Source: a bacterium BMS3Abin02
Lineage (GTDB): Bacteria > Actinomycetota > Acidimicrobiia > Spongiisociales > UBA4744
Assembly (NCBI GenBank): GCA_002897675.1
Contig: BDSU01000024.1
Span: 1-64,000, forward strand
Reading direction: 5' to 3'
Length of the DNA: 64,000 nt
In this document: piece after piece, positions 1 to 64,000 of the stretch
How positions within the stretch are numbered: position 1 is the stretch's first letter
Layout: the number at the start of each line of letters is the position of its first letter
Program-made: the position numbers and the translations under genes
Notes under the pieces: generated by a model
What the model saw: only the letters and a program-made list of their open reading frames with translations
Told to the model about the DNA's origin: nothing
The model's database searches: none

Positions 1-96
1 CAACGAAGGCGCACCCGCTGCGGTGCGTCGAGGCGGAGAACGTCGCGAGCGGCATCTCTGACCGGCAGAACTCCGTAGAGGTTGTCCGTCGAGGCA

Positions 97-531
97 CTAG
101 AGACCGAGAAACCTTCGTCGGTCCGGATCCGACGCCTCCGCAGACTCGTAGGCTCTCCGCACGGCGTCGCGAAACGGCTCCGCCAGGGAACGCGCCAATA
201 CGCGAGCCTGCTCCTGCGTTCGGAGCGCCAAGATGTCTCCCACGAGGTTGACGGCACCATAGGTTCCCAGCCCTTCGATACTGTTCGTCAGAACCTTGTG
301 GGTCTTCGAAGCAACGGTGAGCTCGTCCGGATACTCCTCATCTCCGCCGAACAACATGCCGATGAGCGTCCATGGAGCGATGAGGATGAGCGTGCGAATA
401 CCTTCCACCTCGGCTGCCTCGACCACCTCGACACGAAGTTTCGAGTTCGTCGAAGGATCGCCCAAGAACACCCGTCTGTGGATCCCCTCGAACGTTGCCT
501 GGACCAAATCGACGAGTGCTGAAAAATCCAT
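97..531 (-). CDS. hybE: [NiFe]-hydrogenase assembly chaperone, HybE family
   Basis: A 144-residue protein resembling HybE/HupJ-type chaperones, which assist maturation of the hydrogenase small subunit before Tat export. The middle holds the family-like stretches RVFLGDPSTN and LIAPWTLIGMLFGG. It is divergent from the hydrogenase operon beginning at 684, which fits the role. No Shine-Dalgarno precedes the ATG; a TACACT box lies six bases upstream, suggesting a leaderless mRNA. The assignment rests on motif memory and context, not on a database search. The 96 bases to its left hold no gene I can support. Confidence 0.75.
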   Translation of the reverse strand: MDFSALVDLVQATFEGIHRRVFLGDPSTNSKLRVEVVEAAEVEGIRTLILIAPWTLIGMLFGGDEEYPDELTVASKTHKVLTNSIEGLGTYGAVNLVGDILALRTQEQARVLARSLAEPFRDAVRRAYESAEASDPDRRRFLGL

Positions 532-537
532 ATTCTG

Positions 538-543
538 AGTGTA
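538..543 (-). promoter_or_regulatory. -10 box of hybE, probably leaderless
   Basis: TACACT followed by CAGAAT and then the hybE ATG. The six-base gap leaves no room for a ribosome-binding site, so transcription probably starts at or next to the start codon. Confidence 0.5.
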
Positions 544-683
544 CTTCAGCCGACGCGGCGAGCATCAAGCCGCTATGTTAGTTTCCAGTGGCCCTGGTTA
601 TGAGGCTACGGCCCGATAACTCAGGGTCCGGCAGCTCAGGTTCGACGACCGGCGATTCGTACGCCGAGAGGGAGGGGAGAACC

Positions 684-1811
684 ATGCCGGCCATGGAGAC
701 GCGCGAGAGAGCACTGGGTGACCGTCTGGCGCAGTTCGGCATAGACCGCCGCACATTCCTCAAGTACTGCGCGACCCTGACTGCCGTGCTTGCGCTCCCT
801 GCACGCTTCACCGAACGCGTCGCGCGAGCGCTCGAATCGGTGGAGAAACCGTCGATCATCTGGCTCGAATTCCAGGACTGTGCAGGGGATACCGAGTCGT
901 TTCTCCGTTCGCGCAATCCGGGAGTCGGCGATCTCATCCTCGACCTGCTCTCCATCGACTATCACGAGACGATCATGGCAGCCGCCGGGTTTCAGGCGGA
1001 GGCGGCCAAGGAGGCCGCCATCGCCAAGGGCGGCTACATCGTCGTGGTCGAAGGGTCGGTGCCGATGGCCGACGGCGGCGTCTACTGCACGATCGGTGGA
1101 AAGACCGCCATCCAGATTCTCGAGGAGGCGGCAGTCGGCGCTGCGGCGATCATCAACGTCGGTACGTGCTCCGCCTACGGCGGTCTCCCCAAAGCCGCCC
1201 CCAACCCCACGCGCGCCGTCGGCGTGGCCTCGGTCGTGAGCGGAGTCCCGATCATCAACCTGCCCGGCTGTCCGGCCAATGCGGACAACATCACTGCCAC
1301 ACTCGTGCACTACCTCACGTTCGGCTCGCTCCCGGCAACCGACTCGAAGGGCAGACCCCTCTTCGCGTACGGGACCCGGATACATGATGCCTGCGAACGC
1401 CGGGCCCACTTCGACGCAGGCCAGTTCGTCCTCGAATGGGGTGACGCGGGACACAAGAAGGGCTGGTGTCTCTACAAGATGGGCTGCAAAGGCCCCTCCA
1501 CGTTCCACAACTGCCCCATCATCCGCTGGAACGAGGCCACGAGCTGGCCGGTTGGTGCAGGGCACGGATGCGTCGGATGCTCAGAGCCCGACTTCTGGGA
1601 CACCATGACCGACTTCTACGCTCGGCTTCCCAAGGTCACCGGTTTTGGCGCGGAAGCCACCGCAGACAAGATCGGGCTGGGAATCGCCGCAGCCACCGCT
1701 GTCGGGTTCGGCGCCCACGGGGTCGCCAAAGCGATTCAGAGACGAGCGGGTCTCGGCTCGGAAGGTCCCGCTCCAGGCTCCATGGAAGATGACACGGACG
1801 GGAGCGAATGA
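684..1811 (+). CDS. hyaA: [NiFe]-hydrogenase small subunit (membrane-bound uptake type)
   Basis: Small, electron-transferring subunit of a group 1 uptake hydrogenase, 375 residues from the ATG at 684, which has the purine-rich SD GGAGGGGAGA; the frame is open further up to a GTG at 588 but without a good SD. A twin-arginine signal with DRRTFLK (residues 21-27) and a hydrophobic C-terminal anchor mean export with the large subunit and membrane attachment. Distal cluster ligands lie in HDACERR and GWCLYKMGC, and the medial 3Fe-4S cysteines in FHNC, GHGC and GCSEP. Proximal-cluster cysteines are C66, GTC and PGC, but the second position of the usual CxxC is Asp69 (DCAGDTES). The stop overlaps the large-subunit start. 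Confidence 0.95.
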   Translation: MPAMETRERALGDRLAQFGIDRRTFLKYCATLTAVLALPARFTERVARALESVEKPSIIWLEFQDCAGDTESFLRSRNPGVGDLILDLLSIDYHETIMAAAGFQAEAAKEAAIAKGGYIVVVEGSVPMADGGVYCTIGGKTAIQILEEAAVGAAAIINVGTCSAYGGLPKAAPNPTRAVGVASVVSGVPIINLPGCPANADNITATLVHYLTFGSLPATDSKGRPLFAYGTRIHDACERRAHFDAGQFVLEWGDAGHKKGWCLYKMGCKGPSTFHNCPIIRWNEATSWPVGAGHGCVGCSEPDFWDTMTDFYARLPKVTGFGAEATADKIGLGIAAATAVGFGAHGVAKAIQRRAGLGSEGPAPGSMEDDTDGSE

Positions 1812-3529
1812 TGGCAACAATCGTGGTCGATCCAATCACTCGCATCGAAGGGCACCTCCGCATCGAAGCAGAGGTCGCCGATGGTGCAATCACGCAGGCC
1901 TGGTCCTCCGCAACGATGTGGCGCGGCATCGAGACGATTCTCGAAGGCCGCGATCCTCGGGACGCCTGGTACTTCACCCAGCGCATCTGCGGCGTGTGCA
2001 CGACCGTTCATGCGCTGGCATCGGTTCGGACGGTCGAGAACGCCCTGGGCATCGTCCCTCCGCCCAACGCCCAGAGGATCAGGAACCTGATCGCCCTCAG
2101 CCAGTTCGTCCAGGACCACGTCGTGCACTTCTACCACTTGCACGCCCTCGACTGGGTGGACATCGTATCGGCGCTGGATGCAGACCCTCAGGCGACGGCC
2201 GAACTGGCAGGCTCCATCTCCGACTACCCCCGCTCGAGCGCGGGTGTGTTTCGACAGGTCAAGAACAGACTCACCGCATTCGTCGAGGCAGGCCAACTCG
2301 GGCCTTTCGCGGGAGGATACTGGGGCCATCCCGCCTACAAACTTCCTCCCGAAGCGAACCTGATGGCAGTCAGCCACTATCTCGACGCACTCGAGTTCCA
2401 GCGAGACTACATCCGCATCCATGCCCTGCTTGGCGGCAAGAACCCCCACCCCCAGACCTACCTCGTGGGTGGAATGGCAACGCCCATCGATCCCGACTCG
2501 CAGGCGGCGATCAACGCAGGCCTGCTCGCAGAGCTGCGCAAGCTGCTGAAACGGGGGCTTGCCTTCGTCCAGCAGGCATACATCCCCGACCTGCTCGCGA
2601 TTGCGTCGTTCTACAAGGACTGGGCTTCCATCGGCCGAGGGCTCGGGAACTACATGTCGTTCGGCGAATTCCCGACCGGGACCAACAATCCGGCGAAGGA
2701 ACCGGACACGATGTACTTGCCGCGAGGCGTGATTCTCGGCGGGGACCTCTCCCAGGTCCACGCGTTGGATCCAACCAAGATCGCCGAGTACGTGACGCAC
2801 TCCTGGTACTCGTACTCTTCCGGTGACGCCACGCCTCTCACGCCGTTCAACGGAGAGACGGTGCCCAACTTCACCGGTCCGGAGCCGCCCTATGAGTTCC
2901 TCGAAACCGACTCGAAGTACTCCTGGCTGAAGGCTCCCCGGTACAACGACACCGCCATGGAGGTCGGTCCTCTGGCGCGGATGCTGGTCGCATTCGCCGC
3001 CGGCCACACACGGGTCCAGGAGATCGTCGGATACGTCCTGGACACACTCGGCGTAGGACCTGAAGTCCTCTTCAGCACGCTCGGACGGACGGCGGCGCGC
3101 GGCGTGGAGACACTGCTTCTGGCGGAGCGCTCCCTCGAGGAGCTCGATCAGCTGATCGCCAACATCTCGACCGGAGATTACCGCACACACAACGGTGAGC
3201 GCTGGGATCCGAAGACATGGCCGGACGCGGCCCAGGGCTTCGGCATGCATGAAGCCCCCCGAGGTTCCTTGTCGCACTGGATCACGATCAAGGACAAGCG
3301 CATCGAGCACTACCAGATCGTCGTGCCCTCCACGTGGAACGGAAGCCCTCGAGACGCAACGGGGAACCCCGGTGCCTACGAGGCCGCACTCGTGGGTACT
3401 CCCGTGGCAATCGAGACCCAACCGCTGGAGATTCTGCGGACGATCCACTCCTTCGATCCGTGCATGGCATGTGCAGCACACCTGATCGACACGGACGGCA
3501 ACCCCTTGGTGGAGGTGCGGGTGTCATGA
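1808..3529 (+). CDS. hyaB: [NiFe]-hydrogenase large subunit
   Basis: Catalytic subunit that splits H2 at the Ni-Fe(CN)2CO site, 573 residues. The two Cys pairs that hold the metals are RICGVC (C61, C64) and DPCMAC (C552, C555). After the final His558 comes a 15-residue tail (LIDTDGNPLVEVRVS) of the kind removed by the maturation protease encoded at 4236. The start overlaps the small-subunit stop, and the stop overlaps the cytochrome b start, so the three subunits are translationally coupled. It has no Tat signal of its own and is expected to be co-exported with the small subunit. Confidence 0.97.
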   Translation: MMATIVVDPITRIEGHLRIEAEVADGAITQAWSSATMWRGIETILEGRDPRDAWYFTQRICGVCTTVHALASVRTVENALGIVPPPNAQRIRNLIALSQFVQDHVVHFYHLHALDWVDIVSALDADPQATAELAGSISDYPRSSAGVFRQVKNRLTAFVEAGQLGPFAGGYWGHPAYKLPPEANLMAVSHYLDALEFQRDYIRIHALLGGKNPHPQTYLVGGMATPIDPDSQAAINAGLLAELRKLLKRGLAFVQQAYIPDLLAIASFYKDWASIGRGLGNYMSFGEFPTGTNNPAKEPDTMYLPRGVILGGDLSQVHALDPTKIAEYVTHSWYSYSSGDATPLTPFNGETVPNFTGPEPPYEFLETDSKYSWLKAPRYNDTAMEVGPLARMLVAFAAGHTRVQEIVGYVLDTLGVGPEVLFSTLGRTAARGVETLLLAERSLEELDQLIANISTGDYRTHNGERWDPKTWPDAAQGFGMHEAPRGSLSHWITIKDKRIEHYQIVVPSTWNGSPRDATGNPGAYEAALVGTPVAIETQPLEILRTIHSFDPCMACAAHLIDTDGNPLVEVRVS

Positions 3530-4239
3530 GGACGAAAGAAGCTCGTGTACGCGAGGTGCTCCAGGACCCGACGGTGGAGCGCACTCCGGGAATCGTGACC
3601 ATCCGGGTGTGGGAACTGCCGGTGCGCGTGCTGCACTGGACGGTTGTCGGCGCGGTGCTCGTGCTGGCCGGCACCGGCTACTACATCGGCGACCCGTACA
3701 TCCTCGTCGGCAGCGAACCAGGGTTCGTGATGGGTCTGATACGCGCCATCCACCTTGCCGCGGCGTGGGTGTTCAGTGTGGCCATCATCTGCCGCATCAT
3801 CTGGTCGTTCATCGGCAACCGGTGGTCACGCTGGGATCAGCTCGTGCCCGTTCACCGCGAGCGGCGCGTCTGGCTGTGGAAGACTCTCGGGTACTACCTG
3901 TTCCTCAGGAAAGAACCGCCACCGGCAGCAGGGCACAACCCCCTGGCCGGAGTCACCTACCTGGTCGTCTTCGTCATGTTCGTCGTACAGATCATCACCG
4001 GCCTCGCTCTGGCCGCATTGGCCAACCCCCAGGGAGTGCTGTGGTCGACCACCAGCTGGGTCTTCGGTCTATTTGCGATCCAGACGGTCCGCCTCATCCA
4101 CCATCTGATCATGTGGCTGACGATCGGCTTCGTCATCCACCATGTCTACTCGGCGGTGCTGGTCGACATCGAAGAGAAGTCGGGCTTGGTCTCATCGATC
4201 TTGACCGGCTACAAACGGCTGCCGATCGATCGCCTGTGA
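3526..4239 (+). CDS. hyaC: Hydrogenase b-type cytochrome subunit (HyaC/HupC family)
   Basis: A 237-residue integral membrane protein with about four membrane segments and membrane-facing histidines (LHWTVV, IRAIHLAAAW, RLIHHLIMW, VIHHVYSAVL) typical of the dihaem cytochrome b that passes electrons from the hydrogenase small subunit to quinone. ATG at 3526 overlaps the large-subunit TGA. The RVWELPVRVLHW opening matches this family. Its presence predicts a quinone-reducing uptake hydrogenase rather than a soluble enzyme. Confidence 0.93.
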   Translation: MRTKEARVREVLQDPTVERTPGIVTIRVWELPVRVLHWTVVGAVLVLAGTGYYIGDPYILVGSEPGFVMGLIRAIHLAAAWVFSVAIICRIIWSFIGNRWSRWDQLVPVHRERRVWLWKTLGYYLFLRKEPPPAAGHNPLAGVTYLVVFVMFVVQIITGLALAALANPQGVLWSTTSWVFGLFAIQTVRLIHHLIMWLTIGFVIHHVYSAVLVDIEEKSGLVSSILTGYKRLPIDRL

Positions 4240-4712
4240 CCGATCGGGCACCAATCCTGGTTCTTGGACTCGGGAATGAACTCTTCACCGACGAAGGTCT
4301 GGGCATACATGCGGCCCGCCGTATCGAGGCCATGGGGTTGGAAGGTGTGGACGTGCTCGATGGCGGCACCCTGGGCATCGCCCTCCTGCCCGAGTTGGAA
4401 GGGCGTGACGCCGTGCTGATCCTGGACGCGATGATCATGCCGGAGGGACCACCGGGCACAGTCGTCAAACTCCAGGAGAACGAACTCGACCGGCCGGTCC
4501 AGATGCTGTTCTCCGCACATCAGTTCGGGATCGGTGAGACGATCGCCGCTGCACGCCTGGTGGGCCAGGCGCCCACTCGCCTGACGGCCGTGGGCATGGT
4601 CCCCTTCTCCCTCGAAACCGGCTACGGGCTGAGCCCTGAAGCAGACGGGGCACTCGTTCACATGATCGATGAGGCGTTGGATGTCCTGACGGGATGGGGA
4701 ATCCATGCATGA
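4236..4712 (+). CDS. hyaD: Hydrogenase maturation endopeptidase (HyaD/HupD family)
   Basis: A 158-residue protease expected to cleave the C-terminal tail of the large subunit after nickel insertion. The N-terminus carries the family motif VLGLGNELFTDEGLG, with the conserved acidic residues that sense Ni, followed by DGGTLG and later DAMIMP. The GTG start at 4236 overlaps the cytochrome b stop, and the end overlaps hypA by eight bases, so it sits inside a tightly coupled operon. Confidence 0.92.
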   Translation: MTDRAPILVLGLGNELFTDEGLGIHAARRIEAMGLEGVDVLDGGTLGIALLPELEGRDAVLILDAMIMPEGPPGTVVKLQENELDRPVQMLFSAHQFGIGETIAAARLVGQAPTRLTAVGMVPFSLETGYGLSPEADGALVHMIDEALDVLTGWGIHA

Positions 4713-5028
4713 ACGAGGCCTGATCGCCGGTGTCATCGCCGAAGTCGTCGAACGGGCCGGCGGCGGACGGGTGGGACGGGTGGTTGTCACCGTCGGTCCG
4801 GAAGTAGACCCTCTGGTCGTGAAGACGGCATGGCTGTCGGAGGTCACCGGGACGACAGCCGAGACAGCCGAACTCGTCGTCCAAGAGACCCTCGACACGA
4901 TGCGCTGCTTCACGTGTGGCATCGAATACGAAGGCGGGAAGCTCGACCCCTGCCCCGACTGCGGCCGCGACGGCCTCGTGATCCGGGCTGCCCCTGAAGT
5001 CGCCCTGAAGTCATGGGACCCTGCATGA
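4705..5028 (+). CDS. hypA: Hydrogenase nickel-insertion protein HypA
   Basis: A 107-residue metallochaperone that delivers nickel to the large-subunit precursor. It begins MHE, whose His2 is the nickel ligand in known HypA, and has a zinc site made by CFTC and CPDC near the C-terminus. It overlaps the protease gene by eight bases. The usual GTPase partner HypB is not encoded in this window. The 100 bases after it hold only a 40-codon reading frame of unknown meaning before hypC. Confidence 0.93.
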   Translation: MHERGLIAGVIAEVVERAGGGRVGRVVVTVGPEVDPLVVKTAWLSEVTGTTAETAELVVQETLDTMRCFTCGIEYEGGKLDPCPDCGRDGLVIRAAPEVALKSWDPA

Positions 5029-5128
5029 CGTTCGAGCCATACGGCGACCTTGGGGTCCAGCGCGCCAGGTGTGACAACGACACCCGGGAACGAGGTCCTT
5101 CGGATCGCGACAGGATGGAGTGGCCCAC

Positions 5129-5389
5129 ATGTGCCTAGGCGTCCCTGGCAAGGTGCTCGAGATCATCCCGAACGAAACGGGGATGACCATGGGGAGAGTC
5201 AGCTTCGCGGGGATCGTCAAGGACGTTTGCCTCGCCTACATCCCCGAGGTGGCGATCGACGACTACGTGATCGTCCACGTCGGATTCGCCATCAGCAGGA
5301 TCGACGAGACCGAAGCTCAGGAAGTGTTCCGGTTCCTCAACCAGATGGGTGACCTGGCCGAACTCGAGATTCCCGAGATCGGACTGTGA
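5129..5389 (+). CDS. hypC: Hydrogenase maturation chaperone HypC
   Basis: An 86-residue chaperone of the HypC/HybG family that binds HypD and the large-subunit precursor during Fe(CN)2CO assembly. The ATG at 5129 gives the required N-terminus MCLGVPGK with the essential Cys2; a GTG nine bases upstream would mask that cysteine. The stop overlaps the GTG start of hypD. Confidence 0.94.
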
Positions 5390-6471
5390 AGTACGTCGAC
5401 GAGTACCGCAGCGAAGCCTCCGCGCGGCGACTCTTTGCCGCCATCCGTGACGCGACCACCCGACCGTGGACGATCATGGAGATCTGCGGAGGACAAACCC
5501 ACACACTGATCAAGTTCGGAATCGACAACATGCTCCCCGACGAGATAACCCTCGTCCACGGCCCCGGCTGTCCCGTGTGTGTCACCCCTCTGGAGATGAT
5601 CGACAAGGCAATCGCCATCGCCAGACGTCCCGAAGTGATCTTCACGTCCTTCGGTGACATGCTGCGCGTGCCCGGTTCGGACACGGATCTGCTGGCCGTG
5701 AAGGCTGAAGGCGGCGACGTGCGGATGGTCTACTCGCCGCTGGACGCCGTAAAGCTCGCCCAGCGAAACCCGGACCGCCACGTGGTGTTCTTCGCAGTCG
5801 GATTCGAGACGACCGCGCCGGCCAACGCCATGGCGGTACGGCACGCCCGAGCACTCGAACTCACGAACTTCTCGATCCTCTCCTCCCACGTCCTCGTGCC
5901 GCCCGCGATGGAAGCGATCCTCGGATCCCCCGACAACCTCGTGCAGGGGTTCCTGGCCGCCGGACACGTCTGCGCTGTCATGGGCTACTGGGAATACGAA
6001 CCGATCGCAGAACGGTACGGGGCCCCGATCGTCGTGACCGGCTTCGAGCCGCTCGACCTCCTCCATGGCATCTACATGGCGGTACGCATGCTCGAAGAAG
6101 GGCGCGTGGGCGTCGAGAACCAGTATGCGAGGGCTGTCGTCAGGGAGGGCAACGTGCCCGCCCAGGCGATGTTGAAGGAAGTGTTCCGGCCGTGTGACCG
6201 GCCCTGGAGAGGCATCGGGACCATCCCTCAGAGCGGCTTCAATCTGAACCCCGAGTATGCGGCGTTCGACGCCACCCTCCGATTCGACGTGGAGACGGTG
6301 ACAGCCCCCGAGTCGGAGATCTGCATTGCCGGCGAGATCATGCGTGGCCTTCGCAAACCGAATGACTGCCCGGTGTTCGGAACCGACTGCACACCAGAAC
6401 ACCCTGTGGGTGCGCCCATGGTCTCGTCTGAAGGTGCCTGCGCGGCCTACTACCAATACGGGAGGGTCTGA
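5386..6471 (+). CDS. hypD: Hydrogenase maturation protein HypD
   Basis: A 361-residue Fe-S protein that forms the scaffold with HypC where the Fe(CN)2CO group is built. Conserved stretches [19 protein letters not shown] and [10 protein letters not shown] are present, along with the C-terminal cysteine cluster around CAAYYQYG. The GTG start overlaps the hypC stop, which supports co-translation of the two partners. Confidence 0.96.
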
Positions 6472-6473
6472 CC

Positions 6474-7526
6474 ATGGATGTCTCCGGGCTCGGAGCATGC
6501 CCGATTCCCATCACCGACTACCCGAATGTGCTCCTCGCCCACGGCGGGGGCGGCTCACTGTCACAGATGCTGATCGAGCGGATGTTCGTGCCGGCGTTCG
6601 CGAACCCGGTCCTGAACCAGCTTCATGATGGCGCCGTGCTTAACATGGAAACAGACCGGATCGCGGTCTCGACGGATTCTTTCGTGATCAGCCCACTCTT
6701 CTTCCCTGGAGGCGACATCGGTTCGCTCGCCGTCCACGGCACCGTGAACGACGTCGCCATGTGCGGCGCAACCCCGCGAGTCCTCACCGTCGCGTTCATC
6801 CTCGAAGAGGGCCTCCCCATGGAGGACCTGTGGCGGATCGTCTCGTCGATAAAGACCGCAGCCGACGGTGCCGGAGTCACGATCGTGACCGGAGACACCA
6901 AGGTCGTCGACCGAGGCAAGGGCGATCGTATCTACATCAATACGACCGGGATCGGCGTCGTACCGGAAGGGATCGAAGTCTCTCCGCTGCGCGCCGAGCC
7001 AGGGGACGTCGTATTGATCTCGGGTCCTATCGCCGAGCACGGCATCGCCGTCATGTCGGTCCGCGAAGGCCTCGAGTTCGAGACTCGCATCGTGAGTGAT
7101 TCGGCATCGCTCAACGGCCTCGTGGAGACGATCCTCGGAGCGGGCGGCTCCCGTGTCCACGTCCTGCGAGACCCCACTCGGGGCGGCTTGGCAAGTGCCA
7201 CCAACGAGATCGCCGGGAGTGCTCGACGCGGGATTCGGCTCGTCGAGTCGACGATCCCGATCCTGGATGAAGTCCGGGGCGCATGCGAGATTCTTGGGTT
7301 CGATCCTCTCTACGTTGCCAATGAGGGCAAACTGATCGCCGTCGTCGCACCGGATGCCGCCGGGGCCGTGCTCGCTGCGATGCAGGCCCACCCCCTGGGG
7401 AGGGACGCTGCGATCATCGGTGAGATAACCGAGGAGCATCCTGGTCGGGTGTTCCTTCGAAGCAGTGTCGGCGGCAGCCGAGTCGTAGACATGTTGAGCG
7501 GGGAGCAGCTGCCGAGGATCTGCTGA
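6474..7526 (+). CDS. hypE: Hydrogenase maturation protein HypE (carbamoyl dehydratase)
   Basis: A 350-residue protein of the PurM-like ATPase fold that dehydrates the thiocarbamoyl group on its C-terminal cysteine to give cyanide ligands. The glycine-rich LLAHGGGGSLSQMLIE near the start and the exact C-terminus PRIC, with the acceptor cysteine last, are diagnostic. It begins three bases after hypD and closes the hyp run. HypF, which supplies the carbamoyl group, is not in the window. Confidence 0.96.
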   Translation: MDVSGLGACPIPITDYPNVLLAHGGGGSLSQMLIERMFVPAFANPVLNQLHDGAVLNMETDRIAVSTDSFVISPLFFPGGDIGSLAVHGTVNDVAMCGATPRVLTVAFILEEGLPMEDLWRIVSSIKTAADGAGVTIVTGDTKVVDRGKGDRIYINTTGIGVVPEGIEVSPLRAEPGDVVLISGPIAEHGIAVMSVREGLEFETRIVSDSASLNGLVETILGAGGSRVHVLRDPTRGGLASATNEIAGSARRGIRLVESTIPILDEVRGACEILGFDPLYVANEGKLIAVVAPDAAGAVLAAMQAHPLGRDAAIIGEITEEHPGRVFLRSSVGGSRVVDMLSGEQLPRIC

Positions 7527-7624
7527 GGATCGGCGGCGCCGCAAGCACGGATCAACGGCGAAGAGTCTCCCCGGACAATCCTCAGACTCCGATCGCCGGG
7601 GGCAACCGCCACCGATTGTCCAGC

Positions 7625-7630
7625 TACTCT
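7625..7630 (+). promoter_or_regulatory. -10 box of the gene at 7639, probably leaderless
   Basis: TACTCT followed eight bases later by the ATG; no Shine-Dalgarno. One of several such arrangements in the window. Confidence 0.4.
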
Positions 7631-7638
7631 GCGCCACG

Positions 7639-8724
7639 ATGCTCATCCCTGACTACGCCGGTGGTTCCCTTGCCAACCTCTCCGCAGAGCTGGAGCTTCG
7701 CCTCACCGGCGTCACGGCCGGGACACCGATGCACTCCACGCTCTCGGCGCTGATCCCCGATGCCCGAACCTACGTGATCATGCTCTTCGACGGACTCGGA
7801 GATCACCAACTCGATCATCCTGCGGCCACCACCCTGCGAGCATCTCGGGTCGACGCCATCGACGCGGTGTTCCCAACGACTACGAGCGTCAATCTCGCAT
7901 CGCTCGTCACGGGTTTCACGCCGGTCCGCCACGGACTCATCGCCCACCAGTTGTTCATGCACGGCGCGATCGTCAACACGCTCAAGTGGAAGAGCCTCGG
8001 CGGAGATCCCGTCACGTTCGACACGACCCGCGTGCTACCGGCCCCGAACCTGTGGGAACGTCTCGCCGCGGCCGGCATCGAGCCGATCACCGTGCAGCCC
8101 GGTGCCTTCGAGTCCAGTCCACTCAGTCGCGTCATGTATCGCGGTTGCCGGTTCGAGCCCGCATGGAGCCACCAGGAACTCGTCGACGCAACCGTGCAAC
8201 TCGCCGCAGGTGGAAAGCGTCTCATCCTCACCTACGTCCCCAACGTCGACGTCGCGGCGCACGTATGTGGCCTCGTCTCGACCGAGTACACGGAGGCGAT
8301 GCAGGTTGCCGATCGAGTGTGGAGCCTCACCGCTGCCCGGCTCCCCGCAGACACGGTGATGATCGGAGTCGCCGACCATGGCCTCGTCGACTATCCCGAG
8401 GGCACCAAGATCCCGCTTCGACGACCGAAGGGACTGCAGTATTACGGGGATCCGCGCGGTGTACTCGTCCGCGGTCCGGTACCGGCGGCAGAGGACCTCG
8501 CGGCGGCGCTGCCGGCGACGTGGGTGCCCATCGAGACGCTGCACACCTGGTGGGGACAGGAGCGCCCTCACCAGGACCTGCAACGCCGCTCCCCCGTGGG
8601 AGCGCTGGTCCCCGACCGTGGCCACGTGCTCTTGCCCAGCGGGATGGACAAGCGGATGGTCGGCTACCACGGCGGCCTGGACGAACGAGAGGTGAAGGTG
8701 CCATTGCTGGTCGCCGGAAGCTGA
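7639..8724 (+). CDS. Alkaline phosphatase/type I phosphodiesterase family protein
   Basis: A 361-residue protein of the alkaline phosphatase superfamily. A metal-binding Asp is in IMLFDGLGD, the probable nucleophile Thr in FPTTTSVNL, further metal ligands in NVDVAAHVCG and VADHGLVDY. No signal peptide is visible, so it is probably cytosolic. Substrate is unknown; relatives hydrolyse nucleotide phosphodiesters or phosphonates. It follows hypE after 112 bases and has its own probable leaderless promoter, so it need not be part of the hydrogenase operon. Confidence 0.85.
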   Translation: MLIPDYAGGSLANLSAELELRLTGVTAGTPMHSTLSALIPDARTYVIMLFDGLGDHQLDHPAATTLRASRVDAIDAVFPTTTSVNLASLVTGFTPVRHGLIAHQLFMHGAIVNTLKWKSLGGDPVTFDTTRVLPAPNLWERLAAAGIEPITVQPGAFESSPLSRVMYRGCRFEPAWSHQELVDATVQLAAGGKRLILTYVPNVDVAAHVCGLVSTEYTEAMQVADRVWSLTAARLPADTVMIGVADHGLVDYPEGTKIPLRRPKGLQYYGDPRGVLVRGPVPAAEDLAAALPATWVPIETLHTWWGQERPHQDLQRRSPVGALVPDRGHVLLPSGMDKRMVGYHGGLDEREVKVPLLVAGS

Positions 8725-8829
8725 GGGACCGGGAGGCCGTTGAGCGATGCATGGCAGGTGTTCTCCCCCATACCGGCGCAAAGCCGCTGCGGTACTTTCC
8801 CCCGCGGTCTCATGGCGTTACCGCGTCGC

Positions 8830-8860
8830 GATACGAAGTACGAAACACGAAGCACGTATC
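8830..8860. repeat. Degenerate heptamer repeat with inverted ends
   Basis: Read on the minus strand this is a row of heptamers close to RYTTCGT, flanked by GATACG and CGTATC, which are reverse complements. The same unit recurs near 51672-51700, and a different heptamer array lies at 19147-19188. Confidence 0.6.
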
Positions 8861-8928
8861 TCCGCTCCCGCATCAGTCGGAAGGTTTCTCACCGACATTG
8901 CCGTCCGGAGATCGCCATACTGCGCCGC

Positions 8929-9705
8929 ATGCAACATCCTCCGCTTCCCAGAGGGACCGTCGTCCTGCCTGGCACGGACGTCGAAGGCGCGTGGACACGC
9001 TTCTATCCGTTCGAGGCATTGCACCATCTCCATTCGATCTGCAACCCGATGTCCTCGGAGGACCTCGACCGCCTCGTCGATGCTCTCGATCCTCAGGACG
9101 GAGACCAGGCGCTCGACCTCGCATGCGGCCACGGCGAACTCCTCAGACGCCTTTCCCGGTGCGCTGCCGTCGGCGGAACCGGGGTGGATCTCTCCCCGTG
9201 GGCGCTACGACGAGCCCCCATGCAGCCAACGACAATCGTCTGGTGGCTCGGAGACGCCGCTGAAGTCCCCGAAGTGCCGGACTGGGAGATCGTGACCTGC
9301 CTTGGCGCTTCGTGGATCTGGGATGGCTTCGCCGGTACGGTATCTTCCCTCGCCGCGAGGGCCGCGTCCGGCGGCCGGATCGCGATCGGGGACCTTCGCC
9401 TCAAGACGCCACATGCTCGTCAAGCTCTCGGCAACGCCCCGGAAGCGGCCTCACTCACTGAGCAGGAACAGCTCACAGCATTACGGAGCATCGGGCTCGA
9501 GCCTGTCGAGCAGATCATCCCGGACCCGCAGGCATGGCGTGCCTACCACGATCTCATCATCGAATCGGCAGAGGCCTACGTCACCGAGCACCCCGAGGAT
9601 CCAGCCGCCGACCACCGGGCGATGGCCCAGGCGTGGATGCACAACGACTATGAGCGTCAGCGAGCCCACCTCACGTGGACCGTCTGGGTGGCACGCAAGC
9701 CGTGA
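8929..9705 (+). CDS. Class I SAM-dependent methyltransferase
   Basis: A 258-residue protein with the SAM-binding motif I ALDLACGHGELL, followed by GTGVDLSPWA as motif II. The ATG at 8929 follows a CATACT box by seven bases and removes an upstream stretch made of intergenic repeat. The substrate cannot be told from sequence. It ends two bases from the stop of the convergent iron permease gene. Confidence 0.85.
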   Translation: MQHPPLPRGTVVLPGTDVEGAWTRFYPFEALHHLHSICNPMSSEDLDRLVDALDPQDGDQALDLACGHGELLRRLSRCAAVGGTGVDLSPWALRRAPMQPTTIVWWLGDAAEVPEVPDWEIVTCLGASWIWDGFAGTVSSLAARAASGGRIAIGDLRLKTPHARQALGNAPEAASLTEQEQLTALRSIGLEPVEQIIPDPQAWRAYHDLIIESAEAYVTEHPEDPAADHRAMAQAWMHNDYERQRAHLTWTVWVARKP

Positions 9706-9706
9706 G

Positions 9707-10531
9707 TCACACCGCCGGCGCGGGCGCAGAACGGCGGTCGGTCATCCGCAAGAAGGCGGCGAGCACCGGGATCAGGTATGCCCAGTAGCCGGTCAGCGTG
9801 AGCGCGGAAGGGTTGTACGAAATCCCGAAGATCGTCTTCGCAAAGCTGCCGAGCAGGCTGGTGGAGGGATCGAGAAACCCGAGTGTCCATACGTGCTCGA
9901 TGACCACCGGCAGAAAGCCGGCCTCCTGAAACTCTTGAATCCCTTTGCCAACGAGGCCCGCTGCCACGATGACGATCAGGATCCCGGTGATCCGGAAGAA
10001 CAGGCGCAGGTCGATCCGACGCCCCCCGCGATACACCAAGTACCCGATCCCGGCCGCACCGATCAGACCGAGTAGTCCGCCGACGAACTGAACACCCTGT
10101 GAGTCCATTCCCACGGCGACGGAAATCATGAACAGTGCCGATTCCAGCCCCTCCCGCAGCACCGCCACGAACGCAACGGCTGCGAGGCCGAACATCCCAC
10201 CGGAGGCGAGGGCGGTGTCGGCTTCTCCCTCGAAGTGCGCCTTGAGTGAGCGTGCTCTGCTCCCCATCCAGAAGATCATCCACGTCAGCAATCCTGCCGC
10301 GACGAGCGCCACAGACCCTTCCCCGATCTGCTCCGCACGACCTTCGAGCGACCCGATTGTCCGGAAGATCACCGCGCCGGCGACCAGCGACACGACCACT
10401 GCGGCAATAGTCCCGAACCAAACCCAACGCACCCCGCGATGCTGGCGCGAGCGCACGAGATAGGAGAGAAGGATCGCCACGATCAGGGACGCTTCCGCGC
10501 CCTCGCGCAGCATCACCAGGAATCCGGCCAT
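9707..10531 (-). CDS. FTR1-family high-affinity iron permease
   Basis: A 274-residue membrane protein with about seven membrane segments. The two iron-binding REXXE motifs typical of FTR1/EfeU are present: REGAE at residues 9-13 and REGLE at 126-130. It probably imports Fe(III) or ferroxidised iron; no EfeO or EfeB partner is adjacent. A perfect 16-bp palindrome lies 40 bases upstream of the start and could be its operator. Confidence 0.92.
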   Translation of the reverse strand: MAGFLVMLREGAEASLIVAILLSYLVRSRQHRGVRWVWFGTIAAVVVSLVAGAVIFRTIGSLEGRAEQIGEGSVALVAAGLLTWMIFWMGSRARSLKAHFEGEADTALASGGMFGLAAVAFVAVLREGLESALFMISVAVGMDSQGVQFVGGLLGLIGAAGIGYLVYRGGRRIDLRLFFRITGILIVIVAAGLVGKGIQEFQEAGFLPVVIEHVWTLGFLDPSTSLLGSFAKTIFGISYNPSALTLTGYWAYLIPVLAAFLRMTDRRSAPAPAV

Positions 10532-10570
10532 AAGACGACGCCTCCGTTGCTGAGAGGCTCAGCCTATTAG

Positions 10571-10586
10571 CACTACGCGCGTAGTG
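10571..10586. promoter_or_regulatory. Perfect 16-bp palindrome upstream of FTR1
   Basis: CACTACGCGCGTAGTG is identical to its reverse complement. It lies 40-55 bases before the iron permease start on the minus strand, a suitable place for a dimeric repressor. It does not resemble the IdeR/DtxR box, so the regulator is unknown. Confidence 0.5.
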
Positions 10587-10657
10587 CGAACCATGTGACC
10601 GCGCGCACACCCTCATCGGGTTCGTCGCCGACGCTCCTCACCCACTTCGCTTCCCCT

Positions 10658-10919
10658 TCCCTTCCCCTCGCAGGGGAAGCGGCCGAGCGAAGCAAGAACG
10701 ATTGGGTCTCTTCCCTTCCCCCAACACCCCCATCGCCTCGCAAGGCTCGGCACTTCCCCCTCAGGGGGAAGCAAAGAAAAGAACGAGCCGAGGTCGATGG
10801 GGTAGAGAATCCTCACACCCCCATCGCCTCGCAAGGCTCGGCACTTCCCCCTCAGGGGGAAGCAAAGACATGGCTCGCAGGACCACCCAGGCACTTCCCC
10901 CTCAAGGGGGAAGCAAAGC
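10658..10919. repeat. Intergenic hairpin repeat array
   Basis: Two copies of a unit of about 52 bases (about 10724-10776 and 10816-10868) are practically identical and each ends in CTTCCCCCTCAGGGGGAAG, a hairpin with nine-base arms. A partial third copy lies at 10888-10919, and a related hairpin at 10658-10685. The array lies behind the dihaem cytochrome c gene, so the hairpins may stop transcription or protect the 3-prime end. Confidence 0.75.
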
Positions 10920-10928
10920 CCGGCTCTC

Positions 10929-11669
10929 TCAGCCTTTCTGGACAGTTCGGATATAGTCCAGGACCGCTTTGATCTCTTCGTCGGAGAGCTTGCCGCTCCA
11001 CCCCGGCATCGCCGTGCCCGCCACACCGTTCTCGATGATCCCGAGGAGTTCCTCGTCAGGATCACCGGCTGCAGGCGAATTGGCGTCAAGGGCCATCCCG
11101 ACACCACCCTCGAGGTTCCCACCGTGACAGGCGGCACACTTTGCGGCGTAGATCGCCTCCCCGTCCGGTCCCGCCGGCGCAACGGTGGTTGTGGTGCTGC
11201 CTCCGGTGACGGGCGGCGCCGCCAGGGGCTCTCGCCAGTCGGCACGATCGGGTGCGTCCTCCTCGAGCGAGCGCAGGTAGTAGGACAAGGCGTTGACCTG
11301 CTCGAGCGTGAACGGACCGTTGAAGTCCTGCAGGTAGGCGCTCATCTGGGTCCCCGGAATCCCGACCGAGATGAGCGAGCGAATCTGCTCGTCGGACACC
11401 GAACCGAGAAACTGCTTCGAATTGAGTGCAGGGCCGATCCCCCCGGTGGCGTCCTGGCCGTGGCAGGCAGCACAGTTCTGCACGAAGAGTTCATCGCCGG
11501 TGGCAATCAGATCGGCGATATGCTGCGCCTTCGCCTCTGCGCGTCTGCTCGGTTCGACCAGCCGGTAAGCGAGAAACGCCAGCACCAGGATCACCAGCAG
11601 ACCGACGCCCCATAGCATCCACTTGTTCGTGGATTCATCCATCTTCGGATCTGGTGGTCGTTCAGGCAC
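10929..11669 (-). CDS. Membrane-anchored dihaem cytochrome c
   Basis: A 246-residue protein with one N-terminal membrane anchor and two cytochrome c domains, each with a CAACHG haem site, joined by a Thr-rich linker. It is the last gene of the bc-like operon and probably carries electrons away from the Rieske protein. GTG at 11669 was chosen because it follows a GGGGGG-type SD and overlaps the Rieske stop by eight bases; an ATG at 11642 is the alternative. Hairpin repeats follow its stop. Confidence 0.9.
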   Translation of the reverse strand: MPERPPDPKMDESTNKWMLWGVGLLVILVLAFLAYRLVEPSRRAEAKAQHIADLIATGDELFVQNCAACHGQDATGGIGPALNSKQFLGSVSDEQIRSLISVGIPGTQMSAYLQDFNGPFTLEQVNALSYYLRSLEEDAPDRADWREPLAAPPVTGGSTTTTVAPAGPDGEAIYAAKCAACHGGNLEGGVGMALDANSPAAGDPDEELLGIIENGVAGTAMPGWSGKLSDEEIKAVLDYIRTVQKG

Positions 11670-12165
11670 TTTCCGTCCCCCCACAGTTCGGGCCACGCAG
11701 CGGTTCGTCGATCGTCTCAGGACCGTGTGGAGGCCCCAGGGTCACCAAACCGGTATCCACCTGGACGGTGCCGTCGACGATCTCCACCGCGTAGCGATCC
11801 AAGCCTCGGGGAGCAGGGCCCTCCCGCCACTCTCCAAGTCGGTTGAACTTCGAGCCATGGCATGGACACTCGAACTCGCCGGACGAGTCACACCACGGCA
11901 CCCGGCACCCAAGATGTGGACACTTCCACGAGAGTGCCACGGTCTCACCGTCGATGTCGGTCACATACCCACGAATGGCCTGTACCTCGGTGACGTCGCC
12001 GGTCGGCACACCGTCGACAGGTCCCGCCTTGACGATTCCCCCGAAGCCGCCGCCCTCGCCCGGCTTGAACATGTCCCAACTGGTCCAGGCGCCCGCAACG
12101 CCTATGAGGCCGAAGCCCCACCTCCAAGCTCTGGACAGCAATTCCCTTCGGTCGATCTTGCTCAT
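11662..12165 (-). CDS. qcrA: Rieske [2Fe-2S] subunit of a bc-type complex
   Basis: A 167-residue Rieske protein. The 2Fe-2S ligands are in CPHLGC and CPCHGSKF, giving the standard Cys-x-His and Cys-x-x-His pairs with the two extra cysteines of the disulfide. An N-terminal segment WGFGLIGVAGAWTSW anchors it. It is shorter than the actinobacterial QcrA with three membrane segments, and nearer to the b6f/bacillus type. The ATG overlaps the stop of the preceding cytochrome b subunit. Confidence 0.94.
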   Translation of the reverse strand: MSKIDRRELLSRAWRWGFGLIGVAGAWTSWDMFKPGEGGGFGGIVKAGPVDGVPTGDVTEVQAIRGYVTDIDGETVALSWKCPHLGCRVPWCDSSGEFECPCHGSKFNRLGEWREGPAPRGLDRYAVEIVDGTVQVDTGLVTLGPPHGPETIDEPLRGPNCGGTESA

Positions 12166-12683
12166 AGCTCTCCGTACCAATCCTTCCACGGCCAGACCCA
12201 ACCCCAGTCCGGACCTCGGAACATGAACCCGATCAGCGTGAGCGCGATCCAGACGACCATGAAGATCGTGAACGTCGCCACCGCGACCTTGCGGAACCTC
12301 GGCTGAAGGTGAGGGTTGCGGTCGATGTACGGCAACGCAGCCAAGCCGAGCACGATCGCACCCGGCAAGAGGACTCCCGCGACCAACGGATGAAAATGCG
12401 ACAGCAATTCCTGCAGCGCCGCAAAGTACCAAGGGGCCTTTTCGGGGTTCGGGGTCAGGTTCGGGTTGGCGATCTCCCGCAGCGGGGCGTTGAACACGAC
12501 CGCAAGAAACACGACAACTGCAATGACGACCAGAACTGTCACGCCATGGCGCACGAGCAGATGTGGCCACACCATCACAGGCTCTTCTTCCGACAACACC
12601 TTCCGTTCTCCACCGGGCGGAATCCCGGGTACCACGCCAAGGACGCGATGCCCCTTGATCACCCTCGGTTCCTGATCGTCCAC
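12162..12683 (-). CDS. Cytochrome b C-terminal subunit (subunit IV-like)
   Basis: A 173-residue membrane protein matching the C-terminal half of cytochrome b, with about three membrane segments. NPEKAPWYFAALQELLSHFH contains the quinol-site region corresponding to the PEW motif, here PEKAPWYF. GTG at 12683 is preferred because AGGGGAGG lies about six bases upstream. It pairs with the haem-carrying half at 12686-13414. A cytosolic N-terminal stretch of about 40 residues precedes the first membrane segment. Confidence 0.9.
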   Translation of the reverse strand: MDDQEPRVIKGHRVLGVVPGIPPGGERKVLSEEEPVMVWPHLLVRHGVTVLVVIAVVVFLAVVFNAPLREIANPNLTPNPEKAPWYFAALQELLSHFHPLVAGVLLPGAIVLGLAALPYIDRNPHLQPRFRKVAVATFTIFMVVWIALTLIGFMFRGPDWGWVWPWKDWYGEL

Positions 12684-12685
12684 GG

Positions 12686-13414
12686 TCACCTCCCCTCGAC
12701 GGTTGGCTGCGTCAACATGGAGTCCTTCCTCCAGCGCCACAGGTGGAATGTCACGACGATCACCAGCACCGTTGGCAGCACGGCGACGTGCAACACGTAG
12801 AAACGCAGCAGCGTGGAGGAGCCGACCTCACGACCGCCCAACAGGATCTTCTCTATGAGGCCCCCCAGCACCGGCACGAAACCCGCCATCGAGCTTCCCA
12901 CCGTCACTGCCCAGTACGCCAACTGGTCCCAAGGGAGCAGATAGCCCGTGAACGAGAGCAGCAAGGTGACTACGAGCAGGACGACACCGATCACCCAGTT
13001 GAACTCCTTCGGCTTCTTGTACGCACCGCGATAGAACACTCGAGCCATGTGGGCGGCAACAATGAGCACCATCAGGTGGGCAGACCAGCGGTGGACGTTG
13101 CGCATGTACTGACCGAACGGGATACTCGTCTGGATGCGCAGGATGTCGAGGTACGCCGACGTAGGAGACGGCACGTAGAAGAACATCAGATAGATCCCCG
13201 ACAGCACGAGCGAGCCGAAGAGGGCGAGTGCCGCAACACCCAGATACCACGAGTAGCGGAACCCGATCTCCTTCTTGCGCATTTTCACGGGGTAGATGTG
13301 CAACAGGAAGCTCGCCCAGTGACCGGCGGCACGGTCTCGCTCCGTTACACGGTCGGGAGCCCTCCAGATGGAGCGCCCAATCGTGGACTCTCTCACTCGT
13401 TCCATCAAGTTCAT
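12686..13414 (-). CDS. Cytochrome b N-terminal subunit (b6-like)
   Basis: A 242-residue protein with four membrane segments and the paired haem-ligand histidines of cytochrome b: HRWSAHLMVLIVAAHM in one helix, and FYVLHVAVLP with VVTFHLWRW in another. It corresponds to cytochrome b6, the half carrying haems bL and bH, with the C-terminal half encoded next. The ATG at 13414 overlaps the stop of the flavoprotein gene, so the two are translationally coupled. Confidence 0.92.
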   Translation of the reverse strand: MNLMERVRESTIGRSIWRAPDRVTERDRAAGHWASFLLHIYPVKMRKKEIGFRYSWYLGVAALALFGSLVLSGIYLMFFYVPSPTSAYLDILRIQTSIPFGQYMRNVHRWSAHLMVLIVAAHMARVFYRGAYKKPKEFNWVIGVVLLVVTLLLSFTGYLLPWDQLAYWAVTVGSSMAGFVPVLGGLIEKILLGGREVGSSTLLRFYVLHVAVLPTVLVIVVTFHLWRWRKDSMLTQPTVEGR

Positions 13415-15213
13415 GCTCGCACTCCCACTCTTGGCACCCCCACTCCCGTCCACAGTCCCATGGACAGAGCGTCCGTTGGACACCGCTCGATGCAAAGCGC
13501 GCATCGTATGCATGCTCGCTCGTCGAACATCAGCGCCGTTGACCCTACAAGACCGACCCCCACCTCCTCTGCCGGAATGAGCGAGATCACGTCGATCGGG
13601 CACACGTCGGCACACAGCGCACACAACACACATTTGCTCGCGTCGAGAAGGATGTTGGCGAAACAGCGAAGGCACCGTTTGGCCTCACACCGAGCCATCT
13701 CTTCGGTAAACCCTGTCTCGACCTCTGCCAGACCGATGCGGCGGTCGGTCGGAATCGTAGGGACGTCGATGCGTCCGATGCGATCGTAGATGTCATCGAG
13801 ACGGTGGAACTGTTCGAGCTGGACCATCTGGCCTTCTTGCTGCCCCTGGATCTCACCACCGAACGCCTTGTGGATCTGCGCCGCAGCGATCCGGCCGTCG
13901 GCGATGCCGAGGATCAGTGTCCGCGGCCCCTTCGCGGCGTCACCACCGGCCCAGACCATGGGTATCGACGTCTCGAGGGTGTCGGGATCGATCTGGATGG
14001 TCTTCCGAGGGGAGACCTGCGGACCGTCGGGGCCCAGCGCCTCGACGTCGACCGCTTGACCGATGGCCAGGATGATCGTGTCCGCTTCGTGCAGTTGAAC
14101 ATCATCGTGGTCGAACTTTGGAGCGAATCTTCCATCTTCGTCGAACACCGACAGCACACCAATCGTTTCGAGTCCGGTGAGCCGGCCCTGTGCGTCGGTC
14201 AGGATGCGCGCAGGCCCGCGACGGTGAACGAACGAGATGCTCTCGTTTATGGCCTCTTCGAGCTCGAACTCCGACGCAGGCAACTCCTCGACCGATTCGA
14301 GCGAGATGACTTTCACATGTGTCGCCCCGGCTCGAGCAGCAGTGCGGGCAACGTCGAGAGCTTCGGTGATCGCGGCCGTTTCCGCCACCTGTTCGAACTC
14401 GCTTTCCACGGTCCTGGATTCGTAGGCGTCACGTCGCAGTGCCGTTCGTGCGGCATCCATTGCCACGTCGCCGCCGCCGATGACGATCACCTTCTCGCCG
14501 ATGTCCACCTCGAAACCCTGATTGGTGTTGAGGAGGAACTCGACGGCCTTCAAAACGCCATCTGCATCGCCACCGGGGATGTCGAGGCCACGCCCCAAGA
14601 ACGCGCCGTAGGACAAGAAGACGGCGTCATGACGTTCCCGCAGTTCGCCGAGTGTGACGTCGGCGCCGAGTCTCGTGTTCAACTGCACGTCGACGCCCAT
14701 GTCGATGATTGCCTGGATCTCCGCCGCGAGCAGGCTTCGATCGAGGCGATACTCCGGAATACCGAGCACCATCATCCCACCGAGAACTCCGGTCGCTTCG
14801 TACACCGTCACCTTGTAGCCGAGGCGTCGCAGGTCGTGGGCCGCCGACAGTCCTGTCGGTCCACCACCTACGATCCCCACGCTGTAGGGGAGATCGACGA
14901 GCGGTGCTCCCGCCACTTTCTTGTACGTGTCACTGCCGGCTTCGACACCGTACCTCTCGGTGACAAACCTCTTCAACGCTCTGATGGCGATCGGCCGGTC
15001 GATCTCCCCTCGACGGCACTCGTCTTCACACGGTGCGGCGCACACCCGGCCGCAGACCGAGGCGAACGGATTCGGCAATCGGGCAGTCAGATACGCAAAC
15101 TCGTCCTCTCCGTCTGCGATGGCAGCCACATATGCGCCTGCGTTCGTGTGGACCGGGCACGCGGCCAGACACGGGATGTTCTCGTCGTAGAACTGAAGCG
15201 GTCCGATCGTCAT
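13411..15213 (-). CDS. GltD-like FAD/NAD(P) oxidoreductase with C-terminal ferredoxin domain
   Basis: A 600-residue flavoprotein. The N-terminus has a GltD-type Fe-S region (CLAACPVHTNAGAYV, then CGRVCAAPCEDECRRG). A dinucleotide site GIVGGGPTGLSAAHDL for FAD and a second, VIVIGGGDVAMDAART, for NAD(P) follow. The C-terminus adds two 4Fe-4S motifs (CVLCALCADVCP and CIRCALCIERCP). Relatives are the glutamate synthase small subunit and related NADPH:ferredoxin-type enzymes. Its place between cytochrome c and cytochrome b genes, with overlaps on both sides, suggests it exchanges electrons with the bc-like complex; direction and partner are inference. Confidence 0.85.
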   Translation of the reverse strand: MTIGPLQFYDENIPCLAACPVHTNAGAYVAAIADGEDEFAYLTARLPNPFASVCGRVCAAPCEDECRRGEIDRPIAIRALKRFVTERYGVEAGSDTYKKVAGAPLVDLPYSVGIVGGGPTGLSAAHDLRRLGYKVTVYEATGVLGGMMVLGIPEYRLDRSLLAAEIQAIIDMGVDVQLNTRLGADVTLGELRERHDAVFLSYGAFLGRGLDIPGGDADGVLKAVEFLLNTNQGFEVDIGEKVIVIGGGDVAMDAARTALRRDAYESRTVESEFEQVAETAAITEALDVARTAARAGATHVKVISLESVEELPASEFELEEAINESISFVHRRGPARILTDAQGRLTGLETIGVLSVFDEDGRFAPKFDHDDVQLHEADTIILAIGQAVDVEALGPDGPQVSPRKTIQIDPDTLETSIPMVWAGGDAAKGPRTLILGIADGRIAAAQIHKAFGGEIQGQQEGQMVQLEQFHRLDDIYDRIGRIDVPTIPTDRRIGLAEVETGFTEEMARCEAKRCLRCFANILLDASKCVLCALCADVCPIDVISLIPAEEVGVGLVGSTALMFDERACIRCALCIERCPTDALSMGLWTGVGVPRVGVRA

Positions 15214-15920
15214 ATCTTCTTCGCCTTCTGAAGGAACCGGAGCGCCACGATACCGGCGGCCATCATCGTGAACCAGGCTCCCGAGACCACGACGTCCTGG
15301 ACGACTCTCGGAGCGCCGGAGATCGGGGCCTTCGTGAACATCGTCGAGGGCAGCCACACGGTCAAGAGAAAGAAGTAGAAGAACAGGACGAGAGCACGCG
15401 CATACGCTCCTTTCCACGTGAACGACTCGTGACCCGGTCTTGCGACCATGACCACGAGTCCGGCCGAGAGCACAACGGCTGCGAGAATGATGAACGCGAG
15501 CCCCCAAGGGAACCGGGCGCTCGAGCGCTCGGCCGGCACGGCCACCGCGGACCGTTCGGCCGTCCCAAGATCGCTTTGAATGTATCCGACGAGCGCATCG
15601 ACCTCGTCGTCGGAGAACGCGGCGCCGATCGGCGGCATCGTTCCGTCGTAGGTGATCCCGGCCACTTCGATCTCACCGGTGCGTCCGTTGCGGATGACCT
15701 CGCGCAGGTAGCCACCATCCTGAACATCATCGTTGCCCACCAGCGGCGGAAACACGCCAAGGGTGCCGGAACCGTCGGCCCCGTGGCACCCGGCGCAACT
15801 GGACTCGAAGAGTTCCCGCCCGTCCGACGACTGGGCCATGGAAACAGAACTCGGAACCACGAGCAGCACGACGAAGGCAACCAGCACCGCGGATGCGAGC
15901 TGCCGCATCAAGCGAACCAT
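15210..15920 (-). CDS. Membrane monohaem cytochrome c with C-terminal membrane module
   Basis: A 236-residue protein: signal peptide, a cytochrome c domain with CAGCHG and a distal Met in GTMPPIG, then two or three membrane segments. The last 63 residues align without gaps to the end of NarI in this window, sharing SGAPR, VQD and SG-x-W. ATG at 15920 has an AGGGAGAG SD; an upstream in-frame ATG is less likely. It is the first gene of the bc-like operon and overlaps the flavoprotein start. Confidence 0.88.
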   Translation of the reverse strand: MVRLMRQLASAVLVAFVVLLVVPSSVSMAQSSDGRELFESSCAGCHGADGSGTLGVFPPLVGNDDVQDGGYLREVIRNGRTGEIEVAGITYDGTMPPIGAAFSDDEVDALVGYIQSDLGTAERSAVAVPAERSSARFPWGLAFIILAAVVLSAGLVVMVARPGHESFTWKGAYARALVLFFYFFLLTVWLPSTMFTKAPISGAPRVVQDVVVSGAWFTMMAAGIVALRFLQKAKKI

Positions 15921-16080
15921 CGGTTCTCTCCCTGTCGTGGACGGGTGCATCATAGTGTGCGAGCGTGCCGTCGACCCTCACCTTCGAGCGCTCATGAACC
16001 CGCGGCTTCGATGCAGCCATCCGAGCCGATCGGGCACGAGCTCATCAGCGACCTCGAACATTATGACACGAAGGTCCTTA

Positions 16081-16093
16081 TTGATAAGATCAA
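16081..16093. promoter_or_regulatory. FNR/CRP-like inverted repeat
   Basis: TTGAT-AAG-ATCAA, with the half-sites of an FNR box but a spacer of three bases instead of four. It sits in the 222-base divergent gap between the bc-like operon and the tetrahaem cytochrome, about 50 bases before the latter, in an unusually AT-rich patch. Confidence 0.35.
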
Positions 16094-16142
16094 CTCGTCC
16101 CTAGGTGATAACGGTGCCGAGGGAATGATGATCGGAGGGATC

Positions 16143-17636
16143 ATGAGGCGAACCCGCCTTTTCGCCGTGCTGTTCGTGTTCACACTTGTCGCTGCCGCCT
16201 GTTCCAGTACGGCCCAGACGACGACAACGACCACAACACCGGTACAGACGACGACAACGACGAAAGCCGCCACTACGACAACCGCCACCACGACAACCGC
16301 CACGAAGGTCGCCCAAGGAGATGTCGTCAAAGGCGGCCTCTTGTACGACAAGTGGTGGAAAGTCCTCAGCATCGACGAGCCGACCGGCGACATGCCGCTG
16401 TGGGCAAACCAGTCGACGAACACCCGGTCTGGAGCCGCGACCTGGCGCTGCAAGGAGTGCCACGGCTGGGACTACAAAGGTGCCGACGGGGTCTACGCCT
16501 CCGGTTCCCACGCGACCGGATTCCCCGGAATCTGGGATGCACAGTCCAAATCGTATGACGATCTGAAAACCGTCCTCACGACCGGAGATCACGATTTCTC
16601 CGTCATGGGCGACGCGGCCCTGGAAGACCTGATCACGTTCATCCAACAGGGCCTCGTCGACACATCGAAGTACATCAACGCCGACAAGACCCTCATCGGG
16701 GCCGACCTCGAGCGCGGCGACGAACTCTTCGACGGCACCTGCTCGGCCTGCCACGGTGCGGACGGCACGATGATCAACTTCGGATCCGACGAAGAGCCCG
16801 AGTTCGTGGGTACCGTTGCTTCGGACAACCCATGGGAGGCGCTCCACAAGATTCGCGTCGGCCAGCCGGGCACGCCAATGCCGGCGGCACTGAACAGCGG
16901 ATGGACCCTCCAGGACATGATCGACGTCGTTGCCCATGCCCAGACGCTCCCCACCGAGAAGGGCGGGGAAGACCTGAGTGCAATCTCGTTGGGAGGCCGG
17001 CTCTACGACAAGTGGTTCAAAGTCGTGGGCGTGGACGCGCCCGACGGTGACATGCCGCTGTGGGCAAACCAGTCGACGAACACCCGGTCTGGAGCCGCGA
17101 CCTGGCGCTGCAAGGAGTGCCACGGCTGGGACTACAAGGGTGCCGACGGGGTCTACGCCTCCGGCTCCCACGCGACCGGATTCCCCGGAATCTGGGATGC
17201 ACGAGACTGGACCAGCGAGCAGATCGTCGCCCAACTTTCCGGCAAGAACGACCCGAATCATGACTTCTCGGCCTACCTGGGCCACGACGAGCTGCACGCA
17301 CTCGCCTTGTTCATCACCGACGGCATGTTCGACATGTCGACACTCTTCGATCCCAACACGAAGACACCGACGGCAGGCGACGCCACCGAAGGGGAAGAGC
17401 TCTACGGAACAGGATGTGCGGCGTGTCACGGTGCCGATGGCACGCAGATCAACTTCGGTGACGACGCCGAACCCGAGTATGTGGGGACGGTCATGGTCGA
17501 CAACCCGTGGGAAGGCTCGCACAAGATCATGTTCGGCCAGCCCGGAACCGGTATGCCGACCGGGGTCGAGACCGGCCTGAGCATCGACGAACTGCTCGAC
17601 CTGATCATGTACATGCAGACGTTCCCGACCAGCTAG
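16143..17636 (+). CDS. Tetrahaem c-type cytochrome lipoprotein, internally duplicated
   Basis: A 497-residue protein with a lipoprotein signal ending in LVAAACSS, a Thr-rich linker, then two tandem halves of about 220 residues. Each half has a CKECHGWDYKG haem site and then a CSACHG or CAACHG site, four haems in all. Two 154-base stretches (16389-16542 and 17049-17202) differ at two positions while their flanks have diverged, which points to gene conversion. ATG at 16143 gives a standard signal peptide; ATGs at 16125 and 16128 are in frame. Role unknown; probably a surface electron carrier for the neighbouring complexes. Confidence 0.85.
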   Translation: MRRTRLFAVLFVFTLVAAACSSTAQTTTTTTTPVQTTTTTKAATTTTATTTTATKVAQGDVVKGGLLYDKWWKVLSIDEPTGDMPLWANQSTNTRSGAATWRCKECHGWDYKGADGVYASGSHATGFPGIWDAQSKSYDDLKTVLTTGDHDFSVMGDAALEDLITFIQQGLVDTSKYINADKTLIGADLERGDELFDGTCSACHGADGTMINFGSDEEPEFVGTVASDNPWEALHKIRVGQPGTPMPAALNSGWTLQDMIDVVAHAQTLPTEKGGEDLSAISLGGRLYDKWFKVVGVDAPDGDMPLWANQSTNTRSGAATWRCKECHGWDYKGADGVYASGSHATGFPGIWDARDWTSEQIVAQLSGKNDPNHDFSAYLGHDELHALALFITDGMFDMSTLFDPNTKTPTAGDATEGEELYGTGCAACHGADGTQINFGDDAEPEYVGTVMVDNPWEGSHKIMFGQPGTGMPTGVETGLSIDELLDLIMYMQTFPTS

Positions 17637-17660
17637 ATCTGCCCGCCGACAACGACGATT

Positions 17661-17686
17661 GCGGCCCCCGGCAATCCGGGGGCCGC
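17661..17686 (+). terminator. Hairpin terminator of the tetrahaem cytochrome gene
   Basis: GCGGCCCCCGG and CCGGGGGCCGC form a perfect 11-base stem around a CAAT loop, followed by TGCTTT. It begins 24 bases after the stop codon. Confidence 0.75.
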
Positions 17687-17694
17687 TGCTTTGG

Positions 17695-17700
17695 TAACGT
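17695..17700 (+). promoter_or_regulatory. -10 box of mobA, probably leaderless
   Basis: TAACGT followed by CGCCCC and the ATG; no Shine-Dalgarno is possible in six bases. Confidence 0.4.
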
Positions 17701-17706
17701 CGCCCC

Positions 17707-18279
17707 ATGGCACTCGGAGTCATTCTCGCCGGTGGAGTCTCACGGCGCATGGGAACCGACAAGGCACTCATCGACGTCGCCGGACGACCGATGGTCGAAT
17801 GGGTTGCCGCGGCGCTCTGCCGCGTGGGCGACCCGACGATCGTCGTGGGTCGTGAGAAACTCGGCGGTCTGCGATGTCTGCCGGACACACAGACGAACGT
17901 CCGTGGCCCCCTCGCCGGTCTGGCGACTGCGCTCGGGTCGGCGCACGGCCGGGCCGTCCTCCTGGTCGCCGTCGATCAGCCCTTCCTCCGATCCCGGACG
18001 CTACAGAGGCTGCTCGATCTGGCCTCGAGCGAGGCAGTGGTTCCGATCGACGGCGCCCGGCAAGTGACATGCGCCGTCTATCCGGCCTCCTGGGCAGCCG
18101 AGACGAGTGACGAGATCGACTCCGGAGGCTCGATCCAGTCGCTCCTGGACCGGCTTCCACACCGCCGGGTCGAAGAACCGGAGTGGCGCGCGTGGGGTGA
18201 GGACGGACGCTCTTGGTTCAGCGTCGACACTCTCGCGGCACTGACCGAAGGGTTGACGCGGTACGGTCGGCCCGGATAG
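17707..18279 (+). CDS. mobA: Molybdenum cofactor guanylyltransferase
   Basis: A 190-residue nucleotidyltransferase that joins GMP to molybdopterin, giving the bis-MGD cofactor needed by NarG. The N-terminal signature ILAGGVSRRMGTDKAL binds GTP, and AVDQPFL carries the metal-binding Asp. It faces the broken moaA gene with a nine-base gap between their ends. Its position beside narGHJI is consistent with cofactor supply. Confidence 0.93.
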   Translation: MALGVILAGGVSRRMGTDKALIDVAGRPMVEWVAAALCRVGDPTIVVGREKLGGLRCLPDTQTNVRGPLAGLATALGSAHGRAVLLVAVDQPFLRSRTLQRLLDLASSEAVVPIDGARQVTCAVYPASWAAETSDEIDSGGSIQSLLDRLPHRRVEEPEWRAWGEDGRSWFSVDTLAALTEGLTRYGRPG

Positions 18280-18288
18280 CGGCCGGAA

Positions 18289-19159
18289 TCATCCGCCGAT
18301 GTAGCTCATCTCCACTCTGGGTAGGTCCGCGAGGTCCGCGACGAGCGGAGTTCCGAGTATTGGTCCTCGCGGCCTTCCCAGAGATGCCTGATCCGCACTG
18401 CGATCTCCTCGTCGGATGCGCTCGACCGCAGCGCCGAACGACCTCTCCCGGGTAGTGCGACGCGAGTACTTCGAGGGGATAGACCTCGTTGACCGTCTCG
18501 ATGATCTCGCCGGCGGGCACCACGTCATCGAGACGCCGGCCGTTCGTGCCTCCCACGTCCATGTACTCGATGAAACGCAGAATATGGCCCGTGCCCCGGA
18601 ACTCTCGCACCATGTCGACGATCGTGTGATCGTTGACGCCGCGTTGGATCACGGCGTTGATCTTGACGGGTCCCGGTCCGGCCTCTGCCGCAACGCTGAT
18701 CCCATCCAGAACCCTGGCGACAGGAGAATCGACGTCGTTCATGGCGCGGAACACGGTGTCGTCCAACGAATCGAGACTGACGGATACCCTGTTGAGACCG
18801 GCCGTCTCGAGGGCAGCAGCCCTTCGAACCAAGAGAGGCCCTTTTGTCGTGAGCGCGAGATCATCGATCCCATCGATCGCGCTCAGGCCGACGATGAGGT
18901 GCTCCAGATTCTTGCGCAGCAGCGGTTCACCGCCCGTGATACGAACCTTGCGAACTCCGAGCTCGGCGAAGATCCGCACCAAACGCTCGATCTCCTCGAG
19001 GCTGAGCAGCAGATCCCGGCCGAGAGACTCCCACTCCCGATTGATCTCCTTCGGCATGCAGTATGTGCAACGGAAATTGCAGCGGTCGGTGACCGAGATG
19101 CGCAGATCTCGAAGGGAACGCTCGAACGTGTCCGCCACGGGCGTATGGTCGTCGGTCAT
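18289..19159 (-). pseudogene. moaA: moaA (GTP 3',8-cyclase), frameshifted with internal deletion
   Basis: The N-terminal two thirds is an intact-looking radical SAM enzyme: CNFRCTYC cluster site, ITGGEPLLR, and homology through about residue 235. Then the middle of the C-terminal domain, which should carry the second 4Fe-4S cluster (CxxC...C), is missing. MoaA-like sequence resumes in a second frame (SDEEIAVRIRHLWEGREDQY) and the invariant ending VEMSYIGG appears in a third frame. A direct CGCGGACCT repeat lies at the second shift. Read straight through, the original frame continues to 18218. The ATG lies within a heptamer repeat, so the true start is also uncertain. Decay or an assembly fault are both possible. 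Confidence 0.75.
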
Positions 19160-19188
19160 CGGTCGTCAATCGTCAGTCGTCAATCCAT
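19147..19188. repeat. Heptamer tandem repeat at the moaA start
   Basis: Six consecutive seven-base units of the form RRTCGTC (GGTCGTC, GGTCATC, GGTCGTC, AATCGTC, AGTCGTC, AATCCAT). The annotated moaA ATG lies in the second unit. Confidence 0.7.
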
Positions 19189-19232
19189 GGTCGGACCGAA
19201 GTATGCAGATCCGGTCGGCCGGCGGAAGACCC

Positions 19233-20132
19233 TCAGATCCTGGCAGTCCGTTGGGCCCAGCGCAGACCGAAGATCACGAAGGCCAGTAGGACCAGCCAGG
19301 TACCGCTGGCCACGAGATCCTGCACCAGACGTGGGGCGCCCGAGACTGCGGAGCTCTCCAGCAGCGCCGAGGGCACCCAGACCGTGCCGACTGCGAAGAC
19401 CACGACGATGAGCACACCCCGCACCCAGGCCGAGCCCCAGCTGATCCCCGACAGCCTCGGGACATCTCTCCGGACCCAGACGACGATCTGCCACGGCCGC
19501 ACCAGATACCCGAGCGGCACCGTGATGATGTGCACCAGCCGGGAGAAGGGGAAGAGCGCGAGAAAGACGAAGAACAACACGACGTGCGTCTGTGTGATGA
19601 ACGGCATCGAAGCCAGCAGATCCGCACGGGGCTGAAGCGCCAACAGTGATCGTACATACGGGACCATCACGCCGAGTCCCCACACCGACCCGAATCGGTA
19701 CAGTACCGCGGTCAGGACCCCGGTGAGTACCTGGAGGCCGACGAGAGTCAGCACGATGCCATCCATCAGCGAGGTCACGGCGCGAACTCTGCGCTCCGTC
19801 AAACGTCGATAGCCGAGCACGAGCAGTCCGCCGAGTGCCCAAACGCCGAGAGCGAACCCCGTGATCTCCAGCAGGTAGAGCCGGACCGGAGCCCTGTTCC
19901 AGACGAGGAACGTCTGCGGTATCACCAACGCAACGAGGTGTGCGGTGAGAATGATCACGACTCCCCAGTGAAATGACACCGAACCCCAGAAGAGCTTCTT
20001 GCGCTCCAGCAGTTGGGAAGACAGCGACGACATGGTGAACGGACGGCGAACCGCGCGATAGAACGTCCCGATCACCGCGATGGCGGTCGCCACGTACGGG
20101 AAGATCACGAGCAACAGCGTGTTCCAATTCAT
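19233..20132 (-). CDS. narI: Respiratory nitrate reductase gamma subunit
   Basis: A 299-residue dihaem cytochrome b that oxidises quinol and feeds NarH. About five membrane segments with conserved histidines (SFHWGVVIIL, TAHLVAL, THVVLFF, LVHIITVPLG). At 299 residues it is longer than the usual 225-250; the extra C-terminus is the 63-residue module shared with the monohaem cytochrome c at 15210. The ATG overlaps the narJ stop. Confidence 0.94.
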   Translation of the reverse strand: MNWNTLLLVIFPYVATAIAVIGTFYRAVRRPFTMSSLSSQLLERKKLFWGSVSFHWGVVIILTAHLVALVIPQTFLVWNRAPVRLYLLEITGFALGVWALGGLLVLGYRRLTERRVRAVTSLMDGIVLTLVGLQVLTGVLTAVLYRFGSVWGLGVMVPYVRSLLALQPRADLLASMPFITQTHVVLFFVFLALFPFSRLVHIITVPLGYLVRPWQIVVWVRRDVPRLSGISWGSAWVRGVLIVVVFAVGTVWVPSALLESSAVSGAPRLVQDLVASGTWLVLLAFVIFGLRWAQRTARI

Positions 20133-20631
20133 ACGGCACCTCCAACGGGCATCGATACCGCCCTCGTCGCCTCGAGGAGGAAGCGGTACGGGTTGTCGGG
20201 TTCGGCCTTGGCGAGAGCCTTCGCCATGCGTTCCAGGGCCTTCGGAAAGATCTCGACCAGGCCTGGCAGCGGCTCGGAGGCCTTGGCGAGATACCGCAGC
20301 ACCGGGTCGAGATGATCGGGCAGCTCTCCGAGTGGGTCGATTCCGGCCTCGTTCTCGACGCGCTGCATGTCCGCCAGGAACGCTCCCCGCTGGTAGCTCT
20401 CCTCCCAGATCACGTAGCCGACATACGGAACGAACAATGGCGAAAGGTCCAGTGTCCGGGTGTGCACTTCCTCCCACGCCTCCAAACCCAGAGATCCGAT
20501 CACATCGACGAATCGACGGAAAGGACGCCGGATCGACGAATCCTCGACCGAGTCTGCAGCCGATCTGAGCAACTCGAGACTGCCCGGGCCCGGATAGCGA
20601 AACCCGGCGGCGAGCGCATCCAGGTCGTTCA

Positions 20632-20632
<1 letters not shown>
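20129..20632 (-). CDS. narJ: Nitrate reductase assembly chaperone NarJ
   Basis: A 167-residue member of the NarJ/TorD chaperone family that holds apo-NarG during molybdenum cofactor insertion. FVPYVGYVIWEESYQRGAFL and DHLDPVLRYLA resemble the conserved helices around the NarJ core. The start shares a TGATG junction with narH, and the end overlaps narI. Confidence 0.9.
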
Positions 20633-22146
<1,514 letters not shown>

Positions 22147-22157
22147 GCGATCCCTCC

Positions 22158-25100
22158 TCAGTACTCGGGCCGATCGATCCGGCGCAGGTAGACGAATGTG
22201 TCTCGGTTCACCCCTGTCGGACCCCAGTAGTTGAACGAGTAGGTGAACTGGCCGTATCCGCCGCTCATGAGCACGGGCTTCAACCGTGCTCTCGTCAACG
22301 AGTTGTTCATGCCGGCTCTTCGCTTCCGCAAAGGAGAGATCGGAATACCGACGGTGCGCTCGGTGGCGTGGTAGACGAACACGGTGCCCCGTGGAATGCG
22401 AGAAGACGTCACGCATCGCTGGACGAAGACGCCGTTGTCGTTGAACAGCTCCACCCAGTCGTTGTCGGTGATTCCCAATTCCGCAGCGTCCTTGGCGTTC
22501 AGCCACACCGGGTAGCCGCCGCGAGACAGGGTTTTCATCCGGATGTTCTCCGAGTAGGTCGAGTGGATGCTCCACTTGCCGTGCGGAGTGATGTAGTTGA
22601 AGAGCTTGCCCTGGGCTTCGGCCTTGACCCGCTCGGTCTCCAGCAGCATCGTGTGGTCCGGCCGCGGCTTGAACGTCGGGAGCGACTCACCCCAGGTCAG
22701 GTAGTTCTCATGGTCCAGGTAGAAGTGCTGGCGTCCGGTCAGCGTGCGCCACGGGACACCGCGTTCCACATTCAGCGTGTAGGGACTGTATGCCCTGCCG
22801 TCGTTCACGATTCCGCTCCACGTCGGAGTCGTGAGCACCCTTCGCGGCTGGGCAACGATGTCTGCGAACGTCGTCCGCGTGCTCCGCCGACCGTCGGCGA
22901 GATCGACCAGGTCCAGTCCCGTCTTGGCGCTTTCGGCCTCGAATGCCCGATAGGCGAGCTCGCCGTTCGACGCAGGGTCGAGCTGCAGAATGGCCTCGCA
23001 CACCTGCCGATCGAACTCGAGCGAAGGGTAGGGTCTGCCGTTGAGCGCCTCGATCCCGATGGTTCGAGGCTGGCGCTCGATCAGTTGCTGGTAGAAGTCT
23101 GCGACAGGGAACCTGATCCCGTGCGCGCCGACACCGTTCTTCTCGATTCCCCGTCCGAGCGACACCATCCGTTCGTAGAGGCCGGTGTAGTCGCGCTCAA
23201 TGACCTTGAACTTGGGCATGGTCTTGCCGGGAATCCCCTCGACCTCGCCCTTGGTCCAGTCACGCGTGTCGGTCTGGGCGATCTCGTCCACGGTGTCGTG
23301 CTGCAGCGGCAGCATGACGATGTCCTTCACGGGGCCCGACAGGTGAACCTCCGATAGCTCGGAGATCTTACGGGCGATCGCTTTGTAGATGGCCCAGTCC
23401 GATTTCGACTCCCACGCCGGTGCCACCGCCGCTTGCATCGGGTTGATGAAACTGTGCAGGTCGGTCGTGTTGAGATCATCCTTCTCGTACCAGGTCGCCG
23501 CCGGGAGGACGATGTCCGAGTAGAGGGCGCTCGTGTCCATCCGGAAGTTCAGATCGATGATCAGGTCCATCTTGCCGATCGGCGCTTCGGGTCGGAACGT
23601 AACCTCTTTCACCGAGTCGCCGGCGTGTTCGTCGGCAACTGCGTTCGAGTGCGTGCCGAGATAGTGGCGCAGGAAATACTCATGACCCTTGGCGGAGGTG
23701 CCGATGGCGTTGCCCCGCCAAATGAACCAGGTTCGCGGCCAATTCTCAGGAGCGTCGGGGTCGTCGATGGCGAATCGAACGTCGCCGGACTTGAGGCCCT
23801 CGACGACGAAGTCGATGATCTCGGCGTCGGTGGTAGCCCCCGACGCCTGCGCTCTCCGAGCGAGATCCAGCGAGTTCTCGCTGAACTGTGGAAAGAACGG
23901 CAGCCAGCCCTTGTGAACGGCTCGCACCTGATGATCGATCGTGTGGTCGTCGAGGCCGGCGTTTCCGGGCAGCGTGTCATAGTCGGAGTAGCCCCGCTCG
24001 TATCGCCACTGGTCGCTGTGCACGTAGTGAAACGAAGGCGTGTTCTGGTGACGGGGAGCCATCCCCCAGTCCCCTCCGAAGGCGATCGGAGCCCACGAAG
24101 CATGGGTCACGAGCTTCTCCTGCCCCACGTAGTGCGCCAGACCGCCGCCGTTGACACCGACCGAACCGGTGAGCATCAAGGCGGTGATCCCTGCCCGGTA
24201 CAGCAGGTTGTTGTGATACCAGTGGTTGACGCCGGCACCGATGATGATCAGGTTCTTGCCCTTGGTCTGCTCCCCGTTTGCCAGCCACTCGCGGGCGAAC
24301 CGGATGACGGTGTCACGATGGATACCGGTCTGCGATTCCTGCCACGCAGGGGTGAACGGTGCTTCGACATCGTCGTAGTCGGTCGGGTACGCACCTCCGA
24401 GGCCACGATCCACACCGAATTGGGCCATCATCAGGTCGAAGACGGTGGTGACGGCGACCCGACCCTCTTCGGTCTCGATGTACCGAACGGGCACACCGCG
24501 CGTCCGGGTCGTCCCCTCGGCAAAGTCGTCGAAGGCGACCTGCTCGACGGCGTCGTGACGCTCGACGAAGGTCAGTTCCGGATCGAGCGCCTCGCCGGTG
24601 GCCGCATCCTCCGGTTTGAGATTCCACTTGCCCTTCTCCTTGTCGGCCCACCGGAATCCGATCGTGCCCTTGGGCATACGAGGACGGTTCGACGTCCGGT
24701 CCCACCAGAGCATTTTCCACTCACCATGCTCGGTGCCGGCGTACTCGGCGACACGGCCGGCGCGCAGATACTTCCCTGCCGCCCCACCGGTGATCTCGAC
24801 GAGGAACGGCATGTCGGTGGTTCGCTTCACGTAGCTGGTGAAATACGGGACCTGGCGATCGACATACGCCTCTTTGAGGACGACGTGATCGACGGCCAGC
24901 CAGAAGGCCGTGTCCTGGCCGGGATGGGCCGGGATCCACCAGTCGGCGTACTTGGCGACCTGAGAGAAGTCGGGGCTGAACACGGTGAGTTTCGCGCCGG
25001 CGTGCCGGACCTCGGAGATGAAGTGGCAGTCGGGAGTCCGGGTCATGTTGAGGTTCGAACCCACCACGGCGATGAACCTCGAGTTGTACCAGTCGGCGGA

Positions 25101-25772
25101 TTCGTGCACGTCGGTCTGCTCGCCCCACACTTCGGGAGAGGCCGGCGGCAGGTCGCAGTACCAGTCGTAGAAACTCATGACGACGCCGCCGAACAGGGAG
25201 AGAAACCGGCTCCCCGAGGCGTAGCTGATCTGGGACATGGCAGGGATCGGAGAGAACCCGATGACACGGTCCGGGCCGTGCTTCTTCGCCGTGTGGACCG
25301 ATGATGCAGCAGCGATCTCGAGCGCCTCGTCCCAGCGGATGCGACGGAACCCGCCCTTGCCTCGTGCCTGCTGGATCCGGCTGCGCTTCTCGGGATCGGC
25401 CATGATCCATGCCCATGCATCCACCGGGTCGTTGTGCAGCCGCTTGGCGGCACGCCACAGGTCGATGAGCGCCCCGCGAGCATACGGATACTTGACGCGA
25501 ATCGGGCTGTAGAGATACCAGGAGAAGGAGATCCCCCGTTGGCACCCCCTCGGTTCGTACGGCGGAAGGCCGTCTTCGAGACTCGGATAATCGGTGGCCT
25601 GCAACTCCCAGGTCACGATGCCGTCTTTGACGAACACTTCCCAGGAACAGCTCCCCGTGCAGTTCACCCCGTGGGTGGTGCGCACCCGCTTGTCGTGCTG
25701 GAAGCGGTTTCGGTAGAACTCCTCCCACTTGCGCTCCGCCGGAGCGACCTTCTCTTGCGTCCAATCCTTCAT
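22158..25772 (-). CDS. narG: Respiratory nitrate reductase alpha subunit
   Basis: A 1204-residue bis-MGD molybdoenzyme reducing nitrate to nitrite. The FS0 cluster ligands lie in HGVNCTGSCSW, and the molybdenum ligand Asp in YCDLPPASPEVWG. No Tat signal is present, so the active site should face the cytoplasm as in E. coli NarG; import then depends on the NarK encoded upstream. The ATG overlaps the stop of the preceding dihaem cytochrome c gene. Confidence 0.98.
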   Translation of the reverse strand: MKDWTQEKVAPAERKWEEFYRNRFQHDKRVRTTHGVNCTGSCSWEVFVKDGIVTWELQATDYPSLEDGLPPYEPRGCQRGISFSWYLYSPIRVKYPYARGALIDLWRAAKRLHNDPVDAWAWIMADPEKRSRIQQARGKGGFRRIRWDEALEIAAASSVHTAKKHGPDRVIGFSPIPAMSQISYASGSRFLSLFGGVVMSFYDWYCDLPPASPEVWGEQTDVHESADWYNSRFIAVVGSNLNMTRTPDCHFISEVRHAGAKLTVFSPDFSQVAKYADWWIPAHPGQDTAFWLAVDHVVLKEAYVDRQVPYFTSYVKRTTDMPFLVEITGGAAGKYLRAGRVAEYAGTEHGEWKMLWWDRTSNRPRMPKGTIGFRWADKEKGKWNLKPEDAATGEALDPELTFVERHDAVEQVAFDDFAEGTTRTRGVPVRYIETEEGRVAVTTVFDLMMAQFGVDRGLGGAYPTDYDDVEAPFTPAWQESQTGIHRDTVIRFAREWLANGEQTKGKNLIIIGAGVNHWYHNNLLYRAGITALMLTGSVGVNGGGLAHYVGQEKLVTHASWAPIAFGGDWGMAPRHQNTPSFHYVHSDQWRYERGYSDYDTLPGNAGLDDHTIDHQVRAVHKGWLPFFPQFSENSLDLARRAQASGATTDAEIIDFVVEGLKSGDVRFAIDDPDAPENWPRTWFIWRGNAIGTSAKGHEYFLRHYLGTHSNAVADEHAGDSVKEVTFRPEAPIGKMDLIIDLNFRMDTSALYSDIVLPAATWYEKDDLNTTDLHSFINPMQAAVAPAWESKSDWAIYKAIARKISELSEVHLSGPVKDIVMLPLQHDTVDEIAQTDTRDWTKGEVEGIPGKTMPKFKVIERDYTGLYERMVSLGRGIEKNGVGAHGIRFPVADFYQQLIERQPRTIGIEALNGRPYPSLEFDRQVCEAILQLDPASNGELAYRAFEAESAKTGLDLVDLADGRRSTRTTFADIVAQPRRVLTTPTWSGIVNDGRAYSPYTLNVERGVPWRTLTGRQHFYLDHENYLTWGESLPTFKPRPDHTMLLETERVKAEAQGKLFNYITPHGKWSIHSTYSENIRMKTLSRGGYPVWLNAKDAAELGITDNDWVELFNDNGVFVQRCVTSSRIPRGTVFVYHATERTVGIPISPLRKRRAGMNNSLTRARLKPVLMSGGYGQFTYSFNYWGPTGVNRDTFVYLRRIDRPEY

Positions 25773-26575
25773 CGTCCGCTCCTCAGTCGTTCCACATAAC
25801 TCGTTCGAGATCTCCTGAACAACAGCATCCCCCCGAACAGCACCACCGCGCCGATCACCCCGAGAATCAACAGCAGGTCGACTCCACCCGCCGAAGACTG
25901 TGTCGTCGCGAAGTAGGCGGCGAGGTCGGCCCTCTCCGAGTCGGTGAACGGGTTCGCCCCGAACACCGGCAGCATCGTCGGGGACGGCGGGTTGGCCAGG
26001 ACGGCGAGAACACCGGCGGTGCCTCCGAACCGAGCCGACAGGTCGGTGAGATCCGGCCCCAATGTGCTGCCGCCGAGGTTGTCGCGACCGCCCGCACCGT
26101 GACATGCGATGCACGCCGGTCCGCCTCCGTCCAGCCGCTGCGCACCGATGAAGATCGCCTCGCCGCGCTCGGCGGAGCCGGTCACGGCCGCCGCGGTCGT
26201 CGCGATTGCACCGGCGGTCGTGGTCGTCCCGACCGGCGACCCTTGCAGATCACCCTGCACGTAGCCGATCAGAGCGGTGATCTCCGCATCACTCAACGAG
26301 GCGAACGGGGGCATGACGCCGTCGTATTGAACTCCGAACACCTCGATCGGTCCCGAGAGCCCACCGGTGACCACGGTTCGCACGAACTCGGCGTCCTGAA
26401 CCGCCGGATTGTCGACGAGAGGGGGAAACGATCCCGCGATCCCCTCTCCGGCGGGACCGTGACACGCAGCGCAATTCGTCTGATAGACCGTGGCGCCATC
26501 GGGTTCGGCGGCCGACGCCGCAGGCATGACGGCCATCGTCATGAACAGCGTCACCACAACGAGATAGCGGATCAT
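25769..26575 (-). CDS. Dihaem cytochrome c of the nar operon (NarC-position)
   Basis: A 268-residue protein with an N-terminal signal peptide, a CAACHG and a CIACHG haem domain separated by a Thr/Ala-rich linker, and a C-terminal membrane anchor (LLLILGVIGAVVLFGG). It precedes narG just as narC does in Thermus nar operons, so it may link the nitrate reductase to a periplasmic cytochrome chain; sequence relationship to Thermus NarC was not tested. It overlaps both neighbours. Confidence 0.88.
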   Translation of the reverse strand: MIRYLVVVTLFMTMAVMPAASAAEPDGATVYQTNCAACHGPAGEGIAGSFPPLVDNPAVQDAEFVRTVVTGGLSGPIEVFGVQYDGVMPPFASLSDAEITALIGYVQGDLQGSPVGTTTTAGAIATTAAAVTGSAERGEAIFIGAQRLDGGGPACIACHGAGGRDNLGGSTLGPDLTDLSARFGGTAGVLAVLANPPSPTMLPVFGANPFTDSERADLAAYFATTQSSAGGVDLLLILGVIGAVVLFGGMLLFRRSRTSYVERLRSGR

Positions 26576-26982
26576 GAATGGACTCCTTCCTCGACGTCCG
26601 AGATCTTGGTGTTCGCGAGTTCGGCCAGCAGGGCGTCACGGGCCCGGCACCATGCATCGTGCAAGGCGCAATACTCGGTCACCGGACAGGGGGTACCTCT
26701 CAGCACGCAACTGCCGTCGACGGTCGGGCCCTCGACCGCCTCGATGAGATCCAGCAGCGAGATCTCCGACGTGTCCGTGTCCAGCCGGTAGCCACCCGTG
26801 GGGCCCGGCTCGGAGGCCACCCAGCCCTTCACGACCAGCGGCTTCATCACCTGGGCGATGAACGGAATCGTGGTCCCGATGGTCCCGGCCAGGTCTGCGC
26901 CCTTGACGAGGCCGGCGGCGTGGTCGAGTTCGAATACTGCCTTCAATGCGAGATCGGCTTTCTTGGTGATCTCGAGCCGCAT
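26572..26982 (-). CDS. Rrf2-family Fe-S transcriptional regulator
   Basis: A 136-residue winged-helix regulator starting MRLEITKKADLALKAV, the usual Rrf2 opening. Cysteines at 92, 99 and 105 match the three Fe-S ligands of IscR and NsrR, with a fourth at 112, so it should sense NO, oxygen or Fe-S status. It lies within the narK-narI operon (TAATG junction with narK) and is the obvious candidate to bind the repeats near the narK promoter. NsrR-like function is inference. Confidence 0.9.
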   Translation of the reverse strand: MRLEITKKADLALKAVFELDHAAGLVKGADLAGTIGTTIPFIAQVMKPLVVKGWVASEPGPTGGYRLDTDTSEISLLDLIEAVEGPTVDGSCVLRGTPCPVTEYCALHDAWCRARDALLAELANTKISDVEEGVHS

Positions 26983-28280
26983 TACACCACCTGGGGCACC
27001 ATGTGATGAGCAGCCCTCTTGAGTCCATAGGCTACGCCGAGCGACAGCACGGCGAGGATCACGAATACGACGAACCCCGTCGCGTATCCGGAGAGATCTG
27101 TGCCTTTGACGAAGAGGCCCATCAACGGCGGAACGGCGAAGCCTCCGAAGGCGCCCAGGCCGCCGACCCATCCGGCAGCACCACCGACCGCCTCGGGAAC
27201 TTCCTGAGGCACCAGTTTGAAGACGGCGGCGTTGTTCACGCCCATGCCGATCGCCATGAGGATCTCCGCGAACAGCGAAAGCCCGACACTCGTCGAGACC
27301 GTCATCAGCACGGCACCTACCAGCAGCGACGCAAGCGACAGGATGGCCGTCAACTCACCCCCGATTCGGTCCGCGACCGAGCCACCGACGATGCGAATCA
27401 ACGAAGCGAGGATCGAGAACGTCGCGGTGAACGCTCCCGCTGCGACGAGGGAGACCCCGAGGTACTCCTTCCAGTAGGTCGGAAGCCACGCGGTAAGGGC
27501 TATGAAGCCGCCGAACGTCGTGAAGTAGAGCACCACCATCGCCCACGTCTTCCAGTTGCGTGCCGAGATCTGGAGCGTTTGGAGCGCCGTACCGGCAGGG
27601 AACAGTTCCTCGCCGAGTTCCTGGGCGCGTGTCTTGGACTCGTCGACGGAGAGCCCGTGGTCACGGAACTGGAAGAAGGGGGCGTTCTGGCCCATGCGCC
27701 AGTAGAGGAATGTGCCGATGACGAGCAGCCCGAGCCATGCGATGTAGGCGGTGGAAAGCCCCGCCGCACTCAGGATCAGCGGCAGCAGAAAGGAGAACAT
27801 ACCGGGAGCAAGGTTTCCGGCACCTGCGAACGTGCCGAGCGCCCAGCCCTGGCGTGACTGCGGATACCAGTACGACACTTGGCTGATCCCGACGGAGAAC
27901 GTTGCGATCCCCGCCCCGCTCAGCACACCGAGCAGCAACAGGAGCGGATACATTCCCGGTGTCAGATTGTCCGGATACAGGGTGGTGACGATGACGGCAA
28001 GACCCGTCATACCCACCACCGACGACAAGAGCAACACGATGAACGGCTTGCGTCCCCCTGTCGTGTCGACCCAGGCGGAGAACGGAATCCTCAGCAGCGA
28101 TCCCGAGAGTGCCGGCGCTGCCACCAACAAACCGACCTGTCCCGGGGACAGGTCCATGATCTCCTTGAACTTGTGGGCGGTGGGTCCGAAGAGCGCCACC
28201 GCGGCGAAACCGAAGAAAAAGCCGAGGGTCGCAGCAAGAAGGCCGGAGCTCGGTGTCCCCTTCGTTCGAAGGTCGGCCAT
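26982..28280 (-). CDS. narK: Nitrate/nitrite MFS transporter
   Basis: A 432-residue, 12-helix major facilitator of the nitrate-nitrite porter family. A glycine-rich signature GTFAGAGNLAPG is in the fifth-helix region and the arginine LLRIPFSAWVD lies in the second. It is the first gene of the nar operon, with a strong SD GGAGGGAAC before the ATG, and would supply the cytoplasmic NarG with nitrate and export nitrite. Confidence 0.94.
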   Translation of the reverse strand: MADLRTKGTPSSGLLAATLGFFFGFAAVALFGPTAHKFKEIMDLSPGQVGLLVAAPALSGSLLRIPFSAWVDTTGGRKPFIVLLLSSVVGMTGLAVIVTTLYPDNLTPGMYPLLLLLGVLSGAGIATFSVGISQVSYWYPQSRQGWALGTFAGAGNLAPGMFSFLLPLILSAAGLSTAYIAWLGLLVIGTFLYWRMGQNAPFFQFRDHGLSVDESKTRAQELGEELFPAGTALQTLQISARNWKTWAMVVLYFTTFGGFIALTAWLPTYWKEYLGVSLVAAGAFTATFSILASLIRIVGGSVADRIGGELTAILSLASLLVGAVLMTVSTSVGLSLFAEILMAIGMGVNNAAVFKLVPQEVPEAVGGAAGWVGGLGAFGGFAVPPLMGLFVKGTDLSGYATGFVVFVILAVLSLGVAYGLKRAAHHMVPQVV

Positions 28281-28297
28281 GTTCCCTCCAAGACTAT

Positions 28298-28320
28298 TAG
28301 TCCATGACTACATGACTACA
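28298..28320. promoter_or_regulatory. Putative operator at the narK transcription start
   Basis: Two adjacent TGACTACA octamers (28305-28312 and 28313-28320) and an overlapping inverted repeat TAGTC-CAT-GACTA (28298-28310). They lie across and just after the expected start of transcription, a position for repression. Confidence 0.5.
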
Positions 28321-28322
28321 GG

Positions 28323-28352
28323 ACCATACCGCGGGATCGACTTTGTTGTCAA
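28323..28352 (-). promoter_or_regulatory. Promoter of the narK-narI operon
   Basis: On the minus strand, TTGACA (28352-28347), an 18-base spacer and TATGGT (28328-28323), close to the sigma-70 consensus. It lies just after the upstream gene, so the nar operon has its own promoter. Confidence 0.6.
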
Positions 28353-28370
28353 GAGCAGGCGGTTGCAGGA

Positions 28371-29723
28371 TCAGGCCTCGGGCTCTCCGTCGACGGATTC
28401 TTCGTCGACCAGGACATCTGCCGAGATCGGCGGCAGCGGGAACTGATCGGCTTGGTGCCACTCGGTTCGCACCCGGACCGGCGGTCCGGTCACACTCCCC
28501 CGCCGGCGACCCGTGTCGGGCTGTACCCGGACCGGCGCCACGGTCACACCTCCCTGTTGGCGGCCTGAGACCAACCCGACCGTCCACGCACCCAGGCCGA
28601 GGACTGCCATGATCAGGACCACGACGGTCCCGACGACCGGGATGAGCAACGCGATCACCCACAGCAGCGAGCCGACGAGAAACCCGGCCTGCCCGCTGCG
28701 CCGCCATCCGAGGAGCCGCCCCCCGACCGCCGTCAGCACGGGAATCGGAGCCAGCAGGACCCCGAGCGAGATCATCCCGAGCACCGCGAGCGCGATTGGT
28801 CCTCCGACGACGACCACAGGCAGTGCCATCTCCGGGGAGGAGGCGAGCGCGAGGCCGGCAGCGATACTCATGATCAGGACCGGCACCACCATCGCTGCCA
28901 GCCCGACGAAGAACGTGCGCACGGGGTAGTGCCGCACGGCAGTCACCGAACGTTGCAGCACGCGCGGTGCAAACCAGAACATCACGAATCCGAGAATCAT
29001 GACCGTGAGTACGGTGATCAGTTGCGTCAGCGCGAAGATCGCCTGCACGGCCACGTTGGGACGCACCGGCTCTCGATGCACGATCTGGCGCCCGACATCC
29101 ACGCTCTGGCCGATGACCGCGTCGGCGGAAGATCGGTAGCCGAGCGTCCCGCCGATCCGCGTCCCCGCCGGGATCTCCAATCGGCCGACCGTCACGTCCA
29201 CGTCCCCGCCGACAGACCCGCCGATTCGTGCACGGTCGATCGTCTGGCCGCCGACGTCACGCCCGACGCTGCCCGACGTGTCGAGGTTGAGGGTCCATGC
29301 GAGGAGATCCCGACCGATGTCTCCGGTGACGGTGACGCTCGACGCTCCGGCGAGAAGATCGCCTCCGATCTTCCCGTCGACCCGAACCGTGGCCGCCCCC
29401 ACCCTGACCGACCCGTCGACGGTGCCGGTGATCACGACACTCGACGCCACACCGGTCACACTGCCGAGCACGTGGCCGCTGATACGAAGCTCTCCCGTGG
29501 CGGCAACGAGCACATCTCCTTCGACGGTCCCCTCGATGACGACCCGATTCCCTGCCGCATAGAGATCCTCGCCCACGACGTCACCCTTTTGTACGAGAAC
29601 GATATCTGCTCCTGCCCGATCGGCCGAGATGATGGGGGCACGTGCCGCCGCAGGCGCGGCGGATACCGAGAGCAGCAACCCAGAGACCGTGAGAAGCATG
29701 GCGAGTCGGAGTGAGGGCTTCAT
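28371..29723 (-). CDS. Bactofilin-like polymer-forming membrane protein
   Basis: About 450 residues. A signal peptide is followed by about 170 residues of right-handed beta-helix character with short Gly/Val repeats (VEGDVLVAATGELRISGHV, then similar turns), as in bactofilins. Then four or five membrane segments and a disordered Pro/Arg-rich C-terminus. Function unknown; relatives form polymers at the envelope. The start may be ATG 29723 or ATG 29735; neither has a good SD. Confidence 0.75.
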   Translation of the reverse strand: MKPSLRLAMLLTVSGLLLSVSAAPAAARAPIISADRAGADIVLVQKGDVVGEDLYAAGNRVVIEGTVEGDVLVAATGELRISGHVLGSVTGVASSVVITGTVDGSVRVGAATVRVDGKIGGDLLAGASSVTVTGDIGRDLLAWTLNLDTSGSVGRDVGGQTIDRARIGGSVGGDVDVTVGRLEIPAGTRIGGTLGYRSSADAVIGQSVDVGRQIVHREPVRPNVAVQAIFALTQLITVLTVMILGFVMFWFAPRVLQRSVTAVRHYPVRTFFVGLAAMVVPVLIMSIAAGLALASSPEMALPVVVVGGPIALAVLGMISLGVLLAPIPVLTAVGGRLLGWRRSGQAGFLVGSLLWVIALLIPVVGTVVVLIMAVLGLGAWTVGLVSGRQQGGVTVAPVRVQPDTGRRRGSVTGPPVRVRTEWHQADQFPLPPISADVLVDEESVDGEPEA

Positions 29724-29761
29724 GTCACGCACCATTCTGGCCGAATCGAGAACGCATCGGC

Positions 29762-29810
29762 GAACCCTGGGCTCGTAGTGGTCCCCAGGACCACTACGAG
29801 CCCAGGGTTC
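29762..29810. terminator. 49-bp perfect palindromic hairpin after nuoN
   Basis: Two perfect 23-base arms around a three-base loop, starting GAACCCTGGGCTCGTAGTGG. It sits 8 bases beyond the nuoN stop. A closely related palindrome lies at 61225-61275, so this is a dispersed element that could serve as terminator. Confidence 0.8.
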
Positions 29811-29817
29811 AGGGGTT

Positions 29818-31276
29818 CTAGAAGGGGAACGCCTGTCGGGCGACGTCGAGCAGGGGGCCGGGAACGATGCCGAATACCAGTGTGATCGCGGCGCTGATGA
29901 TCAGCACCCAGCGGATTGCCCCGACGGCCACAAAACGCCTCGGAGCAGCACCGGGCGCTTCGGCGAGTGCAGGGGACTGCATGTACATCAGCACGATCAC
30001 CCGCAGGTAGAAGAAGAAGCCGGCCACCGATGCGAGCACGCCGAGGATCACGAGCCACTCGAAGCCGGCGCTCCATGCTGCCGTAAACGCTGCGAACTTC
30101 GCGATGAATCCGGACGTGAGTGGCACGCCCGACATGGACACCATGAACAGCGCCAACGAGCCCGCGAGCAGCGGTGAGCGCTCCGCGAGCCCCGTGTAGT
30201 CGCTCAGCGGCGACTCGGCTCCGGTGGGCCCCGCTACGGCGGCCACCACGCCAAACGCACCCAGGAGTTGCACGGTGTACACCGCCAGGTAGAACCAGAC
30301 CGCGGGCATCCCGACGCCGCCTGCCGTGAGAGCGGTCAGAATGAATCCGGCGTGCGCCACCGACGAGTAGGCGAGCATCCGCCGCATGTCCGTCTGCGCG
30401 ATCGCCAACAGCATTCCGACAACGATCGAAATGGCGGCGAGAAGGGCAAGACCGCTCGACCACTCATCGATGAACTTCGGGAACGCGAAGATCAGGATCC
30501 TGGCGAGAGCGGCAAAAGCACCGACCTTGGCCGCAGCGACCATGAAACCGACGATGCCGGCCGGAGATCCCTGATAGGCGTCTGGCGCCCAAACGTGAAA
30601 CGGCGCGGCAGATACCTTGAAGGCGACTCCGACGATCAGCAGGGCCATGCCGACCTGCACGACTCCCGGACGAAGGACGACGTATGCCGAGAAGAACTGG
30701 CCGATGCCGATGACGGAGAGGGACCCCGTCCCGGCGAACACCAGCGCGGCACCGTAGATGAACACCGCCGAAGCAAACGATCCGAGCAGGAAGTACTTGA
30801 GTGCCGCCTCGTCGGCCTGCAACGTCTTTCTCGTTATCCCCGCGAGCACGTAGAGCGACATCGACGCCACCTCGAGACCCACGAAGATCAAAACCAGGTT
30901 CGTCGCGGTCGCCATGAGCATGAAACCGGTCGTTGCCATGAACACGAGCACGATGCCTTCGGCGCCTCGCCGGCCGAGTTCCTTCACCATTCCCCAACCG
31001 GCGGCGAGACCGAGGGCTGCGACACCGACGAGGAGGAAGCTCGCGAATGCCCCGAAGGTGTCGGTGATGAGCATCCCGGAGAACGACATACTCGCCGCAT
31101 CGGACGCGGACGCCCACTGGAACCCGACGGCCACTCCTGCCAATGCGAGTGTTACCGCGGCTATCCATGCGTGCACTCTCGGAGGGGGCTTGCGGAAGAC
31201 ATCCACCATCAGCACGACGACTGCGCCCAACGTAAGGATGATCTCGGGCCCGATGGCCAGGTACGAGACGTTCACG

Positions 31277-31287
<11 letters not shown>
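29818..31287 (-). CDS. nuoN: NADH-quinone oxidoreductase subunit N
   Basis: A 489-residue antiporter-like membrane subunit of complex I with 14 helices and the proton-channel Lys/Glu region around GLEVASMSLYVLAG and KYFLLGSFASA. Last gene of the nuo operon. The start lies in a run of GTG codons (31287, 31284, 31275) overlapping the nuoM stop; which one is used cannot be decided. Confidence 0.96.
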
Positions 31288-32830
<1,543 letters not shown>

Positions 32831-32832
32831 CG

Positions 32833-34737
32833 CTACAGCCCTCCCGTGCTCAGGAACCAGATGACGAAACCGACCACGCCCGCGGCGATCGTCAACGCGT
32901 AGTTACGTACGTATCCACTCTGCAGGGGTCGCAGTGCAGCTCCGATCCGACGAACGACGTTGCCCACGCCGTTGACGGCACCGTCGATGAGTTTCTGATC
33001 CAGAACGAATGCCGACCAGGCGGAAGCGAGCTTGCCCGGAGCGACGACGAGGGTGCCGTACACGTCGTCCAGGTAATAGGCGTTCCCCATGCGGCGCCAC
33101 AGTGACGGGATGTTCATCGTCCACGATTCTTCCGCACCGCCTGGACGGGAGTAGAGCCGCCAGGCGATGGCGATTCCGCCGAGGGCAACAAGCACCGAGA
33201 GTGAGGCCAGGAGCCATAGCACCAGCCCTCCTGGTTCGCCGGCCAGGCCGACCCCTTCGAACGACGGTTCCAGGAAATGCTCGAGGCCGGCCCTGAACGG
33301 TGTGTTGATGAGTCCTCCCACGGTGGCCAGGACGGCAAGGACCATCAACGGGATCGTCATGACCTTGGGGGCCTCGTGCGGATGCACACCCTCCTCCCAT
33401 CTCGGTTCACCAAGGAAGGTCAGGACGAACCACCGGGTCATGTAGAAGGCGGTGAGTCCCGCGGTGATCAGGCCGATCGCCCACAGGACGATCCACCAGC
33501 CACCGCGGTTGAACACCGTCCCCAGGATTTCGTCCTTGGACCAGAAGCCGGCGAACGGCGGGATGCCGGAGATCGCGAGCGTTGCGATCACCATCGTGAT
33601 CCCTGTGGTCTTCATCTTCGACCACAGGCCTCCCATCTTGAAGATGTTCTGCTCGTCGGACATTGCGTGGATCACGGCGCCGGCACCGAGGAACAGCAAC
33701 GCTTTGAAAAACGCATGCGTCATGAGGTGGAACACACCGGCGACGTATGCAGCGGATCCGACACCGAGGAACATGTAGCCCAGCTGGCTGATCGTCGAAT
33801 AGGCGAGCACTCGCTTGATGTCGGATTGCGCCATCGCGATCGTTGCGGCGAAGAACGCCGTCAATGCACCGATGGTCGCCACGACGATGGAGGCCGTGTC
33901 GGACAACGCGTAGATAGCGGAAGTCCTGGCGATCATGAACACGCCCGCGGTGACCATCGTCGCTGCATGGATCAAGGCCGAGACCGGTGTGGGACCCTCC
34001 ATTGCGTCCGGCAGCCAGACGTACAGGGGCAGCTGTGCGGACTTGCCGGTGGCGCCCACGAGGAGCAGAAGCCCGACGGCGGTGGCCGCACCGGCGCCCA
34101 ACAGCTTTCCCGGATCGTCGAGCACGGTCGTGTAGGAGAGCGTCCCGAACGTGGCGAAGATGATCATCAGGCCGATGAGGAAGCCGAAGTCGCCGATCCG
34201 GTTGACGATGAACGCCTTCTTGCCGGCGGCTGCGGCACTCGGACGGACATACCAGAACGAGATCAGCAGATACGAGCACAAGCCGACCAGCTCCCAACCG
34301 ACGAAGAGAACCGCAAAGTTGTTCGCCAACACGAGGATGAGCATCGACGTCGCGAACAGGTTCAGATAGACGAAGAAGCGGCCGAAACGGTCGTCCCCAC
34401 GCATGTACCCGATGGCGTACACATGGATGACGGCTCCGACACCGGCCACGACGAGCACCATGAGCGCCGCGAGTGGATCCCACAGGAACTCGACGGTGGC
34501 GCCGAGGGCGGGGATCCAGTCGAACACGCGCACCACCTGAGGCTCGGCCCCGCCCTGGAAAAGGGGTATCGCGGCGATCAGGCCGATCAGGAACGACCCC
34601 CCGATCATGCTCGAAGCGATCCAGCCCGCGAGCGGTTCGCCGATCCGGCGGCCGAAGAAGTGCAGGAACACGGTCCCGAGCGCCGGCAGCAGGATGATCA
34701 ACCAGATGTTGCGAATGAAGAACTCGGTCATCCTCAT
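32833..34737 (-). CDS. nuoL: NADH-quinone oxidoreductase subunit L
   Basis: A 634-residue subunit, the distal antiporter-like unit of complex I with the long amphipathic lateral helix near the C-terminus. [13 protein letters not shown] and the [20 protein letters not shown] stretch are diagnostic. The ATG overlaps the nuoK stop; a second ATG two codons later is possible. Confidence 0.97.
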
Positions 34738-35039
34738 CCCCTCAGCTCATGGAGCTCGTCGACGGACGTTGTCTGCCGATTGCGGAACACGGCGACGATG
34801 ATCGCCAACCCGACCACGACCTCCGCGGCGGCAACGACGAGAACGAAGAACACCGCAAGCTGTCCGGTGAGGTCCCGCAACTGACGGCCGGCCGCAATGA
34901 ACGTCAGGTTGACGGCGTTGAGCATCAACTCGATGCACATGAACATCACGATCGCGTTCCGGCGGATCAGGAGCCCGAGCGCGCCGATCACGAACAGGGC
35001 CGCCGCGAGCGTCATGTACCAGCCTGCAGTAACGATCAC
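34734..35039 (-). CDS. nuoK: NADH-quinone oxidoreductase subunit K
   Basis: A 101-residue subunit with three membrane helices, normal length for NuoK. The buried Glu in [13 protein letters not shown] and a second in [11 protein letters not shown] are the conserved proton-path carboxylates. GTG at 35039 overlaps the nuoJ stop. Confidence 0.95.
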
Positions 35040-35563
35040 GGCCGCTCCCTCTTCCGGGCCGGGAAGTAGGCCAGGGCGATCGCTCCGACTGCTGCAACGA
35101 TGAGCAAGAGCGCGGTCGCCTCGAACGGCAGCACCCATCCACCGAACAGGCCGGCGCCGATCGCTTCCGCGGTCCCGTTGGGGGCCTCGCCAGGTTTGGG
35201 AATCCCGGTGACCCACGACCAGTTGTTTCCGGCGACCACCGCGATAACGACGCCGAGCGTCACCAGGCCGAGCAGGAACACGAGCAGTCGCTGACCGGGG
35301 AGATGCTCGGTGAGGTCTTCGGAACGGTCGACGCCGATGAGCATGATGACGAACAGGAACAGTGTCATGACCGCACCGGCATAGACCATCACCTGTACGA
35401 CGGCGACAAAATGGGCAAGGTGCACGACGTAGAGAACAGCGAGCGACAGCAGCGTGAGGATCAAGCCCATCGCAGACTTGACCGGGTTCTTCGCGAACAC
35501 CACCGACAGCGCGCCGACCAGAACGAGGGCACCGAACAGGAAGAAGAGAACCAGCTCGGTCAT
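35036..35563 (-). CDS. nuoJ: NADH-quinone oxidoreductase subunit J
   Basis: A 175-residue membrane subunit. The conserved [20 protein letters not shown], which forms the pi-bulge helix of NuoJ, is present. Overlaps nuoI and nuoK by four bases each. Confidence 0.95.
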
Positions 35564-36186
35564 GCCTCCTCCCCCGATTGTCCCTTCTCGGGTTCGCGAG
35601 CCTTGCCGGCTCTGGGTGTCCAGGCGACGACGCCCTCATACGCCACTCTTCCGGCCGGAGCCGTCGCCCGCATCCACCCGTCACCTTCGGTGAGTTCGTC
35701 GTAGTTGGCGAGGGGATCGTTGTCGAACATGTGATTCGGTGAGCCGTCCTCGTTGACGAGGAGTTCCTTCTTGGTGTAGATGCCGTCCTGACGGTCTGTC
35801 ACCGACATCTCGAACAGGTGCGTCAGTGTGATGGCCTCGGTCGGGCACGCCTCGACGCAGAGCCCGCAGAAGATGCACCGCAGCATGTTGATGTCGTAGA
35901 CGAACCCGTAGCGCTCCCCCGGGCTGACCGGAGCGTCCGGAGGATTGTCGGCGCCTCGAACGTAGATGCAGTGCGCGGGACATACGCCCGCACACAGTTC
36001 GCACCCGATGCATTTCTCGGTCCCGTCGGGATAACGGTTCAATTGGTGTCTGCCGTGGAATCGCTGCGGTTTGACACGGAATTCCGTCGGGTACTTCTCG
36101 GTCACGAGACCGTCCTTGAACACGGTCCTCACTCCGATCCCGAAGGTGACCTTGAGGCCCTTGGCGAACTCGGAGATCATGCCCAT
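35560..36186 (-). CDS. nuoI: NADH-quinone oxidoreductase subunit I
   Basis: A 208-residue ferredoxin-like subunit carrying clusters N6a and N6b: [12 protein letters not shown] and [12 protein letters not shown]. The C-terminus is extended and charged compared with short NuoI proteins. Start is ATG 36186 (overlapping nuoH by 10) or ATG 36180 (overlapping by 4). Confidence 0.96.
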
Positions 36187-37271
36187 GGCAATCCAAACTG
36201 CCGGATTCCTACGACGATGGTGACGAACACAAGCCACGCGAGCGCGGCGGGAATCAACCCTTTCCAGCCAAGCACCATCAGTCGGTCGTAGCGAATCCGC
36301 GGCAACGTGGCGCGAATCCACATGAACACGAACAGGACGACGAGTGTCTTGACGAAGAAGTAGACGATGGGGAGTAGTGCCGAGATCCACACAGGGATGC
36401 GCCCGTCGAGGGTCGGACCGTTCCACCCGCCCAGAAAGAGGGTCGTTGTGATCGCCGACATGTTGAACATGTTGATGTACTCGGCGAGGAAGAAGAAGGC
36501 GAACCGGATGCTCGAGTATTCGGTATGGAATCCGCCGACGAGTTCCTGCTCGGCCTCCACCATGTCGAACGGTGCCCTGTTGGTCTCGGCCACACCGGCG
36601 ATGAAGAAGATAGCGAACGAGATGAACATCGGGATGATGTTCCACCTGGGAATGACCATCAGAACCGGCCAGCCGAACAGGTCGGCGAACGAACCGGATT
36701 GTGACGCGACAATCTTCTGGATGGAGAGACTGCCCGAGTAGAACACGACGGGGACCAGTGCCAGTCCCATCGCAGCCTCGTACGAGATCGCCTGCGCGGT
36801 GGCCCGCACACTGCCGAGCAACGGGTACTTCGACCCGGAAGACCACCCTGCCATCACGATCGCGTACACGGCGATCGACGAGAACGCGAGGATGTACAGC
36901 AGGCCGATATTCAGGTCGGTTCCCTGGAGGCTGATCGTTCGCTCGACGCCGCCGAGTGTCACGGTGAACGACCGTCCGATCGGGATCACCATGAAGATGA
37001 GGAAGGCGGGCACCAACGCGATGACCGGAGCAAGGATGTACATGCCGAACTCGGCCTTGCGCGGGGTGATCGGCTCCTTGAAGAACAGCTTCAACCCGTC
37101 GGCGAGCGTCTGGAGCATTCCCCACGGGCCTGCACGACTCGGTCCGATCCGGTTCTGCATGTCGGCAACGATCTTGCGCTCGGCCCAGACGAGCAGCAGG
37201 ACGACCACCAGCAGGAGACCGAAGATCACCAGGACCTTGACTCCGGCGATGGCCACATCCCACCAGTCCAT
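36177..37271 (-). CDS. nuoH: NADH-quinone oxidoreductase subunit H
   Basis: A 364-residue subunit with eight helices that forms part of the quinone chamber. [21 protein letters not shown] near the N-terminus and the Glu-rich [14 protein letters not shown] loop are conserved. The start overlaps nuoG by one base. Confidence 0.97.
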
Positions 37272-39703
37272 CAGGCACTCACCTCCTTGCGGACCGTAAC
37301 AGCGAGTTGATCGCCGAGGGGCGGCATCTCCGGTTGATTGAACGGAACGTAGACGACTCCTTCGACGAGCGAGGCGTCGAGCACCGCCGGCATCACCACC
37401 GTGGTCGAAGGAGTCTGCACCGAGACCTCGTCTCCCGAGACGACCCCAAGCGATGCTGCGTCGAGCGGATGCAGATGAGCGGACGCTCCCGGCGCGAGGT
37501 GGTGCAGCGACAGCGACCTGCGCATCTCGACACCGTCGTCGTACAGTGTCCTGGCGAGGTGCAGGACCAGAGGCGCGGATACCGACTCGAGCGCATGGTC
37601 CACCGGCGTGTAGCGCAAGGGCTGATCTGCGTCGGCGCCAGGGATGACGACACCGTCACCGAAGGCGAGCGAGCTCCAGGTGACCCCGGCGTACGCGGGC
37701 GCCACTTCGGCGATCTCTGCAGCGATGGTCTTCGCGCAGTCGAAACCCATCGGCGCGTCCAGCCGGCGCGCAATCTCTTCGAGGATCGACCAGTCCGGCT
37801 GCGTCTGGCCGGGGCCTGCGACGACGCGGGTGACCTTCTGCACCCTTCCCTCGAGGTTGGTTGCCGTACCTTCCTTCTCGGCGAACGCTTCCACAGGCAA
37901 CACGACGTCGGCGCGTGCCGAGGAGTCCGTGAGGAACAGGTCCAGTGCGACCACGAACTCGGCCTTGTCGAGGGCTTCGGCCGCGAGAGCGCCATCCGGG
38001 ACGTCGCGCACAGGATCGGCTCCCACCATCACCAGCGCCTTCAGCTCGCCGGTCACCAACCCCTCGAGGATCCCTCGAGCATCGCGTCCCTCGTGGTCGG
38101 GGACCGCTCCGAAATCCGCTTCGAAGGAGGCCACCTGGTCCGCATCGTCGAGTGACACTCTTCCCGGCAGCAGCCTCGGTGCCAGTCCCATGTCGAGCGC
38201 CCCGTAGACATTCGATCGTCGGACGAGCGGCATGATCTTGGCGTCGGGCAGTGTCAGTGCGAAGGCTGCAACCGACTCGGCGAGTCGTGGATCCTCGGTG
38301 AGGCCCGTCCGGCCGATGATCGCCACCACCGGACCTTCGCCGAGCACGGAGCGTGCGGCGGCGAACTCTCCCTCGCCTGCAGCGAGGGCACGCAGCACTT
38401 CAGGTCCCTGCCCGGGGCGGTAGGTGATCTTGTGCTTCGTTCGGTCGTCGAGACCCGTTCTCCGCGGATGCACGACGACGAGTTTCGCGCCGTGTTTCTG
38501 GGCCGCCTGTCGCACCCGTAGGTACAACGTGCCCACTTCTTCTTTGAGGTCCGGAGCCCACACGAGGATGGCGTTCGCGGCATCGAGATCGGAGATCCGT
38601 GCCCTGCGATCTGGCGCAGCGAGGAGTCGCGGATCGAGTCCGTCGTCCATCTGGGCATCCACGTGGTTCGACCCTACGACAGTCCGCATGAACTTGGAGA
38701 ACGCGTAGGCGTCCTCGTTCGTGCCGCGTGCTCCACCAAGGCCTGCAACTGCGGCTCCGCCCTCTGCCTCGATGATCTCCTCGAGGCGTGCTGCGGTCAC
38801 ATCGAGTGCTTCGGCCCACGAGGCCTCACGGTGGCTGCCGTCTTCGTTCCTGATGAGCGGCACCTCGAGCCGATCTTCCGAGCCGATGAACTCGAAGCCG
38901 AACCTGCACTTGTCGCTCAACCAGCCCTGGTTCGTGGCATCGTTGTCGACGCCGTTGAATCGCAGAACCCTGTTTCGACTCGTGTCGATCTCGATGCTGT
39001 CGCCCACGGTGCAGTGATGACACGTCGACTCGGCCTTCTGCAGGTCCCATGGCCGTGCCTTGAATCGGTACGGCACCGCGGTGAGCGCGCCAACGGGGCA
39101 GATTTGGACCGTGTTGCCGGAGAAGTAGGAGGCGAACGGCTCGTTCGGGAACGTGGCCATGTGGTTGTTGTTTCCCCTGGCGGTGAACTCGATGAGTGGA
39201 TCGCCGGCCACCTCCTCGGCGAATCGGATACAACGCCAGCAGAAGATGCAGCGCTCGCGGTCGAGCAGCACGAGGTCGGAGACGGGTATCGGCTTCTCGA
39301 AGTGGCGTTTCTCTTCGACGAATCGGCTCTCTCCGGGCCCATAGCCGAGGGTCTGATCTTGAAGGGGACATTCGCCGCCCTTGTCGCAGATCGGGCAGTC
39401 GAGAGGGTGGTTGATGAGCAGGAACTCGAGAACGCCTTCCCGGGCCTTCTCGACGACCGGCGTCTTCGTGTGCACAACCATCCCGTCGGCGGCTTCGAGG
39501 GTGCAGGCCGTGGTGAGGACCGCTCCCCTCGGGGTCTCCAACTCGATGAGGCACATCCGACACTTGCCGACCGGGTCCAGGCGCGGGTGGTAGCAGAAAT
39601 GAGGGATGTAGGTGCCGTTGGCGATCGCGGCATCGATGACCAGTTGACCCTTCGGGACTTCGAACTCCTGACCGTCGACGGTGACCTTCACGAGATCAGT
39701 CAA
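37271..39703 (-). CDS. nuoG: NADH-quinone oxidoreductase subunit G
   Basis: An 810-residue subunit of the NADH-oxidising arm. N-terminal 2Fe-2S ligands lie in [15 protein letters not shown] with a further Cys in TTAC; the His/Cys cluster N5 is in [13 protein letters not shown], and N4 in CIFCWRC with ICPVG. At the place of the optional N7 cluster the pattern is C228, C231, Asp235, C266, where E. coli has four cysteines. The rest is a molybdopterin-fold domain without cofactor. Overlaps nuoF by eight bases. Confidence 0.96.
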
Positions 39704-40994
39704 AGGGGCACCCCCCGCCTTGGATGTGTGCCATCACTTCGTCCTTGAAGTAGCGCGTGATCGACGTGATCGGTGATACCGAGGACGGCCCCAACGGGCA
39801 GATGGTGGTCATCTTCGGAGGCCATAGGAGACCCGGGCTGATGTTGTCGGCGACGTCCAGAAGGAGATCCGTGTCGACCTCCCGGCCGGATCCTTCTTCG
39901 ATGCGGCGCAGGATCTGTTCCTCCCACGTCGTCCCCTCTCGGCAAGGAGTGCACTGGCCGCACGATTCGTGTGCGAAGAAGCGAACGACCCGCTCGGCGG
40001 CACGGACCACACATGTCGTGTCGTCCATGACGATGACCGCGCCCGATCCCAGCATCGACCCGGCCTTGCCACATGCGTCTTTCGTGATCTCATCATCGAG
40101 ATGCTGCGACGGTACGAACCAGGGCGCACTGGCACCGCCGGGGATCCAGGTCTTGAGCTCGTTCCCGGATCGGATTCCCCCGACGACGTCGAAGATGAGC
40201 TCTCTCCACGTGATGCCGTGCGGAAGTTCGTAGTTGCCGGGTCGGTTCACGTGGCCGGACACGGAGAACAGGAACGTGCCCGTGTCGACGTCGTGGCCGA
40301 GGGCTCGATAGGCGTCCGCGCCGTGCTCGAGGATGTACGGCAAGTTGGAGACCGTCTCGACGTTGTTGACGATCGTCGGCATCATGTAGAGACCCTTGGC
40401 GGCCGGGAAATAGGGCGGCTTGATGCGAGGCTCGCCACGTCGACCTTCGAGGCTGTTGATGAGGGCGGTCTCTTCACCGCAGATGTAGGCACCGCCCCCG
40501 AGGTGGACGGTCACCTCCAGTTCATAATCGGTCCCAAAGATCCCCTTGCCGAGGAAGCCCTTGGCGTAGGCCTCCGCGAGCGCACGCTGGACTCGCCGCG
40601 CCGGCAGCGGATACTCGCCCCGGATATAGATGAATGCCTCGTGGACCTCGTTGGCGACCGCCGTGATGATGATGCCCTCGATCATCTGATGGGGGTCCCG
40701 TTCGAGAAGTTGGCGGTCTTTGAAGGTTCCCGGCTCTGACTCGTCGCCGTTGACGACCAGGTAGGCGGGGCGGGCCGGAGCGAGGAAACTCCATTTCAGG
40801 CCTGCGGAGAATCCTGCGCCACCACGCCCGATCAGTCCGGAGGACTTCACCAGTTCGACGAGTTCGTCCCTGGTCATGTCCATCGCCTTGCGTGCTCCCG
40901 CATAGCCGCCGGTCGCCTCGTAGGTCTCCATCGTGTGACTGTCGGACGGGTGCTCGATCATCCGTCTCGTCAGCACCAGCGGGTAGGCGCTCAT
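39696..40994 (-). CDS. nuoF: NADH-quinone oxidoreductase subunit F
   Basis: A 432-residue subunit binding NADH, FMN and cluster N3. GRGGAGFSAGLKW and NGDESEPGTFKDR form the nucleotide and flavin sites; the N3 ligands are ESCGQCTPCREG and the Cys in TTICPLG. The start overlaps the nuoE stop. Confidence 0.97.
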   Translation of the reverse strand: MSAYPLVLTRRMIEHPSDSHTMETYEATGGYAGARKAMDMTRDELVELVKSSGLIGRGGAGFSAGLKWSFLAPARPAYLVVNGDESEPGTFKDRQLLERDPHQMIEGIIITAVANEVHEAFIYIRGEYPLPARRVQRALAEAYAKGFLGKGIFGTDYELEVTVHLGGGAYICGEETALINSLEGRRGEPRIKPPYFPAAKGLYMMPTIVNNVETVSNLPYILEHGADAYRALGHDVDTGTFLFSVSGHVNRPGNYELPHGITWRELIFDVVGGIRSGNELKTWIPGGASAPWFVPSQHLDDEITKDACGKAGSMLGSGAVIVMDDTTCVVRAAERVVRFFAHESCGQCTPCREGTTWEEQILRRIEEGSGREVDTDLLLDVADNISPGLLWPPKMTTICPLGPSSVSPITSITRYFKDEVMAHIQGGGCPFD

Positions 40995-41605
40995 GAGGCG
41001 CCTCCTGCCGTCCCGTATGGATCGAACGCGGGAAAGGGTCCGACGGCACCCTGCGGCTCGGCGATTGCGGGATCGAACGAACGTGCGCCACCGAAGCGTT
41101 CCTGGAGTTCGGCCGCCGTGACCATCGTCGGCTTGGTCTCACGAAGCCACCGGATCATTGCCGCGACGGCGTCGGGAGAGACTCCTTCGACGAGTTCGTA
41201 GTTCACCTGGACGGCCGGCGCGCCACCGCAGGCTCCGATGCACTCGACGTGCTCGACGGTGACGACCCCGTCTGCATCGGTCTCACCTGCAGGCACCCCG
41301 GCTTCCTCTTCGGCCGAGGTCATGACGTCGTCGGCGCTGTTGAGCATGCAGACGATCGACGTGCAGACCGACACGAGGTACTCGCCCTGCGGAACGAGCT
41401 TGAACATCCCATAGAAGCTCGCGACCGATTCCACCTGCACCGGCGTCAACCCGGTCAGCTCTGCGACCTGGCGCATGCCGTCTTCGGTCAGGTAACCGTC
41501 TTCGCGCATGGCGATGTAGAGCAAGGGCATGATGGCGGATCGTTTCTGTGGGTACCGGTCGATGAGGGACCGGGCCCGGGCGAGGGTCTCGACACTCCAG
41601 CTCAT
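40991..41605 (-). CDS. nuoE: NADH-quinone oxidoreductase subunit E
   Basis: A 204-residue thioredoxin-like 2Fe-2S subunit. Cluster N1a ligands are in VCTSIVC and ECIGACGG. ATG at 41605 has an AGGAA SD eight bases upstream; the frame remains open upstream without a better start. A 64-base gap separates it from nuoD, the longest inside the nuo operon. Confidence 0.95.
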   Translation of the reverse strand: MSWSVETLARARSLIDRYPQKRSAIMPLLYIAMREDGYLTEDGMRQVAELTGLTPVQVESVASFYGMFKLVPQGEYLVSVCTSIVCMLNSADDVMTSAEEEAGVPAGETDADGVVTVEHVECIGACGGAPAVQVNYELVEGVSPDAVAAMIRWLRETKPTMVTAAELQERFGGARSFDPAIAEPQGAVGPFPAFDPYGTAGGAS

Positions 41606-41669
41606 GATCCGATTCCTGTCAATGCTGGCGTCGAATATCGACGCTGATAGTGACGAGAATCCGGTCTCT

Positions 41670-43016
41670 TCATCGGTCCACGTCTCCAATCACCGGATCG
41701 AGCGACGAGATGGTCGCAACCGTGTCTGCGATGAGCGAATCGGCCATGGCGATGGGCAGCATCTGGAGGTTGCAGAACGACGGCGTGCGCATGTGCATCC
41801 GCAACGGACGTGTGCCTCCGTCGGACACCAGGTATGCGCCCAGTTCGCCCCTCGGGGATTCGATCGCCACGTACGTTTCGCCTTCGGGCACCTTGAACCC
41901 CGCAGTGAAGATCTTGAAGTGATGGATCAGTGCCTCCATCGACTGGTCGATACGTGCACGAGGCGGCGGGGTCACCTTGCGGTCCTCCGTGCGGTAGTCG
42001 CCTTTCGGAATCGACTCTGCGACCTGACGCACGATGTCCAGCGATTGAGTGATCTCCTGCACCCGGACACGGTACCGGTCATATACGTCGCCGTTCTCCC
42101 CGACCGGGACCTCGAAGTCATACTGCTCGACTCCGCTGTACGGCCGGGTCTTGCGCAGATCCCATCCGACCCCGGTGGCGCGCAGGTTCGGGCCGGTCGT
42201 CCCGTAGGCCAGGGCCTCCTCGGAGGTGATGACTCCAACGCCGATCGTGCGCTCTTCCCAGATCGGGTTGTGCCTGAGCAGGTCGTCGTAGTCTGTGACG
42301 CCGGCGATCACCTTCTCGATGATGTCTTCGATGTCGGCTTCCCAACCGTCCGGAAGGTCCGCAGCGACCCCGCCGGGGCGGATGTAGTTGTGGTTCATCC
42401 GCAGCCCCGTCGTCTTCTCGAAGAAAGCGAGGATGGCTTCGCGGTCGCGAAACCCGTACAGCATCATGGACAGTGCGCCGATGTCCATGCCGGCGGTCGC
42501 GAGGAACACCTGATGGCTGGCGATCCGGTTCAGTTCGGTCATGAGTATCCGGATCGCCTGCGCGCGCGGTGGGATCTCGACCCCCAGGAGTTGTTCGACA
42601 GCAAGCGAGAACGCAAGCTCACTGTGTAGCGGAGACAGGTAGTCCATCCTGGTCACGTTCGTCGGGCCTTGGAGGAAGCTCAGCTGCTCTCCGGTCTTCT
42701 CCATGCCTGTGTGGAGGTACCCGATGATCGGTTTGGTCCGGCGGATGATCTCGCCTTCGAGTTCGATCTGAAGGCGCAACACCCCGTGGGTGGAAGGGTG
42801 CTGCGGACCCATGTTGATGATCATCAGTTCGTCTTCGGGGATCTCTTCCTCCACGATGAAGTCGTCATCGACTCGAATGCCCTCCTGTTCGACGAGGCGG
42901 CCTTCGGTCTCCTCGACGAACATCTCTTGGGCGCCCTCGTCCGTCGAGTCCTTCACCCACTCGGGTTCTTCGGTCCCGGAGATCCAGATCTCGTGCAGTT
43001 GGCGCTCGTCACTCAT
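41670..43016 (-). CDS. nuoD: NADH-quinone oxidoreductase subunit D
   Basis: A 448-residue subunit forming the quinone pocket; the family core begins at about residue 68 with NMGPQHPSTHGVLRL. The preceding 65 residues are an acidic extension rich in Asp and Glu that is not part of the usual fold. Other conserved stretches are GYLHTGMEK and RPGGVAADLP. The start overlaps nuoC. Confidence 0.96.
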   Translation of the reverse strand: MSDERQLHEIWISGTEEPEWVKDSTDEGAQEMFVEETEGRLVEQEGIRVDDDFIVEEEIPEDELMIINMGPQHPSTHGVLRLQIELEGEIIRRTKPIIGYLHTGMEKTGEQLSFLQGPTNVTRMDYLSPLHSELAFSLAVEQLLGVEIPPRAQAIRILMTELNRIASHQVFLATAGMDIGALSMMLYGFRDREAILAFFEKTTGLRMNHNYIRPGGVAADLPDGWEADIEDIIEKVIAGVTDYDDLLRHNPIWEERTIGVGVITSEEALAYGTTGPNLRATGVGWDLRKTRPYSGVEQYDFEVPVGENGDVYDRYRVRVQEITQSLDIVRQVAESIPKGDYRTEDRKVTPPPRARIDQSMEALIHHFKIFTAGFKVPEGETYVAIESPRGELGAYLVSDGGTRPLRMHMRTPSFCNLQMLPIAMADSLIADTVATISSLDPVIGDVDR

Positions 43017-43515
43017 GATGCCTCCGGCGACGACTTGAACTGGATGGGGACGGACCCGACGCCGTAGTCCTTACGAAGCGGGTGACCCTCCCATTCATCG
43101 GGGAGCAGAATCCGCGTAAGGTCGGGATGGTCCTCGAACGTCACCCCGAACATGTCGTAGGCCTCCCGCTCGTAGAAGTTGGCGCCCGGGTACACCGGCA
43201 CCAGCGAATCGACGATCATGTCGTCCTCCGGCATCGACGCCCGCAGACGGACACGAAGATTGTGCTGGAGCGAAAGCAGACCGGCAACGAGTTCGAAGCG
43301 AACAGGTCGCTTACCGAGGAAGTCCACGACGGTCTCGTCGACCAGCATCTCGAACCCGGCATCCCGTGCCGCCTGTGCGACCTCGCGCCATCGGTTCTTG
43401 GGCACCATGAGCACGTCTTGATCACTCGACAGCGTCCATTCGACGTCGTCGAACAGGTCGGCAATCCCGCCGATGACGGGGTCCGGTGCGGCCAATGGTG
43501 TGGTCTCGTCGGCCA

Positions 43516-43516
<1 letters not shown>
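43013..43516 (-). CDS. nuoC: NADH-quinone oxidoreductase subunit C
   Basis: A 167-residue connecting subunit of the 30-kDa family. VYPGANFYEREAYDMFGV and HPDLTRILLPDEWEGHPLRK are the diagnostic stretches. ATG at 43516 shares one base with the nuoB stop. Confidence 0.96.
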
Positions 43517-43985
<469 letters not shown>

Positions 43986-43986
<1 letters not shown>

Positions 43987-44387
43987 TACGCGGCCTCTTG
44001 TTCACGGACATAGCGGGAACGGCGCTTCACGTTCCAGTCGAGTGCCCCACGCTTCCAGACATACCCGAGCGTCTCGATGATGAGCAACGTGAAGATGCCG
44101 ACCGCCGCGATGCCATACCAGCCCAGTTCACGAAACTGGACGGCCCACGCGAACAAGAAGATCGTTTCGATGTCGAAGATCACGAACAACATCGCGACGA
44201 GGTAGAACTTGACGGGGAATCGCTGGGCAGGCTCATGCTCAGGAACGATGCCGCACTCGTACGGCGCAAGCTTCTCCGGTGACGGCTTCTTTGGAGCGAT
44301 GAGCCAGGAGATTCCGATGCTGGCGAATCCGAAGGCCACGACCAGCACGAACATGATGGCGACTGGCAGGTAGTCGGCAAGATTCAC
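43986..44387 (-). CDS. nuoA: NADH-quinone oxidoreductase subunit A
   Basis: A 133-residue membrane subunit with three helices. [21 protein letters not shown] and [14 protein letters not shown] are the conserved features of the quinone-site loop. GTG at 44387 was chosen because GGAAGGG lies seven bases upstream; TTG 44393 is the other option. First gene of the 14-gene nuo operon. Confidence 0.94.
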
Positions 44388-44414
44388 GGCCAAACCCTTC
44401 CCTCGGTCCCCGCA

Positions 44415-44443
44415 AGATTAGAAGTGGTGAGGGACCTGAACAA
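44415..44443 (-). promoter_or_regulatory. Promoter of the nuo operon
   Basis: On the minus strand TTGTTC, a 17-base spacer and TAATCT, placed about 28 bases before the nuoA start codon. No Rex-type operator was recognised beside it. Confidence 0.45.
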
Positions 44444-44472
44444 AACGCAACGATATCGCCTCCGGCAAGCCG

Positions 44473-45180
44473 TCATGATTCTCGATCACCGTCCAACGCG
44501 GCCGCTACCGCCGCCTGCGCGTGCAGGGCCGTCGTGTCGAACACAGGCACCGGAGAATCTTCTGCACCGATCAGCATGCCGATCTCGGTACAGCCGAGTA
44601 TCACCCCTTGGGCACCGTCGGAGACGAGTCGCTCGACGATCCTTCGGTATTGGGCTTTCGAATCGTCGTTCGTCACTCCGAGACACAGCTCGCCGAAGAT
44701 GACGTCGTTGATCAGCGCTCGATCGTCCGGCTCTGGGATGGCGACGGCGATTCCGTAGTTGCTCTCGAGCCACCCCCGGTAGAAGTCCTGCTCCATCGTG
44801 TACCGGGTGCCGAGCAGACCAACCGTTTGGAGTCCCGTTGCGGCGATCGCCCTGCCGGTCGCGTCTGCGATGTGGATGAATGGAATGGAGACGGCACCGG
44901 CAACCGCAGGAGCGACCTTGTGCATCGTGTTGGTGGCCAGGATCAGCACTTCTGCACCCGCCGCTTCGGTCCGACGCGCAGCCTCCACGAGTGCGGCACC
45001 TGCCGCCTCCCAGTCCCCCCGCTGTTGCATCTGCTCGATCGGCGCAAAATCGACGGACACGAGCACGAGATCCGCGGAGTGGAACCCGCCGAGCCTGCCG
45101 GCTACCTCCTCGTTGATCAGCTCGTAGTAGTCCCGACTGGATTGCCAGCTCATCCCCCCGATGATGCCGATGGTCTTGAT
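44473..45180 (-). CDS. Aspartate/glutamate racemase family protein with ATC start
   Basis: A 235-residue racemase-fold protein. One catalytic cysteine lies in VILGCTEIGMLI; the other position is occupied by Thr in LATNTMHK. Its relatives normally begin MKTIG-type; here the sequence IKTIGIIGGMSW is preceded by AAGGAG at the right distance from the ATC codon at 45180, with no ATG or TTG nearby. Initiation at ATC is therefore likely, or the start has mutated; a GTG at 45213 is the conventional alternative. Confidence 0.8.
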   Translation of the reverse strand: MKTIGIIGGMSWQSSRDYYELINEEVAGRLGGFHSADLVLVSVDFAPIEQMQQRGDWEAAGAALVEAARRTEAAGAEVLILATNTMHKVAPAVAGAVSIPFIHIADATGRAIAATGLQTVGLLGTRYTMEQDFYRGWLESNYGIAVAIPEPDDRALINDVIFGELCLGVTNDDSKAQYRRIVERLVSDGAQGVILGCTEIGMLIGAEDSPVPVFDTTALHAQAAVAAALDGDRES

Positions 45181-45234
45181 GCTCGCTCCTTCGTCGTTCG
45201 CAGTCCCCGGCACCTCGTACCCGGTACGTCCGCG

Positions 45235-45240
45235 TACGCT
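45235..45240 (+). promoter_or_regulatory. -10 box of pncA, probably leaderless
   Basis: TACGCT followed by ACCTGT and the ATG. Confidence 0.4.
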
Positions 45241-45246
45241 ACCTGT

Positions 45247-45837
45247 ATGGAGACGACTACGTACGACCCAGAGACGGCGCTGATCGTCGTCGACGTGCAG
45301 AACGATTTCGCCGACGCAAGCGGCAGCCTCTCCGTCCCGGATGGAGTAAGCATCATCCCGGTAGTCAACACGGAGATCGCCAAGGCACGAGACGCAGGGG
45401 CGATCGTCGTCTACACGCGGGACTGGCATCCTGCATCGACACCTCATTTCGCCAAGGACGGAGGTATCTGGCCTGTTCACTGTGTGGCCGGCACGTGGGG
45501 CGCCGAGTTCCACCCCGGGCTCGTCGTGAAAGGACCGGAGATTCGCAAGGGCAGCAACGGTGAGGACGGCTACTCGGGTTTCACGATGCGAGACCCGGAA
45601 ACGGGAACGGAGATTCCGACCGAGCTCGACTCCCTGATGAGAGATCGGAACGTGGGGCGACTCGTCGTCGTCGGGCTCGCAACCGACTACTGCGTCAAAT
45701 GCACCGCGCTGGACGGATTACGACTCGGGTATGACGTGACCGTTCTCGGCAGGGCGGTCCGAGCGGTCGACCTGCGAGAGGGAGACGGGGAACGCGCTCT
45801 TGGAGCAATCGAGGCCGCAGGCGGGACCGTCGAGTGA
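45247..45837 (+). CDS. pncA: Nicotinamidase / isochorismatase-family hydrolase
   Basis: A 196-residue hydrolase converting nicotinamide to nicotinate in NAD recycling. Catalytic Asp16 lies in VVDVQNDF, metal ligands in TRDWHPASTPHF, and the nucleophile in ATDYCVK. The stop overlaps the GTG start of the kinase-like gene, so the two form a unit. It has its own probable leaderless promoter and is divergent from the racemase gene. Confidence 0.93.
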   Translation: METTTYDPETALIVVDVQNDFADASGSLSVPDGVSIIPVVNTEIAKARDAGAIVVYTRDWHPASTPHFAKDGGIWPVHCVAGTWGAEFHPGLVVKGPEIRKGSNGEDGYSGFTMRDPETGTEIPTELDSLMRDRNVGRLVVVGLATDYCVKCTALDGLRLGYDVTVLGRAVRAVDLREGDGERALGAIEAAGGTVE

Positions 45838-46694
45838 TCAGCGGCTGGATTCGAAGCGTCACCGGCCACAACGTCAGCGGTCTTCGACTGATGCCTGGTG
45901 CCACGTCGTCTTCCGTGTATGCCGTCACACTCGAAGATGCCCCCCCGGTCGTCCTCCGCCTGTTCACGAACGAGCGCTGGCTCGCGTGCGAGCCGGATCT
46001 GGCCACGCACGAAGCGGCGGCGCTGACGCAGGTGGAGCACATCGACCTCCCCACACCCGAGATCGTCGCGCTCGATCCGGATGGCTCGCAGACCGGCGTC
46101 CCTGCCGTGCTGATGACCCTGCTGCCGGGGACCGTCGAGTTGCGGCCCGACGACCTCGACAGGTGGCTCGCGGCTCTCGCCGAGCCGTTGAACGTCCTCC
46201 ACGCGAGTCCGATGCCCACCTTCGCATGGGAGTACGACCCCTGGATCGAGCACGGCCTTCAGACACCGGAGTGGGCAGAATGCCGCGACGTCTGGGAGAA
46301 GGCGTTCGACCTCCTTGCCCAAGGCATGCCGGAGGAGCGGCCGCGTTTTCTGCACCGCGACTACCACCCGACGAACATCCTCTGGGCCGACGGCGCCATC
46401 AGCGGGATCGTCGACTGGGTGAACGCGTGCGTCGGCCCTCCGAGTGCGGACATCGCCCACTGCCGGCTGAACCTTGCACTCATGTACGGGTACGAGGCTG
46501 CGGAGCGATTCCTCGGGCATGTCGACGATGCCTACGACCCGATCTGGGACTTGGTTCCGGCCCTCTCTGGACTCGAGGAGTTCAGCGTCTACACGCCATG
46601 GACCGACTTCGGACTGCAGCATCTGTCCGAGCCGCTCGTACGCGAGCGCCTCGAAGGCTTCATTGTCAGATCGCTGGCGTCACAAGGCGCATGA
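45834..46694 (+). CDS. Aminoglycoside phosphotransferase-fold kinase
   Basis: A 286-residue protein of the APH/choline kinase fold. The catalytic loop is LHRDYHPTNIL, with Asp and Asn in place, and the metal-binding Asp is in GIVDWVNA. The GTG start overlaps the nicotinamidase stop. Substrate is unknown; the fold phosphorylates small hydroxylated metabolites as often as antibiotics, so resistance should not be assumed. Confidence 0.85.
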   Translation: MISGWIRSVTGHNVSGLRLMPGATSSSVYAVTLEDAPPVVLRLFTNERWLACEPDLATHEAAALTQVEHIDLPTPEIVALDPDGSQTGVPAVLMTLLPGTVELRPDDLDRWLAALAEPLNVLHASPMPTFAWEYDPWIEHGLQTPEWAECRDVWEKAFDLLAQGMPEERPRFLHRDYHPTNILWADGAISGIVDWVNACVGPPSADIAHCRLNLALMYGYEAAERFLGHVDDAYDPIWDLVPALSGLEEFSVYTPWTDFGLQHLSEPLVRERLEGFIVRSLASQGA

Positions 46695-46706
46695 AAGAGT
46701 CCGAAT

Positions 46707-47948
46707 TCAGGCTCTCGGCACGAGGCGCACCATGCGCTCCAGTGCCGAGTAGGCGGCCTCGCCGATGTTCGTCTCCTCGGGATCGAGCAGGTTGGCCATC
46801 ACTTTCAACACCCATTCCATCAGCGGCTTCGACCGCAGGCCGGCGTGAGTCACTGCCCACATGACACGCGGGCTGCCGATCGCCCTGACGAACAGCCTCG
46901 CCATCCGGTAGTAGAGACCATACGTGTCCTGGAGTTCGCGTGGGTAGCGCTGGAGCAAGGACAGATCGTTGGCAGCCAGCGCCTCGTGGACATGGCGCGC
47001 CGCGGCACGGCCCGTCTCGTAGGCGTACGCGATCCCTTCACCGTTCCACGGATTGATCATCCCCGCCGCGTCGCCTGCCACCACCCAGTTGGCACCGGCC
47101 TGGGGCCCCACCGAGAGGCCCATCGCCAGCTTTCCCCCCTTCGGTTTGGACAGTGCACCGTCCTCGGTGAGCTTCCAGTACCGAGGCGCGGCCCGCACGT
47201 AGGCGTCCATCATCCTGGACGTGTTGACGTGCTTCCAGTCGGAAAACGTCGAGACCAGGCCGACTCCGACGTTTACGGTCCCGTCACCGAGAGGGAACAC
47301 CCACCCGTAGCCGGGCATCTGTGCACCCGTCTCGTCCCGGATGTCGAGTTGGTTCTCCATGAACCCATCGTCGGAACGGGGACTCGAGTAATAGCCTCGG
47401 AGAGCCATCCCCATCGGATAGTCCCTGCGACGTGAAGTGCCCAGCGCTCGCCCAAAGCGAGACATCGACCCGTCTGCAACCACGACGGCCTTTGGACGGA
47501 GCACTTCGACACCCGAGTCCGACCGGACGGAGACGCCATCGAGTCGCCCTTCGTCGAAGATCGGGGTTGCTTCACTGCGTTCGAGCACGGTGACGCCTTG
47601 CGCCCTCACGAGTTCGGCGACTTGCGTATCGAGGTCGAGTCGACGAATCACGCCGCCCCATTTGGGGAAGATCGGATGGTCCGGCCATTCGATTTCGACC
47701 TTGAGGTCATTGCCCGCATACGACCGCAGGCCGGATACCCGGTGGAACTGGGGAACCGAGAAATCGAAGTCCATCTCCTGGAGCTGGAAGATGGATCGCG
47801 GCGTGAGTCCGTCCCCGCAGGTCTTCTCCCGCGGGTATGCCTTCTTCTCGAGGAGCGCCACCGATCTGCCGGCTCGGGCCAGCCAGTAGGCGGCTGCACA
47901 ACCTGCAGGACCTCCGCCCACGACGACGACATCGGGATGTTGCACCAT
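46707..47948 (-). CDS. Geranylgeranyl reductase-family FAD oxidoreductase
   Basis: A 413-residue flavoprotein. The FAD site is VVVGGGPAGCAAAYWL, followed by KTCGDGLTP and, near residue 290, GDAAGMINPWNGEGI. Members saturate isoprenoid chains of lipids or menaquinone; a role in menaquinone side-chain reduction would suit the respiratory setting but is inference. ATG at 47948 removes an upstream stretch that lacks family features. It ends 12 bases from the convergent kinase gene. Confidence 0.88.
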   Translation of the reverse strand: MVQHPDVVVVGGGPAGCAAAYWLARAGRSVALLEKKAYPREKTCGDGLTPRSIFQLQEMDFDFSVPQFHRVSGLRSYAGNDLKVEIEWPDHPIFPKWGGVIRRLDLDTQVAELVRAQGVTVLERSEATPIFDEGRLDGVSVRSDSGVEVLRPKAVVVADGSMSRFGRALGTSRRRDYPMGMALRGYYSSPRSDDGFMENQLDIRDETGAQMPGYGWVFPLGDGTVNVGVGLVSTFSDWKHVNTSRMMDAYVRAAPRYWKLTEDGALSKPKGGKLAMGLSVGPQAGANWVVAGDAAGMINPWNGEGIAYAYETGRAAARHVHEALAANDLSLLQRYPRELQDTYGLYYRMARLFVRAIGSPRVMWAVTHAGLRSKPLMEWVLKVMANLLDPEETNIGEAAYSALERMVRLVPRA

Positions 47949-47985
47949 TCGAGCAACCAGCCTACCGGGGCTGAGAGCGGAGCAG

Positions 47986-48393
47986 TCAGGGAACGATCGG
48001 GAGACCCGCCTGTGCCCAGGCCACGATCCCGCCACCGATGTCCTCCACATGAGTGAACCCGAGTTCACGCATGATCACCAACGCCTGGCCGCTCCTGCTC
48101 CCGGTGCGGCAGTAGATGACGTAGCGATCGTTCTTGTCCAGCTGGGACAGTTTGTCGCGGAAGTCCGGTGCATAGAAGTCGATGTTGTCGGCGCCCGCGA
48201 GCTTGCCCGCGCCGTATTCCTCCGGCGTCCGAACGTCGAGCAGGACGAAACCGGCATCACCGAGTCCGGCTTGAATCTCCTGGTACGCCTCCGCAGGGGT
48301 GATCGTCTTGATCTCCTGGGTAACGGTTGCGGTGCCGCCACACGCTCCGGCCAGGAGCCCGAAGACGACCGTCATGATGAGTAGCTTGCGCAT
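47986..48393 (-). CDS. Rhodanese-domain lipoprotein
   Basis: A 135-residue single rhodanese domain with a lipoprotein signal ending LLAGACGG, so it is anchored outside the membrane. The active-site loop is YCRTGSRSG with the persulfide-forming cysteine. ATG at 48393 has a GGAGG SD. A CsoR/CstR-like palindrome lies 23 bases upstream, suggesting induction by reactive sulfur or copper. Confidence 0.9.
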   Translation of the reverse strand: MRKLLIMTVVFGLLAGACGGTATVTQEIKTITPAEAYQEIQAGLGDAGFVLLDVRTPEEYGAGKLAGADNIDFYAPDFRDKLSQLDKNDRYVIYCRTGSRSGQALVIMRELGFTHVEDIGGGIVAWAQAGLPIVP

Positions 48394-48415
48394 GGTGACC
48401 TCCAAGAGCGGGAAT

Positions 48416-48434
48416 AATACCCTCCGGGGGTATT
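48416..48434. promoter_or_regulatory. CsoR/CstR-type operator palindrome
   Basis: AATACCC-TCCGG-GGGTATT has seven-base arms and the TACCC/GGGTA core typical of operators of the CsoR family, which includes persulfide-sensing CstR. It lies just upstream of the rhodanese gene. Confidence 0.6.
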
Positions 48435-48516
48435 TACTCCGCCATGACGACCCCCTTCTGCATCGTCGACACCGACCGCCATGGTCCGTCGATTTCGACC
48501 GATCGCATCACCCGAA

Positions 48517-48522
48517 TATCGT
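48517..48522 (+). promoter_or_regulatory. -10 box of rex, probably leaderless
   Basis: TATCGT seven bases before the GTG start of rex. Confidence 0.35.
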
Positions 48523-48529
48523 TCCCTTG

Positions 48530-49159
48530 GTGTCGAACGTTCCACAGCCAACCATCAACCGCCTTCCCCGCTACCTGTTCTGCCTCAAGCAGCTGAGGCC
48601 GGGGATCGAGACCATCTCGTCCTCGGAGCTGGCCAGGTTGGCCGACGAGACCGCGGCCACCGTCCGGCGGGACCTCTCCTGCCTCGGCTCTCACGGCGTA
48701 CGAGGTGTTGGGTACGACATCAAGCGGCTTGCCACCGAGATTCGCGACCAGCTCGGCCTCTCCCGATCCTGGGATGTTGTGATCATCGGCGCAGGCCACC
48801 TCGGAACCGCTCTTGCCCACTACGAGGGGTTCGAAGGGGAAGGACTTCGGGTGATCGGAATCTACGACTCCGCTCCGGCCAAGATCGGCGCGCGTTTCGA
48901 AGCGCTGACGGTCAAGCATCCCGATCGGATGGCGGAAGATCTCGCCGGGTCTCCCAGGGCCTTCGGTATCATCACCGTCCCGGCGGATGCGGCGCAGGAT
49001 GCCGCCAATCTCCTGATCGATGCCGGAGTCACCGGGATCCTCTCATTTGCGCCGACACTGCTGACGACCCCTCATCATGTGTTCGTACGGCATGTGGACC
49101 TCGCCACCGAACTCCACGTTCTCGCCTACTACGCGGCCGCACGTCAACGTTCGGCCTGA
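48530..49159 (+). CDS. rex: Redox-sensing transcriptional repressor Rex
   Basis: A 209-residue regulator that binds DNA when NADH is low. The N-terminal winged helix reads TINRLPRYLFCLKQL and VRRDLSCLGSHGVRGVGYD; the Rossmann site is VVIIGAGHLGTALAHY, and the domain-swapped C-terminal helix ends ELHVLAYYAAA. GTG at 48530 gives a normal Rex length. It lies between nuo/nar and the second cytochrome b locus, all plausible targets. Confidence 0.93.
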   Translation: MSNVPQPTINRLPRYLFCLKQLRPGIETISSSELARLADETAATVRRDLSCLGSHGVRGVGYDIKRLATEIRDQLGLSRSWDVVIIGAGHLGTALAHYEGFEGEGLRVIGIYDSAPAKIGARFEALTVKHPDRMAEDLAGSPRAFGIITVPADAAQDAANLLIDAGVTGILSFAPTLLTTPHHVFVRHVDLATELHVLAYYAAARQRSA

Positions 49160-49262
49160 GCCGATCAACGCTTCGAGCGCTCGCTCGATATCGCCAATGT
49201 CTCCGCAGGAGCCGGCTCTGCAACGATCGGCAGGAAGATCGCGAAGATACCGATTCCGCCCA

Positions 49263-50276
49263 TCAGCCGACAATCCACGGATAACCGAATCCGGAAGTTC
49301 TTGCGATGAACCCGAGAATCGTCAAGACAATCAATGCGAGCACAAAGATTCCGAATACCAAGAGCCCGACTCTTCGGTCCTCGCGGTTCGTTGAATGATC
49401 GATGAATGGGATGGCGAACAGCCCGACGAGGATGAGCAGTGGAACGTAGAAACCCGCCACCTGTGGGTGCAGCCACGCCAGCAGTTGCTGTATCCACAGC
49501 AGATACCACGGGGCCTTGGATGGATCGACCACACCGCTCGCAGGTGCGAACAGGGGCGCCGGCGCGGCGAGAGCCAGAAGCACGAGAAACACCGCCGAGA
49601 CGATGGCCGCGAAGAACTCGATCTTGAAGAGAGCAGGCAAGAGGTCGACTTCCTCTGGCTGGATGTCTTCGGCTGCAGCAGGAGTCACTTCCGTCGCCGG
49701 AGCGGACACCCCCTCGACAGCAGCCTCAGGGACAACAGCAGAAGCAGCAGGCTCCGACACGGGCTCTCGCGCGACAGCAGCCGCCGTAGACGGCGCCGCA
49801 GCAGGAACAGCCTCAGCAGGAGCAGCACCACCCAACATCTCCGCCAACACCTGCTCCAACGGAACACCAAGCGCCTTCGCCTTCGCCTCCGCAGAACGAC
49901 GCAACAACTTCTCCGGGATCGCCGAGACGTTCGCCGATGGCGAGACTGCCGGTTCCACCGTGGGTTCCACTGTCGGTTGCGGAGTTTCGGGCACCTCTCG
50001 AGGTTTCGCCTTCGGTGTCACTTTCTTCGGCACGGTATCTCGCACCGGCACCGGCGGCAGCGATGCAAGAGTCGCATCGCGCCAAGCCGCCTCCCGCTCG
50101 ACCAATTCCTCGGGGATCGTCGCCGGGACTTCGGGAGTCGGCTCGACACCATCCGGAAGCTCCACCGGCTCTCCGTCACCTACCGAGATTCCAGGGATCT
50201 CTTCATACGGTTCGCCGAGAGCCTTCGCTTTCGCCAAAGCGATGCGCCGGAGCAGTTCATCGGGGATGTCGACCAT
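49263..50276 (-). CDS. Cytochrome b C-terminal subunit with long repeat-bearing N-terminal extension
   Basis: A 337-residue protein. Residues from about 215 onward are a subunit IV-like membrane domain with three helices and the quinol-site region SKAPWYLLWIQQLLAWLHP. The first 200 residues are a soluble Pro/Ala-rich extension with repeats: IPDELLRRIALAKAKALG at residue 4, a worn IPEELVEREAAWRDATLA near 54, and IPEKLLRRSAEAKAKALG at 120. Base and codon use in the Ala-rich part is monotonous. It pairs with the cytochrome b6-like gene next to it; no Rieske gene is present here. Confidence 0.85.
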   Translation of the reverse strand: MVDIPDELLRRIALAKAKALGEPYEEIPGISVGDGEPVELPDGVEPTPEVPATIPEELVEREAAWRDATLASLPPVPVRDTVPKKVTPKAKPREVPETPQPTVEPTVEPAVSPSANVSAIPEKLLRRSAEAKAKALGVPLEQVLAEMLGGAAPAEAVPAAAPSTAAAVAREPVSEPAASAVVPEAAVEGVSAPATEVTPAAAEDIQPEEVDLLPALFKIEFFAAIVSAVFLVLLALAAPAPLFAPASGVVDPSKAPWYLLWIQQLLAWLHPQVAGFYVPLLILVGLFAIPFIDHSTNREDRRVGLLVFGIFVLALIVLTILGFIARTSGFGYPWIVG

Positions 50277-50285
50277 TTCGGCTCC

Positions 50286-50909
50286 TTACACCGGCCCAGA
50301 GAGGCCGTCTCTACGCACCTTCCACAGATGAACGGCGGCGAGCACGAGGAATACGAACGGAAGTAGAACGACGTGGAACACATAGGCGCGAAGGAGCGTC
50401 GCATCCGGCGTTGGGCCGAACAGCGCAGACTTGAGGGCGTTCCCGACGAGCGGAACGGAACGCACGACCGTCTCGACAACGGCCGCTACGGCCATTGCCC
50501 CCTGATCCCAGGGAAGGATGTTGCCGCTGACGGCCATCGCCCCCACGGCTGCCAGCAGCAGGACGCCGATCAGCCAGTTGGTGCGTCGCGCGCCTTTGTA
50601 GGCGCCGTGGTAGAAGACTCTCACCATATGAAAGAACGCAGAAACGATGAGCAAGTAGGCGGACCAGCGATGCAGGCTCCGCAGGAACGATGAGTAGCCG
50701 CCGGCCGCAAGGGCATGAGTGTCGGCGAACGCGGTGCTGAGCGCGGGCCGGTATCCGAACATCAGGAGAAGCCCCGTGACCGCCAGCACTCCTGCCAGCC
50801 CGACGCTGATTCCACCGAGGCCCAGCGTGTAGGAGAAACGCAGGGCGTACCGCTTCACTTTGGCGGGCTGAAGGATCACGAAGGGGTTGCGCGTCTGGTT
50901 ACCGGCCAC
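50286..50909 (-). CDS. Cytochrome b N-terminal subunit (second locus)
   Basis: A 207-residue four-helix cytochrome b6-like protein. Haem-ligand histidines lie in LHRWSAYLLIVSAFFHM and in YVFHVVLLP with AAVHLWKVRR. It resembles the copy at 12686-13414 but is shorter at the N-terminus. It overlaps the upstream membrane protein by 11 bases and is followed by the subunit IV-like gene. Confidence 0.9.
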   Translation of the reverse strand: MAGNQTRNPFVILQPAKVKRYALRFSYTLGLGGISVGLAGVLAVTGLLLMFGYRPALSTAFADTHALAAGGYSSFLRSLHRWSAYLLIVSAFFHMVRVFYHGAYKGARRTNWLIGVLLLAAVGAMAVSGNILPWDQGAMAVAAVVETVVRSVPLVGNALKSALFGPTPDATLLRAYVFHVVLLPFVFLVLAAVHLWKVRRDGLSGPV

Positions 50910-51396
50910 TGTCGCCCCTCTTGACGAGCGTCCGCCCGTACGCGGAGACGCTCGATACGCGGGATCCGCTTTTCACCGGCTCTCTGAGCAGGTGCTCCAC
51001 GGCGGCGAAGAGCGCCAAGACGTAGAGGAGCGACACCAGATCCTTCGCCCACTTCGGGCCGATGCTCTGCATCGAGATCAGCCACCAGGAAGGAAACACG
51101 GCGAACCCGAGGAATAGAGCGGAAGCGATCAGCACGGCACCCAACAGGGCTCGAGGCCATGTCATGGAGCGACCAACGAGCCAGAGATGCGCCACACCCA
51201 GCAGCACGAGCAGCGACCCTGCGAACACCACGGCGATTCCGATAGAGGCCACCACCGCTTGGGAGGCGGTCGACGCAGGAGTGGAGGGCCCTGCGACCAG
51301 CATCCCCACGACGAACAGCACTACCCCGAAGAGGATGGCCACGAGACCGCGGCCTCGATGCGGCTTCTGCTCACCAAGCCTCAATATCGTCCTCAC
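50899..51396 (-). CDS. Unrecognised four-helix membrane protein
   Basis: A 165-residue protein with about four membrane segments and no motif I recognise. It has the first position in the second cytochrome b operon and overlaps the next gene, so it may be a small partner subunit. It has no CxxCH or Rieske motif and cannot replace the missing Rieske protein. GTG at 51396 is the likely start. Confidence 0.7.
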   Translation of the reverse strand: MRTILRLGEQKPHRGRGLVAILFGVVLFVVGMLVAGPSTPASTASQAVVASIGIAVVFAGSLLVLLGVAHLWLVGRSMTWPRALLGAVLIASALFLGFAVFPSWWLISMQSIGPKWAKDLVSLLYVLALFAAVEHLLREPVKSGSRVSSVSAYGRTLVKRGDSGR

Positions 51397-51718
51397 TCAC
51401 ATCGCCGGTACTCTACCGCGCAATACCCTGTGCACCCGAAACCGCTTCGCGTCCCGAAAGAAAGCGCTCAAGTCCTGCCCCGATCGACCGATACTCCCTC
51501 CATGGACGGAGATGATTCGTCCATGCGAACAAAGTGTTCGCGGGGCAACGGGTGTACCGCCGCTCACGAGACCTCAGGCACGTTCAGCTGAGGTTTTGAC
51601 AAGGTAAGCCTCCCAGCCCGCCCCGGCGGCGGTCTCCCGTTCCCCCATGACTCGCCACACGAGCCGTGTTCCGCACTTCGTACTTCGTGCGGAACTTCGT
51701 GTCTGCAGAGCGGCGCCG
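51397..51718. other. 322-base gap with hairpins and possible small RNA
   Basis: No gene. CATGGACG (51501-51508) and CGTCCATG (51518-51525) form a stem; ACCTCAG and CTGAGGT (51571-51594) followed by TTTT form a terminator-like hairpin in plus orientation although no plus-strand gene precedes it. Near the end is the heptamer-bearing hairpin at 51668-51695. Confidence 0.4.
51668..51695. terminator. Hairpin after the SAM hydrolase gene, built on heptamer repeats
   Basis: GTTCCGCAC and GTGCGGAAC form a nine-base stem around a ten-base loop. The loop and flanks consist of ACTTCGT units like those at 8830-8860. It begins 24 bases beyond the stop of the minus-strand gene at 51719. Confidence 0.55.
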
Positions 51719-52525
51719 TCACTCCTTCGAGATCGTCACCTGTGTTCCGTCCGCGAGCCCGAATCGCTCGTCTGCCCGTCCCCCCCGGACCGCGACGGAG
51801 ATGAGTCCGCTGGAATCGGTGTGCAGCAGCGCATCTCCAGCCGGCACGTCCCCATAGGTGGACGCCCAAATGACGAGGTGTCGCCGGCTCCCGACAATGA
51901 GCACGAGATGGTCACCCTCCACTGCTCCCAGACGGTGCAAATCGTCGGGCCCGACGTTCGTCTGCACGTTTCCGAAGTGATCGATCCACCACGCTTCACC
52001 TTGCACCGAGCTCGCGCCTACATCAGGCAGTGGAAGCAACAGCGGGAAGAGCGATTCCGGATCGACTTCAGGACCGAGATCCTGGAGGCCTGCTTCTCCT
52101 GAAGCGAGTACGCCCGCAGCCGGCGCAAGCACATCGCGACCTGCGAACGTTGCACCTCGACCTGGAATCATCACCGCGGGATTCTCGATCGCCACGATCA
52201 CGTCGGCACCACCGACCATCGCCACTGCCGGAGACAGGAGGCCGTTGTCCGGACCAACGAAGAATCCCCACGGCGTGTTGGCCGCGATGGCCCTTCGCTC
52301 CGTTCCGACGCCGGGATCGACGACGCCCAATGCGACACCCTCGGGCAGGTACTGGATTGCGCGAAGCAACGAAAGCGCGCCGGCGCGAACCTTGCCCCGT
52401 CGAATCCCATGGGTGATATCGATCACCCTGCTCTCCGGCGCCAGCTTCGCCAGGACACCATGCACGACACCGACGAACTCGTCATCAGACCCGAAATCGG
52501 ATATGAATGAGATCGGCAGGCTCAT
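51719..52525 (-). CDS. SAM hydroxide adenosyltransferase (DUF62 family)
   Basis: A 268-residue member of the fluorinase/chlorinase-like family, which in most bacteria hydrolyses S-adenosylmethionine to adenosine and methionine. ISDFGSDDEFVGVVHGVL at the start, VVDPGVG and the RDVLAPAAG region are characteristic. ATG at 52525 follows a GGAGA SD. It is probably cytosolic. Halogenation activity is not expected from the family context. Confidence 0.88.
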   Translation of the reverse strand: MSLPISFISDFGSDDEFVGVVHGVLAKLAPESRVIDITHGIRRGKVRAGALSLLRAIQYLPEGVALGVVDPGVGTERRAIAANTPWGFFVGPDNGLLSPAVAMVGGADVIVAIENPAVMIPGRGATFAGRDVLAPAAGVLASGEAGLQDLGPEVDPESLFPLLLPLPDVGASSVQGEAWWIDHFGNVQTNVGPDDLHRLGAVEGDHLVLIVGSRRHLVIWASTYGDVPAGDALLHTDSSGLISVAVRGGRADERFGLADGTQVTISKE

Positions 52526-52631
52526 ACAGACAGTCTCCAATGACTGAGGCCGGCGTGCAAGTCGAGGCCGGCGTGCAGGCGCCAGGATCTCGGGCCGATC
52601 GTATGCCGGATTCAGACGCGACAGCGCTCAC

Positions 52632-52637
52632 TACCAT
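52632..52637 (+). promoter_or_regulatory. -10 box of the Clp1-like gene, probably leaderless
   Basis: TACCAT followed by CCGCCT and the ATG. Just upstream, a 14-base direct repeat (52546-52559 and 52564-52577) occurs with an 18-base period. Confidence 0.4.
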
Positions 52638-52643
52638 CCGCCT

Positions 52644-53537
52644 ATGCCTGAGACAGCCCACGATCTTCTCATTCAGGATCTCACCGTCCAGGGCGGCGTC
52701 GTGATGCTGCTCGGAGCTCCGGACACGGGCAAGACCTCATTCGCTCGACGTTTCCTCGAGAGCGCTATCGCTGCGGGGAAGCAAGCCGCCTACATCGACG
52801 CGGACGTTGGTCAGACGACGGTCGGCCCTCCCGCCTGTGTGGGTCTCAAGTGGGTGCGCGAGCGCGGTGACCTCGAGACACTCGAAGAGGCGGACGAACT
52901 CCGTTTCGTCGGGTCCATCTCACCCAAGCACCTCGTTCTCCAGGAGGTCATCGCAACCGCCACGCTGGTCGACCAGGTGAGGGGCGAAGCGGATCTGATC
53001 GTGATCGACACGACCGGCGCGATCTCCGGGGTAACCGGACAGACCCTCAAGTTTCACAAACTGGAACTGTGCCGGCCCGATGTGTTGGTGGCGCTGCAGC
53101 GGGGAAGCGAAATCGAGCCGATCATCGGAATGGCCCGCCGCTTCTTCTCCGCAGACGTGAGAGTGCTCGGCGTCCACCCCGACGTCGCTCCGGCTTCGCC
53201 GGTCGAGCGGTCCGCTCTTCGAGCAGAGAAGTTCGCTCGGGCGCTCGCCCCACCGTTGCACCGCTGGAAAGTCCGTCCGACGGTCTTCGCCCCATCTCTA
53301 CCCACCGGCCTCGATCTGGAGCGTCTCCACGACGTACTCGTCGGAGTGCACGATGGCAGAGGCCGCTGCCTCGGTCTGGGACTCCTCAAGCATGAGGATG
53401 GTCGCCTGCTGGTGCTCACAAACGTGACCGATGGCATGAAGGGTCTGCGTCTGGCCTCCCTGCGAATCGACCCGGAAACCTTCGACACGTCCCCCGTCAA
53501 CCTGCGGGAAGTGATGTTCGGCCTTGGAGACCGCTGA
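52644..53537 (+). CDS. Clp1/Grc3-like P-loop protein (putative polynucleotide 5'-kinase)
   Basis: A 297-residue P-loop protein: Walker A GAPDTGKTS, then YIDADVGQTTVGPP, which is the distinctive Clp1/Grc3 pattern, and Walker B-like LIVIDTTGAISG. Eukaryotic and archaeal relatives phosphorylate RNA 5'-hydroxyl ends; the bacterial role is not known to me. The C-terminal 60 residues form a separate small domain. It stands alone, divergent from the SAM hydrolase. Confidence 0.8.
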   Translation: MPETAHDLLIQDLTVQGGVVMLLGAPDTGKTSFARRFLESAIAAGKQAAYIDADVGQTTVGPPACVGLKWVRERGDLETLEEADELRFVGSISPKHLVLQEVIATATLVDQVRGEADLIVIDTTGAISGVTGQTLKFHKLELCRPDVLVALQRGSEIEPIIGMARRFFSADVRVLGVHPDVAPASPVERSALRAEKFARALAPPLHRWKVRPTVFAPSLPTGLDLERLHDVLVGVHDGRGRCLGLGLLKHEDGRLLVLTNVTDGMKGLRLASLRIDPETFDTSPVNLREVMFGLGDR

Positions 53538-53920
53538 GCCGGTATCTCACACTTGGGATCGCGACCCGCGTTGCGCCAAGACCGGAACGCGAACGCCGCG
53601 GCTCCTGCTGGTACCTGGTACACGATTGTGCCTGCAACGCCGGGGCCGCGCACCGGATCCCACCCACGCGCTGAGGCCCAAGGAACCTCCGCGAACCGTC
53701 CCCGCACTTCCCCTTGACAGGTAACGATCATGCTTCGGCACCTTGGGCCTCGCACTGTCGACACTACGAATTCGTCCCGAGCCAGTCAAGGACCTCGATT
53801 CGCACAAAAGTGCCATCTCATTGGTGCCTAATGGCCTTAACTGGATGTCGATCTGATCGTCCTTCGGGAGATTTCCACAGATCCACAGGGTCCTGTCCAC
53901 AGGGCATGTCGACAACTATT
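53538..53920. other. 383-base gap with inverted repeat and DnaA-like boxes
   Basis: No gene seen. GAGGCCCAAGG (53673-53683) and CCTTGGGCCTC (53741-53751) are perfect 11-base inverted repeats 57 bases apart, with a TTGACA at 53714 between them. Near the right end lie three CCACA boxes listed separately. Confidence 0.5.
53872..53901 (+). promoter_or_regulatory. Cluster of three DnaA-box-like sites
   Basis: TTTCCACA (53872), GATCCACA (53880) and TGTCCACA (53894) resemble TTNTCCACA within 30 bases. The cluster lies upstream of nothing replicative, so it may be a DnaA-binding regulatory or titration site. Confidence 0.3.
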
Positions 53921-54862
53921 TCAAGCCCATTTTTCGCGAGCTACGATGCTCCCGACCGTGCGGTCACCTCCCATCACCGGTACCACCCTCACGGACTCGA
54001 GCGCCCGACCGCCATCCCGGCCGACAAAACCCAAGTGGTCGAGCAGCGCGACCATCGCGGCGCCCGTCGGCCGCGATGAGCCGTCCCAGGATTTCACGGC
54101 GAGACCCATCTGGCCGCGAATCGACACACCGAGGCTTCCCTCGGCACCGACCTTTGCCGCTGCATCGAGCCAGGTCGCAATCAGTGACGGCGCCAAGCCC
54201 TGGTCATAGGTGAGGGCCGGATATCGATGCATCGCGTCCCATGCATACGCCAAACGATCCTGTGATCCAAGAACCGCGTAGGCGCGGGCGAGACTCCTCA
54301 CACTCCCACGAAATACAGGCGCTCCGCAGCCGTCGATTCCTACCGGTCCCGGATCGTGTCCGACGACTTCGGCCATCATGTCGAAGGTCCTGCGCTGTAG
54401 GGGATGCCCGGGGTCGAGGTAGGTCTCGATCGGCCAGTCCTGGGCAACGCAGGCACGCAGCATCGCCGCATGTTTCCCCGAGCAATTGTGCCATACGCGC
54501 TTCGGATGCTGATAGCCGGCTGCAACGACCCGGTCGCGGGCCTCGGCGGACGATGGCCACGATGGGGGACATTGCAGTGCAGCCTCATCGAGTCCGACCT
54601 CGGTGAGCATCGACCCGACGATCGCCACATGGACAGGGTGACCCCGGTGACTTGCGCAGGCCACGGCCATCTGCTCGGGGACGAGGTCGGCACCCAGCTC
54701 TTGGGACACGGTTGCCTGGAACGGCTTCGCCGCCGAGCGCAGAAAGAAGACCCGATCGATATCTCCAAGAGAGGCCACCAGTGCTCCCTCCGGAGTTACG
54801 GCTGCGATCGCACCGTCGTGGGTCGACTCCACCAGGCCGGAGCGAACGACCTCGGCGAGCAC
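53921..54862 (-). CDS. L-asparaginase II-like protein (AnsA/PF06089 family)
   Basis: A 313-residue enzyme of the plant-unrelated asparaginase II family. RSAAKPFQA, CASHRGHPVHV, HNCSGKHAAML and GIDGCGAPVF are the conserved blocks. It probably hydrolyses asparagine in the cytosol. GTG at 54862 is the start. AsnA, encoded at 60073, would catalyse the reverse process. Confidence 0.9.
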   Translation of the reverse strand: MLAEVVRSGLVESTHDGAIAAVTPEGALVASLGDIDRVFFLRSAAKPFQATVSQELGADLVPEQMAVACASHRGHPVHVAIVGSMLTEVGLDEAALQCPPSWPSSAEARDRVVAAGYQHPKRVWHNCSGKHAAMLRACVAQDWPIETYLDPGHPLQRRTFDMMAEVVGHDPGPVGIDGCGAPVFRGSVRSLARAYAVLGSQDRLAYAWDAMHRYPALTYDQGLAPSLIATWLDAAAKVGAEGSLGVSIRGQMGLAVKSWDGSSRPTGAAMVALLDHLGFVGRDGGRALESVRVVPVMGGDRTVGSIVAREKWA

Positions 54863-54957
54863 CGTCAGAGCCCCGACGCGCTCGCGTCAAACATCAGGAT
54901 CACTCTGTGTACGGGTTCCCCGCCTCTCGCTCCACATCCTCGATACGAACACTCGCA

Positions 54958-55482
54958 CTAGAGAATGGTCAAGTCGGCCGCGTCGTCTTTGTAGCGTCGC
55001 ACGAGCTCGACGCGAAGAGCATCCACGACCTTCTGGACTGCCTTCCGACTCGACGAGATGTCGATCTCGGCCTCTTTCAGGGATTCGCGAATATCGCCCA
55101 GTTCATCATCGTCGATGACCGGCAACCTCGAAAGGAAGTCGTCGCCGAGCACGTGATCGATGTGCCGCCGGTGGGTGTCTGGAAGGTCCGGCGCGAAGAC
55201 CGTCGGAAACCTGGTGGGACCGCCTTGCGTCGTTTCTCCGGCGCCGAGAACGTCCGGAAGTGCCTCGATCAGAGAGCGCGTCTCTTCCCCCGCGCGGCGG
55301 CGAAGCTCGAATGCGAGGATGTCGAGCCTTCCATGCAGCAACCTGCGGTAGTACGACAGCTCCGTCTCGACTTCGTCTGCGACCTTCTTCCGGGAACGCA
55401 GCTCTGCCAGGTCGATGGACTGCAGGTCCTCCACGTAGGAAGGATGGAGAACGATGTCGATGCGGCGGCGGTATTCGGTCAT
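54958..55482 (-). CDS. rsiG: RsiG/AmfC-family c-di-GMP-binding anti-sigma factor
   Basis: A 174-residue, mostly helical protein. Two copies of the RsiG c-di-GMP motif E(x3)S(x2)R(x3)Q(x3)D are visible: a perfect one at E139-S143-R146-Q150-D154 and one at E39-S43-R46-H50-D54, where His replaces Gln. In Streptomyces, RsiG with c-di-GMP sequesters the sigma factor WhiG; no whiG is in this window. The ATG shares a TGATG junction with the M23 peptidase stop. Confidence 0.85.
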   Translation of the reverse strand: MTEYRRRIDIVLHPSYVEDLQSIDLAELRSRKKVADEVETELSYYRRLLHGRLDILAFELRRRAGEETRSLIEALPDVLGAGETTQGGPTRFPTVFAPDLPDTHRRHIDHVLGDDFLSRLPVIDDDELGDIRESLKEAEIDISSSRKAVQKVVDALRVELVRRYKDDAADLTIL

Positions 55483-56588
55483 CAGCCGCACACTCTCTTC
55501 AAGGTCGGATACGGGTTGACGGGTGAGCCACCCCCCGGATGAAGTTGGAAATGCACGTGTGTTGCTCCTCCATATGCGTTGCCGCTGTTGCCGTTATAGC
55601 CGACTACCTGGCCCTTCGTCACGCGGTCACCGGTCTTGAGGCCCGCTGCCCAGCCGCTGAGATGCGCATAGTAGAAGTCGACCCCGTACGTTGCATAGAC
55701 CCACACGGACTTGCCCCCCAGCCTGTTGTTATAGACGCGCACGGTTCCATCGGCAACGGCGACGACGGGTTGGCCCCTCGGAGCAAAGATATCGGTGCCT
55801 TTGTGGGTCCGGCCTCCCGAACGGGGAGCACCCCATGTGTCGCGAAAATACACCGCCGACGGATCCATCGGGCAGATGAACCCAGGCGTGGCAGAAGCCG
55901 GAACACCACCGGCAGCGCCCTTCCTGCGAGCGGCGGCCAGGGCGGCGGCCCGGGCCTGCTCCTGCCGGTACTTCAAGTCGATCTTGCGGCACTTGGCGCT
56001 CAGTTCTGCGGAAGCCGCGGCCTGGTCCTCCATGATCGAGTTCATCTGCTCAGCCGCCGCGGCCGCCTGCCGGCCGAGGGCGGTGAGTCGCGCTTGCTCT
56101 GCTTGCCAGTCATTTCGGATGCGTTCCAGGTCACGCTTGAGTGCGCCGAGCTGGTCGATCGACGAGATATCTTCTGCGGTCACGACCGAGAGGAACTCCT
56201 GCCCGGTGAGCGCGGCATCGACCGAAGTCGCGAACAGCACGGCCTCGGTTCCTGGCGAACCACCGTTCATGTACATCTCGACGGCTCGGTCCATGACATT
56301 GTCACGGATCTCGGCGATGACGGCGGTCTTGTCGTCGATCCGTTCCCGAAACTGGAATACGCGCAACGCCACTTCCTCCAGCTCCTGGTTGACCGCGTCG
56401 TAGTGGTTCTCGGCATCGTTGGCTCTGACGCGGGCATCGTCCAGACGCTGCTGGGCCGCCCTCGAGTCGGAGCACGCGGCGTCACGCTCCGCTTTGGTCA
56501 CCGACAGCGCCGGAAAAGCCGTCGACAGCAGCCAAACGAAGACGAGAGGAAACACGAGCAGGGTACGTCGAACCCGCAGCCATTGCAT
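55482..56588 (-). CDS. M23-family peptidoglycan peptidase with coiled coil
   Basis: A 368-residue exported protein: signal peptide ending about residue 29, a long coiled coil (about 35-215), then a LytM/M23 domain. Zinc ligands lie in RTHKGTDIFAP and THVHFQLH. The domain order matches EnvC/RipA-like cell-wall hydrolases or their activators. ATG at 56588 gives a clean signal peptide. It is co-transcribed with rsiG, linking envelope remodelling with c-di-GMP control. Confidence 0.92.
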   Translation of the reverse strand: MQWLRVRRTLLVFPLVFVWLLSTAFPALSVTKAERDAACSDSRAAQQRLDDARVRANDAENHYDAVNQELEEVALRVFQFRERIDDKTAVIAEIRDNVMDRAVEMYMNGGSPGTEAVLFATSVDAALTGQEFLSVVTAEDISSIDQLGALKRDLERIRNDWQAEQARLTALGRQAAAAAEQMNSIMEDQAAASAELSAKCRKIDLKYRQEQARAAALAAARRKGAAGGVPASATPGFICPMDPSAVYFRDTWGAPRSGGRTHKGTDIFAPRGQPVVAVADGTVRVYNNRLGGKSVWVYATYGVDFYYAHLSGWAAGLKTGDRVTKGQVVGYNGNSGNAYGGATHVHFQLHPGGGSPVNPYPTLKRVCG

Positions 56589-56707
56589 GACGGCCTGAGC
56601 GTACAGCGGGTTTCGTGTTCCGTGAAGCTCCGTCAGGAGAGCCGATACCCTCCCCGTACTCTCGGATCGCCGTCGATCCCGCGCACCGGATCGTCCCGAG
56701 TCGGCGG

Positions 56708-57046
56708 TTACTCCTCCCTTCCCCGGTAGATTCGCACGTCCGCCTTCTCCACGGTCACGAGGCCTTCGGTCACCATTTCGTCGAGGATCGGCAGGATACG
56801 AGTCATGGCCGTTCGACGATCGACACATTCGATCACGATGGGAAGATCCTCTGAGAGCCGCAGGACCCTGGCGGTGTGGATGGTCGAAGATGCCCCGAAC
56901 CCTTCGATTCCCCGAAATACGGTCGCACCGGCGAGTCCCTCGCGACGGAGCATGAGTACGATCGCCTCGTAGAGCGGTCTCCCCTCGTATTCATCGGATT
57001 CACCGATGAAGATCCTCAGCAAGCTGCCGTCTTCGATGTTCTCCAT
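56708..57046 (-). CDS. DUF190 protein of the fluoride-export operon
   Basis: A 112-residue PII-like ferredoxin-fold protein of the DUF190 family, which is commonly found beside crcB. RIFIGESDEYEGRPLYEAIV and GATVFRGIEGFG are the conserved parts. Probably modulates or accompanies the fluoride channel. It follows the crcB pair by 13 bases. Confidence 0.9.
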   Translation of the reverse strand: MENIEDGSLLRIFIGESDEYEGRPLYEAIVLMLRREGLAGATVFRGIEGFGASSTIHTARVLRLSEDLPIVIECVDRRTAMTRILPILDEMVTEGLVTVEKADVRIYRGREE

Positions 57047-57059
57047 CTGCTCCTCCTTC

Positions 57060-57425
57060 TCATATCATCATCCCCACCAGCAATCCGATGCCGGCCACGC
57101 CGGCTCCGATCACGAGTGTTCCCGCCACATTCCAGATCCCCGAACGGATCCCCGCAGCGCCTCCGCTCTCTGCAAGGTAGATCGTCTCGACCATCCATGT
57201 CGAGAATGTCGTATACCCACCGAGAAAGCCGGCCGTCACCGGCAGCACCCACCAGGCGTCGGGCGCGGATCCAACGACAAAACCGAGCAGTGCTGCACCG
57301 CTCACGTTGACAACGAACGTTCCCCAAGGTCGAGGGTCACGCACGCGTCGCTGGACGAGGCCGATCATCTCGTATCGTGCGAGAGCTCCGAACCCTCCCG
57401 CCAGCACGATCACGATCCAGATCAT
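57060..57425 (-). CDS. crcB: Fluoride channel CrcB/Fluc, second of a pair
   Basis: A 121-residue four-helix membrane protein. GGFGALARYEM, WGTFVVNVSGAALLGF and GFLGGYTTFSTW carry the conserved Asn and Phe of the Fluc pore. The ATG overlaps the stop of the other crcB gene; paired genes like this often encode a heterodimer. Confidence 0.94.
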   Translation of the reverse strand: MIWIVIVLAGGFGALARYEMIGLVQRRVRDPRPWGTFVVNVSGAALLGFVVGSAPDAWWVLPVTAGFLGGYTTFSTWMVETIYLAESGGAAGIRSGIWNVAGTLVIGAGVAGIGLLVGMMI

Positions 57426-57799
57426 CGTCCCCTCCCCTGGCGCAGCCCGACCGCCCCCGCAACCACTCCACACACGACGGTCGCAGCCGCGTAGGCAATC
57501 GACAGGAGGGGCGGCCGGCGCCACAACTCCAGTGCGAACGTCGAGAACGTGGTGAAGGCACCGAGAAAGCCGACGCCGAGAAGCGGCACGCTGATCACCC
57601 TCGAGCGGCCGGCAAGTCGCAGTCTCGGGAGAAGGTATCCCAACGCGTACGCCCCAACGATGTTGACACCGAAAGTCGCCCAGAGCGGACCCGGAACAAG
57701 CGAGGCTATGGCAGCTCTCGCCCCGGCACCGAAACCTCCTCCGATGAAGACGGCCAATTGACGGCGCGTCCGCACCGATCGGCGGTCATGGACGGTCAC
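57422..57799 (-). CDS. crcB: Fluoride channel CrcB/Fluc, first of a pair
   Basis: A 125-residue four-helix membrane protein with the same blocks as its partner: GGGFGAGARAAI, WATFGVNIVGAYALGYL and GFLGAFTTFSTF. It starts three bases after the stop of the MoaD-membrane fusion. I saw no recognisable fluoride riboswitch ahead of the operon. Confidence 0.94.
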   Translation of the reverse strand: MTVHDRRSVRTRRQLAVFIGGGFGAGARAAIASLVPGPLWATFGVNIVGAYALGYLLPRLRLAGRSRVISVPLLGVGFLGAFTTFSTFALELWRRPPLLSIAYAAATVVCGVVAGAVGLRQGRGR

Positions 57800-57802
57800 G
57801 GC

Positions 57803-58807
57803 TCAAACCGGCAGCAGCAGTCGCGCCACAGGGAGGAACACCATCGCGGCCAACAATCCGGCCCCCACGTCGGAAAGCACGCCCGGAACCGCCTGAGTGA
57901 AGTAGACCTCTTTCGTACTCAGCAGCGACGCGAACGCTGCTCCCACAATGAGCACGACGGCGACGAGGATGGCAACGAGGAATGCTGCGAAACCGTTGAG
58001 ATCCCAGATCAAGGCACCGACGACGCCCGTGACAATGGTTGCAACCACGCTCCCGCTCAGAGGATCCAGGACGGAGACAGAAGCTCTGCCGATGAGAAAA
58101 GCAGCCGCTCCTCTCCCCGCGATCACCATCAACAGGAACATCCAGATCCATCTCTGGCCAGATGTCGTCGAGATCCGGGCGATCACGAGCGAGCCCGTTC
58201 CTGCGGCAACAACGACCGCCGCGGTGAGCGCCACGGCGATGGAGGCGAAGTCGCGCGTGGCCGAAACGACGACGCCTTGGATCATGACGGTCAGAATGGC
58301 AATGAGAATGGCGAGTCCGATTCCCGCCGCGCCCCCGCGACCGACATTCCAGGCGTACGGGATGACCGCTCCGGCGAGAGCGGCCACCAGAAGCGGAACC
58401 TGCAGGGCGCTTCCACTCGCCACGCCATTCTCGCTGACATCCCAGGCCCAGGCGGCGGCAACGCCGACGAGAGCCGCAACGAACCAGACGGGATTGTCGA
58501 TGGCGTTGGCGCCGAGCAAGACGATGGCGGCGGCGAACGGCGCGAGGACTCTCACCTCCGGTGCGAGCGTCGCCCCGCCGGAGACCGGAGGGAGCAACGC
58601 CACTTCGTCTTCCGGTCCCACGACGCGATCGGCTTCGGCGGGATCTCCATTCACCCAGATGCGGGCATTCGCGAGACCTCTCCGAAAGTCACTCCCGTAA
58701 CGGTCGGTCGCCAGAACGAGGATCTCCTCGACGGTCGACCCGGGAATGTCCACGACCGGAGTTCCCGCGAGCTCCCGAAGGCCGGCGAACAGACGAACGT
58801 GTGCCAT
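57803..58807 (-). CDS. MoaD/ThiS-like domain fused to a multi-helix membrane protein
   Basis: A 334-residue fusion. Residues 1-78 have the beta-grasp fold of MoaD (VRLFAGLRELAG, VEDEVALLPPVSGG-like ending) and stop exactly at a diglycine (G77-G78). Instead of ending there the chain continues into about eight or nine membrane helices that faintly recall CdsA cytidylyltransferases but lack their signature. An internal diglycine cannot be adenylated unless cleaved. First gene of the operon with the crcB pair; TAGCCT lies seven bases before the ATG. Confidence 0.8.
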   Translation of the reverse strand: MAHVRLFAGLRELAGTPVVDIPGSTVEEILVLATDRYGSDFRRGLANARIWVNGDPAEADRVVGPEDEVALLPPVSGGATLAPEVRVLAPFAAAIVLLGANAIDNPVWFVAALVGVAAAWAWDVSENGVASGSALQVPLLVAALAGAVIPYAWNVGRGGAAGIGLAILIAILTVMIQGVVVSATRDFASIAVALTAAVVVAAGTGSLVIARISTTSGQRWIWMFLLMVIAGRGAAAFLIGRASVSVLDPLSGSVVATIVTGVVGALIWDLNGFAAFLVAILVAVVLIVGAAFASLLSTKEVYFTQAVPGVLSDVGAGLLAAMVFLPVARLLLPV

Positions 58808-58814
58808 TGCCGCC

Positions 58815-58820
58815 AGGCTA
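58815..58820 (-). promoter_or_regulatory. -10 box of the MoaD-fusion/crcB operon, probably leaderless
   Basis: TAGCCT seven bases before the ATG at 58807. Confidence 0.4.
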
Positions 58821-58947
58821 GCGTCGCACCGGAGAACCTCCGCCCTTCTGCCGCCTCATCGTTCGCCTTGCTGGAGCAAAACACGCGTCTCGTCAATGCT
58901 GGCCGCACATAGTCCTGTCGGCATTGATGAGATTGGGCCGCCTCTGG

Positions 58948-59841
58948 TCAGATCAGAGTGACCCGGCGAATGGCGGCTGCGATCTCCTGCGGAACCTCTT
59001 CTTGCAGGAAGTGTCCGGCGGCGGTCCGAGTGACTTCAGCCTGTGGCAGCATCGAGGCAATGTGATTGCGGGCTCGACCCAGGACCGGGTCGCGGTCTCC
59101 CCATACGATCGCCGCAGGCCCATCGTAGGCACGGACGAATTCGCCGACACGGCGCAGCGGATCGACCGAAGGGTGCTCCATCGAGTCCGGGACCATGCGC
59201 GCCAGGGCGAGCGGCGCCTGGTTCTCGGCACGGGAACGCAGCGGATAGCGATACGCCCGTGACACATCGCCGCTGATGGAGGACTTGTCGCCTTGCGCCA
59301 TCGCAAGCCACACTTGAGGGAATCCGACCAGCCGAAACGAAAAACCACTGATCACCGGCATACGGCTGAAACGATGGAACCAGGTGGGTTTGAAGCCCGG
59401 TTTCGGTTCGCTCAGCACCGTGTTGAGTGCCACCAGGCCGGCGAGACGCTCAGGGCGCTTCGCGAACACACCTGCGCCGATCGCGCCGCCCCAATCCTGA
59501 ACGACCAGGGTCACCTCGGTGAGGCCGAGCAGATCGACGAGTCGTCCCAACCACTCGGTGTGGTTCTCGAGGGTATGCACGTCAGGGTCGCGCGGATGGT
59601 CAGAGAACCCGAGACCGATCAAGTCCGGCATGATGACGCGAACCGGGTCACCGGTCAGCGCAGCGGCGACCTTGCGATACAGGAATCCCCAGGTCGGGTT
59701 GCCGTGAACACACAGCACCGGTCGGCCTTCACCGATCTCCATGACGTGGAACCGGTGCTCGCCGATATCGACCACGTACCGGTCGAACGGCACCATCGTG
59801 TCGAGCCAGTCGGGCAACGCGGGGGCGGGCAATCGGTCCAT
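58948..59841 (-). CDS. Haloalkane dehalogenase-like alpha/beta hydrolase
   Basis: A 297-residue alpha/beta hydrolase. VLCVHGNPTWGF is the oxyanion-hole region and VVQDWGGAIGAG has Asp as nucleophile, as in haloalkane dehalogenases and epoxide hydrolases; the His is in AAGHFLQEE. The HGNPTW form favours the dehalogenase group, but the substrate cannot be told. ATG at 59841 was chosen because family similarity begins there and TACGCT lies eight bases upstream. Confidence 0.85.
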   Translation of the reverse strand: MDRLPAPALPDWLDTMVPFDRYVVDIGEHRFHVMEIGEGRPVLCVHGNPTWGFLYRKVAAALTGDPVRVIMPDLIGLGFSDHPRDPDVHTLENHTEWLGRLVDLLGLTEVTLVVQDWGGAIGAGVFAKRPERLAGLVALNTVLSEPKPGFKPTWFHRFSRMPVISGFSFRLVGFPQVWLAMAQGDKSSISGDVSRAYRYPLRSRAENQAPLALARMVPDSMEHPSVDPLRRVGEFVRAYDGPAAIVWGDRDPVLGRARNHIASMLPQAEVTRTAAGHFLQEEVPQEIAAAIRRVTLI

Positions 59842-59849
59842 CGTGCCTG

Positions 59850-59855
59850 AGCGTA
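59850..59855 (-). promoter_or_regulatory. -10 box of the hydrolase gene, probably leaderless
   Basis: TACGCT eight bases before the ATG at 59841. Confidence 0.4.
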
Positions 59856-59963
59856 CCGCCGGCACCAGCCTCCGTACGAAACTTGCGTGAGAGAACCGCG
59901 GCCAGACCAGCCAAGTCACGCAAGAACGGATTCCGGGGTCAGATCACATCGAGCGACCGACCT

Positions 59964-60015
59964 TGGCGAACGGCGCGAGGACTCTCACCTCCGCCCTTCT
60001 GACGCCTCATCGTTC
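59964..60015. repeat. Mosaic copy of two segments from 58533-58865
   Basis: The first 30 bases match 58533-58560 closely, and the remainder matches 58837-58865 with one mismatch, as if a copied segment had lost the 276 bases between. The sources are the start region of the MoaD-fusion gene and its upstream flank. Confidence 0.65.
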
Positions 60016-60072
60016 GACGATCGCGATCTGCATACCATCAGGCGTAGCTTGAGACATGACGCAGGAGGTGTC

Positions 60073-61203
60073 ATGAGCGACAAGACCGCAGATCTCGCCG
60101 GACCCGGAATCGGCACATACGAGGAAGTCGAGAACATCCTGCCCACCGACTATCGGCGTCTCCTTGCACCGAGGGAGACCATGGCCGCACTCTTTGCCGC
60201 CAAGCAGTACATCGAGGACAACCTGAGCAAGGAACTGAATCTGATGATGGTGCAGGTGCCGCTGATCGTGGATGTCGAGAGCGGTGTGAACGACATGCTC
60301 GATCGGGACGGATCCCGAACTCCGGTCCAGTTCCACATCTCGAACGATCACGATCAGCACCCCATCGACGCCCAGGTGGTCCAGGCAGCCACGAAGTGGA
60401 AGCGGGTGGCGCTGCAGCAGTTCGGAATGGGCGCGGGTGAGGGCCTTCTCACCGACATGAAGGCCGTCCGCAAGGACTACTTCCTGGACCACGATCACAG
60501 CGCATACGTCGACCAGTGGGACTGGGAGCGAGTCATCACCGCCGGCCAACGCAACCTCGCGTTCCTCACCGATGTGGTCAAGAGAATCTGGAGCGTCCTC
60601 GTCGGTGCGAACGACCTTCTCCTGGAGCAGTGGCCACAGTTGCGAGATGACCGCTATCCACCGATGCCGCGGGAACTGACGTTCCTGCACGCAGAGGACA
60701 TCCTCGACAGGTACCCGGAGCTGCCCCGCAAGCAGCGCGAGACCGCGATCCTGCAGGAGTACCCGGCCATCTTCATCTACGGGATCGGCTGGACGCTCGC
60801 GGACGGATACCCTCACGAGATGCGGGCCGCCGACTACGACGACTGGATCACCCCGACGGTGTCCGCCGATGGACGCCCGATGCACGGGCTCAACGGGGAC
60901 ATCCTCGTGTGGAATCCCGTCACACGTCGCCGGCACGAACTCACCTCGATGGGGATCAGGGTGACGAAGGAGACGTTGGTGCAGCAGCTGGAGATGACCG
61001 GCCAGATGGACTTTCTCGAACTCCCCTACCACAAGGCGATCCTCAACGACGAGATCCCCCTGTCGATCGGTGGAGGAATCGGCCAGTCGCGAACCTACAT
61101 GTACCTGCTGCGCAAGGCACACCTCGGAGAGGTCAGTGTCACGGTCTGGCCACAGATCCTCAAGGACATGTGCGCGAAGCGGGGCATCTTCGTCCTCGAG
61201 TGA
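60073..61203 (+). CDS. asnA: Aspartate-ammonia ligase
   Basis: A 376-residue ATP-dependent asparagine synthetase of the AsnA type, related to class II aminoacyl-tRNA synthetases. KQYIEDNLSKELNLMMVQVPL and the C-terminal SIGGGIGQSRTYMYLL are the recognisable blocks; Asp-Ser-type motif residues are in the centre. It is about 45 residues longer than E. coli AsnA. ATG at 60073 follows AGGAGG by four bases. Confidence 0.93.
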   Translation: MSDKTADLAGPGIGTYEEVENILPTDYRRLLAPRETMAALFAAKQYIEDNLSKELNLMMVQVPLIVDVESGVNDMLDRDGSRTPVQFHISNDHDQHPIDAQVVQAATKWKRVALQQFGMGAGEGLLTDMKAVRKDYFLDHDHSAYVDQWDWERVITAGQRNLAFLTDVVKRIWSVLVGANDLLLEQWPQLRDDRYPPMPRELTFLHAEDILDRYPELPRKQRETAILQEYPAIFIYGIGWTLADGYPHEMRAADYDDWITPTVSADGRPMHGLNGDILVWNPVTRRRHELTSMGIRVTKETLVQQLEMTGQMDFLELPYHKAILNDEIPLSIGGGIGQSRTYMYLLRKAHLGEVSVTVWPQILKDMCAKRGIFVLE

Positions 61204-61224
61204 CCCACGTTCTCGCCAATGCCT

Positions 61225-61275
61225 CGAACCCAGGGCTCGTAGTGACCCTCAGGGTCACTACGAGCCCTGGGTTCG
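61225..61275. terminator. 51-bp perfect palindrome between convergent asnA and kbl
   Basis: Two perfect 25-base arms around one base, with the core CTCGTAGTGACCCT. It lies between the ends of two convergent genes and could terminate both. The outer part and core match the palindrome at 29762-29810. Confidence 0.8.
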
Positions 61276-61280
61276 CAGAA

Positions 61281-62465
61281 TCAGAGCAGACCGAGGGCCT
61301 TGCCCACCTTCTCGAACGCCGCCGCGCCGTACTCCAAATCCTCATGGGAATGCGCCGCGGAGATCATCACCCGAATCCTCGCCTTGCCCAACGGCACCGT
61401 CGGATACGCGATCGCCTGGGCGAACACCGCCTCGGCGTCGAACAATCGCCGAGAGAACTCTTGGGCGACCTTCTCATCACCGAGCATCACCGGAGTGATC
61501 GGCGTCTCCGAATGCCCGATGTCGAACCCTGCCGAGGACATCGCATCCTTGAACCAGGCGGCGTTGGACCACAGGCGATCCACCAGCTCGGTCGACTCGG
61601 CGAGGATCTCCACCGACGCGATGCACGCGGCGACATCGGCCGGGGTCACCGCCGAGGAGAACAGGAACGGCCGGGCACGCTGGCGCAGCCATTCGACAAC
61701 CGCTCGAGGGCCGGCGACGTAGCCGCCGACGGCGCCGAACGCCTTGGACATCGTGCCGACCTCGACCTCCACTCTGCCGTGGAGTCCGAAGTGGTCGACG
61801 ATGCCGCGCCCTCCACGCCCGAGGACCCCCTCGCCGTGCGCGTCGTCCACCATCACCATCGCCTCGTGTTCGTCGGCGGCATCGACGATCCGGTCGAGCG
61901 GAGCGACGTCACCGTCCATGGAGAACACGCCGTCCGTGATGACGAGCATCCGTCTGAAGCCCTCGGCGCGGGCCTCCATCAGCTTTCCTCGAAGATCATC
62001 GACGTCGCAGTGGGCGTAGATCTTCCGTGAGGCCTTGGCGAGTCGGACCCCGTCGATGATCGACGCATGGTTCAACTCGTCGGTGATGATCACGTCTTCC
62101 TTGTCGACCAGCGCCGGGATCGCACCGGCATTTGCGACGAACCCCGCCTGCAGTGAGATCGCCGCTTCGACCCCCTTGAACGCGGCGAGCTTCTCTTCCA
62201 ACTCGTCGTGGATCGTCATCGTCCCGGCGATCGTGCGCACTGCGCCCGGGCCGACGCCGTAGCGATCGAGGGCGGCTTTTGCCGCCTCGACGAGACGGGG
62301 ATCGTCGGCGAGGCCGAGATAGTTGTTCGAGCAGAAGTTGAGTACCTTCTTCCCGTCGACGGTCAGCCAGGCCCCCTGCGGTCCGTCGACGTGGCGGATC
62401 GTGTTGTACAGACCTTGATCTTTGAGTCCCCGTATCTGATCCCTCAAGAAACCGATCTTGTCCAT
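61281..62465 (-). CDS. kbl: Glycine C-acetyltransferase (2-amino-3-ketobutyrate CoA ligase)
   Basis: A 394-residue PLP enzyme that splits 2-amino-3-ketobutyrate with CoA to glycine and acetyl-CoA. [27 protein letters not shown] and [14 protein letters not shown] are conserved, with the PLP lysine in [13 protein letters not shown]. It follows tdh by 21 bases, making the threonine degradation operon. ATG at 62465 has a GAGG SD; an upstream GTG two codons earlier is possible. Confidence 0.96.
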
Positions 62466-62486
62466 GATCACCTCAGCTCGATGTTC

Positions 62487-63545
62487 TCAGTTCAATGGTC
62501 CGTCCGCGTCTGCCACGTCCGGGAACATGACCACCTTTCCGCACTCTCCAGAAGCCATCAGGTCGAACGCCTTCTCGTAGTCGTCCAGAGCGAACCGGTG
62601 TGTCACGAGTGGCGCAAGGTCCACGGCGCCCGAACGAAGAAGACCTCGCATCTCGTACCACGTATCCCAGAGCTTCCGCCCGACGATGCCGTGGACAGTC
62701 GCTCCCTTGAACGTGATGTTGTCGTCCAGGTCGAAGGGGATCGGACCGGACGACAAGCCCAGCAACGCGACTTCGCCGCCGGGTTTGAGGAGGGTGAAGC
62801 CATCCTGGATCGCAGCCGGAGCACCGGACATCTCGAGGAGCACGTCGATGCCCTCCCCATCGGTGGCTTCGAGACCGAGTTCGACGACAGCATCCCGGAT
62901 GGGATTCCAGGTGTGGTCGGCGCCCATCGTTTGCGCGAGTCCCAGCCGGTAGTCGGAGACGTCCGTCGCGTAGACGGCCCGAGCACCAAGCGCCTTCGCC
63001 GCAGCGATCGCCATGACCCCAACCGGACCACAGCCGGTCACGAGGACCTTGCGGCCCGAGATGTTGGTCGCCGAGACCGTGTGCACGGCATTGCCGAAGT
63101 TCTCCTGCAGAGAAGCGATCGAGTACGGCATGTCTGGCGGATCGGGCCATGCATTGATGGCGGGCACGGACACGTATTCGGCGTAGGCGCCGTCGCGGTG
63201 CACACCGAGGATCTGCGTGTTCTCGCACAGATGGCCCTTCCCGGTACGACAAAAGCGGCACCGTCGGCAGACGACATGTGACTCGACGGAGACGAGTTGG
63301 CCGACTTCGGGGCCGTCGGCGTCGGATCCTCTGTCGACGACCATGCCGCAGAGTTCGTGTCCCACGGTGAGCGGCGGCAGGACGTGCGCCTGAGCCCATG
63401 GGTCCCAGTCCCGGATGTGCAAGTCCGTGCCGCAGATCGACGTCGCCTTGACCTGGATGAGTACGTCGGCCGGCCCCGGAGTCGGGATGGGGACGTCGAC
63501 CAGCTCGAGTCCCGGACCAGGTGACGGTATGACGATCGCGCGCAT
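62487..63545 (-). CDS. tdh: L-threonine 3-dehydrogenase
   Basis: A 352-residue zinc alcohol dehydrogenase family enzyme oxidising threonine to 2-amino-3-ketobutyrate. Catalytic zinc site SICGTDLHIRDWD and GHELCGMVVD; structural zinc cysteines in CRRCRFCRTGKGHLCEN; NAD site VLVTGCGPVGVMAI. Downstream kbl takes the product. TAGCCT lies seven bases before the ATG. Confidence 0.95.
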   Translation of the reverse strand: MRAIVIPSPGPGLELVDVPIPTPGPADVLIQVKATSICGTDLHIRDWDPWAQAHVLPPLTVGHELCGMVVDRGSDADGPEVGQLVSVESHVVCRRCRFCRTGKGHLCENTQILGVHRDGAYAEYVSVPAINAWPDPPDMPYSIASLQENFGNAVHTVSATNISGRKVLVTGCGPVGVMAIAAAKALGARAVYATDVSDYRLGLAQTMGADHTWNPIRDAVVELGLEATDGEGIDVLLEMSGAPAAIQDGFTLLKPGGEVALLGLSSGPIPFDLDDNITFKGATVHGIVGRKLWDTWYEMRGLLRSGAVDLAPLVTHRFALDDYEKAFDLMASGECGKVVMFPDVADADGPLN

Positions 63546-63552
63546 CGGCCCA

Positions 63553-63558
63553 AGGCTA
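63553..63558 (-). promoter_or_regulatory. -10 box of tdh-kbl, probably leaderless
   Basis: TAGCCT seven bases before the tdh ATG at 63545. Confidence 0.4.
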
Positions 63559-63718
63559 CCGCGTCGCGACCGATCCCCTTCTGCCTGATTCGAGGTGAGT
63601 TGGTGATCGGTGGCCGGTTCTCCCCACGCCGTGACGGGAAGGTCCGGCACCGGAAAGGCGGGGGGCGGCAACCGAGATCCCGTAGGCTTCTCACCCGGAA
63701 TCCACGGAAGGCCTCTCG

Positions 63719-64000
63719 ATGCACCCCTCGGTCGAATCCCTCTTGTCCCCGAGACTGTTCCTCAACCCCGAACTCGCCGGCGAGCACCTCTACTTCGTAA
63801 GCGACTTGTCCGGCCGGATGAGTCTCTATCGGATATGTCGCGGCGGGAGCGTGCCCGAGCCGCTGATTCCCGGAGGCATCGCTCTGGCGAACCCGAAACT
63901 CGTCGGCGGTGAATTGTTCTCCGTCTTTCCCGACCTCGACGAGATCCTCGTGATGATCGATGATGACGGTGACGAGAACTATCAGCCACACATCGTCCCC
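63719..64000 (+). CDS. N-terminal part of an S9/DPP-IV-like peptidase (cut by window end)
   Basis: Ninety-four codons open to the right edge of the window. LLSPRLFLNPELAGEHLYFV and YRICRGGSVPEPLIPGGIA look like the first blade of a TolB/S9-peptidase beta propeller. The ATG at 63719 has a GGAAGG SD seven bases upstream. The catalytic domain, if present, is beyond the window, so the enzyme class is tentative. Confidence 0.6.
   Translation, partial: MHPSVESLLSPRLFLNPELAGEHLYFVSDLSGRMSLYRICRGGSVPEPLIPGGIALANPKLVGGELFSVFPDLDEILVMIDDDGDENYQPHIVP

What the first reader, a model, noticed from the sequence alone, without database searches (positions are those of the whole stretch)
54958..55482. RsiG-type c-di-GMP anti-sigma factor co-transcribed with a cell-wall peptidase
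Both c-di-GMP motifs of RsiG are visible exactly 100 residues apart; the second is perfect and the first has His for Gln at position 50. In Streptomyces, RsiG controls WhiG and sporulation; here it is directly downstream of an M23 peptidase gene with a TGATG junction. A single-substituted motif may change affinity or stoichiometry of c-di-GMP binding.
Basis: partly seen in the sequence, partly recalled or inferred. Interest (0 to 1): 0.6.

Follow-up and report, generated by a model that had tools for sequence, protein, structure and literature searches.

The report
c-di-GMP brake on pilus genes
The window carries a genuine RsiG, a protein expected to lock up the sigma factor WhiG when the signal molecule c-di-GMP is high; in this bacterium and its relatives the lock most likely holds back type IV pili, a chemosensory system, secreted wall proteins and possibly small RNAs, rather than sporulation.

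Summary
A 174-residue twin-motif RsiG lies at 54958-55482 (minus strand) and overlaps an M23 peptidase gene. The emphasis on His50 does not hold: His there is published as frequent and is present in 30 of 30 relatives examined. The same genome has a WhiG orthologue and a GGDEF/HD-GYP protein. Over 59 genomes RsiG, WhiG and GGDEF occur in 47, 50 and 50; the 9 without WhiG lack all three. All 30 WhiG orthologues checked keep the published c-di-GMP contacts; 12 of 12 second FliA-like sigma factors lack the lysine contact. A WhiG-like promoter pattern is enriched in WhiG-bearing genomes (148 hits, 59 control) and not in WhiG-less ones (3, 7). It precedes type IV pilus genes, CheA-like kinases, secreted CAP/M23 proteins and C-rich non-coding stretches without an Rfam match. 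Best reading: a known kind of switch whose twin-motif form here governs pili, the job reported for single-motif RsiG in Rubrobacter. The M23 linkage is conserved, but the peptidase survives without RsiG. Binding and regulation are inferred; no experiment was run.

The parts
54958..55482 (-). rsiG, twin-motif c-di-GMP-dependent anti-sigma factor, 174 aa
   Evidence: Pfam PF22802 79.8 bits; PDB 6pfj_T E 1.2e-12; predicted fold, four best PDB matches all S. venezuelae RsiG
55321..55368 (-). c-di-GMP motif 1 (residues 39-54), His at residue 50 (55333-55335)
   Evidence: His in 30 of 30 loci
55021..55068 (-). c-di-GMP motif 2 (residues 139-154), matches E-X3-S-X2-R-X3-Q-X3-D
55482..56588 (-). M23 peptidase gene with signal-peptide-like N-terminus (by eye) and coiled-coil-like middle, ATGA overlap with rsiG
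   Evidence: Pfam Peptidase_M23 6.6e-21; start chosen at the signal-peptide-like ATG; next to rsiG in 29 of 30 loci
53921..54862 (-). asparaginase II-like gene, conserved downstream neighbour, lost together with rsiG in family f6
   Evidence: Pfam Asparaginase_II 1.4e-86; 29 of 30 loci; absent with rsiG from eight f6 loci

Best explanation
The protein is a twin-motif RsiG. When c-di-GMP is high, a c-di-GMP dimer binds the two helix motifs (His50 stacking in place of Gln) and the complex sequesters the WhiG orthologue encoded elsewhere in the genome (G000:C9). When c-di-GMP falls, WhiG is freed and transcribes the type IV pilus operon (DUF4388, pilB, a second T2SSE/MshEN ATPase, pilC-like), a CheA-like chemosensory gene, secreted wall proteins (LysM-M23, CAP) and probably short C-rich RNAs. 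Shown by computation: family membership, fold, partner presence, co-occurrence, conserved c-di-GMP contact residues on WhiG, promoter-like sites before these genes. Inferred: binding, sequestration, direction of control, the regulon itself.
For: Family and fold. WhiG in the same genome, 274.7 bits against a cut-off of 189.6, best PDB hit S. venezuelae WhiG E 1.1e-91. GGDEF-HD-GYP protein in the same genome. RsiG 47, WhiG 50, GGDEF 50 of 59 genomes; the 9 WhiG-less genomes lack all three. K-G-R c-di-GMP contacts kept in 30 of 30 WhiG loci, lysine lost in 12 of 12 second sigma factors. Pattern CTCAAG-N13-16-GCCGAWA: 148 hits against 59 control in 50 WhiG+ genomes, 3 against 7 in 9 WhiG- genomes. 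13 of 116 sites in pilB+ genomes lie within 6 kb of pilB, all on its strand, 0.5 expected; without the two genomes that gave the pattern, 11 of 101. Pilus genes directly follow a site in 16 genomes.
Against: The exact textbook flagellar pattern gave 0 hits in the own genome, and the two-mismatch form 38 against 25 control; the working pattern was found by inspection. Four families share descent, so counts are not independent; WhiG loss is about two events. Some lineages with RsiG and WhiG have no pilB-type ATPase (f3; G019, G026, G033, G057). Six genomes with RsiG and WhiG have only a partial GGDEF match. No transcript, binding or protein-protein data exist for this clade.
Confidence: 0.75

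Rival explanations
1. A working RsiG-WhiG pair whose main output is cell-wall remodelling through the adjacent M23 peptidase and other secreted hydrolases, the pilus sites being secondary.
For: M23 next to RsiG in 29 of 30 loci; WhiG-like sites before LysM-M23 (own genome, G004), M23-CWB2 (G001), M23-SLH (G003) and CAP genes.
Against: No WhiG-like promoter before the own M23-rsiG operon; only L030 and L035 of 29 loci scanned reach shuffle p 0.03 or below. The M23 gene survives in eight f6 genomes without RsiG, WhiG or GGDEF. Pilus genes are the most recurrent neighbours of sites.
Confidence: 0.12
2. RsiG-WhiG controls flagella or a developmental (spore-like) programme as in Streptomyces.
For: WhiG belongs to the flagellar sigma clade (PMC8325347).
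Against: No flagellin match in the own genome, 8 of 59 genomes have one, and all 8 carry a second FliA-like sigma factor that lacks the lysine contact. No sporulation genes were looked for beyond the site list; none stands out there.
Confidence: 0.05
3. The His50 form has lost or altered c-di-GMP binding, so this RsiG acts as a c-di-GMP-independent or half-site anti-sigma factor.
For: Motif 1 differs from the S. venezuelae residue; in six relatives only a partial GGDEF match is found.
Against: His is in 30 of 30 relatives, published as frequent and structurally suitable; a His-motif RsiG bound c-di-GMP at 25 uM alone and 1.7 uM with WhiG (PMC8325347). RsiG, WhiG and GGDEF are lost together.
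Confidence: 0.05

Closest known systems
[quoted passage not shown]
   Same: Twin-motif RsiG, length, fold, both motifs, partner WhiG with K-G-R contacts
   Different: About 32% identity; His in motif 1; next to M23 and asparaginase genes; predicted output pili and chemosensing instead of sporulation
Rubrobacter radiotolerans (RsiG)2-(c-di-GMP)2-WhiG (PDB 7LQ4)
   Same: Predicted WhiG sites before type IV pilus genes, as reported there (PMC8325347)
   Different: Rubrobacter RsiG has one motif and works as a homodimer; here two motifs in one chain, and the promoter pattern is CTCAAG-type instead of TAAA-type
6C RNA and similar C-rich small RNAs of Actinobacteria (recalled)
   Same: C-rich loops able to pair with Shine-Dalgarno sequences, followed by a strong hairpin
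   Different: No match to any Rfam family at E up to 1 apart from a neighbouring tRNA and one chance hit

Membership tests
RsiG (PF22802), twin-motif form | Profile match over the cut-off, two repeats | tested here: met
   79.8 bits against 27, two stretches
RsiG (PF22802), twin-motif form | Two E-X3-S-X2-R-X3-[Q/H]-X3-D motifs | tested here: met
   Q/H allowed by PMC8325347
RsiG (PF22802), twin-motif form | Two long motif-bearing helices, RsiG fold | tested here: met
   helices 25-63 and 125-173, mean pLDDT 80.0; best four PDB matches are RsiG, TM 0.64-0.67 on the query
RsiG (PF22802), twin-motif form | A WhiG partner in the same genome with the K-G-R c-di-GMP contacts | tested here: met
RsiG (PF22802), twin-motif form | Binds c-di-GMP and sequesters WhiG | not testable with these tools
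   needs purified proteins
RsiG-WhiG switch controlling type IV pili | WhiG-type promoters before pilus genes | tested here: met
   by pattern only: 13 of 116 sites near pilB, 0.5 expected; pilus genes after sites in 16 genomes; no transcript data
RsiG-WhiG switch controlling flagella | Flagellin gene in the genome | tested here: not met
   0 matches in G000
Known Rfam small RNA (for the C-rich stretches) | Match to an Rfam covariance model | tested here: not met

The most novel reading that the evidence does not exclude
In this order of Acidimicrobiia-like bacteria the RsiG-WhiG switch is a c-di-GMP-controlled programme that couples transcription of pili and chemosensing to WhiG-driven small RNAs with C-rich, Shine-Dalgarno-complementary loops: a fall in c-di-GMP would both build the surface apparatus and repress translation of other genes. 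The RNAs would form at least two undescribed families, one at a pyrE/uppS-like locus (families f1, f2, f4) and one beside an EamA-like transporter gene in f7, with look-alikes in f3, f5 and f8.
Probability: 0.35. Interest if true: 0.75.

Novelty: new member of a known kind. Interest (0 to 1): 0.5.

Why it matters
The paper read here reports two outputs of the RsiG-WhiG switch: sporulation (twin-motif, Streptomyces) and type IV pili (single-motif, Rubrobacter). If twin-motif RsiG in this clade controls pili, the pilus role is probably older than the duplication that made twin-motif RsiG, and sporulation is a later takeover. The joint loss of RsiG, WhiG and GGDEF proteins suggests that c-di-GMP in these small genomes works largely through this one switch. 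The promoter pattern gives cheap, direct tests, including for a set of small RNAs not in Rfam.

Tried and rejected
Exact flagellar pattern TAAA-N14-16-GCCGATA in the own genome: 0 hits. TAAA-N15-GCCGATAA with two mismatches: 38 hits against 25 control, mostly inside genes. These led, by inspection, to the CTCAAG-type pattern. An Actinoplanes consensus CTCA...GCCGAA is recalled only; a paper search for it found 0 papers.

Autoregulation of the M23-rsiG operon by WhiG: not supported. Of 29 loci scanned only L030 (f7) and L035 reached shuffle p 0.03 or below, L024 and L025 were weak (0.14, 0.15), and the own locus was at 0.95 on a short 139-base stretch.

Flagellar output: rejected for this genome. 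M23 as an obligate partner: rejected, the gene survives without rsiG in eight of eight f6 genomes.

Named relatives: one scan of genome contigs with a single protein gave 2 loci. L113 (Acidimicrobiia MAG) is real and keeps the MoaD-like, M23, RsiG, asparaginase order; L114 (Phycisphaera) is a chance match.

Covariance model R1 (f7 RNA) found one further f7 genome clearly (L129, E 2.4e-23) but touched the f5 and f8 stretches only weakly (E 0.02 to 0.93), so one common RNA family is not shown. Model R2 recovered only its own six members convincingly.

Full report
OBSERVATION. The ORF at 54958-55482 (minus strand) starts with an ATG that overlaps the TGA of the upstream M23 gene, encodes 174 residues, and carries E-X3-S-X2-R-X3-H-X3-D and E-X3-S-X2-R-X3-Q-X3-D exactly 100 residues apart. 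Pfam RsiG matches twice, 79.8 bits in all. The S. venezuelae RsiG chain aligns along residues 21-173 of the query (numbered from an upstream GTG) at E 1.2e-12, single-motif Rubrobacter RsiG chains at about 1e-5. A model made from 28 aligned relatives (mean pLDDT 80.0, pTM 0.71) has two long helices carrying the motifs; its four best PDB matches are all S. venezuelae RsiG and the fifth has E 1.8.

THE HIS. Of PMC8325347 I read the abstract, parts 1 and 3 of Results, sections 10 and 14 and the Discussion. It states that the motif-1 Gln is frequently His, that His can make the same stacking contact, that a His-motif RsiG binds c-di-GMP, and that RsiG occurs in 3 of 4 Acidimicrobiales species examined. 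Here 30 RsiG loci were examined, of 47 genomes with RsiG (own included). Motif 1 has His in 30 of 30. Motif 2 is the variable one: Gln 19, His 7, Tyr 2, Phe 1, gap 1 (L035, a contig end) at the fourth place; Asp 23, Asn 4, Glu 2, gap 1 at the last. The substitution is ordinary for the clade.

THE PARTNER. The genome (2.5 Mb, 46 contigs, 95% complete) has one WhiG over the FliA/WhiG cut-off. It lies among genes that read, by eye, as tsf, rpsB, xerC, an hsp20 and dprA. Its best PDB hit is S. venezuelae WhiG, E 1.1e-91. The WhiG residues K57, G61 and R62 that touch c-di-GMP in the solved complexes are kept in 30 of 30 WhiG loci, of 50 genomes with WhiG. Twelve genomes have a second, lower-scoring FliA-like sigma factor; 12 of 12 lack the lysine. 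All 8 flagellin-bearing genomes of 59 are among those twelve. So WhiG, rather than the flagellar sigma factor, is the likely RsiG partner. The own genome has no flagellin match.

SIGNAL ENZYMES. The own genome has two GGDEF matches: a GGDEF-HD-GYP-type protein with a GGEEF motif and a REC protein with a partial GGDEF domain reading GGDDF. EAL domains were not searched.

CO-OCCURRENCE. Over 59 genomes of the order, RsiG is found in 47, WhiG over cut-off in 50 and GGDEF in 50. The 9 without WhiG (all 8 of family f6, and G058) lack RsiG and GGDEF too. The three WhiG+ genomes without RsiG (G017, G038, G050; 89, 77 and 72% complete) also have no full-length match to the M23 neighbour, so an assembly gap is the likely reason. 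The losses are not independent; they amount to about two events.

NEIGHBOURS. M23 lies next to RsiG in 29 of 30 loci (not L039) and the asparaginase II-like gene in 29 of 30 (not L035, a contig end). In eight of eight f6 genomes the M23 gene remains while RsiG and the asparaginase gene are gone from the locus. The M23 linkage is conserved but not obligate.

REGULON. The textbook flagellar pattern did not work. Inspection of sites in the own genome and its congener gave CTCAAG-N13-16-GCCGAWA. It has 148 hits against 59 for the backwards control in 50 WhiG+ genomes, and 3 against 7 in 9 WhiG- genomes. Of 148 distinct site contexts held, 92 were classed as preceding an ORF start, against 1,099 of 5,692 random positions in loci of the own genome and its congener. 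The classifier is crude, and at least four of the 92 (L118, L129, L237, L242) are better read as RNA sites. The spacer is 15 in 53 of 92 upstream sites and 13 in 2. Thirteen of 116 sites in 36 genomes with a pilB-type match lie within 6 kb of it, all on its strand, 0.5 expected (same-contig sites were picked by eye from the list, and the pilB set by E-value). Leaving out G000 and G001, which gave the pattern, it is 11 of 101.

TARGETS. Clustering the first downstream ORFs gives groups of 11 (CheA-like kinases and one response regulator), 8 (secreted CAP and M23 proteins), 7 (histidine kinases), 7 (pilins, by their GFTL-type N-termini; one Pfam-tested), 6 (PilB/PilT-type ATPases) and 3 (DUF4388 first genes of pil operons). 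Pilus genes directly follow a site in 16 genomes. In the own genome sites precede the DUF4388-pilB operon (T2SSE and MshEN domains), a Hpt-HATPase-CheW-REC kinase, a LysM-M23 gene and a CAP gene. Of the other three own sites, C36:55082 is inside a gene, C11:52722 precedes an ORF without Pfam match, and C39:74224 precedes a non-coding stretch. In lineages without pilB, sites precede a CheA-like gene (G006) and a Tad-pilus CpaB gene (G020). Pfam tests covered 20 downstream proteins, and one pilin and two pilus ATPases.

NON-CODING STRETCHES. After the own site at C39:74224 come about 75 nt that are nearly identical in the congener up to the end of a strong hairpin, with one compensated pair, and diverge after it. 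Related stretches follow sites in G007, G012, G040 and G052, beside pyrE-like or uppS-like genes. In f7 a different RNA of about 125 nt, with two invariant C-rich loops and a long terminal hairpin, follows the site in six genomes. Rfam has no convincing match. Covariation is thin: double changes in 2 of 8 and 2 of 41 predicted pairs. Expression is untested.

CONCLUSION. A known kind of switch, correctly spotted; the His is ordinary. The new content is the predicted pilus and chemosensory regulon under a twin-motif RsiG, the clean joint loss of the module, and candidate WhiG-driven C-rich RNAs. On print: a search for RsiG with Acidimicrobi found 2 papers, PMC8325347 and one that by its title is unrelated. 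A search needing three of Acidimicrobiia, type IV pil, sigma factor and c-di-GMP found 308 papers, of which 10 were listed; none of these ten titles describes this in Acidimicrobiia (listing only). PMC13232838 (abstract only) reports that in Streptomyces a phosphodiesterase competes with RsiG for WhiG.

Noticed in passing
G000:C39:74224 (L077 1501-1606), L151, L184, L237, L239, L242: A WhiG-like promoter pattern followed by a conserved about 75-nt non-coding stretch with an invariant CCTCCC segment and a strong hairpin, beside pyrE-like or uppS-like genes in three families; no Rfam match.
   Followed up: partly
L132 159-283, L133 1371-1495, L134 1534-1658, L195 1034-1158, L197 33-157, L129 1375-1495 (family f7): A second, about 125-nt structured stretch directly after WhiG-like sites, with two invariant C-rich loops (CTCCCTTCC, CTCCTCC) and a long terminal hairpin; look-alikes after sites in f3, f5 and f8.
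   Followed up: partly
G006, G019, G020, G027, G036, G041: These genomes have RsiG and WhiG but only a partial GGDEF match (E about 1e-12 to 1e-14); where read, this class of protein is a REC domain with GGDDF. The source of c-di-GMP there is unclear.
   Followed up: no
L107 8498-10183: The PilB-type ATPase of the own genome has an MshEN domain, a domain known elsewhere to bind c-di-GMP (recalled), so pili may be under c-di-GMP control at two levels.
   Followed up: no
RsiG motif 2 in L018, L024, L025, L030 (f7) and L036, L042, L043 (f2): The last motif-2 residue, a guanine-reading Asp, is Asn in four f7 loci and Glu in two f2 loci, and the Gln is Tyr or Phe in three f2 loci: a better place than His50 to look for altered c-di-GMP affinity.
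   Followed up: no
56708-58807 (window): Upstream of the M23 gene lie a DUF190 gene, two CrcB-type fluoride exporter genes and a MoaD-like gene. In f6 a MoaD-like gene lies directly before M23, so the fluoride set looks inserted in this lineage.
   Followed up: no

What the first reader, a model, noticed from the sequence alone, without database searches (positions are those of the whole stretch)
57803..58807. MoaD-like domain with an internal diglycine fused to a membrane protein heading a fluoride operon
The beta-grasp domain ends exactly at Gly77-Gly78, where a free MoaD/ThiS would be activated, but the chain then enters eight or nine membrane helices. That arrangement would work only if the chain is cleaved, or if the domain has been recruited as a sensor or conjugation-like module. 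It leads an operon with two crcB genes and DUF190.
Basis: partly seen in the sequence, partly recalled or inferred. Interest (0 to 1): 0.62.

Follow-up and report, generated by a model that had tools for sequence, protein, structure and literature searches.

The report
Sulfur carrier fused to membrane pseudo-enzyme
In an entire order of actinobacteria the small sulfur-carrier protein MoaD, needed to build the molybdenum cofactor, is made as the front end of a nine-helix membrane protein descended from a lipid-synthesis enzyme (CdsA), so it probably has to be cut loose, much as ubiquitin is cut from its precursors, before it can work.

Summary
The ORF at 58807-57803(-) is one open chain: a MoaD domain (residues 1-78, ending PPVSGG) followed by nine predicted membrane helices.

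It is not a local oddity. An orthologue is in 59/59 relatives searched, and the membrane domain in 91/95 genomes of the order (class Acidimicrobiia). PPVSGG is identical in 74/74 full-length homologues, and conservation drops at the next residue. The membrane domain is a CdsA homologue (structure Z 18.2; profile comparison about 98%, E 7.6e-13) that has lost the CdsA catalytic signature.

In other families of the class the same pair is usually two abutting genes, MoaD ending in GG. At least two further fusions there are probably independent.

In 16 near-complete genomes the fusion is the only MoaD/ThiS-fold gene found. All 16 keep a MoeB-type E1 and a JAMM protease; 14 keep MoaE. So the fusion is most likely the working MoaD, made as a membrane-tethered precursor and released by cleavage after Gly78, probably by JAMM, as for MoaD-MoaE fusions. 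Cleavage itself is inferred.

The fluoride-operon reading is not supported as general: crcB follows co-directionally in only 4 of 60 loci. The function of the CdsA-like part is unknown.

The parts
58574..58807 (-). MoaD/ThiS beta-grasp domain, residues 1-78
   Evidence: PF02597 res 4-78; best structural match mycobacterial MoaD 6jbz_B, Z 13.2, rmsd 1.6 over 76 residues
58574..58591 (-). PPVSGG (residues 73-78), the conserved end of the carrier domain with the diglycine G77-G78
   Evidence: identical in 74/74 full-length homologues; conservation falls at residue 79; AF2 pLDDT <50 only at 76-79
57806..58573 (-). Nine-helix membrane domain (residues 79-334), degenerate CdsA homologue; stop codon 57803-57805
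   Evidence: 4q2g_B (T. maritima CdsA) Z 18.2, 233 aligned, next match Z 7.7; Foldseek prob 1.00, TM 0.65; HHalign vs canonical CdsA 97.8%, E 7.6e-13; positive-inside loops put the N-terminus in the cytosol
57422..57799 (-). crcB-like gene 1 (neighbour of the window's lineage; not part of the conserved unit)
   Evidence: PF02537 E 2e-18; co-directional crcB next to the fusion in only 4 of 60 loci
57060..57425 (-). crcB-like gene 2 (likely start ATG at 57425)
   Evidence: PF02537 E 3e-22; start inferred from the N-terminal MIWIVIV of the ORF
56708..57046 (-). DUF190 gene (neighbour)
   Evidence: PF02641 E 1e-40
55482..56828 (-). M23 peptidase ORF, the most conserved downstream neighbour of the fusion (true start probably internal)
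   Evidence: PF01551; co-directional neighbour in 56 of 60 fusion loci
54958..55491 (-). RsiG-like gene, conserved neighbour, also near the split moaD/CdsA-like pairs L108 and L109
   Evidence: PF22802 E 1e-22; 39 of 60 loci; L105, L108, L109
53921..54862 (-). L-asparaginase II gene, conserved neighbour
   Evidence: PF06089 E 1e-86; 44 of 60 loci

Best explanation
The gene encodes a precursor of the molybdopterin-synthase sulfur carrier MoaD, fused through its C-terminal Gly-Gly to a nine-helix CdsA-fold pseudoenzyme. The MoaD domain sits on the cytosolic side of the membrane. A peptidase cuts after Gly78, most likely the JAMM (Prok-JAB, desampylase/Mec-like) metalloprotease kept across the order. 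Free MoaD with a C-terminal Gly-Gly is then adenylated and thiocarboxylated by the rhodanese-MoeB E1 and gives sulfur to cPMP bound in MoaE. Shown here: architecture, invariance of PPVSGG, CdsA homology, loss of the CdsA signature, split homologues with the same break point, absence of any other detected ThiS-fold gene in 16 genomes that keep E1 and JAMM (14 with MoaE). Inferred: cleavage after G78, JAMM as the protease, activity as MoaD, topology. Unknown: what the CdsA-like domain does; at present it is best seen as a membrane anchor or conserved co-produced partner.
For: (1) PPVSGG 74/74; top-residue frequency 1.00 at 73-78 against 0.27 over 79-88, 0.64 in the rest of MoaD and 0.44 in the membrane domain. 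(2) Split homologues: in L108, L109, L115, L116, L118, L119, L122 and L123 the MoaD ORF stops directly after PPVSGG, and a separate CdsA-like gene starts at, overlapping or within a few bases of that stop. L110 has a free 78-aa MoaD between moaA and moaC with moaE and moeA upstream. (3) In 16 genomes at least 90% complete the fusion is the only PF02597 gene; 16/16 have E1, 16/16 JAMM, 14/16 MoaE. (4) The JAMM proteins inspected keep the H-x-H...S-x-x-D motif, and JAMM directly follows the E1 gene in L153-L156; the E1 of L153 is a rhodanese-MoeB equivalog. (5) Precedents for C-terminal MoaD fusions: MoaX cut between Gly82 and Ser83 (PMC4326299); HvJAMM1 cuts SAMP1-MoaE after the last Gly and makes it active (PMC4443979); DRJAMM cuts and activates MoaD-MoaE (PMC8832034). 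(6) Some free MoaDs carry short tails past GG (GGCT, GGN, GGFR, GGAVGVR), which also imply trimming if they work. (7) Positive-inside loops place the MoaD side in the cytosol; the junction is the least ordered part of the model.
Against: No experiment shows cleavage. JAMM is also present in 13 of 14 genomes of the class outside the order, most with free MoaD, so it is not specific to the fusion and may serve other carriers such as CysO. In the window's own 95%-complete genome neither E1 nor JAMM was found, although the same-genus genome G001 has both; a gap is likely but unproven. The JAMM gene is not next to the fusion gene. 2 of the 16 genomes lack MoaE. MoaA and MoaC were not tallied. A very divergent free MoaD could be missed by the PF02597 search.
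Confidence: 0.66

Rival explanations
1. MoaD precursor cleaved after G78, but by a protease other than JAMM (a membrane protease such as a rhomboid or FtsH-type enzyme, or an unknown cytosolic one).
For: The MoaX protease was reported as unidentified in mycobacteria. JAMM also occurs where MoaD is free and was not found in the window's own assembly. The substrate is membrane-bound, unlike the known JAMM-cleaved MoaD fusions.
Against: Known enzymes that cut linear MoaD/SAMP1 fusions after GG are JAMM proteins. JAMM is in 44 of 45 near-complete genomes of the order, adjacent to the E1 gene in at least 12.
Confidence: 0.15
2. The chain is never cut: the MoaD-like domain is a scaffold or sensor module of a membrane protein, as the ubiquitin-like domain of EccD in type VII secretion, and the GG is a structural relic.
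For: YukD-like domains fused to multi-helix membrane domains exist in actinobacteria (PMC1779556); Foldseek lists ESX core chains weakly.
Against: A relic would not keep PPVSGG in 74/74; the fusion is the only candidate MoaD where E1, JAMM and mostly MoaE are kept; split homologues are plain 78-aa MoaDs, one in a moa cluster.
Confidence: 0.09
3. Two separate products arise without proteolysis, by ribosomal frameshifting or termination after GG plus re-initiation, so that free MoaD is made directly.
For: The split relatives have an overlapping stop/start at exactly this point; 67 of 74 fusions have an in-frame ATG/GTG within 25 codons after GG.
Against: No conserved slippery site was seen in the junctions printed; first stops in the other frames are not at a fixed place (+1 frame median 15 codons, none in 21 of 74; -1 frame none in 62 of 74). 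Internal initiation gives a free membrane part but never a free MoaD.
Confidence: 0.06
4. The fusion is part of a fluoride resistance operon, the MoaD domain having been recruited for fluoride sensing or CrcB assembly.
For: Two crcB genes and DUF190 follow directly in the window and in G001; crcB lies next to the fusion in 18 of 60 loci.
Against: 14 of those 18 crcB genes are convergent, only 4 co-directional, and 42 loci have none; no fluoride riboswitch; the order-wide neighbours are M23, asparaginase II and RsiG genes.
Confidence: 0.03

Closest known systems
MoaX of Mycobacterium tuberculosis and other MoaD-MoaE linear fusions (e.g. Deinococcus DR2607), cut after Gly-Gly
   Same: A MoaD domain with an internal Gly-Gly at the N-terminus of a longer chain; for a sulfur carrier it must be cleaved; a JAMM enzyme does this in Deinococcus and, for SAMP1-MoaE, in Haloferax
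   Different: The partner is not MoaE but a nine-helix CdsA-fold membrane protein; MoaE is a separate gene; the fusion is near-universal in an order and often the only MoaD
CdsA, phosphatidate cytidylyltransferase (PF01148; T. maritima 4Q2E/4Q2G)
   Same: Same fold (Z 18.2; HHalign 97.8%)
   Different: The signature GDL..S..KR...KD...GHGG..DR.D is gone; not recognised by Pfam; the same genome has a canonical CdsA
EccD / YukD-like ubiquitin fold plus membrane domain (type VII secretion)
   Same: Beta-grasp domain fused to a multi-pass membrane domain in actinobacteria
   Different: Different membrane fold (12 helices per PMC1779556, here nine of CdsA type); different beta-grasp family; the GG is kept here
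Ubiquitin and Fubi precursors fused to ribosomal proteins
   Same: A ubiquitin-fold carrier made as an N-terminal fusion and freed by a protease (works like; Fubi-S30/USP36, abstract of PMC10611586 as listed)
   Different: Bacterial sulfur carrier, membrane partner; cleavage here is inferred
CysO-Mec (JAMM)-CysM cysteine pathway of actinobacteria
   Same: CysO with JAMM and E1 genes is present in some relatives (L128, L129, L131)
   Different: CysO is a separate free protein, distant from the fusion's MoaD domain in the tree; no CysO was found in the 16 fusion-only genomes, which keep JAMM

Membership tests
MoaD (molybdopterin synthase small subunit) | Beta-grasp fold matching ThiS/MoaD models | tested here: met
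   PF02597 E 6e-09 over cut-off; 6jbz_B MoaD Z 13.2. NCBIfam moaD matched at 41.5 bits, below its equivalog cut-off of 66
MoaD (molybdopterin synthase small subunit) | Conserved Gly-Gly end (PPVSGG type) | tested here: met
   74/74
MoaD (molybdopterin synthase small subunit) | Gly-Gly is the C-terminus of the mature protein | not testable with these tools
   Internal in the gene product; mature form needs proteomics
MoaD (molybdopterin synthase small subunit) | Genome has MoaE and a MoeB-type E1 | tested here: met
   Relatives: MoaE 54/59, E1 over cut-off 53/59. Own genome: MoaE yes, E1 not found in the 95%-complete assembly
MoaD (molybdopterin synthase small subunit) | Thiocarboxylation and sulfur transfer in MPT synthase | not testable with these tools
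   Biochemistry needed
CdsA / CTP transferase family (PF01148) | CdsA fold | tested here: met
   4q2g_B Z 18.2, 233 residues, rmsd 4.1, next row Z 7.7; HHalign E 7.6e-13
CdsA / CTP transferase family (PF01148) | Catalytic signature GDL-x2-S-x2-KR...KD...GHGG-x2-DR-x-D | tested here: not met
   Replaced by AGR..GS..R.G...PG.L..LDG in the fusions and by GQ..AS..LPR...RRLDS in the split proteins; intact in the canonical CdsAs fetched for comparison and in the own-genome CdsA. So not filed as a CDP-DAG synthase
MoaD-MoaE (MoaX-type) fusion | C-terminal MoaE domain | tested here: not met
   C-terminal part is membrane, CdsA fold; MoaE is a separate gene
EccD / type VII secretion | EccD membrane domain or ESX gene context | tested here: inconclusive
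   No credible Pfam match to the membrane part; CdsA is the only strong structural match; no ESX gene noticed among the neighbours inspected
Fluoride operon module | Conserved co-directional linkage with crcB | tested here: not met
   4 of 60 loci

The most novel reading that the evidence does not exclude
The CdsA-fold pseudoenzyme is an active part of the system: it holds MoaD as an inactive membrane-bound precursor and controls, through a ligand or membrane state, when the protease releases it, or it has been repurposed to handle a pterin or cytidylyl intermediate next to molybdopterin synthase. This would be a class-wide, membrane-gated step in molybdenum cofactor synthesis.
Probability: 0.2. 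Interest if true: 0.78.

Novelty: new variant of a known kind. Interest (0 to 1): 0.57.

Why it matters
The characterised MoaD fusions of this kind are to MoaE. Here a whole bacterial order appears to make its MoaD, often its only one, as the head of an integral membrane protein, so cofactor synthesis would depend on a ubiquitin-precursor-like cut. It gives a clear test of the 2006 prediction that JAB/JAMM peptidases free fused ThiS/MoaD domains (PMC1779556). It also exposes a CdsA-derived pseudoenzyme of unknown function, tied to moaD through operon or fusion across a class.

Tried and rejected
A single-sequence search of genome contigs found nothing; the alignment query found 229 relatives. 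Pfam, NCBIfam and PDB sequence searches give no name to the membrane part; only profile comparison and structure showed CdsA. My first alignment read minus-strand loci on the wrong strand, redone. Foldseek on the full model ranked only MoaD-like chains with confidence; its weak ESX hits were set aside after the membrane domain alone gave CdsA. The idea of a retained CDP-DAG synthase was rejected on the lost signature. The idea that L117 and L178 share the order's fusion event was set aside: their MoaD domains fall in the free-MoaD clade (99/98), although only 78 columns were available. Literature searches for MoaD with CdsA or Acidimicrobiia found no description.

Full report
WHAT IS THERE. 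The ORF at window 58807-57803(-) is a single 334-aa frame. Residues 4-78 match the ThiS/MoaD family over its cut-off; NCBIfam's moaD, moaD_arch and SAMP1 models all end at residue 78. AlphaFold2 on an alignment of 64 homologues gives pLDDT 93.0 and pTM 0.83: a beta-grasp domain, then nine helices. The only stretch with pLDDT under 50 is 76-79, the Ser-Gly-Gly-Ala junction. The MoaD part matches mycobacterial MoaD (6jbz_B, Z 13.2, rmsd 1.6 over 76 residues).

HOW WIDESPREAD. All 59 relatives searched have the gene, nearly all over the full length and with no stop inside the main match. The membrane-domain profile finds it in 91 of 95 genomes of the order among 296 of the class. The named records are mostly Acidimicrobiia MAGs. 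In 74 full-length homologues, down to about 29% identity, PPVSGG is identical in all. The next residue is mostly small (A 35, S 20, T 9, E 4, D 3, N 2, G 1). Mean top-residue frequency is 1.00 at 73-78, 0.27 over 79-88, 0.64 over 2-72 and 0.44 over 89-334. The stretch from GG to the residue equivalent to 92, inside the first helix, varies from 12 to 29 residues. This is what a carrier whose tail is still used, followed by a free linker, should look like.

THE MEMBRANE DOMAIN. No Pfam model gives a credible match to it in any of 64 members. Predicted alone (pLDDT 93.4, pTM 0.90), it matches T. maritima CdsA 4q2g_B with Z 18.2 over 233 residues; the next row is Z 7.7; Foldseek probability 1.00, TM 0.65. 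Profile comparison with canonical CdsAs gives 97.8% and E 7.6e-13 over 258 columns for the fusions, and 98.1% and E 1.4e-13 for the split proteins. Searches with these profiles pick up canonical CdsAs as the next family. The catalytic signature GDL..S..KR...KD...GHGG..DR.D is lost in both forms, while the own genome has a canonical CdsA elsewhere. So it is a CdsA-fold pseudoenzyme by sequence; activity was not tested. Loops 2-3, 4-5, 6-7 and 8-9 carry the positive charges (1.2-1.9 K/R each, against 0-0.3 in the others), which puts the N-terminal MoaD domain in the cytosol.

SPLIT RELATIVES. Outside the order, MoaD is usually a separate gene. In L108, L109, L115, L116, L118, L119, L122 and L123 it stops directly after PPVSGG, and a separate CdsA-like gene starts at, overlapping (ATGA or TGATG) or within a few bases of that stop. 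In L105, L120, L121 and L124 the free MoaD runs one to five residues beyond GG. In L110 a free 78-aa MoaD lies between moaA and moaC, with moaE and moeA upstream (MoaE by Pfam, the others named by eye). L117 (family f31) and L178 (f28) are in-frame fusions with their own linkers. Their MoaD domains fall inside the free-MoaD clade (99/98), so these fusions are probably independent of the order's, although only 78 columns were available. The pair is thus a moaD / CdsA-like operon found across the class that became one gene more than once. Within the phylum sample, matches beyond the class are weak; the five fetched are canonical CdsAs.

IS IT THE WORKING MoaD? Among the 59 relatives, 16 genomes at least 90% complete have the fusion as their only detected ThiS-fold gene: G005, G008, G013, G015, G019, G020, G022, G025 (one contig), G026, G029, G032, G033, G045, G046, G052, G057. 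All 16 have an E1 over cut-off and a Prok-JAB/JAMM gene; 14 have MoaE (G015's is in two pieces). Where a second ThiS-fold gene exists, those inspected are ThiS next to thiO, CysO-like proteins (some next to JAMM, E1 or cysteine synthase), oxidoreductase-linked MoaD-like proteins, or TtuB next to TtuA (most named by eye). One, next to a CoxL-like gene in G009, could itself be a MoaD. An E1 and MoaE without any other carrier make little sense unless the fusion serves them.

WHICH PROTEASE? Thiocarboxylation needs a free C-terminal glycine (established MoaD biochemistry; discussed in PMC4326299), so a MoaD with an internal GG must be cut. Precedents: MoaX of M. tuberculosis is cut between Gly82 and Ser83, and this is needed for activity. 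[quoted passage not shown] Deinococcus JAMM cuts and activates MoaD-MoaE (PMC8832034). Iyer et al. [quoted passage not shown] JAMM is in 44 of 45 near-complete genomes of the order. The sequences inspected keep H-x-H...S-x-x-D, and in L153-L156 the JAMM gene directly follows the E1 gene. The L153 E1 is a rhodanese-MoeB equivalog, and its JAMM is nearest to the desampylase model, below that model's cut-off. In several fusion-only genomes (e.g. L161, L164, L165, L167-L171) the JAMM gene precedes genes that read like a metallo-beta-lactamase-fold protein and, where enough DNA was held, RNase PH and an XTP pyrophosphatase (named by eye). From memory this resembles the M. tuberculosis mec locus with cysO and cysM missing, which would leave the fusion as an obvious substrate; this is a lead, not a test.

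AGAINST. JAMM is not specific to the fusion: 13 of 14 class genomes outside the order also have it. The JAMM gene is not linked to the fusion gene. The window's own assembly (95% complete) shows neither E1 nor JAMM, although G001 of the same genus has both. MoaA and MoaC were not tallied. Cleavage, activity and topology are predictions.

FLUORIDE CONTEXT. The two crcB genes and DUF190 are real and co-directional in the window and in G001. Across 60 loci with at least 3.5 kb downstream, crcB is absent next to the fusion in 42, convergent in 14 and co-directional in 4. The recurrent co-directional neighbours are M23 peptidase (56), asparaginase II (44), an MshA-like glycosyltransferase (43) and RsiG (39). 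No fluoride riboswitch was found. The fluoride link is local.

VERDICT. New variant of a known kind: a MoaD fusion that must be cut, with a partner for which no report was found and near-universal spread in an order. The strange part is the CdsA-derived membrane pseudoenzyme tied to moaD across a class; its role is open.

Noticed in passing
window 58532-58560 / 59965-59993 and 58836-58865 / 59987-60016: A 52-bp piece upstream (59965-60016) joins two stretches that flank most of the MoaD coding part (29/29 and 29/30 identical), overlapping by the 7 bases ACCTCCG. It looks like a copy of the gene's 5' region with most of the MoaD part deleted, or an assembly scar.
   Followed up: partly
window 54958-55491 (-); L105, L108, L109: An RsiG-like anti-sigma-type gene is a recurrent neighbour of both fused and split moaD/CdsA-like loci, followed in L105, L108 and L109 by an XRE-type HTH gene.
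   Followed up: partly
L112 (G000:C3, 1492-2576): The own genome carries a 64-aa TtuB-like carrier directly upstream of a TtuA-like tRNA thiolase gene, yet no E1 was found to activate it.
   Followed up: partly
L105, L120, L121, L124: Free MoaD genes whose reading frame runs 1-5 residues past Gly-Gly (GGCT, GGN, GGFR, GGAVGVR) before the next gene: possible intermediates on the way to fusion.
   Followed up: partly
L161, L164, L165, L167-L171: JAMM gene kept next to MBL-fold, RNase PH and XTP-pyrophosphatase-like genes in genomes with no CysO detected.
   Followed up: no
L139 (G066:C9): A CdsA-profile match with an apparently degenerate C-terminal signature and no MoaD in the same frame; possibly another CdsA-like pseudoenzyme.
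   Followed up: no
crcB next to 14 fusion loci on the opposite strand (e.g. L041, L043, L058, L073): crcB recurs at the same site but mostly convergent with the fusion, so its position, not its orientation, is conserved.
   Followed up: partly
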